Shown in pieces: positions 1 through 64,000 of a stretch of DNA of 64,000 nucleotides. Source of the DNA: Lacrimispora indolis DSM 755 (GTDB taxonomy: Bacteria > Bacillota > Clostridia > Lachnospirales > Lachnospiraceae); NCBI RefSeq assembly GCF_000526995.1, contig NZ_AZUI01000001.1, forward strand, positions 5,250,001-5,314,000, given 5' to 3'. Position 1 is the first letter of the stretch, and the number at the start of each line of letters is the position of its first letter. The notes under the pieces are model-generated. The model worked only from the letters and a program-made list of their open reading frames with translations. It ran no database searches and was not told the origin of the DNA. A program made the position numbers and the translations under genes.

Positions 1-423
1 TTCTTCCTCTGTCTGGGAATCAATCCACACACGCTTCTGCTTCTTGTCCTTGACTCCTGCCATCTGTGCTACCAGACGGTATATGTACTCTCCTTCCCGT
101 CCGGAGTCCGTGCACACATATATCGTATCCACATCAGGACGGTTCAGCAGACTGCTCACAATCTTATATTGCTTTTCAGCGCTTGGGATCACCTCATACT
201 TGAATTCCCTTGGAAGAAATGGGAGGGTGGAAAGGCTCCACCGCTTGTACTTGGGATCATAACTTTCCGGATAGCTCATCGTTACCAGATGCCCCACGCA
301 CCAGGTTATGATCACCTGGTCCGATTCCATGTATCCATCCCTGCGCCTTCCGTTAGCCTTTAAAGCATTGGCAAACTCCTGGGCCACACTTGGTTTTTCT
401 GCAATGTATAACGATTTTGACAT
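1..423 (-). CDS. topB: DNA topoisomerase III, N-terminal part (runs off the window)
   Basis: The reverse strand from the ATG at 423 reads MSKSLYIAEKPSVAQEF and stays open to the window edge (141 codons). This is the start of a type IA topoisomerase: the TOPRIM domain opens with IAEKPS and its second motif is TDSGREGEY. Classical TopB has TDADREGE, so the second acidic residue of the DxD pair is replaced by Gly; I believe this is shared by a Firmicutes subgroup. Type IA enzymes relax negatively supercoiled DNA and decatenate through a transient 5'-phosphotyrosine single-strand break. The active-site Tyr and C-terminal domains lie outside the window. A GGGAGAGAT-type ribosome site precedes the start. 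Confidence 0.88.
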   Translation of the reverse strand, partial: MSKSLYIAEKPSVAQEFANALKANGRRRDGYMESDQVIITWCVGHLVTMSYPESYDPKYKRWSLSTLPFLPREFKYEVIPSAEKQYKIVSSLLNRPDVDTIYVCTDSGREGEYIYRLVAQMAGVKDKKQKRVWIDSQTEEE

Positions 424-500
424 ATCTCTCCCTACCGCCTTATGATAGTAACCGTTCTATTATACCACTAAAATTCACGAATAGCAATTCTTTCCGGCAA

Positions 501-1391
501 CTATGATATTGCCGTCCCTTTCTTTTTATACTCAGACAGGATAACAGAAGCAAACATCAGCACACATCCTGCTCCCAGTTTTAACGTCACAGGATCCCCA
601 AGAAAGATCACGGAAAACATCAATCCGAATACGGATTCAAAGGATAATATGATCGAAGAAGTATTAGGACTTAAATGCTTTTGCCCCATATTCTGCATGA
701 GAAAGCAAAGCATTGTGCTGAATATCCCCAGGTACAGCAGACCGGTCATCATAGACGGGCCGATCACGCGAAAATCAAAGGAGCCTTCCAACGGCAAAGC
801 GATTGCCCAGCTTAGTATTGCTGCCACGATCATCTGGATCACTGTCAAAACAATCGGGTCATGATCTTCTGTATAACGGTCAATGAAAACAATGTGAAAT
901 GCAAAGAAAAAGCCGCATACCAAAGTCATCACATCTCCTATATTCACGGAAAGGTCTCCTTCCAGGGATAAAAATGCAAGGCCGAATACTGCGATCACCG
1001 CAGCTGCCACATTGTTTGCCGTAGGCCTCTTTTTATTGTAAAACCAATGAAAAAAGGGCACCAGGATCACATACAATGTGGTGATGAAAGCATTTTTACT
1101 GGCAGTGGTATATTTAAGACCATAGGTCTGAAACAAATAACTGATAAACAAAAATATTCCCAAAAGCCCGCCGCACATCACATCGGTCTTACGGATCTTT
1201 CTCACCCGTTTCCAGAATACAGCCACCAGAGCAGCGGAAGCGATGGTAAAGCGCAGAGCCAGCAGATAGGCGGGAGTGATCACTTCCACCGAATTCTTCA
1301 TCACGACAAAGGCACTGCCCCATATAATCGTTGTTATAATCAGACCCAAAACAGACAATGCCTTGATCCCTTTTCCGTCCAGTTTGTTCAT
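501..1391 (-). CDS. EamA/DMT-family membrane transporter
   Basis: A 296-residue hydrophobic protein with about ten predicted membrane segments arranged as two EamA repeats. The first begins near residue 14 (IITTIIWGSAFVVMK, the WGS/F signature of this family) and the second near residue 150. The C-terminus is short and basic (EYKKKGTAIS). Proteins of the drug/metabolite transporter superfamily export amino acids, nucleosides or other small metabolites, but the substrate cannot be read from sequence. Length is typical. It lies 70 bases downstream of galM on the same strand; no strong functional link is evident. Confidence 0.9.
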   Translation of the reverse strand: MNKLDGKGIKALSVLGLIITTIIWGSAFVVMKNSVEVITPAYLLALRFTIASAALVAVFWKRVRKIRKTDVMCGGLLGIFLFISYLFQTYGLKYTTASKNAFITTLYVILVPFFHWFYNKKRPTANNVAAAVIAVFGLAFLSLEGDLSVNIGDVMTLVCGFFFAFHIVFIDRYTEDHDPIVLTVIQMIVAAILSWAIALPLEGSFDFRVIGPSMMTGLLYLGIFSTMLCFLMQNMGQKHLSPNTSSIILSFESVFGLMFSVIFLGDPVTLKLGAGCVLMFASVILSEYKKKGTAIS

Positions 1392-1461
1392 ATGTACACC
1401 TGATGTCCTTTCACATAAGAGCAGGGGCGCAGCACCCTGCGTCCCTGGATTATCTTTTTGT

Positions 1462-2523
1462 TTATTCTATATTGGAAAATTTGTAAACAGTGACTGTCTT
1501 ATATTCCTCTCCGGCCTTTAAAACCGGGGACTGGAATTCCGGTTTGTTCACAGAATCCGGATAATACTGGGTTTCAAAGCAATAACAGCAGCGCTTTCCA
1601 TAAACGACTCCGCCCTTGCCGGCCATTCCATCTGCCAGGAAGTTAGCCGTGTAAAACTGTATTCCAGGAAGGTCTGTATATACCTCCATCCGAATGCCTG
1701 TCTGATCGGATTCCGCTGCGGCACATAGGGAAATCTCTCCATCCGGGTGGTTTAAGGCCCAGTTATGGTCATAGCCTTTGCCAAAAATAAGCGCCTCATA
1801 TTCTTCGTTAATATCCTGCCCAATGGGCTTCATAACCGTAAAGTCCATGGGAGTACCCTTAACAGGAGTCAGTTCTCCGGTGGGAATGGAACCCTCATCG
1901 GTCCTGGTAAAGGCATCCCCATCGATCCAGACGCGCTGCTTCATGACATTTGAGCCATCCTGTCCATCCAGGTTGAAATAGCTGTGATTGGTGAAGTTTG
2001 CCACTGTATCTGCATCGCAGATCATGTGATAGGAAATTTCAAGGCTGTCATCAGCAGTAAGGGTATATGTCACGGTAATGTTGGCATTTCCTGGAAATCC
2101 CTGATCTCCATCCGGCGAAAAAAGGGAAAAACTGACGCTGGTGCCCAAATCGTTTTCCTCGGCCTCACTGTCCCAAAGGCGGCTCTGGTAAAGATCCGGA
2201 CCGCTGTGAAGATTGTTCGGCCCATTATTTGCTTCCAGCCTGTACTCTTTTCCATTAATGCTGAATTTCGCTCCTCCAATGCGGTTGGCGTTCCTTCCGA
2301 TGGGGGCTCCAAAGTGAGGCGGGTTTAAAAGATACTGGTCCGCACTGTCAAATCCTAAGACCACATCAACCATTGTTCCATTCCTGTCAGGCACGTTCAT
2401 GGTAACCCAAACTGCACCCAGATTCGTAAAAGAAGCGGAAACTCCGTTTCTGTTTACCAGTGTATACAAATACACTTCTCTTCCATCGGGCATGTTTCCC
2501 CAAAGCTCTTTCTTGTATGCCAT
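1462..2523 (-). CDS. galM: Aldose 1-epimerase (galactose mutarotase)
   Basis: A 353-residue cytoplasmic enzyme that interconverts alpha and beta anomers of galactose/glucose at the entry to the Leloir pathway. Family landmarks are visible: GRNANRIGGAKF near residue 78, the sugar-binding His in NNLHSGP (about 104), the catalytic His in NHSYFNLDG (about 180), and the catalytic Glu in the C-terminal FETQYYPDS. Length fits the family (340-360). The start at 2523 (MAYKKELWG) has a GGAGGAAAA ribosome site just upstream. No gal operon partners are adjacent, so the substrate in vivo is an inference. Confidence 0.93.
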   Translation of the reverse strand: MAYKKELWGNMPDGREVYLYTLVNRNGVSASFTNLGAVWVTMNVPDRNGTMVDVVLGFDSADQYLLNPPHFGAPIGRNANRIGGAKFSINGKEYRLEANNGPNNLHSGPDLYQSRLWDSEAEENDLGTSVSFSLFSPDGDQGFPGNANITVTYTLTADDSLEISYHMICDADTVANFTNHSYFNLDGQDGSNVMKQRVWIDGDAFTRTDEGSIPTGELTPVKGTPMDFTVMKPIGQDINEEYEALIFGKGYDHNWALNHPDGEISLCAAAESDQTGIRMEVYTDLPGIQFYTANFLADGMAGKGGVVYGKRCCYCFETQYYPDSVNKPEFQSPVLKAGEEYKTVTVYKFSNIE

Positions 2524-2550
2524 TTTCCTTCCTCCATATACCTTTTTACT

Positions 2551-2581
2551 GAAAGCTCCCTCCTTGCAGGCCGGGAGCCTT
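2551..2581 (-). terminator. Weak terminator-like hairpin after asd
   Basis: On the minus strand GGCTCCC and GGGAGCTTTC form a six-to-seven base-pair stem a few bases after the asd stop, with only a short T run. It would end the asd transcript before galM. Confidence 0.4.
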
Positions 2582-2590
2582 ACAATCCAA

Positions 2591-3679
2591 TCATTCCTTG
2601 GCCTTGATATATCCCTTTGCGGTTAAAAGCTCTGCTGAGAGAACTGCACCGCCGGCCGCACCGCGGACCGTGTTGTGGGACAGACCCACAAATTTATAAT
2701 CGTAAACCGAATCTTCTCTTAAACGCCCTACGGAGATTCCCATTCCTTTTTCAAAATCCACATCAAGGGTTACCTGAGGACGGTTATCTTCCTCCAGATA
2801 CTGGATGAACTGCTTAGGAGCACTTGGAAGCTCCAGCTCCTGGGGTAAGCCTTTAAAATTCACTATGCGGTCAATTAGTTCTTCTTTGGTAGGTTTTTTG
2901 CGGAATTTTATAAATACAGCTGCTGTGTGTCCATTTAATACGGGCACCCGGATACACTGGCAGGTGATGACCGGTTCACTGGCCTTCACGATTTCTCCGT
3001 TTTCAACCTTTCCCCAGAGGCGAAGCGGCTCCTGCTCGCTCTTTTCTTCTTCCCCGCCTATATAAGGAATGATGTTTTCTACCATCTCCGGCCAGTCCTT
3101 AAAGGTCTTTCCGGCTCCTGAAATTGCCTGATAGGTGGTAGCCACCACTTCATAAGGTTCAAATTCCTTCCAGGCCGTTAAAACAGGAGCATAGCTTTGG
3201 ATGGAACAGTTGGGTTTTACCACAATGAATCCCCGGTCAGTGCCCAAACGCTTTTTCTGATCCTCAATGACCTCAAAATGTTCCGGATTGATCTCCGGCA
3301 CCACCATGGGAACATCAGGAGTCCACCGATGGGCGCTGTTATTGGATACTACCGGTGTCCCGGTCTTTGCATAAGCTTCCTCAATGGCCTTTATTTCTTC
3401 CTTTGTCATATCTACAGCGCTGAAAACAAAATCAACACCGGCAGCGACCGCTTCCACTTCATTTACATTCATAACAGATAATTTTTTTACGGATTCCGGC
3501 ATTGGGGTGGTCATTTTCCAACGGTCGCCCACTGCTTCCTCATAAGTCCTGCCGGCAGAACGGGGGCTTGCCGCCACTGTTACCACCTCATACCAGGGGT
3601 GATTCTCCAGAAGAGAAATAAATCTCTGTCCCACCATACCGGTTGCTCCTAAAACACCGACTCGCAATTTCTTTTCCAT
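2591..3679 (-). CDS. asd: Aspartate-semialdehyde dehydrogenase (fungal/archaeal type)
   Basis: NADPH-dependent reduction of L-aspartyl-4-phosphate to the semialdehyde, the branch to lysine/diaminopimelate, threonine and methionine. The N-terminal Rossmann motif is GVLGATGMVGQRF; the catalytic Cys is in KPNCSIQ (near residue 160) and the substrate loop is SGAGKT. The spacing and the EEKSEQEP stretch match the archaeal/fungal subclass rather than the E. coli one. An upstream in-frame ATG exists at 3703, but AGGAG sits seven bases before the ATG at 3679 (MEKKLRVG), so I choose that start (362 residues). Confidence 0.93.
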   Translation of the reverse strand: MEKKLRVGVLGATGMVGQRFISLLENHPWYEVVTVAASPRSAGRTYEEAVGDRWKMTTPMPESVKKLSVMNVNEVEAVAAGVDFVFSAVDMTKEEIKAIEEAYAKTGTPVVSNNSAHRWTPDVPMVVPEINPEHFEVIEDQKKRLGTDRGFIVVKPNCSIQSYAPVLTAWKEFEPYEVVATTYQAISGAGKTFKDWPEMVENIIPYIGGEEEKSEQEPLRLWGKVENGEIVKASEPVITCQCIRVPVLNGHTAAVFIKFRKKPTKEELIDRIVNFKGLPQELELPSAPKQFIQYLEEDNRPQVTLDVDFEKGMGISVGRLREDSVYDYKFVGLSHNTVRGAAGGAVLSAELLTAKGYIKAKE

Positions 3680-3838
3680 AACTTTCTCCTCTTTTCTTTT
3701 CATTTTGTAATCTATGATATGCTAAAGTCTTAACTATCCTATAACAAAGTGAAAAAAAAATCAACATTTATTCGCCATAAAAATACATTTGTGCGCGGTA
3801 CGAACACATTTCATCAAAATGTATGCTGCTGTAAAGCA

Positions 3839-6073
3839 CTAAAGGCGCACCTTGCTGCCTTTTCCGTCACGTTTTCCAATTTTCAGCCGGTTTAAGTGGA
3901 CCTCTTTTTCCTTGTAAGTGATGATGGGATCCTCACCTAATAAGTGCACCGCCTCCAGTTCTTCGCCAGGAGCCAGCTTGATCCCCCTTACCCCTCTTGC
4001 ATTTTTTTTCATCTCAGGGATTTCCTCTGTCTGGAATCGTAAAAATACGCCTGCCGACGTCTGAAGCACCACATCTGTCTGCCCGTTTACAAGCTGGACA
4101 TTTAAGAGCATGTCGTCATCAGTAAGCTTTGTGGCAGCCACGGTCCTGTTATTGGTTTCAAATTCTTCTCCGGGCACCTGCTTTACAAGGGCCTGCTTTG
4201 TGGCGAACAGGAATTTATGCCCTTTAAGCCCTGCTCCATGGCCCAAGTACACGATCCCTTCCCTGGTTCCGTCAAACTTGCTTAAGTTATCAATGGGCGT
4301 TCCCTTATCCCGCAGCTTTCCGTTTGGAATATCCTGGATCTTCACCTGATGCAAATTTCCTGTATTGGTAAAGATGCAGATCTTGTCCGTGTTTAAACAG
4401 TTTACCACATATGGATTCTCTGTTTCAATGGTTTCTTTATTTCTGTCATACGTCGCTTTATCCAGGACCTTACAGTAGCCGAAACGGTCCATGACAAAAG
4501 TCACCTCAGACACGGCAACAGCTGTTTCATCATAGACGGCTTCTTTTCCGTCCTCGATCAAGGTTCTCCGGGGAGTGGCATATTCCTGTTTGATCCGGGC
4601 TAAGTCATCCTTGATCACCGTGTCCATATTTTTCCGGCTGGAGAGGATTTTTTCATATTCCGCAATTTTAGCCAACGTTTCCTTATACTCCTTTTCCAAC
4701 TGAAGGATTTCCAGGCCGATCAGCTTGTAAAGGCGCATTTCTAATATGGCTGTGGCCTGTTTCTCTGTAAAATGCAGGGTCTTTGCATCCTCCTCAAATC
4801 CCTTGACCCTGAAATTGATGTTTGAAATGTCTCCGGTCATGAGGCAGTTTTTTGCGTCTTTTAAGTTTTTGGAACCCCTTAAAACTGCAATAATCAAGTC
4901 AATGATGTCGCAGGCCTTAATAAGGCCTTCCTTGATTTCCTTTTTTTCCAGCTCTTTTTCCAAAAGACTCTGGTATTTTCTGGTGGCATTTTTATACTGG
5001 AAATCCAGGTAGTTTTTAAGGATCCCCTTTAAGTTCAGCGTTTCCGGCTTGCCGTCCGCAATGGCCAGCATGTTGACTCCAAAGGTGTCTTCCAGCTTTG
5101 TCTTCTTATAGAGGATGTTGCGGATTTTTTCTACATCCGCATCCTTTCGCAGCTCCAGGACGATCCGGATTCCATCCTTGTTGGACTGGTTTGAAATGTC
5201 CACCACATCCCCCAGCTTCTTGCTTTCCACCAGCTCGGCTACATCCACCAGGAATTTATTGATCCCGGCTCCCACCATGGTATAAGGGATTTCCGTGATC
5301 ACCAGCTTGTCCTTATCCGCTTTCCTTTTTCCCAGCTCCACCTCAATCTTTCCCCGGAGCTTGATCTTTCCTGCTCCCGTTTCATAAATGGCGGGCAGAT
5401 CGCTCTTATTGGCTATAATGCCGCCTGTGGGAAAATCCGGACCAGGCAGGTATTCCATCAGCTCCCTGATGGAAATATCCGGATTGTCAATATAAGCCTG
5501 TACCGCGTCAATGACTTCCCCCAGGTTATGGGACGGGATGCTGGTGCTCATTCCTACCGCAATGCCTTCGGCTCCATTTATTAAGAGATTCGGCACCCGG
5601 ACCGGCAGGACCTCAGGTTCCTTTTCCGTTTCATCGTAATTGGGAACAAAGTCAACCGTTTTATCTAAATCCTTTAAATAGACTTCCTCTGCAAATTTTT
5701 CCAGCCTAGCTTCCGTGTAACGCATGGCCGCCGCCCCGTCCCCTTCAATGGAACCGAAGTTTCCGTGGCCGTTTACCAGAGGCATTCCCTTCTTAAATAT
5801 CTGGGACATAACCACCAGGGTTTCATATATGGAGCTGTCGCCATGGGGATGGTACTTACCCATGGTATCACCCACGATACGGGCCGACTTTCTGTGAGGC
5901 TTATCGTGGTTTAAGCGAAGCTCGCTCATATCATATAATACACGCCGTTGTACCGGCTTTAATCCGTCTCTTGCATCCGGGATCGCTCTGGCTGTGATGA
6001 CACTCATGGAATAGTTCATGTAGCTCTTCTGCATTTCCTCGGAGTATTCTGTTTTAATGATTTTTTCTGCCAT
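3839..6073 (-). CDS. parC: DNA topoisomerase IV subunit A (ParC-type type II topoisomerase)
   Basis: A 744-residue breakage-reunion subunit. The N-terminal winged helix contains the quinolone-resistance region ([15 protein letters not shown], residues near 73) and the catalytic Tyr in [11 protein letters not shown] (near 118). A C-terminal beta-pinwheel follows from about residue 490. The canonical GyrA box (QRRGGKG) is absent; a degenerate ARGVRGIKL occurs near 700, and the protein is shorter than GyrA (over 800). Both points favour topoisomerase IV over gyrase. It follows the ATPase subunit by 17 bases, so the two form an operon. Residual doubt concerns only ParC versus GyrA naming. Confidence 0.9.
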
Positions 6074-6090
6074 ATTTCCTCATCGCCTCC

Positions 6091-8010
6091 TTATGCGTCT
6101 ATCTCAGCTTCATCCGCATGTTCATAGATAAACAGCCGTCTTGGAAGCACGTCACTGCCCATGAGCATTTCCGTTATTTCCGAAGCCATGCGGGCGTCCT
6201 CGATTTCCACCTGCTTTAACACACGCCGTTCCGGGTCAAGGGTCGTTTCCCAGAGCTGTTCGGCATCCATTTCACCAAGGCCCTTATAACGCTGTAAGGT
6301 AAATTCCCCAGTGTGGGTCCTGCGGTAGCGCTCCAGCTCCTTTTCATCGTAAAGGTACTGTTCCTGCCCCCGCTTGGGAATGACCTTAAACAGCGGCGGC
6401 ATGGCGATAAACACGTGGCCGTCATAAATCAGCTCCGGCATAAAGCGGTATAAAAAAGTGAGAAGAAGGGTATCGATATGGCTTCCATCCACATCCGCAT
6501 CAGTCATGAGGATGATCTTATGATACCGCAGCTTTGAAATGTCAAAATCATTGCCATAGCCTTCGGAAAATCCGCAGCCAAAGGCGTTTATCATGGTCTT
6601 GATCTCCGCATTTGCCAAAACCTTATCCATAGAGGCCTTCTCCACATTTAAAATCTTTCCCCGTATGGGAAGAATGGCCTGATACTGCCGGTTCCGGGCA
6701 GTTTTTGCGGAGCCTCCGGCGGAATCTCCCTCTACGATAAAGATTTCGCATTTTTCTGCCTCCCGGCTTTCACAGTTTGCCAGCTTTCCGTTGCTGTCAA
6801 AGGAAAATCTGGATTTGGAAAGCATGTTGGTCTTGGCTTTTTCCTCTGCCTTCCGGATCTTTGCAGACTTTTCCGCACAGCTGATGACTGCTTTTAAAAC
6901 CTCTAAATTACGGTCAAAATACCGCTGCAGCTCGTCGCCGGTCACGGTGAATACCGCTTTAGTGGCATCCGCACTGGCCAGCTTTGTCTTTGTCTGCCCT
7001 TCAAAAATCGGGTCCGGATGCTTAACCGCAACAACGGCTGTCAGGCCGTTTCTTGTATCGGCTCCTGTAAAGTTGGTATCTTTTTCCTTTAAAACACCAA
7101 GCTCTCTTGCATAGGTGTTAATCATCTGGGTGAAACGGGTCTTAAAACCTGCCAGGTGGGTTCCCCCTTCCTGGGTGAAAATATTGTTGCAGAAACCCAG
7201 GATATTCTCTTCAAAGGTGTCCACAAACTGCAGAGCCACTTCAATTTCCACCTTGTCCATTGTTCCCTTAAAATATATCGGATCATGGACTGCTTCTTTT
7301 CCGGTATTTAATTCCCTTACATAGGCGATGATCCCATCCGGTTCATGATAGACGATGGTCTCCTCTTCGCCCTGCCGTTTGTTCATATAGATGATTCTCA
7401 GGGCCGGATTTAAATAGGCGGTTTCATGAAGACGGCTTTTCAGCCAGTCCGCCTTAAAACGCGTTTTCTCAAAGATCTCCCCATCCGGCAGGAAATTGAT
7501 CTCTGTTCCCGTTTCCTTTGTTTTTCCTAACGTGGGAAGCAGGCCATCCACCAGTTCGACCGTTGGTATGCCCCGCTCATACTCATCATAATGAATCAGA
7601 CCATTTTTATATACTTTGATTTTCATGTGGGCGGACAGGGCATTTACCACGGAAGAGCCCACTCCGTGAAGACCGCCGCTGGTTTTGTAGGCATCGTTAT
7701 CAAATTTGCCGCCTGCATGAAGCGTAGACAAAACCACACGCTCTGCCGATACGCCTTTGGTGTGCATTTCCACCGGAATTCCCCGGCCTGCATCCTTAAC
7801 GGTGCAGGACCCGTCTGCTTCCAGGGTCACCCATATCTGATCGCAGTAACCGGCCAGATGCTCGTCCACCGCATTGTCTACAATCTCATATATCAAATGA
7901 TTCAATCCCTTTGTCCCAACGCTGCCTATATACATGCCCGGACGTTTCCGCACCGCTTCAAGACCTTCCAGTACGGTAATACTGTCCGCATTATACTGTG
8001 CTTTTGCCAT
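6091..8010 (-). CDS. parE: DNA topoisomerase IV subunit B (ParE-type ATPase)
   Basis: A 639-residue GHKL ATPase plus TOPRIM subunit. Visible motifs: NAVDEHLAGY (ATP-base Glu), GRGIPVEMH, GGLHGVGSSVVNALS (ATP lid), EGDSAGGSAK and DADVDGSHI (TOPRIM metal site), and the C-terminal QRYKGLGEM. It powers strand passage for the partner subunit encoded immediately downstream. An ATG at 8010 (MAKAQYNAD) preceded by GGAGGAGTATC is preferred over an upstream in-frame ATG at 8025. No GyrB-specific insert is seen. The ParE name is inferred from the partner's missing GyrA box. Confidence 0.9.
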   Translation of the reverse strand: MAKAQYNADSITVLEGLEAVRKRPGMYIGSVGTKGLNHLIYEIVDNAVDEHLAGYCDQIWVTLEADGSCTVKDAGRGIPVEMHTKGVSAERVVLSTLHAGGKFDNDAYKTSGGLHGVGSSVVNALSAHMKIKVYKNGLIHYDEYERGIPTVELVDGLLPTLGKTKETGTEINFLPDGEIFEKTRFKADWLKSRLHETAYLNPALRIIYMNKRQGEEETIVYHEPDGIIAYVRELNTGKEAVHDPIYFKGTMDKVEIEVALQFVDTFEENILGFCNNIFTQEGGTHLAGFKTRFTQMINTYARELGVLKEKDTNFTGADTRNGLTAVVAVKHPDPIFEGQTKTKLASADATKAVFTVTGDELQRYFDRNLEVLKAVISCAEKSAKIRKAEEKAKTNMLSKSRFSFDSNGKLANCESREAEKCEIFIVEGDSAGGSAKTARNRQYQAILPIRGKILNVEKASMDKVLANAEIKTMINAFGCGFSEGYGNDFDISKLRYHKIILMTDADVDGSHIDTLLLTFLYRFMPELIYDGHVFIAMPPLFKVIPKRGQEQYLYDEKELERYRRTHTGEFTLQRYKGLGEMDAEQLWETTLDPERRVLKQVEIEDARMASEITEMLMGSDVLPRRLFIYEHADEAEIDA

Positions 8011-8112
8011 GATACTCCTCCACATCTAGTATTGTCATTTCCCATTATACAATGCCTTTTCCATATTTGGCAAGTTACTGGCAATTTTTTTGCTAAATTT
8101 CATAAAAAAGTA

Positions 8113-8142
8113 TTGAATTTTCCTGACCCCCTATGCTATAAT
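8113..8142 (+). promoter_or_regulatory. Sigma-A promoter of tRNA-Gly
   Basis: TTGAAT (8113-8118), an 18-base spacer and TATAAT (8137-8142) lie 24 bases upstream of the tRNA 5' end, facing it. Confidence 0.75.
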
Positions 8143-8166
8143 ATAAAACGTGTCAAATAACACTAA

Positions 8167-8237
<71 letters not shown>

Positions 8238-8258
8238 CTAAACCTTTTATTTACAAGG

Positions 8259-8301
8259 AAAAAGAGGGCTTCCAAAATAATTTGGATAGTCCTCTTTTTT
8301 T
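8259..8301 (+). terminator. Rho-independent terminator after tRNA-Gly
   Basis: AAAGAGG pairs with CCTCTTT, the inner arms CTTCCAAA and TTTGGATAG extend the stem, and a run of T follows. It lies inside the element and closes the tRNA transcript. Confidence 0.75.
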
Positions 8302-8304
8302 GAC

Positions 8305-8326
8305 TTGACACCACTTTGACACCACT
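8305..8326. repeat. Tandem TTGACACCACT (two copies), left end of element
   Basis: Two abutting 11-base copies, TTGACACCACT, lie between attL and the integrase stop. The same tandem pair in the same orientation is at 30423-30444 near attR. Repeats at both ends of an element are expected for arm-type integrase or excisionase binding sites. Confidence 0.7.
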
Positions 8327-8335
8327 TCTATTTTT

Positions 8336-9496
8336 TTACAGTATTTTTTCGATCTTTTTCATTTCCTCGGCTTTCGTATCTGGCAGTACATGCGAATATA
8401 AATCTGCAGTCATGGCAAGGCTGCTATGGCCTAAGATCACCTGCATGACCTTTAACGGAATTCCCTGTTCCAGGCCTCTTGTGGCAAATGTATGGCGTAA
8501 GGTATGTGGAGTTATCGGATCAAATTCCATACCATCTTTCTTGATCTTATTGGCGATTTTTTTCATGTCTACCCGGATCCCAGTATCCCAAAATGCTCCA
8601 CCATCTTCATAAGTTAAGACCATATTTTTTAGGTTATCTTCTTCTTTCCATTTTTCGCCCAGTTTTAACCGGTTTTCAAGCTGCCTATGCCTGATATTTT
8701 TCAGAAGTTCTTCTATATTATTAAGCATTGGTATATCTCTCCGGCTGCTCTCTGTCTTCGGGCTATCCTTGTACCGGCCTGATCCCTCACGAAGATATAC
8801 CAGGGTCCCTGTTACATGGATCAGTTTATTCTTCCAATCAATATCAGACCATTGCAAGCCCGTTATCTCATTGACACGCATGCCCGTTGATAAAGCCATT
8901 ACATAGAAATTATAGTATACAGACCCTTTTGCATATTTCAAAAAAGTATGCTGCTCTTCCAGTGACATTACTCTCTTTTCATTCTGGTTCTTTTTCCTGT
9001 ATTTAGGAAAAACCAAAGCGTCAGCCGGATTACTTATTATCAGCTTATTTTTTTGTGCCTGATTGAACATTCCCGATAAAATAACAAATGCAAAATTAAC
9101 ACGTGACTTAGAAAACCCTTTCTTGTAAAGGTCATTAATGATTTTCTGTAAGGCCTGGGGCTGTATGTCCGTCACTTTCCTTTTTCCTAAAACCGGCCCA
9201 ATGTAGCTTGAATATGTCTGTTTATACGTCTGTATCGTTGAGGCTTTGCTTGTATTGTTCTTATATTGTTCCAACCATGTTTCAAACCAGGCAGAAACCG
9301 TAATATCTTTAGGCTTGCAGAAAATACCATGCTTTAACTCATATTTCATGTTTTCCATTTTCTCCAGCAAGTCTTTCATATTTATATCATATATGGTATA
9401 CCTCTCCCCATCATACTGAAAGCGGGCCATGTATCTCCCGTCAGAACGCAGGGTAATCCCTTTCGGTAACGGCTTCCCGTTCTTATCTACTGCCAT
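8336..9496 (-). CDS. int: Tyrosine recombinase/integrase
   Basis: A 386-residue site-specific recombinase. The N-terminus (to about 60) resembles the arm-type DNA-binding domain of phage and Tn916-type integrases (DGRYMARFQYDGERY). A SAM-like core-binding domain covers about 65-165. The catalytic domain has the first Arg in STGMRVNEITG, HTLRHTFATR (His-x-x-Arg), LGHSS and the nucleophile Tyr in TADLYSHV. It catalyses attP x attB recombination at tRNA-Gly, consistent with its place just inside attL. GGAGTAAAATAAT precedes the ATG. All five catalytic positions are present, so the enzyme looks functional. Confidence 0.95.
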   Translation of the reverse strand: MAVDKNGKPLPKGITLRSDGRYMARFQYDGERYTIYDINMKDLLEKMENMKYELKHGIFCKPKDITVSAWFETWLEQYKNNTSKASTIQTYKQTYSSYIGPVLGKRKVTDIQPQALQKIINDLYKKGFSKSRVNFAFVILSGMFNQAQKNKLIISNPADALVFPKYRKKNQNEKRVMSLEEQHTFLKYAKGSVYYNFYVMALSTGMRVNEITGLQWSDIDWKNKLIHVTGTLVYLREGSGRYKDSPKTESSRRDIPMLNNIEELLKNIRHRQLENRLKLGEKWKEEDNLKNMVLTYEDGGAFWDTGIRVDMKKIANKIKKDGMEFDPITPHTLRHTFATRGLEQGIPLKVMQVILGHSSLAMTADLYSHVLPDTKAEEMKKIEKIL

Positions 9497-9515
9497 ATTA
9501 TTTTACTCCTTATAA

Positions 9516-9551
9516 GGAATGCAACAATATAATTGCTATATGCTGCATTCC
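9516..9551. repeat. Inverted repeat upstream of the integrase gene
   Basis: GGAATGCA (9516-9523) and TGCATTCC (9544-9551) form an 8-bp perfect inverted repeat spaced by 20 bases, directly upstream of the int ribosome binding site. It could be an attenuator or a site for a regulator of int. Confidence 0.5.
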
Positions 9552-9580
9552 CTCAATATTTTTCAACATGAAGGTTCTCT

Positions 9581-9802
9581 CTATTTTTCCTCTTGATCCT
9601 GGAAAAGAAGTTCGGCAACGTCCCGATCACAGTTATGCTTATCCATAATCTCATACAATTTGAGTTCCTGGGCCACATCATCGTCCTGGTGCTTTATGGC
9701 CTTAAGCTGCCCCTTTACCTCTTGTAATTCCTCCATAGCCTTGTCATAGTTTTCTATCATGCAGTTGTACTGCTCAACAGGCACAAGAATCATTTTCTGC
9801 AT
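9581..9802 (-). CDS. Small coiled-coil protein, unknown
   Basis: 73 residues, acidic, with a heptad-like stretch (YDKAMEELQEVKGQLKAI) and C-terminus LLFQDQEEK. No family recognised. It overlaps the preceding gene by 29 bases and is the last gene before int in a compact leftward run (10300 to 9581), so translation is probably coupled. The start at 9802 (MQKMILVPVEQ) is embedded in the upstream gene. Confidence 0.65.
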   Translation of the reverse strand: MQKMILVPVEQYNCMIENYDKAMEELQEVKGQLKAIKHQDDDVAQELKLYEIMDKHNCDRDVAELLFQDQEEK

Positions 9803-9998
9803 ACTCTTCCCTCATTTCCGTCTGCTTACCGTGGATTAATAAATCTATTAATTTGTTACTACACTGCTGTAATGCATCTCCACCGCCCAACTTCTCGACC
9901 TCTTTTAACAATAGCGGTCTAAGGGCTTTAAGTTCTTCTAAATTGAGACTACATAACAGCTCAACCATTTTATATGTTGATCTTTTTTCTTCAATCAT
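9774..9998 (-). CDS. Small protein, unknown
   Basis: 74 residues; helical and Leu-rich at the start (CSLNLEELKALRPLLLKEVEKL) with an acidic tail. No family recognised. Its ATG at 9998 overlaps the stop of the upstream gene, and its 3' end overlaps the next gene, giving a three-gene coupled cassette in front of the integrase. Confidence 0.65.
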   Translation of the reverse strand: MIEEKRSTYKMVELLCSLNLEELKALRPLLLKEVEKLGGGDALQQCSNKLIDLLIHGKQTEMREEYAENDSCAC

Positions 9999-10300
9999 TT
10001 CAAATCCCCCTGTTTTCCCTCTGGAAACTGTACATGAGTATCTTCTGCTTCACCAGTAATATTTACGGCGTTTTTCAGTTCTTCCAGACTTTTACAAAGG
10101 TTCAGCACTAAATCACCAATAATACAAACCTTCACACCTGCATCGTCATAATAATGAGACAAGATTTTCCATGTATCCACTTCGGATATGACTTCTTCGC
10201 AAAAATAGCTTTCAAATAAATCACCAATCATCACTTGAATTTTTCGGACCGATGTCTCAATATCCAAGATTTTTTTATCAATAATCGCTTCTCTTGTCAT
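9995..10300 (-). CDS. Small protein, unknown
   Basis: About 101 residues from MTREAIIDKK. The frame is open to 10375, but GGAGAGGATTTGG precedes the ATG at 10300 and nothing resembling a ribosome site precedes 10375. The N-terminal 40 residues look like a coiled coil (KKILDIETSVRKIQVMIGDL). Two helices follow, with a Cys near the middle. No family recognised; it is first in the three-gene cassette before int. Confidence 0.6.
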   Translation of the reverse strand: MTREAIIDKKILDIETSVRKIQVMIGDLFESYFCEEVISEVDTWKILSHYYDDAGVKVCIIGDLVLNLCKSLEELKNAVNITGEAEDTHVQFPEGKQGDLK

Positions 10301-10370
10301 TTCCAAATCCTCTCCTTTACATTTGGGGTTGCAAAGGGATAAATCTGTGCTATAATCAGAGTATCCCTTT

Positions 10371-10418
10371 TGCATGGTGTGTGAACGGGTTGAATTTTTT
10401 TATTAGCCCTGTGCGTTT
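10371..10418. repeat. Diverged duplicate of the start of the 25.6-26.0 kb gene
   Basis: This 48-base stretch aligns with 25955-26001. Both contain TGCAT-TGGTGTGTGA at one end and the identical 17-mer ATTAGCCCTGTGCGTTT at the other (10402-10418 and 25985-26001). A third, looser pair of the same boxes is at about 10445-10460 (TTGGTGTGTGATCTGG) and 10507-10519 (ATTGGCCCTGAGC). Confidence 0.6.
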
Positions 10419-10532
10419 GCCGATGCATGGGGTTTTTACATTTGGTGTGTGATCTGGCAGCAGGTCCATGTAATTGCCGTTACTCACTGCTGCTTGTTAT
10501 TCTTTTATTGGCCCTGAGCACTTACAGGCCTG

Positions 10533-10808
10533 TTATGCTACGGTAAACCGCTTTTCGCTTGTCTGACTCATGTACTGGCTGTAAAGCGTCTTGTGCTCTT
10601 TCTGGAAGCTCTTGGAATCGAATCGGTTCTTGATGATTGTTTTCCACTGTACCAGGAAAGCCCCGGCCTTTAATTCCTCGGCTCCTCTTGCATGCATTTC
10701 CTTCTTGATTTCCTCTTTCAGCTTATCCGCTTCTGCCTTAAGCGCTGTCTGCTGCTCTTCAATGGCCTTTAACTTTTTTACTCTGTTTACAATGGCTCTT
10801 TCTCCCAT
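10533..10808 (-). CDS. Small phage-type coiled-coil protein, unknown
   Basis: 91 residues. The first 40 form a predicted coiled coil (KAIEEQQTALKAEADKLKEE), followed by a compact basic domain ending in TSEKRFTVA. Similar short proteins are common in Clostridia prophages, in my recollection, without a known function. The ATG at 10808 is preceded by AAAGGAGATCAACTAC. It lies downstream of a long untranslated stretch (10809-11027) with no other gene, so it may have its own leader. Confidence 0.65.
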   Translation of the reverse strand: MGERAIVNRVKKLKAIEEQQTALKAEADKLKEEIKKEMHARGAEELKAGAFLVQWKTIIKNRFDSKSFQKEHKTLYSQYMSQTSEKRFTVA

Positions 10809-11027
10809 GTAGTTGATCTCCTTTCCTTCTGGTGGATTCTTACCGGGCTATTGTTCGCCAGTCTTGGCACCTCCTCACCGGGATTGAATCCTTGTACCGT
10901 TCCGGTAATCTTCCTGACTATTGGTTTTGCCTTGGCTCACTCACAGGGATATTGACCGGAATTTCATAACCTTTTCGGGGGTATCGGTGCTTTGTTGTTT
11001 TGTTATCTTATGTACTTATTATATTAT
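10809..11027 (-). other. Gene-free leader upstream of the 91-residue gene
   Basis: No credible reading frame on either strand beyond short fragments. On the minus strand TTCCGGT and ACCGGAA form a 7-bp inverted repeat, and several further CCGGT boxes follow (10870-10960). This would be the 5' leader of the gene ending at 10533. I do not recognise a known riboswitch or leader family. Confidence 0.35.
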
Positions 11028-11124
11028 ATGTGTACGCATATATCAATAGTGATATTAACCAAATGTGTACGTATATATTTGTGTAATTTTATATGTGTAC
11101 ACATTGTTGATTTTATGCTATACT
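11028..11124 (+). promoter_or_regulatory. Promoter with three ATGTGTAC-type operators
   Basis: Three related palindromic sites lie in a row: ATGTGTACGCAT (11028-11039), ATGTGTACGTAT (11063-11074) and the perfect palindrome ATGTGTACACAT (11093-11104), with 35 and 30 bases between starts (about three helical turns). A promoter TGTACA (11096-11101), 17 bases, TATACT (11119-11124) reads toward the ribbon-helix-helix gene, and the third site covers its -35 box. This is a typical autoregulation layout. Confidence 0.7.
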
Positions 11125-11198
11125 CTTATTGTAAGGTGGAGTAGGTGACATCATTTTTAATGTCCAAATGGCTACAATAGTATGAAAGGCGGTGAAGC

Positions 11199-11408
11199 AT
11201 GACACTAACCGAAGCACAAAAGCGCGCAAATATGAAATACCGGAAAGAAAATGTTAAGCGTATCCCTCTTGACGTTCAGAGGGACAAATACGATAATATC
11301 AAATCTGCTGCTGAGGCATCTAACGAAAAGATAAACAGCTATATCAAAAAAGCAATTGATATGAGAATGGAGTTGGAGGGATTTTTTAAACCGGAAGAAC
11401 AATTATGA
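11199..11408 (+). CDS. Ribbon-helix-helix (Arc-type) DNA-binding protein
   Basis: 69 residues, one of the few rightward genes in the element. The central part fits an Arc/MetJ ribbon-helix-helix: a short beta strand (KRIPLDVQR) followed by two helices (KYDNIKSAAEAS, KINSYIKKAID). The basic N-terminus (AQKRANMKYRKEN) may also contact DNA. GGCGGTGAAGC precedes the ATG. Such proteins are repressors or antitoxins; no toxin partner is adjacent in the same direction. The three palindromes upstream make it a likely autoregulator that may also act on the leftward leader. Confidence 0.75.
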   Translation: MTLTEAQKRANMKYRKENVKRIPLDVQRDKYDNIKSAAEASNEKINSYIKKAIDMRMELEGFFKPEEQL

Positions 11409-11442
11409 CAAGGAGGACTGCCCATAATTGCATTGTAAGCTC

Positions 11443-11471
11443 TTGATTTTGAATTGCAGATATGCTATATT
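11443..11471 (+). promoter_or_regulatory. Promoter of the antitoxin RNA
   Basis: TTGATT (11443-11448), a 17-base spacer, TATATT (11466-11471); the predicted transcript start is near 11479. Confidence 0.7.
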
Positions 11472-11478
11472 AGAATTA

Positions 11479-11577
11479 CAAAAGGAACAACCGCCCCCTA
11501 CAAGGGGTTGGCCATGAATAAGATAGAAAATTCCACCCTCAAACCGACCAAAGTTTACAAGGGTGGTTTTTCTATGC
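11479..11577 (+). ncRNA. Predicted RatA-like antisense antitoxin RNA
   Basis: A roughly 100-base rightward transcript is predicted from the sigma-A promoter at 11443-11471 to the hairpin CCACCCT...AGGGTGG followed by TTTTT (11535-11573). An internal stem CCCC/GGGG sits near the 5' end. It converges on the small toxin gene at 11605-11688. The toxin message, if it runs past its stop, would be complementary to it over tens of bases. This mirrors the txpA/RatA layout of type I toxin-antitoxin systems in Firmicutes. The RNA itself is inferred from promoter and terminator only. Confidence 0.65.
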
Positions 11578-11604
11578 CTGTTTCCAGGACTTTATAGAAA
11601 AACG

Positions 11605-11688
11605 CTACTTACAATTAACGAAAATAAAGGTAAGTAATGCGACTATGAACATACCAAAGGCCATCAGGTCTTTAAAGTCATATTTCAT
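11605..11688 (-). CDS. Putative holin-like toxin of a type I toxin-antitoxin system
   Basis: A 27-residue peptide beginning MKYDFKDLMAFGMFIVALL and ending FVNCK. It has a short charged N-terminus, one hydrophobic membrane helix and a basic end, which is the pattern of the Firmicutes holin-like toxin family (TxpA-related). The ATG at 11688 is preceded by a strong GGGAGGTGG site. A promoter TTGCAC-N17-TACCAT lies at 11760-11788. Expected action is membrane damage when the antisense RNA is lost, which would stabilise the element. It is too short for ordinary gene callers. Confidence 0.75.
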   Translation of the reverse strand: MKYDFKDLMAFGMFIVALLTFIFVNCK

Positions 11689-11759
11689 CCGCACCACCTC
11701 CCATCTATGTATGATGGAAGGCCAACGCCCTTGCAGTGACACGATTGTTCCATGCCACT

Positions 11760-11788
11760 ATGGTAACATATCCCATTTCAATGTGCAA
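11760..11788 (-). promoter_or_regulatory. Promoter of the holin-like toxin
   Basis: On the minus strand TTGCAC (11788-11783), 17 bases, TACCAT (11765-11760). It gives a leader of about 65 bases before the toxin ATG. Confidence 0.55.
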
Positions 11789-12389
11789 TTACTTTTACCG
11801 ACAGCTGGCCCTTACCAGCTAACGTTGTATTTAGCAACTTTAGAATTTGTAACTATCTCCCCTTTGGCAGTAGGCCACAACGGTTCTGCTGCCGTTTTCT
11901 TCCCCTCCCCTTCTGTAGTGCCTCTATGTGCTCTGCATTTGCCGTTTCCTGCCTTTCAATATCCTTAAGCGAGATTTGCCACGAACGCATGTCAATGGCC
12001 TATTCCTTATCGCTTGCCTGTTTACCAGCCCTGAAAGAAACTAAACCAAGCAGCGTTGATTTCCCATTCTATTCCAGGTGTTTCCATATATGAGGACTAT
12101 CCTATTTTAGATACTGGCCATTACCACAAAGCCAGCGGTACGCTTTTCGTACTTCCCACACAAAGGTGCGAACAATCCCTTAATCCGATCTTCGGTTACC
12201 AGAAGGGGTATCAATCCGTGACCCCATTCAACTATATTGTTGACCCTCCCTCAATTCGAGGGATAGTTGATCCATCAAGCAAACGGGCAACTAAGCTATC
12301 AATCCCATGGTGGAGAACTCCGCCCTGACAGCTCAAAATTTAGCTATCCTTTTATCTGGGCCGTGCAAAAACTGCGTTGTTATGTGTAC
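11789..12389. other. Gene-free stretch
   Basis: No convincing coding sequence. A 44-codon leftward frame (about 11862-11993, containing SLKDIERQETANAEH) might be a remnant. The palindrome AGCTCAAAATTTAGCT (12330-12345) lies near the segment TGGAGAACTCCGCC, which recurs as TGGAGAACTCCACC near 13442. The stretch looks like eroded phage sequence. Confidence 0.4.
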
Positions 12390-12452
12390 GAAGATCCCTC
12401 CAGCGTTATTCAGTTTTCGGAAGTTACTAATTGTCACATCTGAATTTTTCAG
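12390..12452 (-). pseudogene. Bro-N antirepressor fragment (internal)
   Basis: On the minus strand this reads LKNSDVTISNFRKLNNAGG, matching the NSNVKDIDFRKLHNTGE part of the Bro-N gene just to its right (12519-12764). No start or remaining domain is present. It is a broken extra copy. Confidence 0.65.
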
Positions 12453-12518
12453 TTTTATGACTTACTATAGCCCAGTGATGTTAATAATTGTTGTGCGTCT
12501 GATGCACGACTTTTTAAA

Positions 12519-12764
12519 TCAACATAATCCGCTTTCAGTAAGAAAATTCTCTCCGGTATTGTGTAATTTTCTAAAGTCAATATCTTTGACATTAGAATTA
12601 GTAACCTTAATAACCTGCTTCTTGTTCATTTTGGATATTGCCATTCTTACAGAGCTTTCACCCAGATCCAGACACTTCCCAACGTGATACGGGTTAAATA
12701 ACGCCTGTTCATTCAATTCAAATACTTCTACTTCATTTCCTTCAAAGATCATTAAATCGATCAT
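12519..12764 (-). pseudogene. Truncated Bro-N phage antirepressor
   Basis: 81 codons, MIDLMIFEGNEVEVFELNEQ through NFLTESGLC. This is the N-terminal DNA-binding half of a BRO/antirepressor protein (typical continuation: LTESGVYKLVF...). Here a stop follows ESGLC, so the rest of Bro-N and the whole C-terminal domain are missing. Full-length antirepressors (about 250 residues) inactivate lysogeny repressors. Whether this short product is made is unclear. Related fragments occur at 12390-12452 and 17453-17625, and an identical 21-base block is shared between 12711-12731 and 17607-17627. Confidence 0.7.
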
Positions 12765-12777
12765 ATTGCCACCTTTT

Positions 12778-12978
12778 TTATTTTTCTGCCATTACTTCCA
12801 ATAGCCATATCTTCCCGGCCGGGAATCTTTCAATATGTGACTTCCAGTAATTGAAAGTACTAAGAGGGATATCGAGCTTCTTCGCCAGCTGAGCATTCGT
12901 AAGCTTGTGCTTGATTTTTACTGTGGCTATAAGTATTTTTAATTCATCGGCTCGTTGCATCGCATGACTTTTTTTCAC
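12778..12978 (-). CDS. Small helix-turn-helix protein
   Basis: 66 residues with one clear helix-turn-helix (LTNAQLAKKLDIPLSTFNYWKSH) in the middle and a basic N-terminus. It resembles small phage regulators or the DNA-binding part of terminase small subunits, but no terminase large subunit is present. It sits 13 bases upstream of the truncated Bro-N gene in the same direction. Confidence 0.65.
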   Translation of the reverse strand: MKKSHAMQRADELKILIATVKIKHKLTNAQLAKKLDIPLSTFNYWKSHIERFPAGKIWLLEVMAEK

Positions 12979-13082
12979 TGTGATTTTCTCTATTGAATTT
13001 TAATTTTTATAATCTAATATATTATTTTACGTATATATACCGCCAATAATTGCCTGATGCCTTAAAGTGAATTCGCATGAGG

Positions 13083-13280
13083 TTACTCATCTCTCGATTC
13101 AGATGTAAGCTCCAAACCCGTCCGCTCAAAAAAATACTTCCTGGGAATCCTTCCAGGCCTGATTAAAAAATCTTTTGATTCTAATTCACTGTTTAGTTGT
13201 TTTATTATGTTGTATCCAGTACGTTCAGATACTTCCATGATTTCAGCAACTTCCGACGCTTTCATCATTAACTTGCTCAC
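13083..13280 (-). CDS. Small HTH protein (excisionase/regulator-like)
   Basis: 65 residues: MKASEVAEIMEVSERTGYNI is a helix-turn-helix of the kind found at the start of phage excisionases and MerR-like small regulators. The C-terminal half carries a wing-like basic stretch (RPGRIPRKYFF). GGAGTGAATTC precedes the start. It is one of five small HTH genes in the element; which one is the true excisionase is not decidable from sequence. Confidence 0.65.
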   Translation of the reverse strand: MSKLMMKASEVAEIMEVSERTGYNIIKQLNSELESKDFLIRPGRIPRKYFFERTGLELTSESRDE

Positions 13281-13789
13281 GAATTCACTCCTTTTTTCTC
13301 TTTCTTTCTATTTATCAATATGCTCCCCCAAGAGGTGGGTGACATATTGACGTTCCCTTCTTCCTGACTGTGCGAAATTGCGTTGTCCTTTACTCAGCTG
13401 AATTTTCGGCTCTGCTTAATTTGGTTTCTTTTCTCCGCAAATGGAGAACTCCACCAGGACTCCTCAAAATTGAGGAGTCCGAATTCTTTACCACAAGAAC
13501 TACCAGGTATTTCAGTACAACGGAATTTTCCATTCTATTTGATTTTGCTTCTATACGGATCTCCTTATGTAAAAGTATCCCATCACAACGCAATTTTCCG
13601 CTCTGACCTGCTGCCCAGCTGCTTCAAACTGTTTTCCTTAACGCTACTTTCTATGCAATCAAGTAAAAAGAAAGTTCCACTATATAGGTTTTAATTTGAG
13701 GTTTTCTGAGGTCCCCGGCTGCATTGTAGTCTGCCTTAAAAGGTTGTAACGTTTCGTTTCTTCCCCAGTCTTTCTTATTGGGAAGTAAC

Positions 13790-13819
13790 TATATAGGCCG
13801 ATAGGTCAACAAATGTCAA
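13790..13819 (-). promoter_or_regulatory. Leftward promoter with shared architecture (copy 2)
   Basis: TTGACA (13819-13814), 18 bases, TATATA (13795-13790). The segment TTGACATTTGTTG and the CCTATATAG at its downstream edge are identical to the promoter at 14125-14154. Confidence 0.6.
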
Positions 13820-14124
13820 CATTTTAGATTGATGAAGGTTCTATAAGATAAGCTCATTTAAAAGAATTATCTAGCGACTAAATTGGGGGCCGTGAGATTT
13901 TCTACGCAGGCTGTATCTACTTCCTCTTGGTACTTTAGCTATAAATGAAAATACCTCAACATTCTTCAACATTCGCTGTCCATTTAAATAAACCGCTATA
14001 TGTACAGATATGGCATCATAAGTCATCATTTATTTAAATATTTTGTTCATGGCGGACCCATCAGCTATATAATTAATCATGCAACTATTTGCAACCGTCT
14101 GTACGCTATATGGGGTATTCCCGC

Positions 14125-14154
14125 TATATAGGTTGAAACACCAACAAATGTCAA
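14125..14154 (-). promoter_or_regulatory. Leftward promoter with shared architecture (copy 1)
   Basis: TTGACA (14154-14149), 18 bases, TATATA (14130-14125). The spacer ends GTTTCAACC immediately before TATAT, exactly as in the promoter of the sigma factor gene at 17291-17320. Confidence 0.6.
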
Positions 14155-14382
14155 CATTTTCCTACAAACAGTATATTACTCTTGATTGCTCTGAGTCGGC
14201 AAAATTGCCGTACCAGCTTATATATTGGCGGCGGAATTTTCCGCCACGAGATTACCGAACGTTTGCAACGTTCGCTTTGCGCTGCATACAAAAGATGCAT
14301 ACAAAATAACCGAAAGATCAATATTAAAGACCATTTTCACCATTTGGATTGTTTTTCAAAAATACAAAATACTAAGATGATT

Positions 14383-15048
14383 TTAGTACAACGATTCTAG
14401 TACAACACTCTGGTATGCGTTCACATTACTAAAAATTCCCGACACCTCTATATCATTTGGATTCCCCGGAAAATCTATATAGCCTTTATCCCAGTTATAA
14501 AAGTATCTATCAATGTCATACAGGTCAAGGACATAAAGCAGAATATTCTTCTCCAGCAGCACACTTCTTATTGTCTTATCCGAATATCTCTTATTGAAAG
14601 AAAGGGCCTGGATTCGCATGTTTTCCAATCCCTGAAGCTTCTTAAGAATCATTTCCCATGCATCATCATTCTTCCCCTTTGGCTTTGGATATTCGTCATA
14701 ATGAAACGGTCCCTTTAAAATAATCCCATTTCGGGCAGCCAACCGCTGCATTCGATATCTTATGTATTTGTGGCCGCCTTTCGTTGTATGTGTAAGACCG
14801 CTATAAAGCGAATACGGAAGGCATTCCCGGCACAATAGTCTTTCAGAATACAGATAGAGCTTTACACGCCTGCTGCCGCATTTAGGACAACATAGAAAAG
14901 GCTTTTCTCCAAATCCGGTCTTTTGATATGTTATTTTTACATGGAACGGCTGATTGTCAATGGAAAGGTATGCATTAGATTGGTCTGTCCGTGATAACTC
15001 TGATCCTTTCATAACTTCCATTACGCTCTTTATGTCAATGTAATGCAT
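14383..15048 (-). CDS. Zinc-ribbon protein, unknown function
   Basis: 221 residues. A four-Cys zinc ribbon is visible near residues 53-75 (CPKCGSRR ... CREC), followed by a Tyr/Arg-rich helical segment (YIRYRMQRLAARNG). This CPxCG...RxxKLY...CRxC...LYS pattern occurs in a widespread uncharacterised family of phage and mobile-element proteins. The C-terminal third, from about residue 160, is acidic and aromatic without recognisable motifs. Probable nucleic-acid binding is an inference from the ribbon. The gene faces the 1.1-kb gene-free stretch and is convergent with nothing. Confidence 0.65.
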   Translation of the reverse strand: MHYIDIKSVMEVMKGSELSRTDQSNAYLSIDNQPFHVKITYQKTGFGEKPFLCCPKCGSRRVKLYLYSERLLCRECLPYSLYSGLTHTTKGGHKYIRYRMQRLAARNGIILKGPFHYDEYPKPKGKNDDAWEMILKKLQGLENMRIQALSFNKRYSDKTIRSVLLEKNILLYVLDLYDIDRYFYNWDKGYIDFPGNPNDIEVSGIFSNVNAYQSVVLESLY

Positions 15049-15156
15049 ATCTTCCTTCTTTCACCAACTTCATGAGATTAATATTTTACAGTGTTACCTT
15101 GATTTGTGTCTTCATGTAAATATATCAAACTTAATTTTTTACTTTTCACGATACTT

Positions 15157-15396
15157 TCATTTCATCTCGCCCTCCTTTATTACCAGATTGTCTGCCGGGT
15201 AGTTTTCTATGTATTTTTCCAGGTCACTTCCACGAATCTTTCTACGACCCAAATTTAAAGATGGAAGCCGCCCTTGGGTAATTTCCCTGTTTACAAAATC
15301 TTTGTTTACCATGAGGAGTTCTGCAGCCTCCCGAACTGTGTACAGCGGTTTATATGGCTCTACCATCTTTCTTACCTCCACTTTACTCTTTATCAA
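15157..15396 (-). CDS. Helix-turn-helix protein, excisionase family (HTH_17-like)
   Basis: 79 residues. LYTVREAAELLMVNKDFVNREI is a winged MerR/Xis-type helix-turn-helix, followed by the characteristic wing LNLGRRKIRGSDLEKYIENY. The first ten residues may be untranslated if MVEPYKPLYTV is the real start (AGTGGAGGTAAG precedes it). It could direct excision together with Int or regulate neighbouring genes. It lies 21 bases downstream of the ORF6N gene. Confidence 0.75.
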   Translation of the reverse strand: MIKSKVEVRKMVEPYKPLYTVREAAELLMVNKDFVNREITQGRLPSLNLGRRKIRGSDLEKYIENYPADNLVIKEGEMK

Positions 15397-15417
15397 ACTG
15401 CCAAGGCTCCCGAATAT

Positions 15418-15951
15418 TTAGGATATCTTCCTTCGATGACCTAACGAATCGTTACCTCGTGCCATTACTGCCTTTTCCAACATTGCAGTGAAAATCTTTA
15501 CCGCGTTGTTGACACTGGCGAGGCGTTCGGCGCGGGCCTTTGCCTGCTTCTTTTCTTCTCTGAGTTCAAAGTATTCATCAATTAATCTGTCGTGAATCTC
15601 CCATGCAAGGTCGGAATCCATTATCTTAATCAGTTTCGCGTAGCCACGTTCTGATAACATATAAATGTGATCGGCCTGAGTGATAGACTGCTTTGCATAA
15701 CCCAAGCTTAAGAGGATTTCTAACGTATCCGCCTCACGGATACCTTTTTTTAAGTCAATGTAATCAACTGATTCTTTAAAACGCTTAATGTTATCTGATA
15801 TGCGTTCTCTAATTTTATAATTTGGCTGGCCGTGAATCTCTGCAACGGTCTTATCAGACAAGCACTTCTTGTCCTTACCAAATCCTCCAAGCACTACCGG
15901 GATGTTAATTCCCATAAAATTCTGTTTTCCTGTTACAGTTAATTCGTTCAT
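15418..15951 (-). CDS. ORF6N-domain phage regulator
   Basis: 177 residues. The N-terminal 110 residues match the ORF6N DNA-binding domain found in phage antirepressors (KTVAEIHGQPNYKIRERISDNI, then SVDYIDLKKG and YMLSERGYAKLIKIM). The C-terminal part is a charged coiled coil (REEKKQAKARAERLASVNNAV), where full-length members usually carry an ANT or KilA-C domain that is missing here. GGAGGACAC lies before the ATG. Likely role: transcriptional control of the element or antagonism of a repressor. Confidence 0.8.
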   Translation of the reverse strand: MNELTVTGKQNFMGINIPVVLGGFGKDKKCLSDKTVAEIHGQPNYKIRERISDNIKRFKESVDYIDLKKGIREADTLEILLSLGYAKQSITQADHIYMLSERGYAKLIKIMDSDLAWEIHDRLIDEYFELREEKKQAKARAERLASVNNAVKIFTAMLEKAVMARGNDSLGHRRKIS

Positions 15952-15996
15952 GTGTCCTCCTCTTTTAATGTTCTGGCATGTCCACGGTACCTGTGG

Positions 15997-16227
15997 TTAG
16001 CCTTTGTCATCTTCTGCGAGCTTAAGCAGATACTGGTCCCACTTGTTTATATCCACTTGCCATTCATGGCCAACGCGCACCGCAGGAGATCCTTTTTTCT
16101 TGAACAAGGTTGCTATTGTGTCGTAGCTCTTCCCATGGCGCTTCATGCAGTCTTTAATTGTTAGAAACTGTTTGTCCACAATTGTTTTTCTCCTTTTTTT
16201 GTATATTTCCAGTATATCACAAGACAA
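15997..16227 (-). CDS. Small HTH protein
   Basis: 76 residues as the longest frame; a start at TIVDKQFLTIKD (about 16182) is also possible because AAAAGGAGAAAAAC precedes it. The segment LTIKDCMKRHGKSYDTIATLF resembles a helix-turn-helix, and VRVGHEWQVDINKWDQYL resembles the wing and final helix of excisionase-type proteins. No family name can be given with certainty. Confidence 0.6.
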   Translation of the reverse strand: MSCDILEIYKKRRKTIVDKQFLTIKDCMKRHGKSYDTIATLFKKKGSPAVRVGHEWQVDINKWDQYLLKLAEDDKG

Positions 16228-16297
16228 AATATATTAAAGTGCGCAGGTAATCATTTTCCCCATGATAATGAAAGTCTGAGCTTTCAATAAAATAGTC

Positions 16298-16321
16298 ACT
16301 GACGTTAAACTTTACGTCAGT
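16298..16321 (-). terminator. Inverted repeat after the sigma factor gene
   Basis: ACTGACGT (16298-16305) and ACGTCAGT (16314-16321) form a perfect 8-bp stem with an 8-base loop, about 57 bases past the sigma factor stop; the T run is imperfect. A second stem, TACAAATA/TATTTGTA (16365-16386), overlaps the stop codon itself. Confidence 0.5.
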
Positions 16322-16377
16322 CATCCATGCTAAAACTCAAAACTCAGAAAAAGCATGAGAGGACTACAAATAAATTT

Positions 16378-17265
16378 TTATTTGTATCGCCCCTCAAATC
16401 TGAGGGCTGCTCTTTCCGTTGCACTGGTCCATGTCTGATTAAATCTTTCAAATCCGGTTCCACTTATTCCCATGTTGTAGATCACCTCATTCTCCGGCAG
16501 AAATGGCCGTAGTTTATTGGCATTATGCGGCTTCCGTAATTCTCGCAATGCTTTAAGCTCTTCTTTCCGAACCTCACTGCACCCAACCCGCATTTCTTCC
16601 CCTGCCGCCGTCATACTCATTTTGTCCTGATAGCGTTTCCGTATAACCTCCGGCTGTCTGCCCGGCAAGCCATCCACCATTTCCCAAAGCACCGCACTAA
16701 GCTGCTCCTGCTGAATGCGTTCAAGCGTATCCTCTTCCATGTCCTCACCGGAGGGGATAACATCTCCTACCGTGTATTCTCCCTCTTCCAGGTTCTTTAC
16801 AGGTGCGTTCAGGCTTGTCATATTTGCCGTAGCGGCGTTTTTATGTATTTCCCTTACTTGTTCTATGCTTAATCCCATGAAATAGGCTGTTTCGTCCTCT
16901 GCAGGCTCCCGGTCATGTTCTTTCATGAAAGAATCATGAAACTGCTTATATTGCCTTAATAGGACCTGTATATGGGAAGGAAGCCGCAGGCAGCAGGAGT
17001 AATTTTCTATGTACCGCTGTATGCGCTGAATGATCCAGGGCTTTGCATAGGTGAGGAATTTATAGCCAGTATCCGGGGCATAACCGTCAATGGCATCGTA
17101 CAAGGCAAGATAGCCCTCTTGCTCTAAATCCTCAATTTCTTCCCGTCCATGATACTTCCAGGCAATAGAATTAATAAAGGCCTTTACCTGCTCATATAGG
17201 GCAAGCATATTCTCCGCCGGATCAATACCAGCCTTGATCCTGATTACAAGTTCCTCGTTTGTCAT
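16378..17265 (-). CDS. Element-encoded sigma-70 family RNA polymerase sigma factor
   Basis: About 295 residues from MTNEELVIRIKAG (AGGAGG eight bases upstream; the frame extends to a TTG at 17292). Sigma region 2 is clear at residues 45-110 (IEDLEQEGYLALYDAIDGY, YAKPWIIQRIQRYIENY). A region 3-like helix pair follows, and region 4 covers about 195-250 (IRKRYQDKMSMTAAGEEMRVGCSEVRKEELKAL). The C-terminal 45 residues (GTGFERFNQTWTSATERAAL) resemble a tail seen in phage-borne sigma-like proteins. It would redirect host RNA polymerase to element promoters. Its own promoter at 17291-17320 shares its spacer with the promoter at 14.1 kb. Confidence 0.85.
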   Translation of the reverse strand: MTNEELVIRIKAGIDPAENMLALYEQVKAFINSIAWKYHGREEIEDLEQEGYLALYDAIDGYAPDTGYKFLTYAKPWIIQRIQRYIENYSCCLRLPSHIQVLLRQYKQFHDSFMKEHDREPAEDETAYFMGLSIEQVREIHKNAATANMTSLNAPVKNLEEGEYTVGDVIPSGEDMEEDTLERIQQEQLSAVLWEMVDGLPGRQPEVIRKRYQDKMSMTAAGEEMRVGCSEVRKEELKALRELRKPHNANKLRPFLPENEVIYNMGISGTGFERFNQTWTSATERAALRFEGRYK

Positions 17266-17290
17266 GTCCTGCTGCCTCCTTGCATTTAAC

Positions 17291-17320
17291 AATATAGGTT
17301 GAAACTTAAACTTTTTTCAA
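17291..17320 (-). promoter_or_regulatory. Promoter of the element sigma factor gene
   Basis: TTGAAA (17320-17315), 18 bases ending GTTTCAACC, TATATT (17296-17291). The predicted start near 17284 leaves a leader of about 18 bases with AGGAGG before the ATG at 17265. Confidence 0.65.
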
Positions 17321-17452
17321 CATCATTCTCAAACAGTACGAGAGATGACTGGTTTTCGGCTCACCCACCCCGAGCAACCTGCCTTTCATAGCTTTGTAGG
17401 GATGTGCATATTATGCATATCTAAATTTTAACCATTAAAACCTGTTTATCAT

Positions 17453-17625
17453 TGAAGTTTCGGTAAGAACTTTTTCACCTGCGTTGTTTAATTTTCGGAT
17501 GTCCAAGATATGGACATCCGAAGTCTTTAGCATAATAGCTTGCTTTTTATTCATCTTTGCAAGATAGTTTCTCACTGAACTTTCAGCCAGATCTTAATAC
17601 CTCCCCATTCAATTCAAATACTTCT
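17453..17625 (-). pseudogene. Second broken Bro-N antirepressor copy
   Basis: On the minus strand EVFELNGEVL is followed, after a deletion and frameshift, by DLAESSVRNYLAKMNKKQA and then DIRKLNNAGEKVLTETS. This aligns along the Bro-N gene at 12519-12764, but lacks the NPYHVGKCL segment and everything after LTET. Inside it, CGGATGTCCA and TGGACATCCG (17496-17520) form a 10-bp inverted repeat. It sits just downstream of the tape-measure gene, where a distal-tail gene would be expected in a phage. Confidence 0.75.
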
Positions 17626-17657
17626 ACTAAAATAGAAAATGAGATTTTGGGAGGTAC

Positions 17658-20510
17658 TTACCCACCATTCGTTACCATTCTAACGCCTACGCGCTCAGTT
17701 TCTTTGTTGTTGTACTTATAAACTAACTGGCCGAACTTTGTGCCATCAATGATCAAGTCTGCCTTTGCGGTACCGTTGCCAATTCCGCCCGCTTCCTTAA
17801 TGGCTTCTAATACTGCTTGCTTAATCGTCCCCAACGGTGACACAACCTCATAATCCCGGTTGTTGTCTCCCAGAATTGCCGCGAACTCTCCGGCCTTCGG
17901 GGGCACCACTGTGCCGGTCGCAAGCCGGGGCATATAGGAGGTATATGCAGCGTAGGCAGATGCCGGATAACCAGAGGAAGAAAAGCCACTTCCAGAGAAA
18001 GCCACATGCTTTATATTAAATCCAAAAGATTTCCCGCCGATTTCAGGAACCCAGTCAGGCACATCAAACTTTAATTTATTCAGAATATCAATTATAGAGT
18101 TTATTGCATTCGCCGCAATATTCTTCACACCGTCAAACGCACTCTGAAAGCCATTTTTAATCTTTTCAGATAGATTTGTCAGTGGCCGAACAAGATTACT
18201 CATTGAATTCTCAAGCCCTTGTATTAATCCCTCAATTAAATATCTGCCGATTGCAGCCATAACCGTAGACGGGGAATGAATTCCGAATAAATCCTTGATC
18301 CATTTTATGAATGGTTCAACAATATGTTTCTTGATCCATTCTCCCGGGTTTTCTGAAAACTCTGCAATTCCTTCTGTAATGCCATCCCATAGGGCCTTTC
18401 CCACCACTTTCAGCATTGCCCATGCGGCCTTTACCACTGCTAAAGCTATCCGGGCAACTACATCAACAACACTTGTGAAAACGCTCCACCAGTCAACGTT
18501 TACAAGGAATTCTCCTAAGTCCTGGCCTATAGCTTCCCAGTCAGTTTCTTTTAATGCTGTACGCAGAGTTTCAAGGAGGCCCAATGCAAAATCACTCAAA
18601 GTCTGACCCATATCTGCCCAATCAATATTTGCAAAGAAATTGTTTAGAGTAGTGGAAATTTTCTGTCCTAACCCTGTCCAGTCTATTGTTTGAATAAAAT
18701 TATGTATGCTGCTTATAATTCCTGATATGGTCTTTCCCAGCGTTTCTCCAAACCTTGCCCAATCAATCCTGTTTATCAGCCCCATTATGCCATCAGCCAT
18801 AGCTTTCCCAATAGCCGGCCAGTCTGCAGTTGTCACAAAACCATATAACAGGTCTATGTTTGCCTGGATAAAACTCCCGATTGTAGCGCCAAATTTTTTC
18901 CAATCCACCTCATAAATAAGCCCATTTAGGCCTTTTGCTAATGCTTCCCCTAACTTCACCCAATCAATCCCATTTAACAGAAGATATAAGGTGTTTACAA
19001 TCGTATTAATGCCCTTACCCACCATTCTTCCCAGGGAGTCCCAATTAACGGTTGATACCATGGAGTTGAACAGGCTTACAAACCTTGATACGATTTGAGT
19101 AATTTTATCCCCCACATTATTCCAGTCAATCAATGAACTGATACGGGCTATTGCTGCATTGATTTTTTGCCCCAATAATTCCCCAATACCGGAGAAATCC
19201 TCACTGTTGAACAATTCTCGTATTTTGTCTGCGGCCTTCTGTACATTCTCCGCAACTTCCACTGTTTTAAACATCTGATCCGGTGACGGTCCGGTGTATT
19301 CTTCTTTGTCAGTATTCTTGCCCTGTGCCTGTATCAAGGTATCAAATGCAAATGTGGCCTTTTTGGTTTCCTTTGCAGCTTCCCTTGTAGCTTTTTTTGT
19401 TGCATCAAGACTTGCTGCATAATCTTCTTGTACCTGTACCGCCTTTACAAAAGTATCTTTCCCGGCCAGAGCTGACAGTATTTGCGAAATCCAGTTGTTT
19501 AGCTCCACCATTTTGGATATTAGCCTTGTTAATGCCGGTGTCACAAATTCTATGATGGGCGCAAATGCTGCCGCAAAGCTGTTCTTTAGTGTTGTTAATG
19601 ATGATTTCAATTCAGAAATTGTCTGGTTGGTCTTATCGGAATATCGGGCGAGATTATCAATTCCCTCTTTTACCGCAGACGTGATTCCATTAATTGCCCG
19701 GTAAAACACACTAAATACAAGTGTACGAAAAAGCATACCCAGTAAGTTAAAGCTTTTCCCTGTCTTCTGTGTATTCTTTCTAAGACCTAACAAAGATCTT
19801 GCAATTTGCCCGACTGACTTCATTACACTTTTAGCAAGGTTTAACATCTGTCCTGATGCCCTCTTCGCCAACTTACCAAGAGAAGCAAAAGCCGCCTTTC
19901 CTGCTGCTGCCATACCTTTCAATGCAGCTCCCGCAATAACAGGAAGCTTACTAAATCCAGATCGTACAATATTGGGAATATTAACAATCGTAGAAATCAA
20001 AGTTTTTTTTACTGTGTTCATTCCCCATAAAACAGAATCTTTCAGGCTTACCATTGAGGCCTGACCGGCAGAAGCTGTTGAATTTAGTGAATCAGAAGCC
20101 GTTTTCCCTCCACTGGCAATTCCTTTCAATGCTCCCCCTGCCTGCTTTCCCGCATTTGATACGTTTCCCAAAGAAGAGGCCGCCTGCTGGCTTTCAACAT
20201 CTATTTGATTCATTACAAGTCCTGCCTGCTGCCCATATAGTTGGACTGCCTGCGCATAGTTCCTGATTTGAGCTGCAGACTTACCAAATACCATTTCCAT
20301 TGCCTTTGGATCATAACCGGAGCCAACACCTTGTGATGATTGCCCTACTTCCTTCATGGACTTTGAGAAAACATCTTTTACTCTGTCACCCGCCTTTTGA
20401 GCGCTGGACACTATTTTTTCAAATTCTGATTTTAAATTTCTGGTTCCCTTTTCTGCCCCATCAGTATTTATTTTCGAATCAATAAGTACTGAGCCATCGT
20501 ATTGCTCCAT
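17658..20510 (-). CDS. Phage tail tape-measure protein
   Basis: 950 residues from MEQYDGSVLIDSK (AAGGTGGTGGAAC upstream; the frame is open to 20570). The N-terminus matches the start of siphophage tape measures (SVLIDSKINTDGAEKGTRNL). Residues about 165-300 are Ala/Gly-rich and hydrophobic. From about 450 to 690 there are at least seven degenerate repeats of 35-40 residues with the core IDWxxLGxxIxxxI (for example GIDWVKLGEALAKG, TIDWTGLGQKISTT). The protein would set tail length and form the tail lumen. The C-terminal part has LFGIHSPSTVMAAIGRYL, typical of these proteins. No distal tail, tail fibre or other late genes follow. Confidence 0.88.
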   Translation of the reverse strand: MEQYDGSVLIDSKINTDGAEKGTRNLKSEFEKIVSSAQKAGDRVKDVFSKSMKEVGQSSQGVGSGYDPKAMEMVFGKSAAQIRNYAQAVQLYGQQAGLVMNQIDVESQQAASSLGNVSNAGKQAGGALKGIASGGKTASDSLNSTASAGQASMVSLKDSVLWGMNTVKKTLISTIVNIPNIVRSGFSKLPVIAGAALKGMAAAGKAAFASLGKLAKRASGQMLNLAKSVMKSVGQIARSLLGLRKNTQKTGKSFNLLGMLFRTLVFSVFYRAINGITSAVKEGIDNLARYSDKTNQTISELKSSLTTLKNSFAAAFAPIIEFVTPALTRLISKMVELNNWISQILSALAGKDTFVKAVQVQEDYAASLDATKKATREAAKETKKATFAFDTLIQAQGKNTDKEEYTGPSPDQMFKTVEVAENVQKAADKIRELFNSEDFSGIGELLGQKINAAIARISSLIDWNNVGDKITQIVSRFVSLFNSMVSTVNWDSLGRMVGKGINTIVNTLYLLLNGIDWVKLGEALAKGLNGLIYEVDWKKFGATIGSFIQANIDLLYGFVTTADWPAIGKAMADGIMGLINRIDWARFGETLGKTISGIISSIHNFIQTIDWTGLGQKISTTLNNFFANIDWADMGQTLSDFALGLLETLRTALKETDWEAIGQDLGEFLVNVDWWSVFTSVVDVVARIALAVVKAAWAMLKVVGKALWDGITEGIAEFSENPGEWIKKHIVEPFIKWIKDLFGIHSPSTVMAAIGRYLIEGLIQGLENSMSNLVRPLTNLSEKIKNGFQSAFDGVKNIAANAINSIIDILNKLKFDVPDWVPEIGGKSFGFNIKHVAFSGSGFSSSGYPASAYAAYTSYMPRLATGTVVPPKAGEFAAILGDNNRDYEVVSPLGTIKQAVLEAIKEAGGIGNGTAKADLIIDGTKFGQLVYKYNNKETERVGVRMVTNGG

Positions 20511-20577
20511 GTTCCACCACCTTAAATAAAAAGGCCGACAGCTCCCATTTCTGAAAGCCATCGGCACCACTTAGCCA

Positions 20578-20724
20578 TTAACAAGCACCTTTTTGCCTGT
20601 CATACTTATATACAATTTTTTTAACTACTTCCAAAATGATAACATCATCTTTACGCTGTTTGATTTCCACCGTATTCCCCCGGCTATGTATTTCTTCTAT
20701 CACTTTCTGCATCTCTTCATTCAT
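20578..20724 (-). CDS. Small protein between tail chaperone and tape measure
   Basis: 48 residues, MNEEMQKVIEEIHSRGNTVE ... KKIVYKYDRQKGAC, with GAGGAAAC before the ATG at 20724. It lies six bases downstream of the chaperone-like gene and 67 bases before the tape-measure ATG. Siphophages often carry a short ORF here, sometimes a frameshift product of the tail chaperone. This one has its own start and a helix-strand-strand look. Function unknown. Confidence 0.65.
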   Translation of the reverse strand: MNEEMQKVIEEIHSRGNTVEIKQRKDDVIILEVVKKIVYKYDRQKGAC

Positions 20725-20730
20725 GTTTCC

Positions 20731-21207
20731 TCAACTCCGGTTATCTTTTTTCTTATATTTCGCCGTATACTTGCCAACCCTTTCCCTGGTGGCTTTCTCC
20801 ACCTCTTCATTAATCACCTGAAAAGCGGCATCCATAAATGCCTCAAACAGCAGTTGTCTTTCTTTTCCCACAATAGCCATGGGAGATTGGCCGTCAAATA
20901 TGGTGTCATATACGTCAGATTTAAAAATAAAATTCAGCTTTTCACGAATTACCTGATTAAACTGCTCCAGTACTTCCGAAGTCTTTTCCAATGTAGCATC
21001 ATCATCAAGCACAACGGTCCCATCTGGATTAAGACTTACATCTTCCAGCCCGTCCTTTTCTTCTCTCAGTTCTTTCATTGCCTGATTAAATCGTTTCACG
21101 ATGTCAATATCAGTCGGGTTAAACCGGATTACCCTGTCCGGGTCATCGTTAATACAGAAAGATTTATAACCGTCCGAAAAATTGATACTTTGCATTTTAT
21201 TACTCAT
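20731..21207 (-). CDS. Probable tail assembly chaperone
   Basis: 158 residues. INFSDGYKSFCINDDPDRVIRF at the start, a coiled region in the middle and a C-terminal helical basic segment (EEVEKATRERVGKYTAKYKKK). Position and size, immediately upstream of the tape-measure gene, match siphophage tail assembly chaperones, which coat the tape measure before tail tube polymerisation. I recognise the N-terminal motif from Firmicutes prophage proteins but cannot name a family with certainty. The ATG overlaps the end of the upstream gene by eight bases. Confidence 0.65.
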   Translation of the reverse strand: MSNKMQSINFSDGYKSFCINDDPDRVIRFNPTDIDIVKRFNQAMKELREEKDGLEDVSLNPDGTVVLDDDATLEKTSEVLEQFNQVIREKLNFIFKSDVYDTIFDGQSPMAIVGKERQLLFEAFMDAAFQVINEEVEKATRERVGKYTAKYKKKDNRS

Positions 21208-21439
21208 TAATATTTCCCTCCATCATTGCTTTCTCATATTGCTTCATTGCTGCTTCGTACTGCTCCTTTTGTTCTCTCAGGCTTTCTGCTCCCCTCTGCA
21301 GAGATTCCGATGTTGCCTTAAGAGCGTAAGGCATGGCCTCCTCTACCTGCTTCACGATAGGTTCAAAACCCTTTACTGCCTCCGTTAACCTACCTAAGCA
21401 CATTGAAATCATATCCCTTTGGTTTTGTGTATTATTCAT
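21200..21439 (-). CDS. Small coiled-coil protein, unknown
   Basis: 79 residues, almost entirely helical; the second half is a Glu/Gln/Lys-rich coiled coil (AESLREQKEQYEAAMKQYEKAMM). The ATG at 21439 overlaps the stop of the small membrane ORF upstream, and its own stop overlaps the chaperone-like gene, so the genes are translationally coupled. No family recognised. Confidence 0.6.
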   Translation of the reverse strand: MNNTQNQRDMISMCLGRLTEAVKGFEPIVKQVEEAMPYALKATSESLQRGAESLREQKEQYEAAMKQYEKAMMEGNINE

Positions 21440-21518
21440 GCTTCTTTTCCTCCATCTTTTCGTAGATTGCTGCTAATTCGCAGATAATTACGAATAATAA
21501 AATACCAATTGCTATCAT
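21432..21518 (-). CDS. Small single-pass membrane peptide
   Basis: 28 residues: a hydrophobic helix (IAIGILLFVIICELAAI) followed by a charged tail (YEKMEEKKHE). AAAGGAACTT lies upstream, and the stop overlaps the start of the next gene (ATGAATAA), which supports real translation. It is too short for standard callers. A holin-like role cannot be excluded, but no lysin gene is nearby. Confidence 0.5.
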   Translation of the reverse strand: MIAIGILLFVIICELAAIYEKMEEKKHE

Positions 21519-21586
21519 GTTTTTAAGTTCCTTTCCTCTTTTATTTTCAAGGTCTGAGCCTTTGATTTAGATACTGCTGCAAACCA

Positions 21587-22423
21587 CTACACCCCCCACT
21601 CCGTTTTAAGCTGATTAAGAACCTTCATTTCCTCAGATGTATCTTTTCCAGGGTTGCTATCCGGGTGATATACCTTTGAAAGTGTCCGGTAAAACTGCTT
21701 AAGAGTGGCTTTGCTCGCCTCATTTTGTTGACCGCCTGCGGAACCATAGCTGTTGGAACTGCTTCCAGTGTAGTTATTATAGAAATTTTCATAATAACTA
21801 CGGCTCTGTTCTTGGCTCCTACGCTCATATTCACGCCTTTGTTTATAATTCTCTTCGATTCTTTTTAGAGAATCCGAATTCATCAGGTTTCCAAAAACAT
21901 CATAACAGCACTTATAATCACGCTCAGTAGCCTCGTACTTTTTTATGAATTCATCAACTCTCTGTTGATATTCCTTTAAAATACGTCTGTGTTCTTCCTT
22001 CGCCTTATATTCCTCTGTCTGATGAAATTCTGCTTCTACCAGATCAACGATGGGCTGAAACTTCTCATAAATCATGCTTACAAGTTCTTCCTCCGGCAGG
22101 CCTATTTCTTTAACCTTATCACTCCATCTGCTGCCACTTATGTAATCACCGATCCAGCTACTACAATCAATGAGATCATAATATCCAATGGTGCATATTA
22201 CTGTTTGCTTTTTGCAAACTCTGCCACCTTCCCGGAAACTTTTATGGATACTGATGCGGTAAGCCTTCCTGATCTGGCGTTCATAGCACTCTTGGCTATA
22301 TTGATACCCATAAGAGGTGTAAGATTCTCCATTCATCGTCCAGTTGGTTTTACGTACTTCAATTTCCTTTGGCTCACCCACCGGCACTGTTTTTTTCTCA
22401 ATTTCCTGAATAACGCAGTACAT
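21587..22423 (-). CDS. J-domain protein (DnaJ-like C-terminus)
   Basis: 278 residues. The last 45 residues form a J domain with the HPD signature (TLKQFYRTLSKVYHPDSN), preceded by a Ser/Gly/Asn/Tyr-rich linker (about 205-235). The N-terminal 130 residues contain paired Tyr/Cys and a beta-rich stretch of unknown fold, and the middle is a long charged coiled coil. J domains stimulate DnaK ATPase. A phage-type element could use this to recruit the host chaperone for replication initiation or tail assembly. Confidence 0.75.
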   Translation of the reverse strand: MYCVIQEIEKKTVPVGEPKEIEVRKTNWTMNGESYTSYGYQYSQECYERQIRKAYRISIHKSFREGGRVCKKQTVICTIGYYDLIDCSSWIGDYISGSRWSDKVKEIGLPEEELVSMIYEKFQPIVDLVEAEFHQTEEYKAKEEHRRILKEYQQRVDEFIKKYEATERDYKCCYDVFGNLMNSDSLKRIEENYKQRREYERRSQEQSRSYYENFYNNYTGSSSNSYGSAGGQQNEASKATLKQFYRTLSKVYHPDSNPGKDTSEEMKVLNQLKTEWGV

Positions 22424-22440
22424 CCGTTTCCCTTCCCGTA

Positions 22441-22466
22441 GTTACTGCCTTATAAACTGTAGTAAC
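22441..22466. repeat. GTTACT/AGTAAC inverted repeat (left copy)
   Basis: GTTACT (22441-22446) and AGTAAC (22461-22466). A longer version, GTGGTTACT/AGTAACCAC, lies at 23055-23086, so the pair flanks the gene at 22485-23027. Confidence 0.5.
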
Positions 22467-22484
22467 CACACCTTTTACTACCCA

Positions 22485-23027
22485 TTACTGATTGCTTTTT
22501 GTTCTTAAAAGAATCCGCCTAACAGGCAGTAGCCGGTATTCTTTTCTGACTTTGCGAACCAGCGCCATAAAAGGCAGTCTCTGACGCATCTCTTCTTGAA
22601 TCAACTCCCGGGCACTGACGCATTCTGGTAATTGTAATGACTCTGCTTCCCTGTACAACTCTGTTAAGCGCGAATTACTCATATCCCGCAAGACTTGAGC
22701 AGCAATATTAATATTGGCATTTATGGATTCCTTAGAACACATCCACTTGAATGCATCACGAAGAGTATCTTTGCCAATGTAAGCTTCCAGAATGTCCCGA
22801 CACATCATAATTCCATTAGCAGTAAGACAAAGTCCTGGCATATTAATAAAATCGATTTGTACGTCCTCCATGTCAATCAGATTTGCATCTGCTATGCGAT
22901 CACAACATAATCCGGCCCATGTTTCCACCTTGTCTATTTTTAAAAGGTTATACACGCTGATCAATGGCGGACTTAAATCCCTCCTTGCTTTGATTGCTGT
23001 TAAAGCCTGATCTTTTACTGATTCCAT
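22485..23027 (-). CDS. Unknown element protein
   Basis: 180 residues from MESVKDQALTAIK (AGGAGAAAAAACG upstream; the frame extends to a TTG at 23045). Mostly helical. It contains paired Cys (WAGLCCDRI) and ends in a strongly basic tail (RKVRKEYRLLPVRRILLRTK). No family recognised. It is isolated from its neighbours by related inverted repeats on both sides, which suggests a separately acquired or separately terminated unit. Confidence 0.6.
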   Translation of the reverse strand: MESVKDQALTAIKARRDLSPPLISVYNLLKIDKVETWAGLCCDRIADANLIDMEDVQIDFINMPGLCLTANGIMMCRDILEAYIGKDTLRDAFKWMCSKESINANINIAAQVLRDMSNSRLTELYREAESLQLPECVSARELIQEEMRQRLPFMALVRKVRKEYRLLPVRRILLRTKSNQ

Positions 23028-23054
23028 CGTTTTTTCTCCTATCAATCTTTTTCT

Positions 23055-23086
23055 GTGGTTACTACCTTTTAGCGCGCAGTAACCAC
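23055..23086. repeat. GTGGTTACT/AGTAACCAC inverted repeat (right copy)
   Basis: A perfect 9-bp inverted repeat (23055-23063 and 23078-23086) with a 14-base loop, upstream of the 22485-23027 gene. It is related to the repeat at 22441-22466. Confidence 0.55.
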
Positions 23087-23164
23087 GAATTTCACTTCCA
23101 GTAAAACCCTATCTCATTGCCTTATCAACATCCACACCCAAATGTTTAAAAAGTTAACATATTG

Positions 23165-23386
23165 TCAGTCCGACGGCATATAGAAAATCCGCTCCAGCCT
23201 GGACTCTGCGATACAAATCTCATGCATTACCCCTTTTGCCCTAGCTTCGTCTTCATACTTTCCAGCCAGTACCGAATTTCGGCTGTAGCGACTCTTTACG
23301 TAAATACCACACCCATTCATGCAATCTTCGATATAGCACTCGCTTAATTCAAGGAATCGCCTTGCATCCTGTGTCCTTATCTTCAT
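23165..23386 (-). CDS. Small protein, unknown
   Basis: 73 residues with the segment CYIEDCMNGCGIYVKSRYSRN and an acidic helical end. Three closely spaced Cys might bind a metal, but no named motif is present. It overlaps the 3' end of the gene upstream (23349-23603) by 38 bases. Family not recognised. Confidence 0.55.
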   Translation of the reverse strand: MKIRTQDARRFLELSECYIEDCMNGCGIYVKSRYSRNSVLAGKYEDEARAKGVMHEICIAESRLERIFYMPSD

Positions 23387-23603
23387 AAAGATTCCCCTTT
23401 CTTTCCAGTTCGTTTAGGATTGTCAAAGATAGTTCTGTTGCAAATTCGCCTGGATATTTCTCCATAATCTCGATGACTTTTTGATTTACAGAATCCCAAT
23501 ATTTAACATCCGTCCTGGAGCCGACCGGCTGCGCATATTTGAATAACTTCCACACATCTGCAAATAAATCAAATTCTTGCTGTAATTGCTCATTCTTCAA
23601 CAT
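23349..23603 (-). CDS. Small protein, unknown
   Basis: 84 residues, helical, Phe/Leu/Glu-rich (QQEFDLFADVWKLFKYAQP; ELSLTILNELERKGN). It lies eight bases downstream of the helicase gene in the replication module. Possibly a helicase accessory protein by position only; no family recognised. Confidence 0.6.
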   Translation of the reverse strand: MLKNEQLQQEFDLFADVWKLFKYAQPVGSRTDVKYWDSVNQKVIEIMEKYPGEFATELSLTILNELERKGNLYEDKDTGCKAIP

Positions 23604-23611
23604 TTTTTCCC

Positions 23612-24904
23612 CTAATCATCAAATGGTGTCTTTTTAGTCCTTTTAAAGCCTTCCTGTTGCATTATTATGGTACCTTCTCTCTCAACAAACTGCATTGTAG
23701 CCCCATCGAATCCGAAAGGTATTTTGCCAAGTTCGCCCTGCCGGTTCTTCTCAACCTTGATTCCCTTTTGACTGATATCATCCGGATCAGTATTCCATAG
23801 CAGAATTATAGCACTTGCGTCCTGCTCCACGTCCCCGGATTCGCGAATTTCTGCCATTGACGGTTCTTTGGTATCCCTGCCTTCACTTACCCGGTTTAGC
23901 TGGGATAATAAGATTATATGTACCTGTAATTCCATCGCAAGTGATTTAATCGCTTTAGATACGGCACCGACTTCGCTTGCCCGATTACTATACCACGTAT
24001 CAGATTTCATCAATTGCAGGTAATCAATAACTATGTAATCCAAATCCAGATGTCGGCATTCATTCCTGATGTCGGTTGGCTTCACCGAGCCGCTGCGAAC
24101 CATCACCTGATACTGACTAATCTTGCTGTTGGCCGCGGACACCTTGGGCTGTTCATCACCTATATAAGCCTGCGCTTTTCGTATCCGCTTTAGCCCGATA
24201 CCGGTTTCTGACGATAGCATCCTCTCATAAATCTGCTTGTCGGACATTTCCAAGTTATAAAATGCTCCACGCTTGCCGCTGGTTGACAGGCTCCGGATAA
24301 TCTGCGTCACAAACGCTGACTTTCCAACTGCCGGACGCGCACCTATAACCGTTATGTCCCCCTTTTCCAGTTCCACAAGCATATCATCTAGCCGGGGGAA
24401 TCCAAGGTTGATACCATTTGATTCATGCTCTGCAAAGTGGCTCCTCTCATGTTCTGCTACAATCTGCACCATGCTCCGTAGCTTTGTATGTTCTGAACTT
24501 TTCAGGGCTTCAAGGTCATTCATTAATAATCCAATTTGGTTTTCAATATCAACTGGCAATACTTTAACAGAGTTTAATATAGCCAATAACTGTGCAGCCT
24601 TGTAATTACTGGTCAGTACATCCGCATAACTCCTTATCTCTGTTGTGGTCATTGTTGAGTTGATACACTCTCTCAGTCCATCAAGGATAATGTTTTCAGG
24701 ATATCCATATCCTTGTAGCCTCTGAGACAGACTTACAAGATTAATTCGTTCACCAGTATCATACATCCTGACAATTTCAATATAAACTTTTTGGTATAGT
24801 TCCTCCCGGAACATCTCCGGCCTGAGTTCATCATAAACGGTGTTAATTGAGTTGATATCCATCAGCAGCGCACCTATAATTGATCGTTCTGCTAATCTGC
24901 TCAT
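23612..24904 (-). CDS. dnaB: Replicative DNA helicase, DnaB-like
   Basis: 430 residues. The N-terminal helical domain (EERSIIGALLM-type start, here AERSIIGALLMD) covers about 1-100. The RecA-like motor has Walker A GARPAVGKSAF near residue 190, Walker B IDYLQLM near 290, the SQLNR motif near 330 and the Arg-finger region ESGDVEQDAS. Length is slightly short for host DnaB (440-470), and the sequence is of prophage type. It unwinds duplex at the element's origin. Its ATG overlaps the stop of the DnaD-like gene by four bases, so loader and helicase are coupled. Confidence 0.93.
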   Translation of the reverse strand: MSRLAERSIIGALLMDINSINTVYDELRPEMFREELYQKVYIEIVRMYDTGERINLVSLSQRLQGYGYPENIILDGLRECINSTMTTTEIRSYADVLTSNYKAAQLLAILNSVKVLPVDIENQIGLLMNDLEALKSSEHTKLRSMVQIVAEHERSHFAEHESNGINLGFPRLDDMLVELEKGDITVIGARPAVGKSAFVTQIIRSLSTSGKRGAFYNLEMSDKQIYERMLSSETGIGLKRIRKAQAYIGDEQPKVSAANSKISQYQVMVRSGSVKPTDIRNECRHLDLDYIVIDYLQLMKSDTWYSNRASEVGAVSKAIKSLAMELQVHIILLSQLNRVSEGRDTKEPSMAEIRESGDVEQDASAIILLWNTDPDDISQKGIKVEKNRQGELGKIPFGFDGATMQFVEREGTIIMQQEGFKRTKKTPFDD

Positions 24905-25620
24905 ATTTCGCTCCCCTCTATGTAGTCAAGGATATTCTTGTTCATGAAGGTATCAAAGTTCTTGTAAAATTCGACTTTGGTTCCTTCCTGCTGCCGTTCA
25001 TTCACATAGCTGGCAACAGCTATATATATCTGCCGCCGGTCCAGGCGATACCTTTGACCATTAATCAGCCTCCCGGTCTTTCCGACAAAGCCGCGATAAT
25101 ATTCAAATGCTTTTGCCTTTCCCCGCTTTTTAGGATATATGGTGTAAATTTTCTCGAAATCATCTCTCTGTTTTTCAAGCACTGGAGTATCTCGTGCGGC
25201 TTCTGCTGCACAAGAGCTTTTATTATCCTTACCTAACCTAACCTGTGCTTCCATTTTGGAAACATCTTGTATACAGTCTGTATCCAGAGAGTAAATTCCA
25301 TTGTCAACCCTCAATATTTCACGCTCTTTTATGTATATTGTTGACTTGTATCTGTCCTTCTGAATATAATTGTTCTGCCCCCAGTGCCGAATTACAATAA
25401 CTCCGCTCTCAAATGGCTGTATATAGCCTTTCATGACGAGTAGCCTCAAATCATCTTCACCGCAATTAACTACCTTTGCTATTTTTTTTGGTGATGATAC
25501 AAATCCGTCATCGTCTGCTCGCATCCCCAAATGAAAATACAAGTTTTGCGCAGTGGCGGACATCTCAAGGAAATTATCCGTATCCACCACGTCAAGACTA
25601 AACATGCGCCTATTAGCCAT
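24901..25620 (-). CDS. Phage replication initiation/DnaD-like protein
   Basis: 239 residues. The N-terminal 110 residues form the winged-helix module typical of phage replisome organisers (FSLDVVDTDNFLEMSATAQNLYFHLGMRADDDGFV ... is the hallmark region, residues 7-41). A low-complexity linker (about 115-150) leads to a C-terminal domain with IYPKKRGKAKAFEYYRGF and VASYVNERQQEG, resembling primosomal loader proteins. It would bind the element origin and load the helicase encoded just downstream. The TAA of the upstream gene abuts the start. Confidence 0.8.
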   Translation of the reverse strand: MANRRMFSLDVVDTDNFLEMSATAQNLYFHLGMRADDDGFVSSPKKIAKVVNCGEDDLRLLVMKGYIQPFESGVIVIRHWGQNNYIQKDRYKSTIYIKEREILRVDNGIYSLDTDCIQDVSKMEAQVRLGKDNKSSCAAEAARDTPVLEKQRDDFEKIYTIYPKKRGKAKAFEYYRGFVGKTGRLINGQRYRLDRRQIYIAVASYVNERQQEGTKVEFYKNFDTFMNKNILDYIEGSEI

Positions 25621-26019
25621 TTATTTTATTTCCCCCTGTTGCCTTATATAGTTTCTTGCTGACCGTAAAGCCGCAAAGGTATTTCTGGCTCGGCTTTCCA
25701 GTGTTCTTATAAACTGCTTCACCTCCTGGTCACTGCTCGGCAGGAAATAGCCTCCTCCATCGTGACAGGTAGAAAGTATTACTGCTCCGGCCGTCCTCTC
25801 TCTTGCGATCTCCTTTTGCAGTTCCCGGACATTATCAAACTTAAGGTATGTACATAATTCCTGTGCGCTGATAGCATTTTCCTTTCCTGTCTGTAAAGCC
25901 TCCATAACTATAAACGGTAAGGTTTTGTCAGGTTCTACGGTTGCCGCCGTTTCCTGCATTGGTGTGTGATTCTGGGCTTCTTCCATTAGCCCTGTGCGTT
26001 TTTCTTCCTGCATAGTCAT
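25621..26019 (-). CDS. Winged-helix-like small phage protein
   Basis: 132 residues. Residues about 38-95 look like a winged helix (NAISAQELCTYLKFDNVREL ... AGAVILSTCHDGGGYFL) followed by a basic helix (RTLESRARNTFAALRSARNYI). Proteins of this type precede the replication genes in Lachnospiraceae prophages, in my recollection; function unknown. Its first 50 bases are echoed at 10371-10418. The start overlaps the excisionase-like gene by four bases. Confidence 0.7.
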   Translation of the reverse strand: MTMQEEKRTGLMEEAQNHTPMQETAATVEPDKTLPFIVMEALQTGKENAISAQELCTYLKFDNVRELQKEIARERTAGAVILSTCHDGGGYFLPSSDQEVKQFIRTLESRARNTFAALRSARNYIRQQGEIK

Positions 26020-26216
26020 GCCCCCGTTAATTCATTGATGTACTGATCAATTTTTACCCGGTCCCAAAGAACGCGTTTTCCAACTTTCACCTTGGCCCCA
26101 ATCTCTTCACCCAACTTCATAGCATTATTACGCCCGAGGTTTGTGTAGGCTCGTAACTCTTCCGTATCCATCAAACGGCTTTCTCCTGATACTGTATTCA
26201 TTGCCCTTAGTCTCAT
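26016..26216 (-). CDS. Excisionase-type helix-turn-helix protein, first early gene
   Basis: 66 residues. MDTEELRAYTNLGRNNAMKL is a Xis/MerR-type helix-turn-helix, and VKVGKRVLWDRVKIDQYINEL is the wing with final helix seen in HTH_17 proteins. GAGAGGAAAACAAG precedes the ATG at 26216. It is the first gene of the long leftward unit and is transcribed divergently from the repressor, the normal site for an early regulator or Cro/Xis function. Confidence 0.75.
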   Translation of the reverse strand: MRLRAMNTVSGESRLMDTEELRAYTNLGRNNAMKLGEEIGAKVKVGKRVLWDRVKIDQYINELTGA

Positions 26217-26362
26217 CTTGTTTTCCTCTCTTTCTGTTTAACTTTGTTTAAATAATGATTGATATCAGTCACTATTTATAGTATTATAGTAACATAAATG
26301 TTAACTTTTAGCCATCAACTAAATGTACGCCATATAAAGTTAAGAGCCTAGGAGGATAAATA
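26217..26362. promoter_or_regulatory. Divergent control region (repressor versus early genes)
   Basis: The 146-base gap between the leftward early operon and the rightward repressor. Leftward: TTAACA, 18 bases, TATAAA (near 26303-26274). Rightward: TATAAA near 26331 with a weak -35. The imperfect palindrome GTTAACATTTATGTTAC (about 26289-26305) is a candidate repressor operator overlapping the leftward -35. Confidence 0.5.
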
Positions 26363-27094
26363 ATGGACAATAATGATCAAAACTCATATATTCGTAGAAT
26401 TCAGGGCGAAAGAATTAAAGAATGCATGAGGGACCGTAATATAAAAAGCAATGAACTTGCCGAAGAATTAAACTATACACCGCAACATATAAGTTATGTT
26501 ATCAATGGAAAAAGGCGTCTGACCAAAGATATGGCAATATCTATTGCAGATTATTTAAACAAAACATCTCCAACTAAAACGCAGTTAATAGAAATGCCTT
26601 ACCGTGAACTTTCTGCAGAAGATAAGGAAGAATATGCCGATGATGTTGAAAATGGCTTTGTGGCCATTGGTTATGATGATTTTGATGATATTGATTATAG
26701 ATATTTATTATGTGAAACAGATTGCAAGACTAAATTTGAGCACTTCGAAACACCTCCGCAAAAAGATATAGATACTCTATTAAAAAATGGAATCAAGGCC
26801 ATTCTACACCATTGTGGCTATGACTTAGATATTAAATTATGTCCTGATATCACACGTTTTAAAAACATAAAAAGTAATCCATCTTGTCCATCTTTTGTCG
26901 AGGTGCTGCAGAAGACACTATTAGTAGAAGAGCACTCTAGCCAAATAATCCGCTTATCGGATGGCAAAACCATAGATTTACTACCAGCCGAATTATATCA
27001 ATTATTTCAGGATTATATAAAAGCCATCCTTAGTATAACTGAAAGAGAAATAGAACGTAAAGTATGGTATGATCAGCTCAAATCCACAAAGTAA
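26363..27094 (+). CDS. XRE-family (CI-like) repressor
   Basis: 243 residues, the only large rightward gene in the element. The N-terminal helix-turn-helix (KSNELAEELNYTPQHISYVINGKRR, residues about 28-52) is a typical Cro/CI DNA-binding domain. The C-terminal 170 residues are acidic, with no LexA-type Ser/Lys protease motif, so induction would not follow the classical autocleavage route. It likely maintains the integrated state by repressing the early promoter 150 bases away. The second domain may sense a peptide or an antirepressor (ORF6N and Bro-N genes are in the element). TAGGAGGATAA precedes the ATG. Confidence 0.85.
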   Translation: MDNNDQNSYIRRIQGERIKECMRDRNIKSNELAEELNYTPQHISYVINGKRRLTKDMAISIADYLNKTSPTKTQLIEMPYRELSAEDKEEYADDVENGFVAIGYDDFDDIDYRYLLCETDCKTKFEHFETPPQKDIDTLLKNGIKAILHHCGYDLDIKLCPDITRFKNIKSNPSCPSFVEVLQKTLLVEEHSSQIIRLSDGKTIDLLPAELYQLFQDYIKAILSITEREIERKVWYDQLKSTK

Positions 27095-27200
27095 AAATGA
27101 CACCTAATCTTTCCTTTGATAATTTGCATTTTCCACGGGATTAATAATTAAAGCACTTACCTCCTTGCTCAATTATCAGATTTTTACAAACAAAAAGCGT

Positions 27201-27245
27201 AGGAACAGGCAATCCAAAACTGGACTATCCTATTCCTACGCATTG
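27201..27245. terminator. Hairpin after the repressor gene
   Basis: GCGTAGGAA and TTCCTACGC pair perfectly over nine bases with extra pairing inside. There is no long T run, so it may work as a weak terminator. The rest of 27095-27412 shows no gene. Confidence 0.5.
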
Positions 27246-27412
27246 TTATATCCTCCAAGTTGCGTCCTGGAGTGCTTGTCAATATTTTATATGCTTATAA
27301 ATATAATGCCAGATGGGGAGGGGAATTCAAGCGAAAAGTCTTATTTTAAACACTTTTTTAGACACCATGATACCTGATACACCAATGATCTAAAACTTAG
27401 GATTGACAATTA

Positions 27413-28258
27413 TCAATATTCTTTGAATTCTGCTAAATACTTTTGAAAGAAATCAGAATCCTCACCACTAACATCCCCAAGCCATGTAAACATCATTAAA
27501 ATTTCAATAGACTTCTTTTTACCATTCAAAAATGGTTTGTTTCCAAATCTACTATAATATCCATTTATATTAAATAAATTTGTTCTATTTTTATAGTTAT
27601 ATTTATAGATATGGCCTCTATATGGGTGATCTGATTTGTTTTTGCTACCAGAAGGCAACATATCTACATTGTTATAAAATTCTTCCGTCAAATACTTCTT
27701 AATAGCAACGGCTAAATTTACATTATACTTGATATATGTATCATTAAGCCATGTGGTAATCTTTTCGGAAATTTGAGGAAAGCCAAAGTACTCATATTCT
27801 CTTTTTGTAACTACAGCATGATATTCTTTTATAAACTGGTATAACCTCTCTGTTTCATCTCTTAAACAAGGACGTTTCTTTATCAACTCAGCATAGCAAT
27901 TATAGGATATTGTGCGAAATTCACTATCTTCAAATGTAAGAAGAAAACCAGATGTATTATCACAGTATTTTTGTATGGTTTTACTTACTTGATGACCTGT
28001 TTCGTCATATATTGTCACAAACCATCTACTAAGTTCGGGAGAATACTCTCTAAGAGCTTTCTCATATTTATTTATTCGTTCATTTTCTTCTGCCGAGTGA
28101 TCTTCAGCACCTTCCAAGGGAAGATAATTGCTGAAATATTCAAATATGTATTCAATTGACTTTTTAATGTTGCTTACCTTTAGCTCCATATCAAATTCAT
28201 TTAGATGATCTTCCATTTTTCTTTTGGCTATGTATTCTTCTAATCTTATCATACTCAA
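27413..28258 (-). CDS. Unknown cargo protein next to Kiwa-like genes
   Basis: 281 residues, AT-rich, mixed charged and aromatic. No transmembrane segment, signal or named motif is seen. Notable are a Tyr-rich middle (REYEYFGFPQISEKI; KYNYKNRTNLFNINGYYSRFG) and a Trp/Phe-rich C-terminus (MMFTWLGDVSGEDSDFF). It lies between the repressor and the Kiwa-like pair, in the zone where prophages and satellites keep defence or other lysogenic-conversion genes. A defence role is inference from position only. Confidence 0.65.
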   Translation of the reverse strand: MSMIRLEEYIAKRKMEDHLNEFDMELKVSNIKKSIEYIFEYFSNYLPLEGAEDHSAEENERINKYEKALREYSPELSRWFVTIYDETGHQVSKTIQKYCDNTSGFLLTFEDSEFRTISYNCYAELIKKRPCLRDETERLYQFIKEYHAVVTKREYEYFGFPQISEKITTWLNDTYIKYNVNLAVAIKKYLTEEFYNNVDMLPSGSKNKSDHPYRGHIYKYNYKNRTNLFNINGYYSRFGNKPFLNGKKKSIEILMMFTWLGDVSGEDSDFFQKYLAEFKEY

Positions 28259-28306
28259 CCTCTTTTATAATTAGCATATTTCAAGCAAGGATATTGCATC
28301 ACCTAT

Positions 28307-28320
28307 TCCTGATCTGGTGT
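28307..28320. repeat. 14-bp direct repeat, left of Kiwa cargo
   Basis: TCCTGATCTGGTGT, identical to 30341-30354. The two copies bracket a 2.0-kb block holding the small membrane peptide and the KwaA/KwaB-like genes. Confidence 0.6.
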
Positions 28321-28460
28321 AAGTGTTAACGGCTCCACAACCATTTTATTATCTCTATCCAGAAGTAAAACTTTCCAGGTTCTGCAATCAGCGTGCTCTT
28401 CAGCATTTTACTATAATTCACCCAAGGAAAATAGACGGGGTAGCCCGCCTCTGAGATAAT

Positions 28461-28541
28461 CTATCTTCTTGTTATAGCTATAATAATAGCCGTTACTACT
28501 ATAATGGCAACCGCTACGCCTGCAAGCATCATAATTGACAT
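28461..28541 (-). CDS. Small hydrophobic membrane peptide
   Basis: 26 residues, MSIMMLAGVAVAIIVV ... IAITRR: one membrane helix with a basic end. GGAGATAGCTA precedes the ATG at 28541. The composition resembles small toxin or membrane-modulator peptides. No antisense promoter as clear as that at 11443 is seen, so type I toxin status is unproven. It is separated from KwaA by a terminator. Confidence 0.5.
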   Translation of the reverse strand: MSIMMLAGVAVAIIVVTAIIIAITRR

Positions 28542-28590
28542 TAGCTATCTCCTTTGCTTTTCTTTTATCATATCACTGATAGCAGTAAAA

Positions 28591-28617
28591 GAAAAGAGAC
28601 ACCGGGTGGGTGCCTCA
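28591..28617 (-). terminator. Terminator after the KwaA-like gene
   Basis: On the minus strand GAGGCACC, loop CACCC, GGTGTCTC, then TTTTCTTTT. The stem begins within the stop codon of the KwaA-like gene. Confidence 0.75.
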
Positions 28618-29151
28618 ATCTTTATTACTTTCCTTTCGTGCAATGAAAATGTCATTCGCTACATAATAACCCTTTAACTTATTAATCCTTTTTAATTCAG
28701 CATACTTAATATTTGTGATTACCACAACTTCTGAATTAACCCTATAAGCCAAGAACCCCGCGATAGACCACAACGGATTAAGATATAAAAGGTTAAGCCT
28801 GATATACAGATATCCTATCAACAAAAACATTATAAAATTAACAGCAATAACTCCGTAATCTTGAAAATCTATTGATAGAATAGGAATAATATAAGTCATC
28901 ATATAGCTTATAATTGTATCATCTGGTCGCTCCAACTCAGTAATTATTAATTGCTTTGTTCCAGTACCTCTTAGAATTATCAAAGTACTTAACAGAGATA
29001 CTAAAATACCTATGCCCATGCATATTAAAAAAGCGACTTTCTTTATTGTTAATACGTCGAAAACCGTTTTCAATTTACCAAAATGCAAGATAAGAAGCAT
29101 AATATACAATGGGAAATAAGAAGAAATAAACATAGACATTTTTACTGTCAA
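28615..29151 (-). CDS. kwaA: KwaA-like membrane subunit of a Kiwa anti-phage system
   Basis: 178 residues with four predicted membrane segments (about 9-27, 38-60, 84-95 plus 100-122, 124-137). The segment YIIPILSIDF followed by GYLYIRLNLLYLNPLWSIAGF and a short cytoplasmic tail match the pattern I know from KwaA. In the Kiwa system a membrane-embedded KwaA senses phage adsorption or injection and works with KwaB. The start is unsettled: the frame opens with a TTG at 29151, 18 bases from GGGAG. A plausible ATG with MQNK lies upstream, one base out of frame, so a single-base shift in an A run may have altered the N-terminus. Assignment rests on the partner and topology. Confidence 0.75.
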   Translation of the reverse strand: MTVKMSMFISSYFPLYIMLLILHFGKLKTVFDVLTIKKVAFLICMGIGILVSLLSTLIILRGTGTKQLIITELERPDDTIISYMMTYIIPILSIDFQDYGVIAVNFIMFLLIGYLYIRLNLLYLNPLWSIAGFLAYRVNSEVVVITNIKYAELKRINKLKGYYVANDIFIARKESNKD

Positions 29152-29173
29152 TCGTTTTATTTTGCATCACTCC

Positions 29174-30076
29174 CTAAATTTTATTATCAATTCCTGGTTT
29201 TTCTTTTATTAAGCTCATATAATAAGAATCTCTAGCTAATCTTATTATATCCATTAATTGCCCTTTGTGTTCATAAATTATGCCTTCTCTTGGAACTGCT
29301 TGTATTTCTACTTGTAACTCAAACAACTCTATAGTTTCAACAACGTTACTAAAATTGTCAAAACAATTTTCCAAGTCATTTTCCTCCTTAAGCATTTTTG
29401 TCAAAACCTTTTGGATTCTCATGTCATTCATACAATCTTCTTCAAATAGATCCATATTTATAATTTTATCGGCACAACGAATGCGGTCAATTGCAGTTTG
29501 CGCTTTATTAACAAATTGCTCATTTAAACGAAATATTCTTTCCAAAGCCACATGACTTAAAATTGCAATCTCATCTTCAAATACGATAATATCTATTTGC
29601 CCATCGAGCCCCAACATTTTACTATCGATTCGATTCAGCATATTTCCATGGAATGCAGCTATCAGTCCTTTAGAGTAAAGGCGCTTAAACTTTGTAACGC
29701 GTCTAAACAATTTGATGCTATTACCCTCATTATCTTCAAGACTCAAGCAATAAAAGGAAAAATTGTCTGCTTCTTCTTCTGCGTCTTCCACGTTACCAAT
29801 ATCAAGACTTCCTATAACTTCTTCGAAATTCCCAACATAGTCAATATTGCAAGTCTCGATTGTTCCATCCCTATACCCCGTTGGATTAAATTCTACCTGC
29901 TCATATTCTTGAAAATCTTCAATATAACTTCTTATGTATTCACGCAACGTTCCGAATATAGTAGGATCAACTTCCGGTGAATAAGAAATATATCCCTCTT
30001 TCTTTTTCCTTACAAAATATAGCGCCTGAGTCAAATCATTTTTAATCAACAGTTCACTAACGCGATGCAAATTCAT
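29174..30076 (-). CDS. kwaB: KwaB-like (DUF4868) subunit of a Kiwa anti-phage system
   Basis: 300 residues from MNLHRVSELL (an ATG two codons earlier is too close to the GGGGGG ribosome site). The central part has FRRVTKFKRLYSKGLIAAF, then DIIVFEDEIAILSHVALERIF, which is the DUF4868 signature as I recall it. Downstream are helical segments with an acidic C-terminus. KwaB is the cytoplasmic effector that binds DNA at the membrane complex. It is followed 22 bases later by the KwaA-like gene. In E. coli the order is kwaA-kwaB; here it is reversed. TATAAT lies near 30105 upstream. Confidence 0.8.
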   Translation of the reverse strand: MNLHRVSELLIKNDLTQALYFVRKKKEGYISYSPEVDPTIFGTLREYIRSYIEDFQEYEQVEFNPTGYRDGTIETCNIDYVGNFEEVIGSLDIGNVEDAEEEADNFSFYCLSLEDNEGNSIKLFRRVTKFKRLYSKGLIAAFHGNMLNRIDSKMLGLDGQIDIIVFEDEIAILSHVALERIFRLNEQFVNKAQTAIDRIRCADKIINMDLFEEDCMNDMRIQKVLTKMLKEENDLENCFDNFSNVVETIELFELQVEIQAVPREGIIYEHKGQLMDIIRLARDSYYMSLIKEKPGIDNKI

Positions 30077-30340
30077 AATCATCCCCCCATCGACATTTTT
30101 CTTTATTATATCACACGTCTAATGGGAAAACGTTCCAAAAAATTGTAGATTGCTTTGTCTAATTAGTATAGAACATTTGTTCTGATTAGTAAAATACATA
30201 TTAGTTATGGCTACCATTCATTGGTATAAGTAAAAGATACTCTATCTCTAGGAGGTCTTTTACCCGGATAAAATATGAGAAAAGTATAAACCGGACGAAT
30301 CAGCCACCAAACTGTTACACCTGACTGCCTCAAGACCCCG

Positions 30341-30354
30341 TCCTGATCTGGTGT
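30341..30354. repeat. 14-bp direct repeat, right of Kiwa cargo
   Basis: TCCTGATCTGGTGT, identical to 28307-28320. Confidence 0.6.
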
Positions 30355-30422
30355 TAGGGTCACTAGCATTCCACGAAAAACTTAATTTCAGTCCTCGTGA
30401 CATAAGGAATATTTATTCCCTT

Positions 30423-30521
30423 TTGACACCACTTTGACACCACTTTCTATAAATACTGATAAAACATGATAAAAAGAAAACCACCAGTTTTCTATGAGAT
30501 AAAGCATGATAGACCATGATA
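30423..30521. repeat. Arm-type repeats near attR
   Basis: A tandem TTGACACCACT pair (30423-30444) repeats the pair at 8305-8326. CATGATA then occurs three times (30465-30471, 30505-30511, 30515-30521), with a related TGATAAA at about 30458. These are likely integrase/excisionase arm sites adjacent to the core. The remaining sequence from 30083 to 30422 shows no gene. Confidence 0.65.
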
Positions 30522-30534
30522 AAACCAGTTTCAA

Positions 30535-30586
30535 AGAACATCAGCTTCCCAAGCTGAGGAGGCGGGTTCGATTCCCGTTATCTGCT
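30535..30586 (+). repeat. attR: displaced 3' part of tRNA-Gly
   Basis: 52 bases, the original chromosomal 3' portion of tRNA-Gly with the canonical T loop TTCGATT. It lacks the acceptor 5' strand and most of the D arm, so it is not a functional tRNA. Confidence 0.93.
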
Positions 30587-30595
30587 TTTTATTTT

Positions 30596-30637
30596 ACCCT
30601 GGTAAATGCAAGAATTCCTTGTAAATGCCAGGTTTTT
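30596..30637 (+). terminator. Original tRNA-Gly terminator, now beyond attR
   Basis: CCTGG...CCAGG with inner TGCAAG/CTTGTA, followed by seven T. It would have ended the tRNA transcript before the element inserted. Confidence 0.7.
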
Positions 30638-30816
30638 TTGTTTTTCCCAGGCCCGGCCCCCTCTTTGATTCTGCTGCTGGAAATCCAGTGAACGCTGCTG
30701 TCCCATGAGCTCCGGTTAAGCCAGTGTTTCGGAATATTTAATCAAAATGTCTTCATCTATTTCCGCTGCTTTCCTTCTTTAATTTAAAAAATATGAATAA
30801 AAATTCATCATAATGA

Positions 30817-30845
30817 TTGAAATATACATTTTTATGTGTTATAAT
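30817..30845 (+). promoter_or_regulatory. Strong orphan sigma-A promoter
   Basis: TTGAAA (30817-30822), 17 bases, TATAAT (30840-30845). No protein gene follows on the plus strand before the convergent gene ending at 31109. Confidence 0.7.
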
Positions 30846-30852
30846 TTAGATG

Positions 30853-30917
30853 AATGTTTAGCCACATTCATGTAATCTTTGGTAGGGTCCGACTAAATAT
30901 AGTCGGGCTCTTTATAT
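30853..30917 (+). ncRNA. Possible short RNA ending in a CCGACT hairpin
   Basis: A transcript from the promoter at 30817-30845 would reach the stem CCGACT/AGTCGG (30889-30905) followed by GCTCTTTATA within about 65 bases. The T run is imperfect. I recognise no RNA family. The surrounding 30.6-31.06 kb has no gene. Confidence 0.4.
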
Positions 30918-31064
30918 ATTCCGTTTTAGGGCTCCACTTTCTTTTCACCGACAAATCTCCCCAGCCCCGGGTCCAGACACAAACTCCCATGCTTAAACGC
31001 CGACACGGTCCTGTCTCACATTGAATATTTCGGGAACACGCTCCGGCTGGGCCTCTTCCGGCAA

Positions 31065-31098
31065 TAAAAAACCAACTACCGTATATTGATAGTTGGTT
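31065..31098 (-). terminator. Terminator of the flavin-binding protein gene
   Basis: On the minus strand AACCAACTA and TAGTTGGTT form a perfect 9-bp stem followed by TTTTATT. Confidence 0.85.
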
Positions 31099-31108
31099 AT
31101 ACACTCAT

Positions 31109-31534
31109 TTATAAAGAACCTTTTGCCTCTTTCCAATCAACAAACAGATTGTAGCGACTTGTCTTAAAACGCAAAACGCAGTAGTCTGGGTCTTCCGGTC
31201 CGGTGAAATTATCTTCAAGACCCTCGTACCACATCTCTTTCTTTACATCCGGGTCCGTTAATATCTCTATTGTACCCACCAGTGTGATATTGTGGTCTAT
31301 TGCATTAAAACAAACACTTGCCAAGTTGCATTTTCTAATGCGATCAGACTTATTGCTTTCAAGCCCGGTGCAGAATGTAATCCAGTTGATACCGTCTGCC
31401 TTTGATGCGGATATGGTGGAGGCAGTTGGATATCCATCTTTGTCTATCAATGCCAATACGCAATACCCCTCATTTCCTCCACCGGTCTTTTTAGCAATCA
31501 TTTCTCCGGCTCTAGCAATCATTTCTTCATTCAT
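31109..31534 (-). CDS. Pyridoxamine 5'-phosphate oxidase-like FMN-binding protein
   Basis: 141 residues from MNEEMIARAGEMI; GGAGG lies eight bases before this ATG, while the frame extends to 31606. The split-barrel flavin fold is indicated by YCVLALIDKDGYPTASTIS, then the phosphate-binding region SNKSDRIRKCNLASVCFN and a GTIEILTDPDVKKEMW segment, as in general stress protein 26-type proteins. Such proteins bind FMN or F420 and reduce small molecules; the substrate is unknown. It is monocistronic with its own terminator. Confidence 0.82.
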   Translation of the reverse strand: MNEEMIARAGEMIAKKTGGGNEGYCVLALIDKDGYPTASTISASKADGINWITFCTGLESNKSDRIRKCNLASVCFNAIDHNITLVGTIEILTDPDVKKEMWYEGLEDNFTGPEDPDYCVLRFKTSRYNLFVDWKEAKGSL

Positions 31535-31606
31535 CCCATTTACCTCCTGTTTATCATTTGAAACAAGCATATCACATGAATTAAGACAACAGTATGTCAT
31601 GTTCAT

Positions 31607-31848
31607 GGCACAGTCTAAACTTTTATCCGGCTATTGGGCGTATTATATTCCTGCTTTATATTACCATATTGCAAAAAACTGCCAGCTATCCTTTGTCTTG
31701 GTCACAATCTGCAGCATTAGCCAGCCTAATAAATACCTTTTGCACTTCCTGCAGCAGGAAATTCAATTCTACATCTCCTTTTTTCTGAAATTCCCGATTT
31801 TTTATAACAGTGTTTTTTATGACACATATATTAGAATAAAATGTATAA
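31607..31848. other. Intergenic region between divergent genes
   Basis: 242 bases, AT-rich. It must contain the promoters of the leftward flavin protein gene and the rightward cupin gene. No clear operator is seen. Confidence 0.3.
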
Positions 31849-32313
31849 ATGGTGACTAACCGCATGTTTATTTCCGAAAACTCAAATCCTGATGCTGGTA
31901 ATATGCCAACCTTTCCATCAGATTATGGACCGAACCCCTTTGTTATTGATCTTAACAAAGCGGCACAGCAAAACGATAATTTCCGCTCGGCTTTATGGAC
32001 AGGAACTTATTTACAGGTGATTCTGATGAACATTCCTGTGGGTGAGATCATTGGAATGGAAGTCCACCCTGATCACGACCAGATCTTACGAATAGAGGAA
32101 GGTTTAGGCCTGGTTCAGCTGGGGGCAGATAAGTTCTCAATGTACGGACAATATCTGGCATTTACAAATTATGCAGTATTCGTACCCGCAGGTACATGGC
32201 ATAACATCATTAATATTGGCAATGAGCCGCTTAAAATCTCATCTTTTTATGCTCCTCCCAATTACGAATCGGGTATGGTCCAGAGAACGAGAATCCCAGA
32301 TTCTGCCTTGTAA
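31849..32313 (+). CDS. Cupin-domain protein
   Basis: 154 residues as the longest frame; an internal ATG (MFISENSNPDAG, 31864) is the more family-like start, though neither has a strong ribosome site. A single cupin barrel is visible: metal ligands in GMEVHPDHDQILRIEEG and the second motif PAGTWHNIINIG. The family resembles small mannose-6-phosphate-isomerase-like cupins of Firmicutes. The substrate is not predictable; stress or sugar metabolism are the usual contexts. Confidence 0.82.
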   Translation: MVTNRMFISENSNPDAGNMPTFPSDYGPNPFVIDLNKAAQQNDNFRSALWTGTYLQVILMNIPVGEIIGMEVHPDHDQILRIEEGLGLVQLGADKFSMYGQYLAFTNYAVFVPAGTWHNIINIGNEPLKISSFYAPPNYESGMVQRTRIPDSAL

Positions 32314-32453
32314 GACATTTTTAAATAAAACCTTTTTTTCATACAGCCGGCAGGATTCCACCCGATCTTGCCGGCCACTCCTTTTATGAGCCAAACTCTC
32401 AATATATAATACATAAATAATTTTTCGGATCGGGCATAAATTTCCTATTTCAA

Positions 32454-32489
32454 AAAATAGTTGCTATGGAAACTATTTTGCATTATAAT
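32454..32489 (+). promoter_or_regulatory. MarR operon promoter with overlapping operator
   Basis: TTGCTA (32461-32466), 17 bases, TATAAT (32484-32489). The perfect inverted repeat AAAATAGTT (32454-32462) and AACTATTTT (32471-32479) covers the -35 and spacer, a classical MarR autorepression site. Confidence 0.8.
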
Positions 32490-32509
32490 ACTTTTCAGGA
32501 GGAAAAAAA

Positions 32510-32959
32510 ATGAAAAATATCGATCAATATATTCCCGGCATAAATAAGGGAATAAGAATTTATTATGACAGAGGCCTTCAAAAATATAAAATAGGCTGGG
32601 CACAGCAATTTTTGTTGGAATATATTTATACCAATCCAGGCATTCACTCACAAACCCTGACGGACACTTTTTATGCTGAGAAAAGCACAATCTCAAAAGG
32701 ATTAAAGCGTCTATATGAAGAAGGATATATACGTATCGAATCTGATACATCTGATCATCGTTCAAAAAAAATATATGCAACAGAAAAAGCGGACGAAGTG
32801 ATTAAGCATATAAGACATCTGCAGACCAGACTTCATCAGTCTCTTGAAAAAAATTTTTCTGAGCAGGAATTATCTTATCTGAAATGCAGTTTGGAAAGAT
32901 TACAGGACAATTTACGCGCAGTATTATTGACATCAGAGGAGGACCCGCAAGATGAGTGA
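32510..32959 (+). CDS. MarR-family transcriptional regulator
   Basis: 149 residues. The winged helix-turn-helix covers about 38-95: GIHSQTLTDTFYAEKSTISKG is the recognition helix region and IRIESDTSDHRSKKIYAT the wing (DxRSK motif). Flanking helices form the dimer interface. AGGAGG precedes the ATG. It overlaps the MATE transporter by eight bases. With the palindromic operator in its own promoter, it most likely represses the efflux operon and is released by a ligand of the pump. Confidence 0.9.
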   Translation: MKNIDQYIPGINKGIRIYYDRGLQKYKIGWAQQFLLEYIYTNPGIHSQTLTDTFYAEKSTISKGLKRLYEEGYIRIESDTSDHRSKKIYATEKADEVIKHIRHLQTRLHQSLEKNFSEQELSYLKCSLERLQDNLRAVLLTSEEDPQDE

Positions 32960-34340
32960 CATATCATGCAGCATACAAAAGAACCCTTTAGAAAGCGACA
33001 GCATATGGAAGCTGATTCGAAAATTCGCAATACCTGCAACAATCAGCGGACTTGTAAACTCTTTATACAATATTGTAGACCAGATTTTCATAGGCCAAAG
33101 CATCGGACCGCTGGGAAATGCCGCAACAAATGTCGCCTTTCCGCTTGTTATCATAATGACAGCTTTATCCATGATGATTGGAATTGGAGGCGCATCACAG
33201 TTCAGCCTTAAACTAGGGCAGAATGATAAAGAAAAAGCCGGCCGTTATATTGGCAACAGCATCATTCTGGCAGTTATTTCGGGAGTATTTCTTGCCGTTA
33301 TTGTACTGATATTCCTGCACCCGCTTATGATTGTTTTCGGTGCGAGAGGTGACGTTTTAACTTATTCAAAGCAATACACAGGCATTACAGCAATAGGTAT
33401 TCCTTTCGCTGTCGTCAGTTCCGCTTTAAGCCAACAGATCAGAGCTGACGGCAGCCCCCGATATGCCATGTTCAGCATTTTATTCGGTGCTATCTTAAAT
33501 ACGGTTTTAGATCCGCTGTTTATCTTTACTTTTGATATGGGAATTCAGGGCGCCGCTCTTGCAACAATCACCGGACAAATAGTTTCTTCTGCTATCATAC
33601 TTTTCTATTTCAGAAAATTCCGTTCACTGAAACTGACAAAGGCTCATTTTATACTTCGATTATCTACAGTTAAAGATATTGCTTCCCTGGGCATGGCAGC
33701 ATGCATGAACCAGTTAGCCGTAACGGTTGTCCAGGTTGTTTTAAACAACTCTCTTGGACATTATGGAGAATTTTCTGTTTATGGCAGAGATATTCCTCTG
33801 GCTTGTGTTGGTATCGTATCAAAAGTAAGCTCTATTTTTACCTCTGTTATGTTCGGCATCTCACAAAGCTGCCAGCCAATTATGGGATTTAATTATGGAA
33901 CAGGAAATTATAAGCGCGTAAAAGAAGCATATAAATGCGCTGCAACAATCATCGTTGCGATTGGTACTACGGCATTTCTGTGCTTTCAACTGTTTCCCGG
34001 ACAGATTATTCGGATATTCGGACAAGGCAATGAATTGTACTATCAATTTGGCATTCGTTATTTTAGAATCTTCCTCTTTTTTTCATTCATAAACGGAATA
34101 CAAATTTTAACATCCAGCTTCTTTTCCTCCATCGGACGGGCAATGCGGGGTACAGTGATGTCTTTAAGCAGACAAGTATTTCTCTTTCTGCCGCTTGTCT
34201 TACTGCTCCCACTATGGTTAGGAATTGATGGGATATTATATGCCGGTCCGATTGCTGACGGAGTAGCTGCAATCATAGCGTTAACATTCTATCGTGAAGA
34301 AATAAAGCTCTTTAATAAAGCAAAAACTCCCAGTATATAG
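32952..34340 (+). CDS. MATE-family multidrug efflux transporter
   Basis: 462 residues, twelve predicted membrane segments in two six-helix halves. MATE hallmarks are ISGLVNSLYNIVDQIFIGQ at the first helix and the second-half MFGISQSCQPIMGFNYG. It exports cationic drugs or metabolites in exchange for Na+ or H+; the DinF/VmrA-like subgroup is likely. GGAGGACCCGCAAG precedes the ATG, inside the MarR gene. Regulated by the co-transcribed MarR protein. Confidence 0.92.
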   Translation: MSDISCSIQKNPLESDSIWKLIRKFAIPATISGLVNSLYNIVDQIFIGQSIGPLGNAATNVAFPLVIIMTALSMMIGIGGASQFSLKLGQNDKEKAGRYIGNSIILAVISGVFLAVIVLIFLHPLMIVFGARGDVLTYSKQYTGITAIGIPFAVVSSALSQQIRADGSPRYAMFSILFGAILNTVLDPLFIFTFDMGIQGAALATITGQIVSSAIILFYFRKFRSLKLTKAHFILRLSTVKDIASLGMAACMNQLAVTVVQVVLNNSLGHYGEFSVYGRDIPLACVGIVSKVSSIFTSVMFGISQSCQPIMGFNYGTGNYKRVKEAYKCAATIIVAIGTTAFLCFQLFPGQIIRIFGQGNELYYQFGIRYFRIFLFFSFINGIQILTSSFFSSIGRAMRGTVMSLSRQVFLFLPLVLLLPLWLGIDGILYAGPIADGVAAIIALTFYREEIKLFNKAKTPSI

Positions 34341-34351
34341 CTCTGGGAGTC
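34326..34351 (-). terminator. Terminator of the acylphosphatase operon
   Basis: On the minus strand ACTCCCAG, an 8-base loop, CTGGGAGT, TTTT. The stem overlaps the 3' end of the convergent MATE gene and may serve both. Confidence 0.7.
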
Positions 34352-34370
34352 TCAGTTTCAATATATGCGC

Positions 34371-34652
34371 TTAATACCTGACCTGGAATCCATTTTCTTC
34401 TACCGGAGATATCCGTTCTGTCTGGAAACCGTCAATTCTGATGTAACGATCCTGCCTCAAACGTTCAAACAGGCGGTCCATTTCCACCTCTGTTCCCTGC
34501 AGTTCCATTTCCACCCGGCCGTCATCTAAGTTCTTTACCCAGCCCGTTAGGCCAAAGCCCCTGGCAAGCTGCTGGGCACGGAAGCGGAATCCCACTCCCT
34601 GAACCCGACCGCTGACATAAATGTGCTTTCGGATCTTTTCCCATTTTTCCAT
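34371..34652 (-). CDS. acyP: Acylphosphatase
   Basis: 93 residues from MEKWEKIRKHIYVSG; AGGTGA lies six bases upstream of this ATG, and a GTG three codons earlier abuts the upstream stop. The catalytic Arg is in GRVQGVGFRF and the catalytic Asn in GWVKNLDDG; the ferredoxin-like fold length is typical. It hydrolyses carboxyl-phosphate bonds such as acetyl phosphate or 1,3-bisphosphoglycerate. It lies nine bases downstream of the c-di-GMP gene in one operon. Confidence 0.93.
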   Translation of the reverse strand: MEKWEKIRKHIYVSGRVQGVGFRFRAQQLARGFGLTGWVKNLDDGRVEMELQGTEVEMDRLFERLRQDRYIRIDGFQTERISPVEENGFQVRY

Positions 34653-34661
34653 TACTGTCAC

Positions 34662-36782
34662 CTATGCCCTGACATCCTGGGGTATCAGGGCTTCTCCTTT
34701 TTTCATTAATAGCATCTCATCAAAGGCTTCAACCGGCATTGGCTTGGCGAACACATATCCCTGGATCACATCGCAGCCAGCTGATGTTAAAAAATCCACG
34801 GTTTCTACGTACTCCACCCCTTCTGCGATGGTTCTTATCTGAAGTTCCTTTGCCATGTTTATGATATTGGATATGACGATCCTTTCCCGTTTTATATCCG
34901 TGCTTTTCCTGAAAAACATAATATCCAGCTTTAGTACGTCAATGGGAAGATTCTTTAACAGATTCAGGGAAGAGTATCCTGAACCGAAATCATCCAAAGA
35001 ACATACAAACCCCTTTTTATGCAGCCGGCTCACTAAACCGCTGAAAACAGTGTCATCATTCAGCATGACCGTTTCCGTAAACTCCAGTTCCAGAAGGCCG
35101 TCAGGTATCTGGTATTTTTCTTTCACTCTCCCGTAAAAATCCACAAAATCTTCCCGCAGCATTCCGATCTTGGAAACATTGACAGCCAGGTTCACCGGTT
35201 CCCTGCCGGACTTTAAATAGTTGCAAAGCCATTGACAGGCGACTTCAAACATATATCTGTCAAGCTTCACGATCTTTCCGTCACGCTCCATAAGAGGTAT
35301 GAACATCCCTGGCGGTATGGTGCCTTTACGTGGGTTCTCCCATCTCACCAAAACTTCTCCCCCTACAATCCGGTTTCCCTTCTGAATGGATACCTTGGGC
35401 TGGATAAATGCCTTAAATTCCTGGTTCCTGATTGCCCTGTCAATCTCGGATTCCAACTCGGATTCATATACCACTTTATTGCGTATTTCCTTATTATAAA
35501 AGCCGAACTGATTTCCTGGCTGGCTTTTTACATGCTTCTGAGCAATATTCGCCCGGTTTACGATCCGTTCAACGGACAATTCCCGATCTTCTTCTTCCAG
35601 ACAATAAACGCCCATGCACAGCTCCATGGTAATTCTTTTACTGGAAGGCAGCTCCCTGCTTTGAAAAAACTCAACCAGCTTATTAAACCAGCTGCGCATA
35701 TCCTCCCTGGATTTGTATTTATGAAGTCCTGCAAAATTATCGGCTGATACTCTGCAAAATAGCGATTCCTCTTCCCCATAATCCCGAAACAGATTGGCAA
35801 TGGAAGTGAGGATTCTATCCCCTTCCTCATATCCTAAAATATCATTGATAAATTTAAATTTCTTTATATCGCAATACCACACTGCATAAGAAGAAATATC
35901 ATCTTCCTGAATTGCCCGCTCCGCTTCTCTTTTAAAGGAAGAAAAATTTCTGCACCCGGTCAGGCTGTCCCTATAGGCCAGTTCCAGAAGGGCCTCCTGA
36001 TTTTGATTGATGATTCTGCACTGACGGCAGAAAAAATAAAGGAACAGTACCGAGGACAGCAAAATCAACGTTCCGATTCCCGCCTCTATGTGCCTGGTCC
36101 TCATGCTGTATTGAGGAAAAACGCTTAATACATACCAGTCATTGATTCCCAGAGGAATCAAAACAGCCGTTTGACGCCGGTTGTCCTGAGAGACCATGGT
36201 AAAAGGGATCTGACTTCCCTTTTTTATTGCTTCCTGAACCTTCTCCTGCTCCCTTACTCCGGCGCTTCCTGCGATCACTCTTCCATGCTGGTCAAGAATT
36301 TCCGAAAAGCCTTCTCCAGCCAGAATAGCGGCATCAATCATGCTGCGCACCATGTCTCCGGAATTTGTGGCATAAAGAAGACCTACAGGCTGATCCTCTC
36401 TGTTCCTTACAGGAACTTTATAATAATCATCATAATGGTCCGATTCCATCCAACCAGAGCCGTCTGCAAAGCCCACCTTCATAAACCGGCTTCCATCGTT
36501 AATCTCATTTATGATCCGGTCCATCTGTTCCTTATTATCCGGATCCAAGGCTTCAAGGCATACAGCCAGGCCTTTAAGAGCATGAAAATCCCCCTCCATT
36601 TGATTCTTAAGGGTCACCTGATTCTGTTTTGCCGCACTGTAAAAATATGCAACATCCTTTTGCTCATTTTTTTTTACCATATATGTTAAAAACGTAAAAC
36701 AGCATGTAACAAAAATCAAACAAAGGAACACAGGAACCAACATTCCTCCTTTTTTAATTTTTACGTCTTCCATCTTTTGCAT
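34662..36782 (-). CDS. Membrane sensor with degenerate GGDEF and intact EAL domain
   Basis: 706 residues. A membrane helix (about 14-36), an extracellular sensor domain resembling Cache (about 40-225), a second helix (about 232-252), a GGDEF domain (about 265-425) and an EAL domain (about 440-695). The GGDEF signature is replaced by SADNF, so cyclase activity is unlikely. The EAL domain keeps EVLVRW, EFTETVML, DDFGSGYSS, KLDIMF and EGVE, consistent with an active c-di-GMP phosphodiesterase. It probably lowers c-di-GMP on an external signal. It opposes the cyclase at 38489-39358 and precedes acyP. Confidence 0.9.
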   Translation of the reverse strand: MQKMEDVKIKKGGMLVPVFLCLIFVTCCFTFLTYMVKKNEQKDVAYFYSAAKQNQVTLKNQMEGDFHALKGLAVCLEALDPDNKEQMDRIINEINDGSRFMKVGFADGSGWMESDHYDDYYKVPVRNREDQPVGLLYATNSGDMVRSMIDAAILAGEGFSEILDQHGRVIAGSAGVREQEKVQEAIKKGSQIPFTMVSQDNRRQTAVLIPLGINDWYVLSVFPQYSMRTRHIEAGIGTLILLSSVLFLYFFCRQCRIINQNQEALLELAYRDSLTGCRNFSSFKREAERAIQEDDISSYAVWYCDIKKFKFINDILGYEEGDRILTSIANLFRDYGEEESLFCRVSADNFAGLHKYKSREDMRSWFNKLVEFFQSRELPSSKRITMELCMGVYCLEEEDRELSVERIVNRANIAQKHVKSQPGNQFGFYNKEIRNKVVYESELESEIDRAIRNQEFKAFIQPKVSIQKGNRIVGGEVLVRWENPRKGTIPPGMFIPLMERDGKIVKLDRYMFEVACQWLCNYLKSGREPVNLAVNVSKIGMLREDFVDFYGRVKEKYQIPDGLLELEFTETVMLNDDTVFSGLVSRLHKKGFVCSLDDFGSGYSSLNLLKNLPIDVLKLDIMFFRKSTDIKRERIVISNIINMAKELQIRTIAEGVEYVETVDFLTSAGCDVIQGYVFAKPMPVEAFDEMLLMKKGEALIPQDVRA

Positions 36783-36896
36783 AGAAAATTAACCCCTTAG
36801 AAATAAGCTTTCTCTATTAGAACCTTTCACTAATTATAGCTTTTTATGGAAGGTTTGGCAATCATTACGTAATTTAAGTTTTTTTTCATGAAAGGG

Positions 36897-36925
36897 TTGA
36901 TTTTTTATGCCTTTGCTGGTATACT
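36897..36925 (+). promoter_or_regulatory. Promoter of tRNA-Thr
   Basis: TTGATT (36897-36902), 17 bases, TATACT (36920-36925), 37 bases upstream of the tRNA. Confidence 0.75.
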
Positions 36926-36961
36926 ATCAAAGGTTCAAATGTTATATTGAAAAACCGGATT

Positions 36962-37034
36962 GCTTCCGTAGCGCAGTTGGTAGCGCAACGCATTCGTAAT
37001 GCGTGGGTCGGGGGTTCGAGTCCCCCCGGGAGCT
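36962..37034 (+). tRNA. tRNA-Thr (anticodon CGT)
   Basis: A 73-base cloverleaf: acceptor GCTTCCG/CGGGAGC, anticodon stem ACGCA/TGCGT with loop TTCGTAA, T loop TTCGAGT. No encoded CCA. Confidence 0.95.
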
Positions 37035-37038
37035 TATG

Positions 37039-37067
37039 TAAAACCTCGTGTTTGCGGGGTTTTTTCT
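37039..37067 (+). terminator. Terminator of tRNA-Thr
   Basis: AAACCTCG and CGGGGTTT form the stem, followed by TTTTTT. Confidence 0.75.
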
Positions 37068-37226
37068 TATTTATATTAAGCTATTAAATCTAGTCCTTTT
37101 GATCTCAATTCTCGGTAAAATCCAGCTCAGCTGGTTCCAAAATCTTCCATATTATCGGCATAAAAAAGAAAGAACACAAATCAGCAAATTTGTATTCTTT
37201 CTACTCAATCCCGGAAATTTTAAGTT

Positions 37227-38198
37227 TTATATCAGAGAAGCCGTTATAATCGACATCTTATAGACTTCATCTGCATTACAGCCTCTTGAAAGGTCATTGA
37301 TAGGAGCGTTCAGCCCCTGCAAAATAGGACCAAATGCCTCAAAGCCCCCCAATCTCTGTGCAATCTTATACCCAATGTTGCCTGCATCAATGTTAGGGAA
37401 AACAAACGTATTGGCATGTCCTGCTACTAAAGAACCAGGAGCTTTTGTCTTAGCCACTACAGGAGAGAATGCTGCGTCAAATTGCAGTTCTCCATCCACA
37501 GGGAAGTCCAGATCCATTGCCTTTAATTTCTCAGCTGCATTGTGCACCTTATCAACAGATTCCCCTTTGCCGGAACCGAGAGTGCTGTAAGACAGCAGTG
37601 CAACCTTCGGATCAATGGAAAAGGTCCTTGCTGTTCTGGCCGTTTCCAATACAATTTCAACCAGCTCGTTTTCATCAGGGTTAACATTAATGGCACAGTC
37701 ACCCATGGCATACATTTCATTTCCCTCTTCTGCCTCACGATAGAGAATGAAACAGCTGGAAACAATTTTGCTGCCAGGCTTGGTTTTGATCAGCTGCAAG
37801 GCAGGCCTTACTGTATCAGCAGTGGAATAGGTGGCTCCGCCCAGCAGGCAGTCCGCTTTCCCTATTTTAACCAGCATGGTGCCAAAGTAATTGGATTTTG
37901 CAAGCGCAGCGCGGCAGGCCGCTTCATCCATCTTTCCTTTTCTCAGCTCTACCATTTTGGTTACCATTTCTTCAATTTCCCCATAGCTAAGGGGATCTAT
38001 TTTCTCGATACCATGAATGGACCAGCCACATTCCTTGGAAGCTGCTTCGATTTCATCAGGGTTCCCCAGAAGAATGGGGGTGAGGATGCCTTCTTTGTAA
38101 AGGCGGCTTGCTGCTTCTAAGATTCTGGGGTCAGTGCCTTCTGTAAATACGATTTTTCTCTTCTGCTCTTTCAATGCAGCAATCATAGGATTGAACAT
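37227..38198 (-). CDS. pta: Phosphate acetyltransferase
   Basis: 323 residues from MFNPMIAALKEQKR; GGAGGTAAAAAC is the ribosome site, while the open frame reaches 38252. It interconverts acetyl-CoA and acetyl phosphate, the first step of acetate and ATP formation. Landmarks: KIVFTEGTDPRIL at the N-terminus, GGATYSTADTVRPALQ, and the C-terminal FPNIDAGNIGYKIAQRLGG with GPILQGLNAPINDLSRG. This is the short single-domain type. The usual partner ackA is not in the window; its downstream neighbour is tRNA-Thr, convergent. Confidence 0.95.
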   Translation of the reverse strand: MFNPMIAALKEQKRKIVFTEGTDPRILEAASRLYKEGILTPILLGNPDEIEAASKECGWSIHGIEKIDPLSYGEIEEMVTKMVELRKGKMDEAACRAALAKSNYFGTMLVKIGKADCLLGGATYSTADTVRPALQLIKTKPGSKIVSSCFILYREAEEGNEMYAMGDCAINVNPDENELVEIVLETARTARTFSIDPKVALLSYSTLGSGKGESVDKVHNAAEKLKAMDLDFPVDGELQFDAAFSPVVAKTKAPGSLVAGHANTFVFPNIDAGNIGYKIAQRLGGFEAFGPILQGLNAPINDLSRGCNADEVYKMSIITASLI

Positions 38199-38488
38199 GT
38201 TTTTACCTCCGTTATTTAAATTTTTTATTATATAAAGTATAATTCCAATCACATGAATAAATCAACAGGATTTCTTTCGTTTTTAGAATGTTTTGACTGC
38301 TGAATTGACACATTCCAAGCCTTATGTAGGATGCCCATTCCAAATTCTTTATAACCAGCTCTTTTATCTCCTGCTCTTTCCTCTTTTTTCCAGATCGTTC
38401 TTTTACCGGTCTCAAAGTTCGTATATCACATATGTGATCCTTATATCAGCAAGGGATCATGAAGCAGCATTATAAATCAGCCTTCCCA

Positions 38489-39358
38489 TCATGCATCCGA
38501 ACTTTTTTCCTTTTTAGCCTTGTACATTTTTTCATCTGCCCTGTGAATCAGTTCCTCTGCAGTCACGGGAACATCCTTCATGGTTTCTATTCCATAAGAA
38601 ATGGAGAGAGGGATCTCTCCCATGGGCGTTATTTCAATATCTCTTTTTATACGCTCCACAACCTCCCTGGCCTGCCCTTCATCAGTTCCACTCAGGCAAA
38701 GAAGGAATTCATCTCCCCCATACCTTGCGGCCCACACGCCCTCAAGGCAAATATTCCGGGAAATGACTTCACCGGCCGCCTTAATGGCCGAATCTCCCGC
38801 ATCATGCCCATAAAGGTCATTAATGGATTTGAAATTATCAAGGTCAATAAAACATACAGACAGCGGTGCATGCTTGAGGGAAGCATCAATAATGTCAACA
38901 GGAAGACGCTCATCCACAAAGCGCCTGTTATAAATAGAGGTGAGAGGATCTCTCACAGCCGCATCATTAAGCTCCTTGATAAAGCGGGAAAAGATTTCTC
39001 CTTCATTATAATCACCGGTTCCGATAAACATTGTATCCGTGGCATTTTTTAACAGCTCCAACACTGCCGGGCTGGCGGCATTTTCAATGGGAATTGACGT
39101 CACAAGAAGAACTTCATCCCCGCTTCTTTCCATCTTCACAAAGCTTCTGTTTTCCTGATAAGCTCTTACAGAAATACAGTTATCGCAAATCCTGTTGTTC
39201 CCCCAATAATGATAGCATACATCCTGTGTGACAGCCAGGGATGACTGCCGGTAGTCCAGCACCCTTTTGTGGACCGGATCCACCAGGCGTACCACATCAT
39301 ACATTTTATAAAAGAAATCCAGTTTATCTTTTATCTCATCCAGCGAAATATGATCCAT
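38489..39358 (-). CDS. Diguanylate cyclase (GGDEF protein)
   Basis: 289 residues from MDHISLDEIKDK (GAGGTGAAA upstream). The N-terminal 120 residues hold a soluble PAS-like sensor with a CDNC pair and a further Cys (HYWGNNRICDNC). The C-terminal GGDEF domain has DPLTSIYNRRF, the metal site FIDLDNFKSIND and the active-site RYGGDEF. An RxxD inhibitory site is not present five residues upstream. It should make c-di-GMP from GTP in the cytoplasm, perhaps in response to redox or metal at the Cys cluster (inference). Confidence 0.92.
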   Translation of the reverse strand: MDHISLDEIKDKLDFFYKMYDVVRLVDPVHKRVLDYRQSSLAVTQDVCYHYWGNNRICDNCISVRAYQENRSFVKMERSGDEVLLVTSIPIENAASPAVLELLKNATDTMFIGTGDYNEGEIFSRFIKELNDAAVRDPLTSIYNRRFVDERLPVDIIDASLKHAPLSVCFIDLDNFKSINDLYGHDAGDSAIKAAGEVISRNICLEGVWAARYGGDEFLLCLSGTDEGQAREVVERIKRDIEITPMGEIPLSISYGIETMKDVPVTAEELIHRADEKMYKAKKEKSSDA

Positions 39359-39525
39359 TTTCACCTCGCAATACTCATAAATCCCGTACATAATTTATAA
39401 GTGGCAATGTTGTTTCCCTATATGTAAAAGCAACGGTTTTTCCGTAAAAGGCAAGCATCTCTTTTTCTCCATCTGATAAAAAATTGGATATCCTCTTGCC
39501 CATATTTTAAAAATGATCTGCTTAA

Positions 39526-39560
39526 CGCAAAAACCCCCAGGCTGCCCTGAAGGTTTTTAT
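39526..39560 (-). terminator. Terminator of the tRNA-Pro/tRNA-Glu transcript
   Basis: On the minus strand AACCTTCAGG, loop GCAG, CCTGGGGGTT, TTT, a few bases after tRNA-Glu. Confidence 0.75.
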
Positions 39561-39562
39561 TA

Positions 39563-39634
39563 TGACCTATCCGAGAATCGAACTCGGGTTTCCGCCGTGA
39601 GAGGGCGGCGTCTTGACCGCTTGACCAATAGGCC
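39563..39634 (-). tRNA. tRNA-Glu (anticodon CTC)
   Basis: A 72-base cloverleaf on the minus strand: acceptor GGCCTAT/ATAGGTC, anticodon loop CTCTCAC, T loop TTCGATT. It is co-transcribed behind tRNA-Pro. Confidence 0.93.
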
Positions 39635-39660
39635 ATGAAACAAATATAGTTGTTGCAGAA

Positions 39661-39734
39661 TCGAGGCGACAAGATTCGAACTTGCGACCTCTGCGTCCCG
39701 AACGCAGCGCTCTACCAAACTGAGCCACGCCTCG
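39661..39734 (-). tRNA. tRNA-Pro (anticodon CGG)
   Basis: A 74-base cloverleaf: acceptor CGAGGCG/CGCCTCG, anticodon stem CTGCG/CGCAG with loop TTCGGGA, T loop TTCGAAT. No encoded CCA. Confidence 0.94.
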
Positions 39735-39746
39735 ATTACGTTAGGT

Positions 39747-39775
39747 AGTATAATACAAATCCCAGCGTATGTCAA
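39747..39775 (-). promoter_or_regulatory. Promoter of the tRNA-Pro/tRNA-Glu unit
   Basis: On the minus strand TTGACA (39775-39770), 17 bases, TATACT (39752-39747). Confidence 0.85.
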
Positions 39776-39888
39776 CCTTATTTTCAAAATTTTTTTATTA
39801 TTTTAAAATTCTGGAAAAATTCCCATAAAATTCAGTTACCATCTTGTCAGAGAAACTCCCGGGCATCTGAGGCTCTCATTTTCCCTCA

Positions 39889-42800
39889 TCAGCCCAGGTC
39901 AAACAAGGACAGCTGATTGGATTCCGGCAGCTCAAAAAGAAGGCCTAAATCCCCCATCAGATCACATACGGTCTTGCTGACCTTTGTTCTGTTTCTGAAA
40001 TCTTCTCTGGACAGGAAGGCTCCATCCTTTACCGCATCCACGACGGCATCGGCCGCCTTTTCTCCCAGTCCGTCAATGCTGCTTAAGGATGGCATCAGCT
40101 TGCCGTCAATGATCTGGAAATGCCTTGCCTTTGCCCGGTAAATGTCAACGGGCATAAAGTCGTACCCCCTGGCGTACATCTCCTGTACGATCCTCATATC
40201 CCTTAAGGTGTCCTGTTCCTTTTTGGAAAGAGTATCCATCCGCTTCTTATAGTCAGCCAGATAATATTCCAGCTTATCCCGCCCCTGGCACATCAGCTCA
40301 TAGCTGAAGCCATTGGCCCTGATACTGAAAAAGGAGGCATAATAAGCCAGAGGATAAAACACCTTGCAATAGGCAATTCGCCAGGCCATCATAACATAGG
40401 CAGCAGCATGGGCCTTAGGGAACATGTACTTGATCTTCTTACAGGACCAGATATACCAGTCAGGAACTCTGTGGGCAATCATTTCCTTCTCCCACTCCTC
40501 TTTTAACCCCTTTCCCTTTCGGACGCTCTCCATGATGGAGAAGGATAAGCCTTCTTCAATACCCATTGATATCAAATAGATCATGATATCGTCACGGGTA
40601 CAGATCGCCGTCTGAATGGTCGCCGTCCCCTCCTGGATCAGGGTCTGGGCATTTCCCAGCCACACATCCGTACCGTGGGCAAGGCCGGCAATGCGCACTA
40701 AGTCAGAAAAATACTTGGGCTGTGTATCAATCAACATCTGCATGGCAAAATCCGTACCAAACTCCGGAACGCCCAACGCTCCAAGCTTACATCCTCCAAT
40801 ATCCTCAGGCGTGATCCCTAAGGCTGAGGTGTCCTGAAACAGGGACATGACCTCTTTGCTGTCCAAGGGAATATCCTTTACCGGGTCAAATCCGATTAGA
40901 TCCTGAAGCATACGGATCATGGTAGGATCATCGTGCCCCAGAATATCAAGCTTTAACAAGTTATGGTCAATGGAGTGGTAGTCAAAATGCGTGGTCACCG
41001 TCATGGTAGTCATATCGTTTGCAGGCCGCTGAACCGGAGTAAAGGAATAGATCTCCTCCCCGTGAGGAAGCACGATAATTCCGCCCGGATGCTGTCCGGT
41101 AGTCCTTCTGACCCCCACACATCCCTGCACGATCCTGCCGATTTCACAATTACGCTTTCTCACTCCATGCTCTTCGTAATAATTTTTCACATAACCAAAA
41201 GCTGTTTTATCCGCCAGAGTACCAATGGTTCCTGCACGGAAGGTCTGGCCCTTGCCGAAAATGACCTCTGTGTAGTCATGGGCTTTACTTTGATACTCAC
41301 CGGAGAAGTTTAAGTCAATATCAGGTTCCTTATCTCCCTTAAAGCCCAGGAAGGTTTCAAAAGGAATGTCAAATCCGTCCTTTGCCAGGGGACGTCCGCA
41401 CACCGGACAAACCTTATCCGGCATATCACATCCCGCCATACCGGAAAACTTTTTTACTTCTTCTGAATCAAAATCATAATAATGACAGGAGGCGCAATAA
41501 TAATGAGGGCTTAAGGAGTTTACCTCCGTAATACCTGAGAGATAAGCCACAAAAGAAGAACCTACAGATCCTCGTGAACCTACCAGATACCCATCTTCAT
41601 TGGATTTCCAAACCAGCTTCTGGGCGATGATATACATAACCGCAAACCCGTTGGAAATGATGGAATGAAGCTCCCTTTCCAACCGCTCCGTAACAATCGT
41701 CGGAAGGTTTTCTCCATAGATGGCATGGGCTCTGTCATAACAGATCTTTCTTAAATCCTCGTCAGAGTTTTCAATGACAGGCGCACACTTATCCGGGCGT
41801 ACCGGAGAGATCTTTTCACACATGTCGGCAATTTTTCTTGTATTTTTTATTACCACTTCTTCTGCCTTATTGGGGCCTAAGTATTCAAATTCCTTTAACA
41901 TTTCCTCTGTGGTCCGTAAATACAAAGGCGCCTGATCGTCAGAATCCTTAAAGCCCTGGCCTGTCATAATGATCCTTCTGTAAACCTCATCCTCAGGATC
42001 CAGAAAATGAACGTCACATGTGGCGCAGACCGGTTTTCCAAACTGCTCTCCAAGGGTCACGATCCTTTTGTTGATGTCGATCAAATCCTGCTCTGACTTT
42101 ACCGTACTTTTTTCATCCCTGAGCATGAACGCGTTGTTTCCCAAAGGCTGTATTTCCAGATAATCATAAAAGTTCACCAGCTTTGCAACCTCTGCATCAG
42201 AAACACCCCGAAGCAAGGCCTGGTAAAGCTCGCCGGCTTCACAGGCAGAGCCTACGATCAGCCCTTCCCGGTTCTGGTTCAGCACGCTTTTGGGAATCCT
42301 GGGCCTTCTGGCATAATAATCAATATGGGAACAAGAGATCAGGCGGTAAAGATTCACCCTTCCCACATCGTTGGCAGCCAGTATGATCACATGATAGGTC
42401 GGAAGCTTTTTAATCATATCCGCAGACATGGCGCTTAACCCGTTCAGCTGATCAAGAGTTTCCACCCCCCGTTCCCGGAGCATTTTCACAAATTTTACAA
42501 ATATCTCAGCCGTACAGCCCGCATCATCAACCGCTCTGTGATGGTTTTCCAGCGAAATGCTCAGCGCCTTTGCAACCGTATCCAGCTTAAAGCGGTTAAG
42601 GTTTGGAAGAAGAAGCCTTGCAAGTGCCACAGTATCAATGACTGTGGGCTGAAAGGGCAGGTTAAGCCGCCCCGCATTATAGGCGATAAAGCTTACGTCA
42701 AAGGAGGCATTATGGGCTACCAGGACAGAATCTTCGCAAAAGTCCAGAAACTGAGGCAGGATTTCATCGATTTTGGGATAAGGCAAGACCATATTGTCAT

Positions 42801-44448
42801 TGATGCCCGTAAGCTGCTCGATCTCAAAGGGAATGGGTACATCCGGATTTACAAAGGTGCTGAATTTATCTGTTATCACTCCATTTTTCACCTTTACCGC
42901 TCCGATCTCAATGATCCGGTTCCTGGAAGAACTAAAGCCAGTTGTCTCAATATCAAACACCACATAGGAATCCGAAAAACCCTGGTTTTTGGAATTCTCC
43001 ACCAGCTGTTTTAAATCATCCACCAGATACCCTTCCACTCCATAAATCAGTTTAAAGGTATCCCCCTTGTCCAGGGCATGATTGGCATCAGGAAATGACT
43101 GGACACAGCCGTGATCTGTTATGGCAATAGCAGGCATCCCCCATTTTTTTGCCCGTTTCACAATGTCCTTGACCTCAGAAACCCCATCCATATCGCTCAT
43201 TTTCGTATGGCAATGGAGCTCCACCCGTTTCTCAAGGCTGTTGTCCACCCGCTTCCCGGTAAAGTCCTCTGATTTCTTAATTCCCACCACTGACCCAAGG
43301 GTCAGTTCTCCGTCGAATTTATCAATGGTGGTAACTCCCTTAATGCGTATAAAAGTTCCCTGTACCACAGCCGCCTTTAAATCCTCAATCTGCTCTTCTC
43401 TGGCAAACATCTTTACAGTGATCGTATCCGTAAAATCCGTCACATCAAAGATCATGATGGTCTTCTGGCTTCTCAGCTCTCTGCTGTCCACGGTTAGGAT
43501 CTTGCCCCGGATGACCACTTCGCCGATTTCACCGTCGATTTTTTCTATTTCAATGGTTTCCCCATCAAAATCACGGCCGTATAATACGTCAGGATTATCC
43601 GAGCGGCGTCCATAGGAACCGCCCCCCTTTTTATAATCCTTCCATTCCTTTTTCCCGGAATCCGAATCCCCGCCCTTAAAACCTTCCTTTTTTCCGCCCA
43701 TGCGCAGCCCAGGGGCAGGGGCTTTCGGAGCCTGGTCAGAAGCAACGGAAGCCACATATCCTGCAGTCAGGGCATCTAAGGAAGCACCTTCCAGCATGGA
43801 AGGTCCTGCATTTCCCCCGCTGCTTCCGGCGCCGTACTCCTCCTGGTCTCCTCCCTTTCTGACTGCCAGGGAAGTCCGGCTTACGATCTCCTCCACCTCC
43901 CGCTGCATCTGCAGCTCCTTTTGCTTTGCCAGCTCGTTCTCCTTTGGAGCCACATATTCGTACTGGACCTCCACCGGCATACCGCATCGTTCATGAAAAA
44001 TCTTCTCCAGGATCCGCTTTAAGTCACCGGCCTTTTCATGGGTAACAATGGTATCCTCTACCGTCATTTTAAGAAGATCCGGTTCCGGGAACCGGTATTC
44101 CGCTTTGCGGAACATGTTGTACTCAATAATGCTGTAATTTTTAAGCTCCGTTAATAAGCTCTCCCGGTAGGCCTTTAAAAGCTTTTGAGGAGTATACTGG
44201 CCTGACAAACGGAATCGCTCTATGATCTTTATAGTAAGCCGCTTGGAGGGAAAGAGCTGGTCCTTGATTCCCTTTTCCAGAGCGTAAATATTTTGTTTAT
44301 GTATCAGTCTTTGGCTCAGCAGGTAAATACGAATAGAGCCTCTATCCCTGCCTAAAGTGACTTTCTCCACTTCTACCAGATTTAAAAGCTCCCGTAATTC
44401 ATCTGTGATATGTAAGCCTGGAAAAACTTCCAAAAATCTTTTTGCCAT
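39889..44448 (-). CDS. polC: DNA polymerase III, PolC-type alpha subunit
   Basis: 1519 residues, the replicative polymerase of low-GC Gram-positives. In order: N-terminal domain, a low-complexity Gly/Lys-rich linker (about 210-285), OB fold (about 310-390), PHP domain (HCHTKMSDMDGVSEV near 412), inserted 3'-5' exonuclease (YVVFDIETTGFSS near 500 to about 670), and polymerase core with a zinc-binding Cys cluster (CASCHYYD ... CPVCGRP) and the catalytic PDIDLNFSGEYQ. The C-terminus ends SNQLSLFDLG, which carries a QLSLFD clamp-binding motif. It is eight bases downstream of ispG. Confidence 0.97.
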   Translation of the reverse strand: MAKRFLEVFPGLHITDELRELLNLVEVEKVTLGRDRGSIRIYLLSQRLIHKQNIYALEKGIKDQLFPSKRLTIKIIERFRLSGQYTPQKLLKAYRESLLTELKNYSIIEYNMFRKAEYRFPEPDLLKMTVEDTIVTHEKAGDLKRILEKIFHERCGMPVEVQYEYVAPKENELAKQKELQMQREVEEIVSRTSLAVRKGGDQEEYGAGSSGGNAGPSMLEGASLDALTAGYVASVASDQAPKAPAPGLRMGGKKEGFKGGDSDSGKKEWKDYKKGGGSYGRRSDNPDVLYGRDFDGETIEIEKIDGEIGEVVIRGKILTVDSRELRSQKTIMIFDVTDFTDTITVKMFAREEQIEDLKAAVVQGTFIRIKGVTTIDKFDGELTLGSVVGIKKSEDFTGKRVDNSLEKRVELHCHTKMSDMDGVSEVKDIVKRAKKWGMPAIAITDHGCVQSFPDANHALDKGDTFKLIYGVEGYLVDDLKQLVENSKNQGFSDSYVVFDIETTGFSSSRNRIIEIGAVKVKNGVITDKFSTFVNPDVPIPFEIEQLTGINDNMVLPYPKIDEILPQFLDFCEDSVLVAHNASFDVSFIAYNAGRLNLPFQPTVIDTVALARLLLPNLNRFKLDTVAKALSISLENHHRAVDDAGCTAEIFVKFVKMLRERGVETLDQLNGLSAMSADMIKKLPTYHVIILAANDVGRVNLYRLISCSHIDYYARRPRIPKSVLNQNREGLIVGSACEAGELYQALLRGVSDAEVAKLVNFYDYLEIQPLGNNAFMLRDEKSTVKSEQDLIDINKRIVTLGEQFGKPVCATCDVHFLDPEDEVYRRIIMTGQGFKDSDDQAPLYLRTTEEMLKEFEYLGPNKAEEVVIKNTRKIADMCEKISPVRPDKCAPVIENSDEDLRKICYDRAHAIYGENLPTIVTERLERELHSIISNGFAVMYIIAQKLVWKSNEDGYLVGSRGSVGSSFVAYLSGITEVNSLSPHYYCASCHYYDFDSEEVKKFSGMAGCDMPDKVCPVCGRPLAKDGFDIPFETFLGFKGDKEPDIDLNFSGEYQSKAHDYTEVIFGKGQTFRAGTIGTLADKTAFGYVKNYYEEHGVRKRNCEIGRIVQGCVGVRRTTGQHPGGIIVLPHGEEIYSFTPVQRPANDMTTMTVTTHFDYHSIDHNLLKLDILGHDDPTMIRMLQDLIGFDPVKDIPLDSKEVMSLFQDTSALGITPEDIGGCKLGALGVPEFGTDFAMQMLIDTQPKYFSDLVRIAGLAHGTDVWLGNAQTLIQEGTATIQTAICTRDDIMIYLISMGIEEGLSFSIMESVRKGKGLKEEWEKEMIAHRVPDWYIWSCKKIKYMFPKAHAAAYVMMAWRIAYCKVFYPLAYYASFFSIRANGFSYELMCQGRDKLEYYLADYKKRMDTLSKKEQDTLRDMRIVQEMYARGYDFMPVDIYRAKARHFQIIDGKLMPSLSSIDGLGEKAADAVVDAVKDGAFLSREDFRNRTKVSKTVCDLMGDLGLLFELPESNQLSLFDLG

Positions 44449-44456
44449 TCCATCAC

Positions 44457-45512
44457 CTATTGCATTTTCATTAGCTCTTCCTTCAGGGCACCCAGGAGCT
44501 GATCTTCCGGAACCTTGCGGATGATCTCTCCCTTTTTCATCAAAAGACCCTCACCGATTCCTCCCGCAATTCCAAGATCCGCTTCTCTGGCCTCTCCCGG
44601 CCCGTTTACCACGCAGCCCATGACAGCCACCTTAATGTCCAGATGGTCAAAGCCTGAAACCATTTCTTCCACCTGATTTGCCAGGGAGATAAGATCGATC
44701 CTGGTCCTTCCGCAGGTCGGGCAGGATACCACCTCAACACCGCCTTTTCTTAAGCCCAGTGCCTTTAAAATCAGTTTTGCGGTCTTTACTTCTTCTACCG
44801 GATCTCCGGTCAGGGAAACGCGGATAGTATCTCCGATTCCTTCGTAAAGAATGATTCCCAGACCAACGGAGGATTTTACTGTCCCGGAAACATAAGTACC
44901 TGCCTCTGTTATTCCAACATGAAGGGGATAATCCGACTGTCCCGCAATCAGCTCATGAGCTTTGACGCACATGAGCACATCAGAAGATTTAATGCTGATA
45001 ACGAGATTTTCATACCCCAGTTCTTCAATCATACGAACCTTATGTAAAGCACTTTCCACAATTCCTTCCGCAGTAACCCCTCCATACTTTTCAATGAGAT
45101 TCTTCTCAAGGGAGCCGCTGTTTACACCCACCCGGATGGGGATATCATATTCTCTGGCCTTTTCCACCACTGCCCGGACCCGGTCGGCTGAACCGATATT
45201 CCCGGGATTGATCCGGATCTTATCTGCTCCTGATTCTATGGAGGCAATGGCCAGCCGGTAATCAAAGTGAATATCAGCTACCAGAGGGATAGAAATCTGC
45301 TTTTTTATCTGTTTTAAGGCTTCAGCAGCCTCCATATCCGGCACAGCAACCCGGATGATATCGCAGCCGGCCTCTGTCAGAGCTTTGATCTGACTCACGG
45401 TTGCTTCCACATCCTGTGTTTTTGTATTGCACATGGACTGGATCAGGACCGGATTTCCTCCGCCGATCACCCGGTCTCCGATCCGGATTACTCTTGTTCG
45501 TTCTCTGCTCAT
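44457..45512 (-). CDS. ispG: 4-hydroxy-3-methylbut-2-enyl-diphosphate synthase
   Basis: 351 residues from [23 protein letters not shown] is the ribosome site, while the frame reaches 45533. It is the penultimate step of the MEP isoprenoid pathway, converting MEcPP to HMBPP with a [4Fe-4S] cluster. The cluster ligands are in SCPTCGR and [10 protein letters not shown], and the N-terminal TIM barrel has [12 protein letters not shown]. It is grouped with dxr and uppS, which act before and after it in undecaprenyl phosphate supply. Confidence 0.96.
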
Positions 45513-45674
45513 TGGTTCCTCCATTCTGTGCACGCCTTTCCATACTGCAAATCCTGTGCATGCCTTAAAACCGGAAGCACCCCGTCAAACGAGTTCCATC
45601 CGGTTATTACGGCAGCGCCATGTATACATGCGGGCATGCCGGTCCGGCTAATTGCCCGCATAAATACGGTTTGG

Positions 45675-46733
45675 TTACGTAAACCTGCTGATATCGTTAA
45701 ACACCACAAAAATCATAAGAGCCATGAGAGCCGCCATGCTGATCATATTTACCAGGCCTTCCTTCTCCGGATCCATGCGCTTGCCTCTGATCGCTTCAAT
45801 GATCAGAAACAAAAGCCGCCCTCCGTCAAGGGCCGGAATTGGAAGAAGATTCATAACGCCAAGGTTTGCACTTAAGAGAATACACATGCTGATCACATTC
45901 ATAAGCGCAGCTACGATGCTGACCGTAAGTCCTGCCTTAACAGAATCATCGATCATAACCACAATGCCTACAGGACCGCTTAAATCATTGACGCTTGCCT
46001 TACCGGTAAAGAGCATGCCAAGACTTTTTACAGTCAGCTTCACATCGTATTCCATTTCCATATATCCGTATTTAACCAGTTCACCAAAAGAAGCTGCCTT
46101 TTTATTTTCAGGAGCAATGGTAATACCGATTAAATATTTTCCGCTTTCCTTGGAATACTGAGGAGTAACGGAAGTAGATTGGACTTTCGCACTGCCGGTG
46201 GCTGGGTCAACCCTGGAAAATTCCACCATGCTCATCTTCTCCTCTGGTCTTAACAGCTTATAAAGAATGTAATCCCGGTACATGGACACATTCTCCCCAT
46301 TGATCTTAAGAAGCTTATCTCCGGGACGGATTCCCGCGTCATAGGCAGGAGAGTTTTCCGTTACTTCCTTTATATAGGTAGTATCGTATCCGTTCATTCC
46401 CACCAGGAGAACTGCCAGGATAAAGGCTAAAATAAAATTAAATATGGGACCTGCCGCAATGACCGACATCCGGGCGGGAATGGATTTGTTCTGGAAGGCC
46501 CGTTCATCCGGGTTTTCCTCGTCTTCTCCCAGCATCATACAGGAACCGCCTAAGGGCAGCACCTTAATGGAATAAGTTGTTTCTCCCTTTTTAAATCGGA
46601 TCAGTCTTGGCCCCATGCCGATTGAAAATTCAACCACCGCAATCCCGTTCATTTTTGCGAATAAAAAATGCCCTAATTCATGAATTAATACGATCAGTCC
46701 AAAAACCAGAACCGCTACGATAACACTGGACAA
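45675..46733 (-). CDS. rseP: RseP/RasP-family site-2 protease
   Basis: 352 residues. The zinc site HELGHF is in the first membrane helix, a PDZ domain covers about 105-190 (AGIRPGDKLLKINGENV), and the second metal motif LDGGRLLF lies near residue 300, with four membrane helices in all. It cleaves membrane-spanning anti-sigma factors and signal peptides. The start is a TTG at 46733 with AGGTGG upstream; no nearby ATG fits. It follows dxr by one base after the dxr stop, so expression is coupled. Confidence 0.93.
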   Translation of the reverse strand: MSSVIVAVLVFGLIVLIHELGHFLFAKMNGIAVVEFSIGMGPRLIRFKKGETTYSIKVLPLGGSCMMLGEDEENPDERAFQNKSIPARMSVIAAGPIFNFILAFILAVLLVGMNGYDTTYIKEVTENSPAYDAGIRPGDKLLKINGENVSMYRDYILYKLLRPEEKMSMVEFSRVDPATGSAKVQSTSVTPQYSKESGKYLIGITIAPENKKAASFGELVKYGYMEMEYDVKLTVKSLGMLFTGKASVNDLSGPVGIVVMIDDSVKAGLTVSIVAALMNVISMCILLSANLGVMNLLPIPALDGGRLLFLIIEAIRGKRMDPEKEGLVNMISMAALMALMIFVVFNDISRFT

Positions 46734-46734
46734 T

Positions 46735-47877
46735 TTACCACCTGCTTTCTATATATTCATAAGCTGCAGCTTCTGCTTCAAGAATTTCCTCTACTGTCGG
46801 ATTCTCCTTTACAGTATGCCCGTTCATAGCCCCCTCTATCATATCAGTTATAGCTGGATATGAAATTTCTCTATCTAAAAATTTGGCAACTGCCCGTTCA
46901 TTGGCAGCATTGAAAACTGTTGGAAGAGTTCCGCCTTCTCTGCCGGCAAGATAAGCCAATCTTAATCCGGGAAAATTTACCATATCTGGTTTTTCAAAAG
47001 TAATTTGACCAATGGTCCAGAAATCCAAACGTTCGCCGGGAAGGAATCTCCTCTCCGGATAGTAAAGTGCATACTGGATCGGAAGCTTCATATCCGGCGT
47101 TCCAAGCTGGGCCATGACGGCTCCGTCTTCAAACTCCACCATGGAATGGATCACGCTCTTAGGCTGGACCACCACCTGAATCTGGTCCATTTCCACACCA
47201 AAAAGCCACTTGGCCTCCATCACTTCAAGGCCCTTGTTGACCATGGTGGAAGAATCAATGGTAATTTTCCTTCCCATAGTCCAGTTAGGATGTTTTAAGG
47301 CATCTTCCACCTGCACAGTTTCCAGGTCTTTTCTGGTCTTTCCCCGGAAAGGGCCGCCGGAAGCCGTTAAAAGAATCTTATGTACTGCCTTTTTATCTTC
47401 TCCGTTTAAGCACTGAAAGATGGCGCTGTGTTCACTGTCCACGGGAAGGATCTTCACTCCCCGTTCCTTTGCCAGGGGCATAATGATATGTCCGGCAGTC
47501 ACAAGGGTTTCCTTGTTGGCAAGGGCAATGTCTTTTCCAGCTTCAATGGCAGCAATGGTCGGACGTATTCCTATCATTCCAACAATGGCAGTGACCACGA
47601 TTTCCGCATCGGTTTCCGAGGCCGCTTCCATTAGCCCTTCCATTCCGGAAACAATGCGGACCGGTAAATCCTTTACCGAAACCGCCAGCTCCCTGGCCTT
47701 ATCTTCCCTCCACACACATACAACTTTTGGTTGAAACTTTCTGATCTGCTCCTCCAGCAGGCTAATATTGCTGCCTGCAGCCAGGGCAGTTACTTCTATG
47801 TCCCTTTGATTTTCAGCTACCTCCAGAGTTTGTTTACCAATGGATCCTGTTGAACCCAGGATTGCTATTTTCCTCAT
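46735..47877 (-). CDS. dxr: 1-deoxy-D-xylulose 5-phosphate reductoisomerase
   Basis: 380 residues from MRKIAILGSTGSIG, the usual family start; a TTG ten codons earlier (47907) with AAGGA close by is a real alternative. NADPH-dependent conversion of DXP to MEP, the committed step of the isoprenoid pathway. Motifs: GSTGSIGKQTL (nucleotide), ANKETLVTAG, PVDSEHSA (metal Asp/Glu), GGPFRGKTR and NHPNWTMGRKITIDS-type loop (here KHPNWTMG). All catalytic positions look intact. Confidence 0.95.
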   Translation of the reverse strand: MRKIAILGSTGSIGKQTLEVAENQRDIEVTALAAGSNISLLEEQIRKFQPKVVCVWREDKARELAVSVKDLPVRIVSGMEGLMEAASETDAEIVVTAIVGMIGIRPTIAAIEAGKDIALANKETLVTAGHIIMPLAKERGVKILPVDSEHSAIFQCLNGEDKKAVHKILLTASGGPFRGKTRKDLETVQVEDALKHPNWTMGRKITIDSSTMVNKGLEVMEAKWLFGVEMDQIQVVVQPKSVIHSMVEFEDGAVMAQLGTPDMKLPIQYALYYPERRFLPGERLDFWTIGQITFEKPDMVNFPGLRLAYLAGREGGTLPTVFNAANERAVAKFLDREISYPAITDMIEGAMNGHTVKENPTVEEILEAEAAAYEYIESRW

Positions 47878-47917
47878 CTTATGCTGCTTACTCCTTTTCT
47901 TTTCCAAAAATATCCTT

Positions 47918-48718
47918 TTAACGCAAAAATGTCACCGCAAAATAAATGGCAGGAGCCGTAAAGAGCATGCTGTCAAAGCGGTCCAAAATTCCCCCGTGAC
48001 CCGGAATCAGTTTTCCATAATCCTTTACCTGATGGTTGCGCTTGATTGCAGATGCAGCCAGATCTCCGATCTGGGAGATCACCGCCCCAATGGCGCAGGC
48101 CAGTCCGCAGGCAACCTGTGGATCGCGTATCTCCAGCATGGCCCCTCCAAAAACTGATGCGTAAAGGAATCCTAAAAGCGCTGCGCCAGCCACTCCGCCC
48201 ACTGCACCTTCTATGGATTTTTTGGGACTGAGTACAGGAGCCAGCCTGTGTTTTCCTATAAGCATTCCCACACAATAAGCACAGGTATCACACCCCCATG
48301 AGCTTAAAAACACCAGCCACACCAGGTATTTTCCATCTGCCATGGTGCGGACCTGATAAAGATAGGACAGCATGACAGCTACATAGAATACCCCAAAAAA
48401 GGCCACTGTCACCTCTTCCATCTGATATCTTGGAAAGGTAAATACATAAATACTCATGAGGATCATCAAAAATGCAATGGACATGAGCATCATAAACTGC
48501 TCTCCACGAAACCAAAGCAGCCCATAATAGGACAGGGCCGTTATATACCCCATATACCCCAATGGGTTTTTCTGTATCTTCATCACACGATACAACTCAA
48601 ACAAACCAATCATGGAAATGGAAATGGTTGTAACAAAAAGCAGAATTCCCCCGCTTCCAACTGTAAAAAGAGCAATTAAAACGAGAATGACTCCGCTTAT
48701 CAGTCTGGTTGTAAACAT
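47918..48718 (-). CDS. cdsA: Phosphatidate cytidylyltransferase
   Basis: 266 residues with seven to eight membrane helices. The CDP-diacylglycerol synthase signature is present at the C-terminus: SAIKRNHQVKDYGKLIPGHGG followed by DRFDS. It makes CDP-diacylglycerol from phosphatidate and CTP for phosphatidylglycerol and cardiolipin synthesis. It lies 20 bases downstream of uppS in the conserved envelope cluster. Confidence 0.95.
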   Translation of the reverse strand: MFTTRLISGVILVLIALFTVGSGGILLFVTTISISMIGLFELYRVMKIQKNPLGYMGYITALSYYGLLWFRGEQFMMLMSIAFLMILMSIYVFTFPRYQMEEVTVAFFGVFYVAVMLSYLYQVRTMADGKYLVWLVFLSSWGCDTCAYCVGMLIGKHRLAPVLSPKKSIEGAVGGVAGAALLGFLYASVFGGAMLEIRDPQVACGLACAIGAVISQIGDLAASAIKRNHQVKDYGKLIPGHGGILDRFDSMLFTAPAIYFAVTFLR

Positions 48719-48737
48719 CGCGCTTCCTCCCTCCGAA

Positions 48738-49460
48738 TCACTTCACTCCCCCAAATCTTCGTTCCCTACTATTGTACGCTGCAATTGCCTTTTTCATTTC
48801 ATCCATATTAAAATCAGGCCAATAGCAGTCCGTAACATAAAGCTCCGTATAGGCCAGCTGCCACAGCAGATAGTTGGAAAGCCGCAACTCACCGCTGGTG
48901 CGTATAAGAAGGTCCGGATCCGGAATTCCCTCCGTATCCAAATAAGAGGCAAAAACCTCTTCGGTCATATCCTCAGGCAAAAGCTTACCCCCGGCCGAAT
49001 CCTTCATGATATTCCTGGTCGCCCGTATGATCTCATCACGTCCTCCGTAGTTGACCGCAATAACAAAGGTTAAACCGGTATTGTCCTTTGTCTGCTCCAC
49101 CAGTCTGCCGATCCCCTCTATAATATCCTGATCAAACCGGTTCCGGTCCCCGATCATCTTCACACGCACGTTATTGGCTTTGGCAATCTTTAAAAGCCTG
49201 ACCATATAATAACGGAACAGCTGCATCAAGGCGCCCACTTCATCGGAAGTGCGCTTCCAGTTTTCTGTCGAAAAACCATAAACGGTCAGATATTTGATTC
49301 CCAGCCTGGCTGCATCCTCTACCGTCTTCTCCACGACTACGCAGCCTTCCTTATGGCCCATGCTCCTTGGAAGTCCCCGTTTTTTTGCCCATCTGCCATT
49401 GCCATCCAATATAATGGCCACATGCTCGGGAATCACCATATTCTCGTTCATTTTATCCAT
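48738..49460 (-). CDS. uppS: Undecaprenyl diphosphate synthase
   Basis: 240 residues from MDKMNENMVIPEH; GGAGCGGCATTGT precedes this ATG, and the frame reaches 49484. The cis-prenyltransferase P-loop with catalytic Asp is ILDGNGRWAKKRG. Further signatures are TVYGFSTENWKR and the C-terminal DLLIRTSGELRLSNYLLWQ with TDCYWPDF. It builds the C55 lipid carrier for peptidoglycan from isoprenoids made through dxr and ispG. Confidence 0.96.
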   Translation of the reverse strand: MDKMNENMVIPEHVAIILDGNGRWAKKRGLPRSMGHKEGCVVVEKTVEDAARLGIKYLTVYGFSTENWKRTSDEVGALMQLFRYYMVRLLKIAKANNVRVKMIGDRNRFDQDIIEGIGRLVEQTKDNTGLTFVIAVNYGGRDEIIRATRNIMKDSAGGKLLPEDMTEEVFASYLDTEGIPDPDLLIRTSGELRLSNYLLWQLAYTELYVTDCYWPDFNMDEMKKAIAAYNSRERRFGGVK

Positions 49461-49526
49461 ACAATGCCGCTCCTTTAAAAACACAAAACAGGACAGGCAA
49501 AATGCCTGCCCCCCTGTTCAAGATTT

Positions 49527-50081
49527 TTATACAGTAAGAAGATCTTTTGACTTTTCCTCAACTGCTTTTTCTACTTTGTCAACCATCTTGTCTGTCAGTT
49601 TCTGGATCTTGTCTTCAGCCTCTGCCTGCTCATCCTCTGAAATTTCTTCTGCCTTTAACTGTTTTTTGAAGGCGTCATTGGCATCACGGCGGATGTTGCG
49701 GATGGCGATCTTAGCAGCCTCTCCCTTTTTCTTAACATCCTTTACCAGTTCTTTTCTGCGTTCCTCTGTAAGCTCCGGAAATACAAGGCGGATCACATTG
49801 CCGTCATTGGTTGGATTGATCCCCAGCTCGGAAGTGAGAATTGCCTTTTCAATTGCCTTCAGCAAGTTTCTCTCCCACGGCTGAATTACGATCATACGGG
49901 CTTCCGGAATGGAAACATTGCCTACCTGCTGGATAGGAGTGGGGGTTCCATAATAATCCACTCTTATTTTATCCAGTACATGTGGATTGGCACGTCCTGC
50001 GCGGATCGTCATAAACTCGTTCTCCAGCGCCTTTAATGTCTTGTTCATCTTGTCTTCGTAAACCTGTAAACTCTCCTGCAT
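49527..50081 (-). CDS. frr: Ribosome recycling factor
   Basis: 184 residues, the standard length. The two-domain RRF fold is seen as a helical start (EDKMNKTLKALENEFMTIRAGRANPHVL), the central beta domain (YYGTPTPIQQVGNVS) and the C-terminal helix (RRDANDAFKKQLK). With EF-G it splits post-termination ribosomes. It follows pyrH by 13 bases. Confidence 0.97.
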   Translation of the reverse strand: MQESLQVYEDKMNKTLKALENEFMTIRAGRANPHVLDKIRVDYYGTPTPIQQVGNVSIPEARMIVIQPWERNLLKAIEKAILTSELGINPTNDGNVIRLVFPELTEERRKELVKDVKKKGEAAKIAIRNIRRDANDAFKKQLKAEEISEDEQAEAEDKIQKLTDKMVDKVEKAVEEKSKDLLTV

Positions 50082-50094
50082 ATCGTCCTCCTGG

Positions 50095-50796
50095 TTATGC
50101 GGTCACTATGGTACCGTTTATTTTTCCTTGCATTGCGTTGGCAATGCCATCTTTTTCATTTAAACTGAATACCGCAAGGGGCATTTTATTTTCCATGCAC
50201 ATGATGGAAGCTGTTAAATCAATGACACCAAGCTGTTTATCAATGACCTCCTGAATGGAAATCGTATCGTATTTAATAGCATCGGGATTTATCTTGGGAT
50301 CGCTGTCATAAACTCCGTCAATGGATTTTGCCAGCAGAATGCAGCCCGCATTCATCTCAATAGCCCGAAGCGCAACGCCCGTATCCGTTGAAAAATAAGG
50401 ATGTCCTGTTCCTCCTGCAAAAAATACCACCTCACCCTGGTCAAAATACCCGTTAGCCCTGTCCTTGGAAAAAAGCTCTGTCATGGAACCGCATTCAAAG
50501 GGAGTCAGAATATGAGTGTTCATCCCGGCATTGCGGAATATCTCGGAAACATAAATGCAGTTCATTATGGTTGCAAGCATGCCGATCTGATCCGCTTTTG
50601 GGCGGTCAATGGCATCGCTGGTTCTGCCTCTCCAGAAGTTACCTCCGCCAATGACAACGCCCACTTGGACACCTGCCTCTACGGATATTTTAACCTGCCG
50701 TGCAACTTCCTTAACAGTAGCTTCGTCAAAGCCTGTCTTATTGTCACCGGCAAGAGCTTCGCCACTGAGTTTTAATAATACTCGTCTTGGATTCAT
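50095..50796 (-). CDS. pyrH: UMP kinase
   Basis: 233 residues from MNPRRVLLKLSGEAL; the frame is open far upstream (50943), but the family starts here. Amino acid kinase fold with VVIGGGNFWRG, GTGHPYFSTDTGVALRA and DGVYDSDPK. It makes UDP from UMP and ATP, with GTP and UTP allostery in the family. In most Firmicutes tsf lies immediately upstream; here tsf is 13 kb away. Confidence 0.96.
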   Translation of the reverse strand: MNPRRVLLKLSGEALAGDNKTGFDEATVKEVARQVKISVEAGVQVGVVIGGGNFWRGRTSDAIDRPKADQIGMLATIMNCIYVSEIFRNAGMNTHILTPFECGSMTELFSKDRANGYFDQGEVVFFAGGTGHPYFSTDTGVALRAIEMNAGCILLAKSIDGVYDSDPKINPDAIKYDTISIQEVIDKQLGVIDLTASIMCMENKMPLAVFSLNEKDGIANAMQGKINGTIVTA

Positions 50797-50904
50797 AGCC
50801 TTTAACTCTCCTGTACTTTTGTATTGTCTTAGGAGATTATAGCATACTTTCGGATGGTTGGAAAGAGGAAGTTTGCATGCAGGGAACAAAGGCCGGCCAA
50901 AGAC

Positions 50905-50937
50905 AAAACACCCGGGAATAATTCCCGGATGTTCTCT
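50905..50937 (-). terminator. Terminator of the sugar ABC/GH4 operon
   Basis: On the minus strand ACATCCGGGAA and TTCCCGGGTGT form the stem, followed by TTTT. It separates the transport operon from pyrH. Confidence 0.8.
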
Positions 50938-50972
50938 TAACATTCAGATGATATTTGCCTTGCACTTCATAT

Positions 50973-52280
50973 TTAATGATAAACCGGCATCCAGTCCTTA
51001 TGTGCATCAAACAGCTCGTCACAAAGTTTGATAATCTTATCAAGAGGCAGCTCTGCCGCTGTGTGAGGGTCCAGCATAGCGGCATGATAGACCGCTTCTT
51101 TACTCCGGGTTCTGGCTGCCTCGATGGTCAGCAGCTGTACATTTAAGTTGGTCCGGTTGAGAGCCGCACACTGCTCCGGCAATGCTCCGATATAGGTCGG
51201 GGTGATACCGGTGGAATCAGAAATGCAGGGAATTTCTACACAAGCCTCCATGGGAAGATTGGAGATCATTCCATTATTGATTACATTGCCTCCAAACTTA
51301 TATGGCTGATTGGTTGCAAATGACTGTATGATATAGGCTGCGTATTCAATGGACTTTTCGTGGGTCAATCTGGAATTCTCAGTCAGCTCCGCCTTGATGT
51401 CTTCCCAACGTTTGATATTTCTCACACACCTCCGTGGATACTCATCCAGGGGAACATTGTAATAATCAATCAATTCAGGATAGGCTGCCTTGATGAAATA
51501 GGGCATATACTCCGCATTATGCTCGCTGGATTCCGTTACATAGTAGCCGAATTTATCCATGATCTCAAATCGCACCTTATCCGTATCCACACAGCCCTTC
51601 TCCCGGTACAGCTTTTTTAGATCAGGATACAGATCCTTTCCGTTCTTTGATATCTCCAGCAGCCAGGCCATATGGTTAATACCGGCAATTTTTGACTGAA
51701 TATCTGTGTCATCTTTCAGACCGAGCCCTGTCAGCAATTCTCTTGTACATTTTTGAACACTATGGCACAGCCCTACTGTTTTAACATCCGTATGCCGCAG
51801 CATATAGCCAGTCAGGATTCCCATTGGATTGGTGTAATTCAAAAGCTGAGCATTGGGGCAGCAGCGGTTCATCTGCTCTGCAAATATCTCCATGACAGGT
51901 ATTGTTCTGAGAGCCCTGAATACACCTGCGACCCCCATGGTATCTCCTATGGTTTGGCGCAGACCATATTTTTTAGGTATCTCAAAATCCCAGATGGTGC
52001 AAGGATCATATCCGCCGACCTGAATGGCATTGATGACAAAGTCGGCATCTTTTAAAGCCTCTGGCAATTCATCCAGACCGACGTATTTTTTAAATACAGC
52101 ACGGCTGTTGTTTGAATTGGCATTGATATTTACCATCATCCGGTAACTCTCTTCCACTCTGCTTTGGTCAATATCATACAGTGCAAATGTGGCATCGTTT
52201 ATTTCAGGTGTTAAAATGCAATCACCCAGGACGTTTCTTACAAACACAGAACTGCCTGCGCCCAAAAATGTGATTTTCAT
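50973..52280 (-). CDS. Glycoside hydrolase family 4 enzyme (alpha-galactosidase/alpha-glucosidase-like)
   Basis: 435 residues. GH4 enzymes need NAD+ and a divalent metal and cleave by oxidation-elimination. The N-terminal Rossmann motif is TFLGAGSSVF. NYTNPMGIL (substrate Asn) and GLCHSVQ (metal Cys and His) are diagnostic, and GDTMGVAGVFRALRT is shared with MelA-type members. The phosphate-binding residues of 6-phospho-glycosidases cannot be confirmed by eye, and uptake is by an ABC transporter, not a PTS, so an unphosphorylated alpha-galactoside or alpha-glucoside is the likely substrate. Last gene of the operon. Confidence 0.88.
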   Translation of the reverse strand: MKITFLGAGSSVFVRNVLGDCILTPEINDATFALYDIDQSRVEESYRMMVNINANSNNSRAVFKKYVGLDELPEALKDADFVINAIQVGGYDPCTIWDFEIPKKYGLRQTIGDTMGVAGVFRALRTIPVMEIFAEQMNRCCPNAQLLNYTNPMGILTGYMLRHTDVKTVGLCHSVQKCTRELLTGLGLKDDTDIQSKIAGINHMAWLLEISKNGKDLYPDLKKLYREKGCVDTDKVRFEIMDKFGYYVTESSEHNAEYMPYFIKAAYPELIDYYNVPLDEYPRRCVRNIKRWEDIKAELTENSRLTHEKSIEYAAYIIQSFATNQPYKFGGNVINNGMISNLPMEACVEIPCISDSTGITPTYIGALPEQCAALNRTNLNVQLLTIEAARTRSKEAVYHAAMLDPHTAAELPLDKIIKLCDELFDAHKDWMPVYH

Positions 52281-52300
52281 TGCTTTGTGCTCCCTTCGCC

Positions 52301-53680
52301 TTATTCGTCTAAAGCCTCTTGCATTTTTTCTTCCAGGTTTTTCATGGTATCTTCAGGGCTTACGGAACCGTTTACAATCAGCGCTTCGGTCTGCTCGCAC
52401 CAGATTACGTTTAATTGCTGGAACCTGCTGGAGGTCTCATCCTGAGCCATCTTAGGATCTACGGTTGCTGCTATCTCTAAGAAAACCTTCATTTCCTCAG
52501 GAAAATTCTTAAATTCAAGCCCTTCTGCAATCAGACTCTGGGAAACAGGAATAAAATTGCCTTCTTCGCAGAAAAGCTTCATATTGTCTTTTCTGGCGAT
52601 ATAGTCGATAAAGATGGCACAGGCATTGGGGTATTTGGTTTCTTTATAAGCAAATAATCCGTTTCCGCCAAGATCAGAAGTTGTTTTCCCATTGACCTGC
52701 GGCATGTATGTAACAGCCCAGCCGTCTTTGAAGTTTTCATCCATAAAGGTAGTATGCCAGCTTCCGGCAAATACGAATGCAGTTTTTTGTGCCGAGAACA
52801 TCATGTTGGTCTGGGCATCCTGCAGAAAGCTCGCCTTAGGCATCAGTCCTTCTTTCGTCCAATCGCCCAGCATGGTTAAGACCTCCAGAGTCTCCGGAGA
52901 ATTGACAGCAATTTCAGTTCCGTCATCACTTAAGATTTTACCGCCGTTCATGTAAAGGAGGGGAAGGAACCGGTAACCATTACCATTCTCCCAGATTCCC
53001 GAAAATGCCGTATCCAGATCATATTCTGCTTTCAGCTTTCTGGAAATCTCAGTCAATTCTTCCAAACTCCAGCCATCAGTGGTATTCTTTGGAATCCGGA
53101 TTCCCGCTTCCTCAAACATTTTCTTATTGTAGAAGATCGCAATGGTATCGGTATGATGGGGCAAACCAACCAGCTTTCCGTTATAAGTAAGAGCTTCTTT
53201 ATAAGCCGGAATCAAATCATCTAAAGTTTCTTGTGAAATTTTCCCGGTCAGATCAAGCATCACATCCGCTTCTTTAAATTTACCTAATCTCTGATAGGTA
53301 TACCGCATTACATCCGGCCATTCATTGCCGGCGATCATGGTATCCAGCTGATCCCGGAAGGTTTTGGATGGATAAGCTTCCGCAACCAGCTCTATCTCCG
53401 GATGATCTTTCCGGAACCGGTCAAGAACTGCTTTCCAGGCTGCTGTATCCGATGGAGAGCCTTCCCAATAAGCGAACTTGATCACCGCACCATCTTCTGC
53501 TTTTAATTCTTCTTCATTTGCTGCTTCGGCCTGAGCCGGTGCTCCTGTCTCCTGGGTATTTGCTTCGGTCTGGCCGGCTGCGGCCGGCGGCGGTGTGCTT
53601 TTTCCCGAACACCCTGATGACAACACAATGGCTGACATCATAAGAACTGCTGCTAACATCTTTCCTGTTTTTGATTTCAT
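52301..53680 (-). CDS. Sugar ABC transporter substrate-binding lipoprotein
   Basis: 459 residues. Lipoprotein signal with lipobox LSSGC near residue 24, then a Pro/Ala/Glu-rich linker and a family 1 solute-binding fold (VIKFAYWEGSPSDTAAWKAVLDRF; GLPHHTDTIAIFYNKKMFEEAG; FVFAGSWHT). It delivers an oligosaccharide to the two permeases encoded upstream. The ATP-binding subunit is not in the cluster, as is usual where one MsmX-like ATPase serves many sugar importers. Confidence 0.92.
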   Translation of the reverse strand: MKSKTGKMLAAVLMMSAIVLSSGCSGKSTPPPAAAGQTEANTQETGAPAQAEAANEEELKAEDGAVIKFAYWEGSPSDTAAWKAVLDRFRKDHPEIELVAEAYPSKTFRDQLDTMIAGNEWPDVMRYTYQRLGKFKEADVMLDLTGKISQETLDDLIPAYKEALTYNGKLVGLPHHTDTIAIFYNKKMFEEAGIRIPKNTTDGWSLEELTEISRKLKAEYDLDTAFSGIWENGNGYRFLPLLYMNGGKILSDDGTEIAVNSPETLEVLTMLGDWTKEGLMPKASFLQDAQTNMMFSAQKTAFVFAGSWHTTFMDENFKDGWAVTYMPQVNGKTTSDLGGNGLFAYKETKYPNACAIFIDYIARKDNMKLFCEEGNFIPVSQSLIAEGLEFKNFPEEMKVFLEIAATVDPKMAQDETSSRFQQLNVIWCEQTEALIVNGSVSPEDTMKNLEEKMQEALDE

Positions 53681-53713
53681 TCTGCTCCTCCTGTTTATTA
53701 AGATTATATTTCA

Positions 53714-54544
53714 CTATCCCTTGATACCCGATGATGCGATACCCTGTACAAATTGCTTCTGAAATATCAAAAACACAATCAGCACCGGTATCGTAGTGAT
53801 CAATGCGGCACTCATCAGCATGTTCCAATTGACAAACTGTGCCCCATTGAGTAATTGCAGCCCTATCTGAACCGTATACATGCTGCTTTTTGACAATACG
53901 ATCAAAGGCCATTGAAAATCATTCCAGCGCCACATAACTGTAAAGATCACCAGAACACTGATCAAAGACTTTGTGTTGGGTAAAATGACCTTTGTAAAAA
54001 TCTGAAACTCGGTTGCGCCGTCTATTCTGGCTGCTTCAATCAGTTCATCCGGAATTTCTGACATAAACTGTCTTGACAAGAACAGTCCAAAAGCTTCCGC
54101 ACATGGCGGCAGAATCAGTCCCGCATAAGTATTGACCATCTTAAATTTTGACAGGATTATAAAGTTAGGGATCATGGTCACCTGCACCGGAATCATCAGT
54201 GTGCTTAAGATGATCAGGAAACACAGTTCCTTACCCTTAAACTTATATTTAGCGAATGCAAATCCTGCCAGAAGGTTAATAAAAACAGTTATCGTGGTGG
54301 CTGAGACAGTTACAATGGTACTATTCTTAAAATACACCAGAAAGTTGTTTTCCCGAAAGGATTTAGCAAAATTACCAAACTCAAACCGGCTGGGCCACAG
54401 GGTGGGCGGATAGGCAAATATTTCCTCCACCGGCTTAACCGCCGTCACAAACATCCAATAAAACGGAAAGAGAAAAATAATGGTGATGCAGATAATTGCG
54501 ATATAGGTGAACACATCCAGGGCAGTTATTCTTTTCTTGACCAT
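53714..54544 (-). CDS. Sugar ABC transporter permease (MalG-type)
   Basis: 276 residues, six membrane helices. The EAA loop for ATPase contact is EAARIDGATEFQIFTKVILPNTK. It ends GIASSGIKG, typical of the MalG/LacG family (carbohydrate uptake class 1). The start overlaps the MalF-type stop by one base (TGATG-type overlap). Confidence 0.93.
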   Translation of the reverse strand: MVKKRITALDVFTYIAIICITIIFLFPFYWMFVTAVKPVEEIFAYPPTLWPSRFEFGNFAKSFRENNFLVYFKNSTIVTVSATTITVFINLLAGFAFAKYKFKGKELCFLIILSTLMIPVQVTMIPNFIILSKFKMVNTYAGLILPPCAEAFGLFLSRQFMSEIPDELIEAARIDGATEFQIFTKVILPNTKSLISVLVIFTVMWRWNDFQWPLIVLSKSSMYTVQIGLQLLNGAQFVNWNMLMSAALITTIPVLIVFLIFQKQFVQGIASSGIKG

Positions 54545-55461
54545 CAGCTTTCCTCCTTTTGGAATTTATAGCGGAACAATGTAAACAGGAACAAAATCAC
54601 AAACAAGATTACTCCTGACGCCGATGCCGGCCCATAATTATTTTTAAGGAATGCCGTCTCATAGATATACACTACCAGGGTTTTGGTAGCGTTGAGGGGG
54701 CCTCCCTTGGTCATGATATAAATCAGATCAAAGGTCTTAAACGAATAAATAATACAGGTAATCAGTATAAATACGTGAGTGGATTGAAGCAGGGGAAATG
54801 TGATGTACAAGAACTTCTGCCAGCCAGAGGCACCGTCAATGGTGGCCGCCTCAAAATAATCCGAGGATATTCCCTGAAGCCCGGCCAGATAGATCACCAT
54901 ATTGTATCCGACCCTGCTCCACAACGTACCTGCCACAATCATGATCATCGCAAAACGCGGGTCATTGAGCCAGTCGATCCTGGTAAGCCCTGCTGATTCC
55001 AACAGATAGTTAATCAGTCCCAGCTGCGGATTAAAAATCCATATAAAAATCATACCTGCCGCTACCATGGATATAATAGACGGAATATACAATGCACTTC
55101 GAAAAAATCCCCGGACCGCCATCTTTCTGTTTAACAGCACCGCTAATCCCAGAGCCAGAGTCATCAACAGCGGAACCGTTATGACGGAGAATTTAACCGT
55201 ATTTTGTAATGAGGTTAAAAATATCTGATCAGTCAATATTTTCTTAAAATTATCCAAACCTACAAACTTCGGATTTCCAAGCCCCTTCCACTTGACCAGA
55301 CTGTAATACCCGGTCATAATAAGGGGAATGATCATAAACGCCATGAATAAAATCATATTGGGCAAAATGTAAAGGTAAGGCACTATTTTTATATTTTGCC
55401 AAAACGGACGTTTTTTTAAAGTTACATCTGTCGCTGCTCTTTTCGCCAATAATCCCACCAT
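54544..55461 (-). CDS. Sugar ABC transporter permease (MalF-type)
   Basis: 305 residues, six membrane helices; EAA loop EAATIDGASGWQKFLYITFPLL. First gene of the transport operon, facing the AraC regulator. The annotated ATG has AAAGG directly abutting it; a TTG four codons later with GGTGG upstream is an alternative start. With the MalG-type partner it forms the membrane channel for the solute delivered by the lipoprotein. Confidence 0.92.
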   Translation of the reverse strand: MVGLLAKRAATDVTLKKRPFWQNIKIVPYLYILPNMILFMAFMIIPLIMTGYYSLVKWKGLGNPKFVGLDNFKKILTDQIFLTSLQNTVKFSVITVPLLMTLALGLAVLLNRKMAVRGFFRSALYIPSIISMVAAGMIFIWIFNPQLGLINYLLESAGLTRIDWLNDPRFAMIMIVAGTLWSRVGYNMVIYLAGLQGISSDYFEAATIDGASGWQKFLYITFPLLQSTHVFILITCIIYSFKTFDLIYIMTKGGPLNATKTLVVYIYETAFLKNNYGPASASGVILFVILFLFTLFRYKFQKEES

Positions 55462-55474
55462 CCTTTTTTTGCAT

Positions 55475-55772
55475 TATGTTGTTTTTTCATTTCCAAACAA
55501 ACAGACTTTTTTATTTTTCTAAAAATCCTCCACCAATCCTTCCTATTGATAAAAATATCACAATTCAAAAAACAAAATCATAATTATGACTAATACAGAT
55601 GAAAATCATTTTATTTTTTATGCATATTAACATCTTTTTTTGTTTTTCATCTTTTTTGTTTGTATATCTTTTCATACATGATAACATATAATTTAAAAAA
55701 TACATATTGTGTTTTGTTTGTTTTATATGTTATAATTTTGGAATTATAAAAATGATAAAGGGTGGTTTAACG
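55475..55772. promoter_or_regulatory. Divergent control region, sugar operon versus AraC gene
   Basis: 298 very AT-rich bases. Rightward promoter TTGTGT (55707-55712), 18 bases, TATAAT (55731-55736) in front of the AraC gene. The leftward promoter is not clear by eye. The AraC protein most likely binds in this gap. Confidence 0.55.
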
Positions 55773-56660
55773 ATGAAGAACAATTATGAAATTTCTGAAC
55801 AGCAATATATGGATACCATAAAACAGACAGTCTTCGATCCCTGCGCCCCCGGCAACTACGAGCACGAGACAGGCCGAAAAGACATCATGATCATCAATCA
55901 GCAGCTGACGGATATTAATCCCCTTACCTGCGGAGAACAATACTGTGAGCCAGGCTATATGTACGGACCTAAGATGCGTGAATATTACCTGCTTCACTAC
56001 GTTTCCTCCGGCAAAGGAACCTTTATTACCGACCGGGGCACATATTCGGTTGACAGAGGTCAGATCTTCGTGATTCGCCCATTTGAAGTCACCAGCTACC
56101 AGGCCGACAAAGGACAGCCCTGGCATTATCGTTGGGTGGGGTTTATGTCCGGCTTAGATCTTTCAACCATTCTGGATGAGGATGTAATCTCAGCGCCGGA
56201 ATGCGACTATCTATTCCGTCTAATTATGGAGTGCGAGCACATGGAAAGCCTGAAAGAATATTTTATTTGTGCAAAGGTTTTTGAGATTTTAGCGCTGATC
56301 AATAAAAAGAAGCACAAGGAAAATAACAAAAGCAGAGAATATATCTTAGCTGCCAAGAATTTTATAGAGGTCAATTATCAAAATCCTGATCTAACCGTCG
56401 CCCAGATCGCCGACCGAATCAATCTGGACAGAAGTTATTTCAGCACATTGTTTAAGAAGTATATGGACAAATCCCCCCAGGCCTATCTGATGGATCTGCG
56501 GCTGAGCAAAGCAGCCGAACTCATTGCCTTCAAGGGAATGACAACCGGTGATGCCGCCATGGCCTGCGGCTACTCCGATGTCCTGAATTTCTCCAGGATG
56601 TTCAAAAAAAAATTCAATGTTCCCCCTTCGAAATTCTCAAAGAGGGAACTGGTTAATTAG
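55773..56660 (+). CDS. AraC-family transcriptional regulator
   Basis: 295 residues from MKNNYEISEQQ (GGGTGG seven bases upstream; the frame begins at 55707). An N-terminal cupin-like sugar-sensing domain (HYVSSGKGTFITDRGTYSV, residues about 75-95) is followed by two C-terminal helix-turn-helix motifs (LTVAQIADRINLDRSYFSTLFKKY and TTGDAAMACGYSDVLNFSRMFKKKF). It is divergent from the sugar transport operon, which it most probably activates when the sugar is present. Confidence 0.92.
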   Translation: MKNNYEISEQQYMDTIKQTVFDPCAPGNYEHETGRKDIMIINQQLTDINPLTCGEQYCEPGYMYGPKMREYYLLHYVSSGKGTFITDRGTYSVDRGQIFVIRPFEVTSYQADKGQPWHYRWVGFMSGLDLSTILDEDVISAPECDYLFRLIMECEHMESLKEYFICAKVFEILALINKKKHKENNKSREYILAAKNFIEVNYQNPDLTVAQIADRINLDRSYFSTLFKKYMDKSPQAYLMDLRLSKAAELIAFKGMTTGDAAMACGYSDVLNFSRMFKKKFNVPPSKFSKRELVN

Positions 56661-56734
56661 GAGTGACTGAAAACTGCTTGAGTTAAAATGTATATTCCAC
56701 TTTGTGAGCCGGAAAACACATTGGCACAATGAGT

Positions 56735-57763
56735 TCAGACATGCTCCCGGCAGGTCCGCCCGGCAGCCTGAGCGGCAACGATCCGATAGGCACTAAGAAA
56801 AGCATTGGCAGATGCTGCCCCCTGCCCGGCGATGTCAAAAGCAGTTCCATGAGCCGGAGTGGTAACAGGAGCCGGAAGTCCGGCGGCCACCGTAACGGCA
56901 TTTGCAAAATCTTTCAATTTCAGTGCAATCTGGCCCTGATCATGATATAAGGTCACCACCCCGTCAAATTCCCCTCGGAAGGCCCGGATAAAGATAGTAT
57001 CCGAAGGAAATGGCCCTGACACACAGACCCTTTTCTCTACGGCAGCAGCAATGGCCGGTTGGATCATATCAATCTCCTCTCTGCCGCAAAGCCCATTTTC
57101 ACCGGCATGGGGATTTAAGGCACATACTGCAATTCTCGGTGCTGCGATGCCGGCCGCCTTCATGGTCTGATCTGCCAGCAGAATGGCTTCTTCTATTTTA
57201 TCGCGGCTTAAATATTGACCGATCCTGGCCAGAGGAATATGGCTTGTCACCCGGGAAGTCCACAAGCCTTCCACCACATTCATCTCCCCGGTCAGGCCGG
57301 TGTATTCCATGGCTTCCTGAAACAGCTGAAGCTCACTTTCAACATCCGGTCTGACCAGCTTCATGGCTCCTTTGTTAAAGGGTGCATAACAGATCCCGTC
57401 AATGATTCCCTTTTGGTACAGCTCCACCGCCTTTGCGATCATAACAAAAACTGCCTGACCGCAAACAGGATTCAACTTCCCATATCCAATCCCGCCCAGT
57501 TCCGCCTCCTGCAATTCATAAACTGTGATTCTCCCCAGGTTTTCCTGTTCCATTTTTGCTAAATCCGTTTCACTGCTGATCACTTCATAATCTAAGCTGA
57601 CCTGTAAAAGCTCCATTTCCCTTTTCAATATGGATTCATGCCCGATAATCAAAGGAACTGCATCCTTGCTTAATTCCCCCGACTGCAGGCATTTCACCAC
57701 CAATTCGGTTCCAATTCCGGAATAATCCCCCAGCAAAACTCCTATCACCGGTTTTTTCTTCAT
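56735..57763 (-). CDS. pdxA: PdxA-family 4-hydroxythreonine-4-phosphate dehydrogenase-like protein
   Basis: 342 residues from MKKKPVIGVLLGDYSG; the frame reaches 57814. Metal-dependent NAD(P) dehydrogenase family: LNPHAGENG, FPSDTIFIRAF and LYHDQGQIALKL are the expected motifs with metal His residues. The usual GDPAGIGPE is GDYSGIGTE here. PdxA acts in vitamin B6 synthesis, but the PdxA2 subfamily works in threonate/erythronate catabolism. No pdxJ or other B6 gene and no four-carbon-acid kinase is near, so the role is unresolved. It is isolated between the AraC gene (convergent) and the opp operon. Confidence 0.85.
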   Translation of the reverse strand: MKKKPVIGVLLGDYSGIGTELVVKCLQSGELSKDAVPLIIGHESILKREMELLQVSLDYEVISSETDLAKMEQENLGRITVYELQEAELGGIGYGKLNPVCGQAVFVMIAKAVELYQKGIIDGICYAPFNKGAMKLVRPDVESELQLFQEAMEYTGLTGEMNVVEGLWTSRVTSHIPLARIGQYLSRDKIEEAILLADQTMKAAGIAAPRIAVCALNPHAGENGLCGREEIDMIQPAIAAAVEKRVCVSGPFPSDTIFIRAFRGEFDGVVTLYHDQGQIALKLKDFANAVTVAAGLPAPVTTPAHGTAFDIAGQGAASANAFLSAYRIVAAQAAGRTCREHV

Positions 57764-57922
57764 ATTACCAGACTCTCCTTTGCTTAAATTTGAATTAATC
57801 CTAGCATGTTCCATTCATATTTACAACGGCATTTTGTTCGTTAAAAATAACATTATGTTTCAATATGGTTTTTGATAAACCACTCCCGTTTGCAGGCCGG
57901 GAAGAAAGACCGGGTATAAATA

Positions 57923-57953
57923 AAACACCCAGGAAACAATTCCTGGGTGTTCT
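57923..57953 (-). terminator. Terminator of the opp operon
   Basis: On the minus strand ACACCCAGGAA and TTCCTGGGTGT pair perfectly, followed by TTTTATTT. Confidence 0.88.
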
Positions 57954-57975
57954 CTTCATATTCAGACAATCTTTA

Positions 57976-59670
57976 TTATTCCATGGTAGCGTACTGGAAG
58001 AACCAGTATCCGTATGGAGAATACCATGAACCTTTTAACTTGGGATCCTGTAACCATGGCTGGCTGTAATAAGCGATCGGAGCGATAGCAGAATCCTCTA
58101 AAATCATGTTCTCTGCTTCGTGCAGCAATGAATAGTGCTTTGCAACATCAGGAGTGGAGTTTGCTTCATTAAGTTTCTTATCAACTTCCGGGTTATTGTA
58201 CTTACCATCGTTATTACCGCTGGTGGACATTAATAAGTTCAGCATATTGGAGGGGTCGTCATAGTCAAGTAACCAGCCGTTACGTGCAATCTGGAAATCA
58301 CCTGCACGACGGGTAGGTGTAAAGGTCGACCATTCAACGATCTTAATGTCCATATTAACTCCCAGCGCTTCCTTCCAGCAGCTCTGTAAATACTCAGCTA
58401 TTGGCTTATGGAACAGCTGGTCATTGGTCATGTATTCAATAGTTGGGAATCCCTGACCATCCGGATATCCTGCTTTTGCAAGAAGCTCTTTTGCCTTTGC
58501 AATATCAGCGTCATGATCGGAGATATTAAAGAAATCGCCGCCGTTATTCTTACGGGTCACCTCTTCAAAGGAAGAACCACTTTCTGCATCAGAGATACCA
58601 GGGCCAACGAAATTCGTTGACGGAGCGTAAATTCCCTGCATAACCGTATTAGCAACATAATCACGGTCAATTGCAAGACTCAGTGCCTTACGTACATCCG
58701 GGTTGTTAAACGGTTCCTTCTGGGTCTGGAAGCTTATATAATATGTGCCCATGGTGGCTCCAATCTGGAAATCCTCGGTATCTCTCAGGGTTGGAATTTC
58801 ATCCGTAGGAAGAGTTTTGATCAAGGAAACTTCACCTGCCTGGTATGCACTGTAAGCTGCGTTGGCATCTTCCATCAGGACAAACTTTAAGGTATTTAAA
58901 GTAACCTTACTTGCATTCCAGTAATTTTCATTCTTACCAAAGGTAATGTGGGAACCTGGCACCCATTCAATCATCTTTAAAGGACCATTGCTTACATAAG
59001 TCTCCGGCTTTAAGGTCCACTGGTCACCATTTGCCTCAATCGCAGCCTTCTGTACAGGAACCATGGATGCATGAGTGATCAGCTTTGAAAAATATACACA
59101 GGGAACTGACAGTTCAACCACAAAGGTCTTTTCATCAGGAGCGGAAACAGCCAGAGCATCTGGATTGCCTGCAGCTGCCTCTTCATAGCCTTTTACATAA
59201 CCCAGCATATCTCCTGCATAAGGAGCTCCCGTATTAGGATCAGCAAGTCTCTTCCATGAATATACAAAATCTTCGGCTGTCAGCGGTGTGCCATCGCTCC
59301 ACTTTAAGCCATCACGAAGATGGAAGGTATAGGTAAGGCTATCATCAGATAAATCAAAAGATTCAGCCTGACCGCCCACTATCTTGTTCTCCGAATCAAC
59401 GATCATCAGAGGTTCAAACGCATGAACAACAATATTTGCACCATCTACAGCGGTGTTTAATGCCGGATCAATGGTTTCAGGATCTGGACCAACCTGTACA
59501 GCAAGATCAAGCGCCGTGGAAGTTCCGTTCGCAGGGGCTGCAGTTTCGCCACCAGCTGCCGCAGTTGTGTCAGAGCCTGCTTTTGTGCCTGCAGTATTAT
59601 TCCCACCGCAAGCGGACAGAATCATACCGGTTGCCATGACAGCAGCCAGTATAAGTGACATTTTCTTCAT
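57976..59670 (-). CDS. oppA: Oligopeptide ABC transporter substrate-binding lipoprotein
   Basis: 564 residues from MKKMSLILAAVM (TAGGAGGAAATTT upstream). Lipoprotein signal with lipobox ILSAC near residue 21 and a Gly/Thr/Ala linker, then the family 5 fold with DLAVQVGPDPETIDPALN, HLRDGLKWSDGTPLTAEDFVYSW (the family signature) and a C-terminal YGYWFFQY. It captures oligopeptides outside the cell. Last gene of the operon behind oppF. Confidence 0.94.
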   Translation of the reverse strand: MKKMSLILAAVMATGMILSACGGNNTAGTKAGSDTTAAAGGETAAPANGTSTALDLAVQVGPDPETIDPALNTAVDGANIVVHAFEPLMIVDSENKIVGGQAESFDLSDDSLTYTFHLRDGLKWSDGTPLTAEDFVYSWKRLADPNTGAPYAGDMLGYVKGYEEAAAGNPDALAVSAPDEKTFVVELSVPCVYFSKLITHASMVPVQKAAIEANGDQWTLKPETYVSNGPLKMIEWVPGSHITFGKNENYWNASKVTLNTLKFVLMEDANAAYSAYQAGEVSLIKTLPTDEIPTLRDTEDFQIGATMGTYYISFQTQKEPFNNPDVRKALSLAIDRDYVANTVMQGIYAPSTNFVGPGISDAESGSSFEEVTRKNNGGDFFNISDHDADIAKAKELLAKAGYPDGQGFPTIEYMTNDQLFHKPIAEYLQSCWKEALGVNMDIKIVEWSTFTPTRRAGDFQIARNGWLLDYDDPSNMLNLLMSTSGNNDGKYNNPEVDKKLNEANSTPDVAKHYSLLHEAENMILEDSAIAPIAYYSQPWLQDPKLKGSWYSPYGYWFFQYATME

Positions 59671-59776
59671 AAATTTCCTCCTATAAAATATATTTGTCGG
59701 CACAGTAAAACGTCATCTGTATACTGTGCCGATTTATTTTTAGCATAACATAAAAGCTATAAAATGGCAATGGAAA

Positions 59777-60757
59777 TCAATTAACTTTGTCCAAATGGTG
59801 ACACGCTGCATAATGACCGGAAGAAACCTCTTTCCACTCCGGTTCCTGGGCCGCACAAAGCTCATCGGCATAAGGACAACGGGTGCGGAAACGGCAGCCG
59901 GATGGTGGATTCACCGGGCTTGGCACATCTCCTTCCAAGACGATTCTCTTGGACTTGCGGCTGGTTTCCGGGTCCGCGATGGGAATGGCGGAAATCAGGC
60001 TCTTGGTATATGGATGCACGCTGTGGAAGGTCAGCTCATAGCTGTCCGCAAGCTCTACCATTTTTCCTAAATACATAACGCCGATCCGGTTGGAAATGTG
60101 CTTTACAATCGAAAGGTCGTGGGCAATAAATAAGTAGGTAAGGCCCATTTCCTCCTGAAGCTGCTCAAACATATTGACAACCTGTGCCTGAATGGAAACA
60201 TCCAGAGCTGATACCGGCTCATCACAGACAATGAACTGAGGATTCACTGCCAGAGCCCGGGCAATGCCCACACGCTGGCGCTGTCCGCCGGAGAATTCAT
60301 GAGGATAACGGTTTGCATGCTCTGAATTAAGTCCCACAGTTGACAGAACGGAAATAATCTGATCCTGACGGTCCTTTTTGCTGGAAGCAAGGTGATGGAT
60401 GTCGATGGCTTCACCGATAATATCTCCCACGGTCATACGGGGATCCAGGCTGGCATATGGATCCTGGAACACGATCTGCATTTTCCGGCGGTAAGGAAGC
60501 ATATTTACCTTTGTAATATCTTGCCCGTCAAAAAAGATCTTTCCTGCGGTAGGCTCGTAAAGCCGGAGCAGAGTACGGCCTGTTGTGGTCTTTCCGCAGC
60601 CGGATTCTCCAACCAGTCCCAGAGTTTCACCTTTTTTGATTCCAAAGGAAACGTTATCTACTGCCTTTACTACCTTTTTCTCAAATAATTTGCTTCCGGC
60701 GACAGGGAAATACTGCTGTAAATTTTTCACCTCTACAAGATTTTTATTTTCCATCAT
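59777..60757 (-). CDS. oppF: Oligopeptide ABC transporter ATP-binding protein OppF
   Basis: 326 residues. Walker [13 protein letters not shown] signature [15 protein letters not shown], Walker [14 protein letters not shown]-loop IAHDL, and the OppF-type C-terminal domain with three Cys ([15 protein letters not shown]), a likely iron-sulfur or metal site common in Opp/Dpp ATPases. ATGA overlap with the oppD stop indicates translational coupling. Confidence 0.95.
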
Positions 60758-61758
60758 GCATCTCCCTTCTGCGCCTGTTCATATTCCTGTTTCTGAAGCA
60801 GCCAGCAGGCACTGTAATGAATATCAGATATGTCCGTATATGGCGGCATCTCACGAAGACAAATCTTCATGCAGGCCCTGCATCTGGGCGCAAAGGGACA
60901 GCCTGCGGGCGGATTGAGCATATCTACAGGGCTTCCTTCAATGGGAACCAGTTTGTTGTGTTCTTTCTCTGTAAGCTTCGGAATGCTTCGGATCAGGCCT
61001 TTTGTATATTCATGGCTGGGATTATAAAAAATATCATCCGTATCGCCGTATTCTACTACTTTTCCTGCATACATAACTGCAATTCGGTCGCACATATTCG
61101 CAACCACACCCAGGTCATGAGTGATCATGATGATCGCCATCCCAAGCTTTTCTTTCAGTTCCATCATCAGTTCCAGAATCTGTGCCTGAATGGTTACATC
61201 CAGAGCGGTAGTCGGTTCATCCGCGATCAAAAGCTTTGGCTCACACGCAAGAGCAATGGCAATCATGATACGCTGACGCATACCGCCGGACAGCTCGTGA
61301 GGATACTGCTTCAGACGCTTATCAGGCTCATTGATCCCTACCAGGGTTAGAAGTTCCCTTGCTCTTTCATTCGCCTGCTGTTTGTTTTTATTTGTATGAA
61401 GCATGACCACTTCAGTGATCTGGTTTCCAACCGTGTAAACCGGATTTAAGCTGGTCATGGGATCCTGGAAAATAATAGAAATTTCATTTCCCCGGATCTT
61501 TCTCATCTCCTTCTCTGTCATCTTCTCAATCTGGTGGCCGTTAAACTGAAGAGATCCGCCAATCAGCCGTCCAGGATAAGCCGTAAGTCCCATAAGGCTG
61601 TAGGCTGTTACAGACTTACCGGAACCGGACTCACCTACAATGCCAAGAACCTCTCCTTCACGAAGATGAAGGGATACATCATTAAGAGCCTTAACTTCTC
61701 CAGCCGGGGTAAAGAAGGAAAGACGTTCATTTTCAATATTAACCAAATATTCGTTCAT
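60754..61758 (-). CDS. oppD: Oligopeptide ABC transporter ATP-binding protein OppD
   Basis: 334 residues. Walker [10 protein letters not shown], signature [15 protein letters not shown], Walker [13 protein letters not shown]-loop ITHDLG, and the C-terminal Cys cluster ([15 protein letters not shown]). It pairs with OppF to power import through OppB/OppC. The ATG at 61758 follows oppC by 14 bases. Confidence 0.95.
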
Positions 61759-61772
61759 GGAATCTCTCCTCC

Positions 61773-62813
61773 TTAATCTTTCAGCTTTGGATCGAATGCA
61801 TCACGCAGACCATCGCCCAGCAGGTTGAAGCTTAGAATAATGATAGAAATCATAAGTGCCGGTGCAAACAAACGGTGTGGATAGCTTTGCAGACCATTTA
61901 ACGCAGCGCTTGCAAGGCTTCCCAAAGAAGGCATGGGCGCAGCAACGCCAAGGCCAAGGAAGCTTAAAAAGCTCTCCGTAAAAATAGAAGAAGGAATCTG
62001 CAGCGTAGTCGTAACAATCAGAGTACCGATACAGTTTGTAAGCAGGTGCTTCTTAATGATATGACCGCTGGAAGCGCCAAGGGCCCTTGCCGCAGTTACA
62101 TATTCCTGTTCCTTTAAAATCAGGATCTGGCTTCGCACAATACGTGCCATACCTACCCAGTAAAGCAGGGCAAACACAACGAAAATACTGATTAAGTTAA
62201 CGCCGATGACCTGGATCCACTGAAAACCAGGTCTTTGAGACAACGCTTTCAAAGGCTGGTCAAAAGCAACAGATAAAAGTACGATAATCAGAATATCCGG
62301 CACAGTATAGATCATATCTACGATACGCATCATAATCATATCCACCCATCCGCCGAAGAAACCTGCAATGGATCCATATAGGGAGCCAATAAGTAAAATG
62401 ATACAGGAAGCGATCAGACCGACCATCAGAGAAACACGGCTTCCCATCATAACACGGATCGCATAATCCCTGCCTAAGTTATCCGTTCCTAAAATATGAG
62501 GAAATACATCTTCTCCAGCATCCATGGCAGTCAGTTCCTTTTGGGAATACTGCATTGGAGCAAGGTTTTCACTTCCCCTGATCTGCTGCTCATAGCTATA
62601 GGGGTAGAGCTGCGGCACAATAAATGACAAAATAAATACAATAATGATTACAGCAAGGCTGATCATTGAAATCTTGTTCTTTTTAAGGCGTCTTATTCCA
62701 TCCTTCCAGAATCCAACGCTTTTGCGCATAACAGTCAGGCTTTCTTTTTCTGCATCGCTTGCCGGGAGAAAGTCTTCCACATTAAGCTGCATTGATAATT
62801 TATTCTTTGGCAT
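61773..62813 (-). CDS. oppC: Oligopeptide ABC transporter permease OppC
   Basis: 346 residues with a long cytoplasmic N-terminus and six membrane helices. The first, near residue 48, is ISLAVIIIVFILSFIVPQLY. Contact loop TAARALGASSGHIIKKHLL; the C-terminus GDGLRDAFDPKLKD is characteristic of OppC/DppC. It is located 17 bases downstream of oppB. Confidence 0.95.
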   Translation of the reverse strand: MPKNKLSMQLNVEDFLPASDAEKESLTVMRKSVGFWKDGIRRLKKNKISMISLAVIIIVFILSFIVPQLYPYSYEQQIRGSENLAPMQYSQKELTAMDAGEDVFPHILGTDNLGRDYAIRVMMGSRVSLMVGLIASCIILLIGSLYGSIAGFFGGWVDMIMMRIVDMIYTVPDILIIVLLSVAFDQPLKALSQRPGFQWIQVIGVNLISIFVVFALLYWVGMARIVRSQILILKEQEYVTAARALGASSGHIIKKHLLTNCIGTLIVTTTLQIPSSIFTESFLSFLGLGVAAPMPSLGSLASAALNGLQSYPHRLFAPALMISIIILSFNLLGDGLRDAFDPKLKD

Positions 62814-62830
62814 CTTCTTTCTCCTTTCCC

Positions 62831-63757
62831 TTACTTCAGATTAATTCGCGGATCGATGAATTTATAAGCAACGTCTACCAGAACATTCATGACAACCATT
62901 AAAGTAGCAAGGAAAATCGTAGTGCCCATAATGAGAGGATAGTCACGTCCTGTAATGGAACCAATGAATTCAGATCCCAGGCCGGGAATCGTAAATATTT
63001 TCTCAACAATAAAGCTTCCTGTTACGGTATAGGCTAAAAGGGGACCTAAGTATGTAACAACCGGAAGAATGGCATTACGAAGCGCATGCTTAAAAATGCT
63101 GACCATCTGGGAAAGCCCCTTGGCGCGGGCTGTTCTCATATAATCCTGTCCCATAACATCCAGCATGGATGAACGCATCAGACGTGCGATATAAGAGGAG
63201 GGATAAAATGCCAAAGCAATTACGGGCATGATGTAATTTTTCCACGATGCCAGTCCAAATGTGGGAAGGAGTCCCAGCTTTAAGCTCAAAACATACATTA
63301 ATATGGTACAGACTACAAAGCTTGGTACAGCAATGCCGCATGTACTGAACACAATAATAATATTGTCAACAGCGGTTCCTCTCTTGAATGCAGCAATACT
63401 GCCTAAGGGAACTCCGACTAAAACAGCGGTCAGAATCGCGATCCCGCCGATCCTTGCGGATACCGGGAACTTTGTTTCAATGATCATATTCACCGTACGG
63501 CCGCGCTGTTTTACACTCAATCCTAAATTGCCATGAAGCAGATCCTTCATATAGGTTACATACTGTTCACCTAACGGTTTATCCAGGCCGTACTTTTCAT
63601 TAAGGGCCGCCTGGGCCTGTGGGCTGATGGCCTTCTCAGACATGAAGGGGCCGCCTGGCACCATGTTCATGACAAAGAAAGTAACCGTTGCAACAGCAAA
63701 GATGGTTACAATCGCCATAGCGATACGCTTTAAAATATATTTAGCCACTTTCCTCAA
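62831..63757 (-). CDS. oppB: Oligopeptide ABC transporter permease OppB
   Basis: 308 residues, six membrane helices. The N-terminus MRKVAKYILKRIAMAIVTIF and the extracellular loop with PGGPFMSEKAISPQAQAALNEKYGLDKP are family hallmarks. The ATPase loop is TARAKGLSQMVSIFKHALRNA, and it ends FIDPRINLK. First gene of a five-gene B-C-D-F-A operon; GGAGTTGAGGAA precedes the ATG. Confidence 0.95.
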   Translation of the reverse strand: MRKVAKYILKRIAMAIVTIFAVATVTFFVMNMVPGGPFMSEKAISPQAQAALNEKYGLDKPLGEQYVTYMKDLLHGNLGLSVKQRGRTVNMIIETKFPVSARIGGIAILTAVLVGVPLGSIAAFKRGTAVDNIIIVFSTCGIAVPSFVVCTILMYVLSLKLGLLPTFGLASWKNYIMPVIALAFYPSSYIARLMRSSMLDVMGQDYMRTARAKGLSQMVSIFKHALRNAILPVVTYLGPLLAYTVTGSFIVEKIFTIPGLGSEFIGSITGRDYPLIMGTTIFLATLMVVMNVLVDVAYKFIDPRINLK

Positions 63758-63827
63758 CTCCTTTGGTATAGTGATGTCCGCCTATTATGGAAACATTTGT
63801 CAATGGTAAACGGACATTGATTGAATA

Positions 63828-63858
63828 GAAAAATCCCATGGATACCCATGGGATTCCC
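63828..63858 (-). terminator. Terminator of the tsf transcript
   Basis: On the minus strand AATCCCATGG, loop GTAT, CCATGGGATT, TTTCT. It sits between tsf and oppB, so tsf transcription ends before the inserted transport genes. Confidence 0.87.
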
Positions 63859-63878
63859 CCCAGAATCCTGTTACAAGA

Positions 63879-64000
63879 TTACTGCATCTGCTTTGCAACT
63901 TCTTCTGCAAAGTTCTCTTCCTTCTTCTCAAGACCTTCACCAGTCTCAAAGCGTACGAACTTTTTCACTTCTACCTTGCCGCCGACTTCCTTGGAAACCT
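63879..64000 (-). CDS. tsf: Elongation factor Ts, C-terminal end (runs off the window)
   Basis: The minus strand reads [19 protein letters not shown] followed by [12 protein letters not shown] and a stop at 63881-63879. This is the conserved C-terminus of EF-Ts, the guanine-nucleotide exchange factor of EF-Tu. Only the last 40 codons are in the window; rpsB is expected beyond the edge. A perfect terminator follows it at 63828-63858. Confidence 0.93.

Follow-up and report, generated by a model that had tools for sequence, protein, structure and literature searches.

The window analysed here is a 64,000-nucleotide stretch of the Lacrimispora indolis DSM 755 genome (contig NZ_AZUI01000001.1). 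It carries an element of ∼22.3 kb inserted in tRNA-Gly(CCC), and the right end of this element is formed by two genes of the anti-phage system Kiwa, kwaB and kwaA. The element is bounded by a 52-bp, 98% identical repeat, the 3′ part of tRNA-Gly, whose copies at 8186-8237 and 30535-30586 place the pair next to attR, as the preliminary description had proposed. The features are as follows:

8167-8238: intact tRNA-Gly(CCC) gene
8186..8237 (+): attachment repeat inside tRNA-Gly(CCC)
8336..9496 (-): tyrosine integrase of the element, left end (PF00589, 5.6e-27; phrog_1, 7.1e-78)
28295..28406 (-): decayed tail of a prophage endolysin-like gene, downstream of kwaA (72-78% identity over 90-103 bases)
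28461..28541 (-): ORF for a 26-aa peptide with a single membrane segment, with an AAAGGAG ribosome site
28596..28616 (-): terminator-like hairpin with a T-rich tail, at the kwaA stop
28615..29151 (-): kwaA, membrane protein of 178 aa (PADLOC PDLC00208; NF041622, below cut-off; solved KwaA)
29174..30082 (-): kwaB, 302 aa, likely start at 30076 (PADLOC PDLC00231; PF16162; phrog_11123; fold matches)
30335..30374 (-): short sequence upstream of kwaB, probably also a remnant of that endolysin tail, encoding VTLTPDQDGVL
30535..30586 (+): attachment repeat, right end of the element (attR)

Both ORFs lie where they had been described, on the minus strand, with 22 bp between kwaB and kwaA; the terminator described after kwaA corresponds to the hairpin and T-rich tail at its stop (28616-28596), and the DIIVFEDEIAILSH segment of KwaB is present, starting at residue 164. 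The likely start of kwaB (30076), which is also the one given in the preliminary description, is the third codon of its ORF and is the start in most aligned relatives, while kwaA starts at TTG 29151 or ATG 29139. Four terminator-like sites are found in 27000-30700, compared to an average of 1.6 in shuffles. The G+C content is 45.1% in the host flanks, 39.5% in the element and 31.9% in the kwaB-kwaA pair.

Identity of KwaB and KwaA

The 302-residue protein is KwaB. Nearly its whole length is matched by the PADLOC model PDLC00231 (6.1e-104), it matches the PHROG family phrog_11123 (1.7e-67), and the DUF4868 match on which the proposed assignment had been made to depend, PF16162, is above its cut-off (3.3e-27, 96.1 bits versus 26.3). 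When the predicted KwaB model (mean pLDDT 84) was compared with the PDB by fold, all six matches at E ≤ 0.001 were to solved KwaB (1e-10 to 1e-8), with the next match at 0.26. These fold matches have TM-scores of ∼0.5, an rmsd of 8-10 Å and an identity of 11-13%, and a profile of 31 KwaB sequences reaches solved KwaB by sequence at only 0.004; thus, details of this protein such as DNA-binding residues may differ from those of solved KwaB. A PDB sequence search with the single KwaB sequence returned no solved KwaB, only chance matches to prion proteins.

The membrane protein is KwaA, with thirteen PADLOC KwaA models matching it, the best of which is PDLC00208 at 3.6e-43; it also matches NF041622 at 4.8e-18, below the cut-off of that model. 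The single sequence reaches solved KwaA at 4e-5, and a profile of 26 sequences does so at 7e-12. A simple hydropathy scan finds three hydrophobic regions, and the AlphaFold2 model (pLDDT 77) has long helical regions at residues ∼2-22, 36-61, 77-92 and 99-118, followed by a small beta part; since the long helical regions in the model number four, the earlier ‘four-helix’ label is a fair one for the predicted structure.

If the membrane protein instead belonged to an unrelated family, its neighbourhood with KwaB would be accidental. A Pfam scan did find no family for KwaA in the scanned copy, and no shared family for the KwaA alignment; a protein search labels the KwaA relatives PF28043. However, the thirteen PADLOC models argue against an unrelated family, no such family matched the protein better in the searches run, and the kwaA-kwaB pairing is kept, with KwaA relatives adjoining kwaB, in 55 of 58 other loci. 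We assign a negligible probability to an accidental neighbourhood.

The carrier element and its right end

A comparison with empty-site relatives had been suggested, and an empty site is indeed found: among the stretches beside tRNA-Gly in six same-genus genomes, the site is empty in two (L076 and L077) and the downstream sequence differs in four. At both empty sites a hairpin resembling the one in the right flank studied here comes after the tRNA, and sequence similar to 31822-32264 lies 113 bases further on. The left flank has a match in all 24 other same-genus genomes (short and weak in G409), and KwaB was found in none of these 24; in G321 and G418 the matches of the left and right flanks are ∼1.5 kb apart. 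With its integrase, its attachment repeat and the empty site in relatives, this is an integrated phage-type element, and it is present in IMG/VR as IMGVR_UViG_2524614838_000005. An Rfam search of 26000-31000 yielded nothing beyond a tRNA fragment at attR that scored below threshold and a single chance match.

A PHROG scan of 26 ORFs of the element (KwaA, KwaB and the 26-aa peptide included, several short ORFs being outside the scan) identified an integrase, anti-repressors, a sigma factor, a tape measure protein, a DnaB helicase, a DnaD-like loader and a repressor. None of the 26 was an intact endolysin or one of the terminase, portal and capsid genes that mark a complete prophage; because these last three were not found, the element is probably a prophage remnant, or a hitch-hiker of other phages. 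The tape-measure-like gene (970 aa; 17658-20570, minus strand) lies in an element without detectable head genes. Elsewhere in the element, a 45-codon ORF (11605-11742, minus strand) ends in a hydrophobic segment and by eye presumably resembles short holin-like toxin peptides; similar reading frames adjoin endolysin tails in sister genomes.

The sequence at 28295-28406 matches five places in three same-genus genomes. One of these places forms the tail of an open frame of 321 aa, which by eye resembles an amidase with choline-binding repeats, i.e. a prophage endolysin. On the other side of the pair, all 11 residues encoded at 30335-30374 are as in the tail at L069, and the DNA scores 39 against L069 and 27-33 against the other four places; the best of 100 shuffles, scored against L074, reaches 33, equal to the real score there. 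As the DNA score is only modestly above that of shuffles, 30335-30374 is a probable, not a certain, endolysin-tail remnant. With such a remnant on one side and probably another on the other, the Kiwa cassette may have entered a slot between the endolysin and att. Among 30 related loci scanned, Kiwa lies beside a tRNA-Ile in two (L002 and L009) and in none of the other 28.

The state of the element bears on whether the pair might be a silent passenger that no longer serves in host defence. The lack of terminase, portal, capsid and intact endolysin among the 26 scanned ORFs is consistent with such decay, as is the reduction of the endolysin-like gene to fragments, but the kwaB and kwaA frames are full length and retain the invariant columns of their own alignments. 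We therefore regard a silent pair as unlikely.

Two further ORFs lie downstream of kwaA. The 281-aa ORF at 27413-28258 (minus strand) was rejected as a Kiwa partner because, among the fetched loci, it is present only in those of this element; it has 25 relatives, a Pfam DUF6688_C match below cut-off, NCBIfam matches far below their cut-offs, and no PADLOC or PHROG family. The ORF at 28461-28541 sits between two terminator-like hairpins and could encode a highly hydrophobic peptide. Its leader RNA folds into a stem that covers the AAAGGAG site and uses part of the kwaA terminator, and this fold is better than those of shuffled sequences (z -2.9; 2 of 200 shuffles did as well). Because the ribosome site can pair into this alternative hairpin, the peptide might be made only under some conditions, as a third Kiwa part that is controlled by read-through and modulates or guards the KwaA-KwaB complex. 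We consider this extremely unlikely. A search behind kwaA for hydrophobic ORFs of 18-60 aa, over up to 900 bases in 37 loci (less sequence being available in L013, L042 and L046), found the peptide only in L028, which is this element, and it was rejected as a conserved third part; L009 and L037 have unrelated short hydrophobic ORFs in this position. A scan of viral contigs for the coding pattern of the peptide likewise found this element only, a trial pattern search in the window gave no match, and two same-genus genomes that have no peptide ORF match the kwaA terminator region over its first 24-58 bases.

Gene order and the KwaB tree

Kiwa of the E. coli type has kwaA first, and the reversed order of this pair had been put forward as a useful variant. 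We compared the order in 58 other KwaB loci, comprising 26 genome contigs, 10 viral contigs (besides this element's own), 14 genomes from Pfam searches, 4 phage or plasmid records and 4 further plasmid records; the matched records H6 and H9 are outside this sample. Partners that were first chosen by eye or annotation were confirmed by the KwaA profile and PADLOC. The order is readable in 55 loci (unreadable in L045, L055 and L056), with kwaB first in 45, six of them identical in DNA to another locus, and kwaA first in 10, namely Emticicia, Microvirga, Halobacterium and seven Pfam-found genomes; the 45 versus 10 is no frequency, since most loci were drawn with a profile of this KwaB's own clade. 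The less biased Pfam searches, which had hits in 7 of the 396 further genomes searched within the family and in 7 of the 397 searched within the phylum, gave four loci with kwaB first, seven with kwaA first and three unread. When a KwaB from a kwaA-first locus (L050) was the query, four plasmid records and no phage record were matched.

We built a tree from 43 KwaB of the sampled loci and the KwaB of this element. Twelve kwaB-first loci are outside the tree: L031, L032, L035, L038, L041 and L046 as identical copies, L017 and L037 as split frames, L052 as a fragment, and L026, L034 and L047 as presumed close to retained rows. The identical partner of L041 is L026, which leaves the neighbouring L027 as the sole representative of that sequence in the tree. 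In the clade that holds this KwaB, kwaB is first in all 32 rows, with support of 97/97, and the tree requires two changes of order, compared to an average of 9.2 when the labels are shuffled (none of 500 shuffles was as low). The kwaB-first order also occurs outside this clade, at L042 and L044. The long branches are chiefly those of kwaA-first rows, and the placement of those rows is unsure. As a separate observation, the KwaB of L008, on the Histophilus somni contig NZ_JACHGQ010000004.1, is very close in the tree to a Peptoniphilus KwaB; its presence in the record of a Gram-negative species would reflect recent transfer or contamination.

A pair in this order is already in print. Table 3 of PMC11514479 gives the Kiwa of Streptococcus thermophilus 90730 as (kwaB, kwaA), genes 0688 and 0689; because they stand without the ‘c’ mark of other entries, we read them as plus strand with kwaB first. 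The text of that paper reports 5- and 4-log reductions for the lactococcal phages sk1 and c2 and a reduction of ∼1 log for streptococcal phages. Like the pair described here, the system is listed as adjacent genes, kwaB then kwaA, but it lies in a CRISPR-linked defence island and not at a prophage end. Literature searches limited to an open library listed no paper that deals with Kiwa gene order in its title or abstract opening.

The order could nevertheless be the sign of a Kiwa variant that differs in function; KwaB might, for instance, be synthesised first and act before membrane docking. In favour of this, an old division of the KwaB tree is mirrored in gene order, and a difference in function between the clades could accompany it; KwaA and KwaB also both miss the NCBI equivalog cut-offs, which were made for the other type (65.6/100 bits and 34.8/200 bits). 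However, these cut-offs are naming limits for one branch and no defining feature of the system, the order is not unique to the clade, as L042 and L044 demonstrate, and the printed S. thermophilus pair protects against phages (PMC11514479). A distinct variant is, in our judgement, very unlikely. This is a genuine Kiwa pair, and its gene order is the usual one for the clade; of the preliminary interpretation, the Kiwa identity and the place beside attR stand, but the reversed order as a useful variant does not.

Related Kiwa systems and the role of the pair

Megablast of this Kiwa cassette against phages gave no match. Some phages carry Kiwa pairs of their own. The Clostridioides phage CD1801 (MW512570.1; 46% KwaB identity) resembles this element in having kwaB then kwaA on a temperate-type phage carrier, but is deposited as a complete phage genome, whose annotation calls the Kiwa genes ‘putative bacteriocin synthesis protein’ and ‘hypothetical protein’ and, in the circular record, the next gene ‘transposase’. 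In the Mammaliicoccus phages phi6223 and phi6228, kwaB is again followed by kwaA, and Kiwa lies downstream of the holin and endolysin genes (records circular); these are complete phage genomes, with ∼31% KwaB identity over 78% of the protein. The text of PMC12322248 includes a test of an S. thermophilus Kiwa, Kiwa is among the systems named at a P4-like satellite hotspot (PMC9122126) and in a D. pigrum island (PMC8547433), and it is mentioned in PMC13190303.

The solved Kiwa (9mrg, 9mrx, 9mtn, 9nyu, 9o0i) shares with this pair the KwaB fold, the KwaA sequence family and the two-gene operon, but differs in its low sequence identity, as in the KwaB fold alignments. By analogy with that system, as its mechanism is outlined in a review (PMC12904381), KwaA would assemble into tetramers in the cytoplasmic membrane and detect the entry of a phage there; dimers of KwaB, attached to these tetramers, would bind the DNA as it comes in and halt both its replication and its late transcription. 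If this pair behaves as its family does, it would assemble into such a complex, with the same sensing and DNA binding, and would protect the lysogen.

We consider it highly probable that the pair is a typical member of a Firmicutes-rich, kwaB-first Kiwa clade, and that a defective prophage-like element in tRNA-Gly carries it as a cargo operon at its att-site end. The kwaB-first order is then no curiosity: in the examined loci, gene order goes with an old division of the Kiwa family. The NCBI Kiwa equivalog models miss this pair; the PADLOC models reach it. The pair adds one more defence cargo at the att-site end of a prophage-like element.
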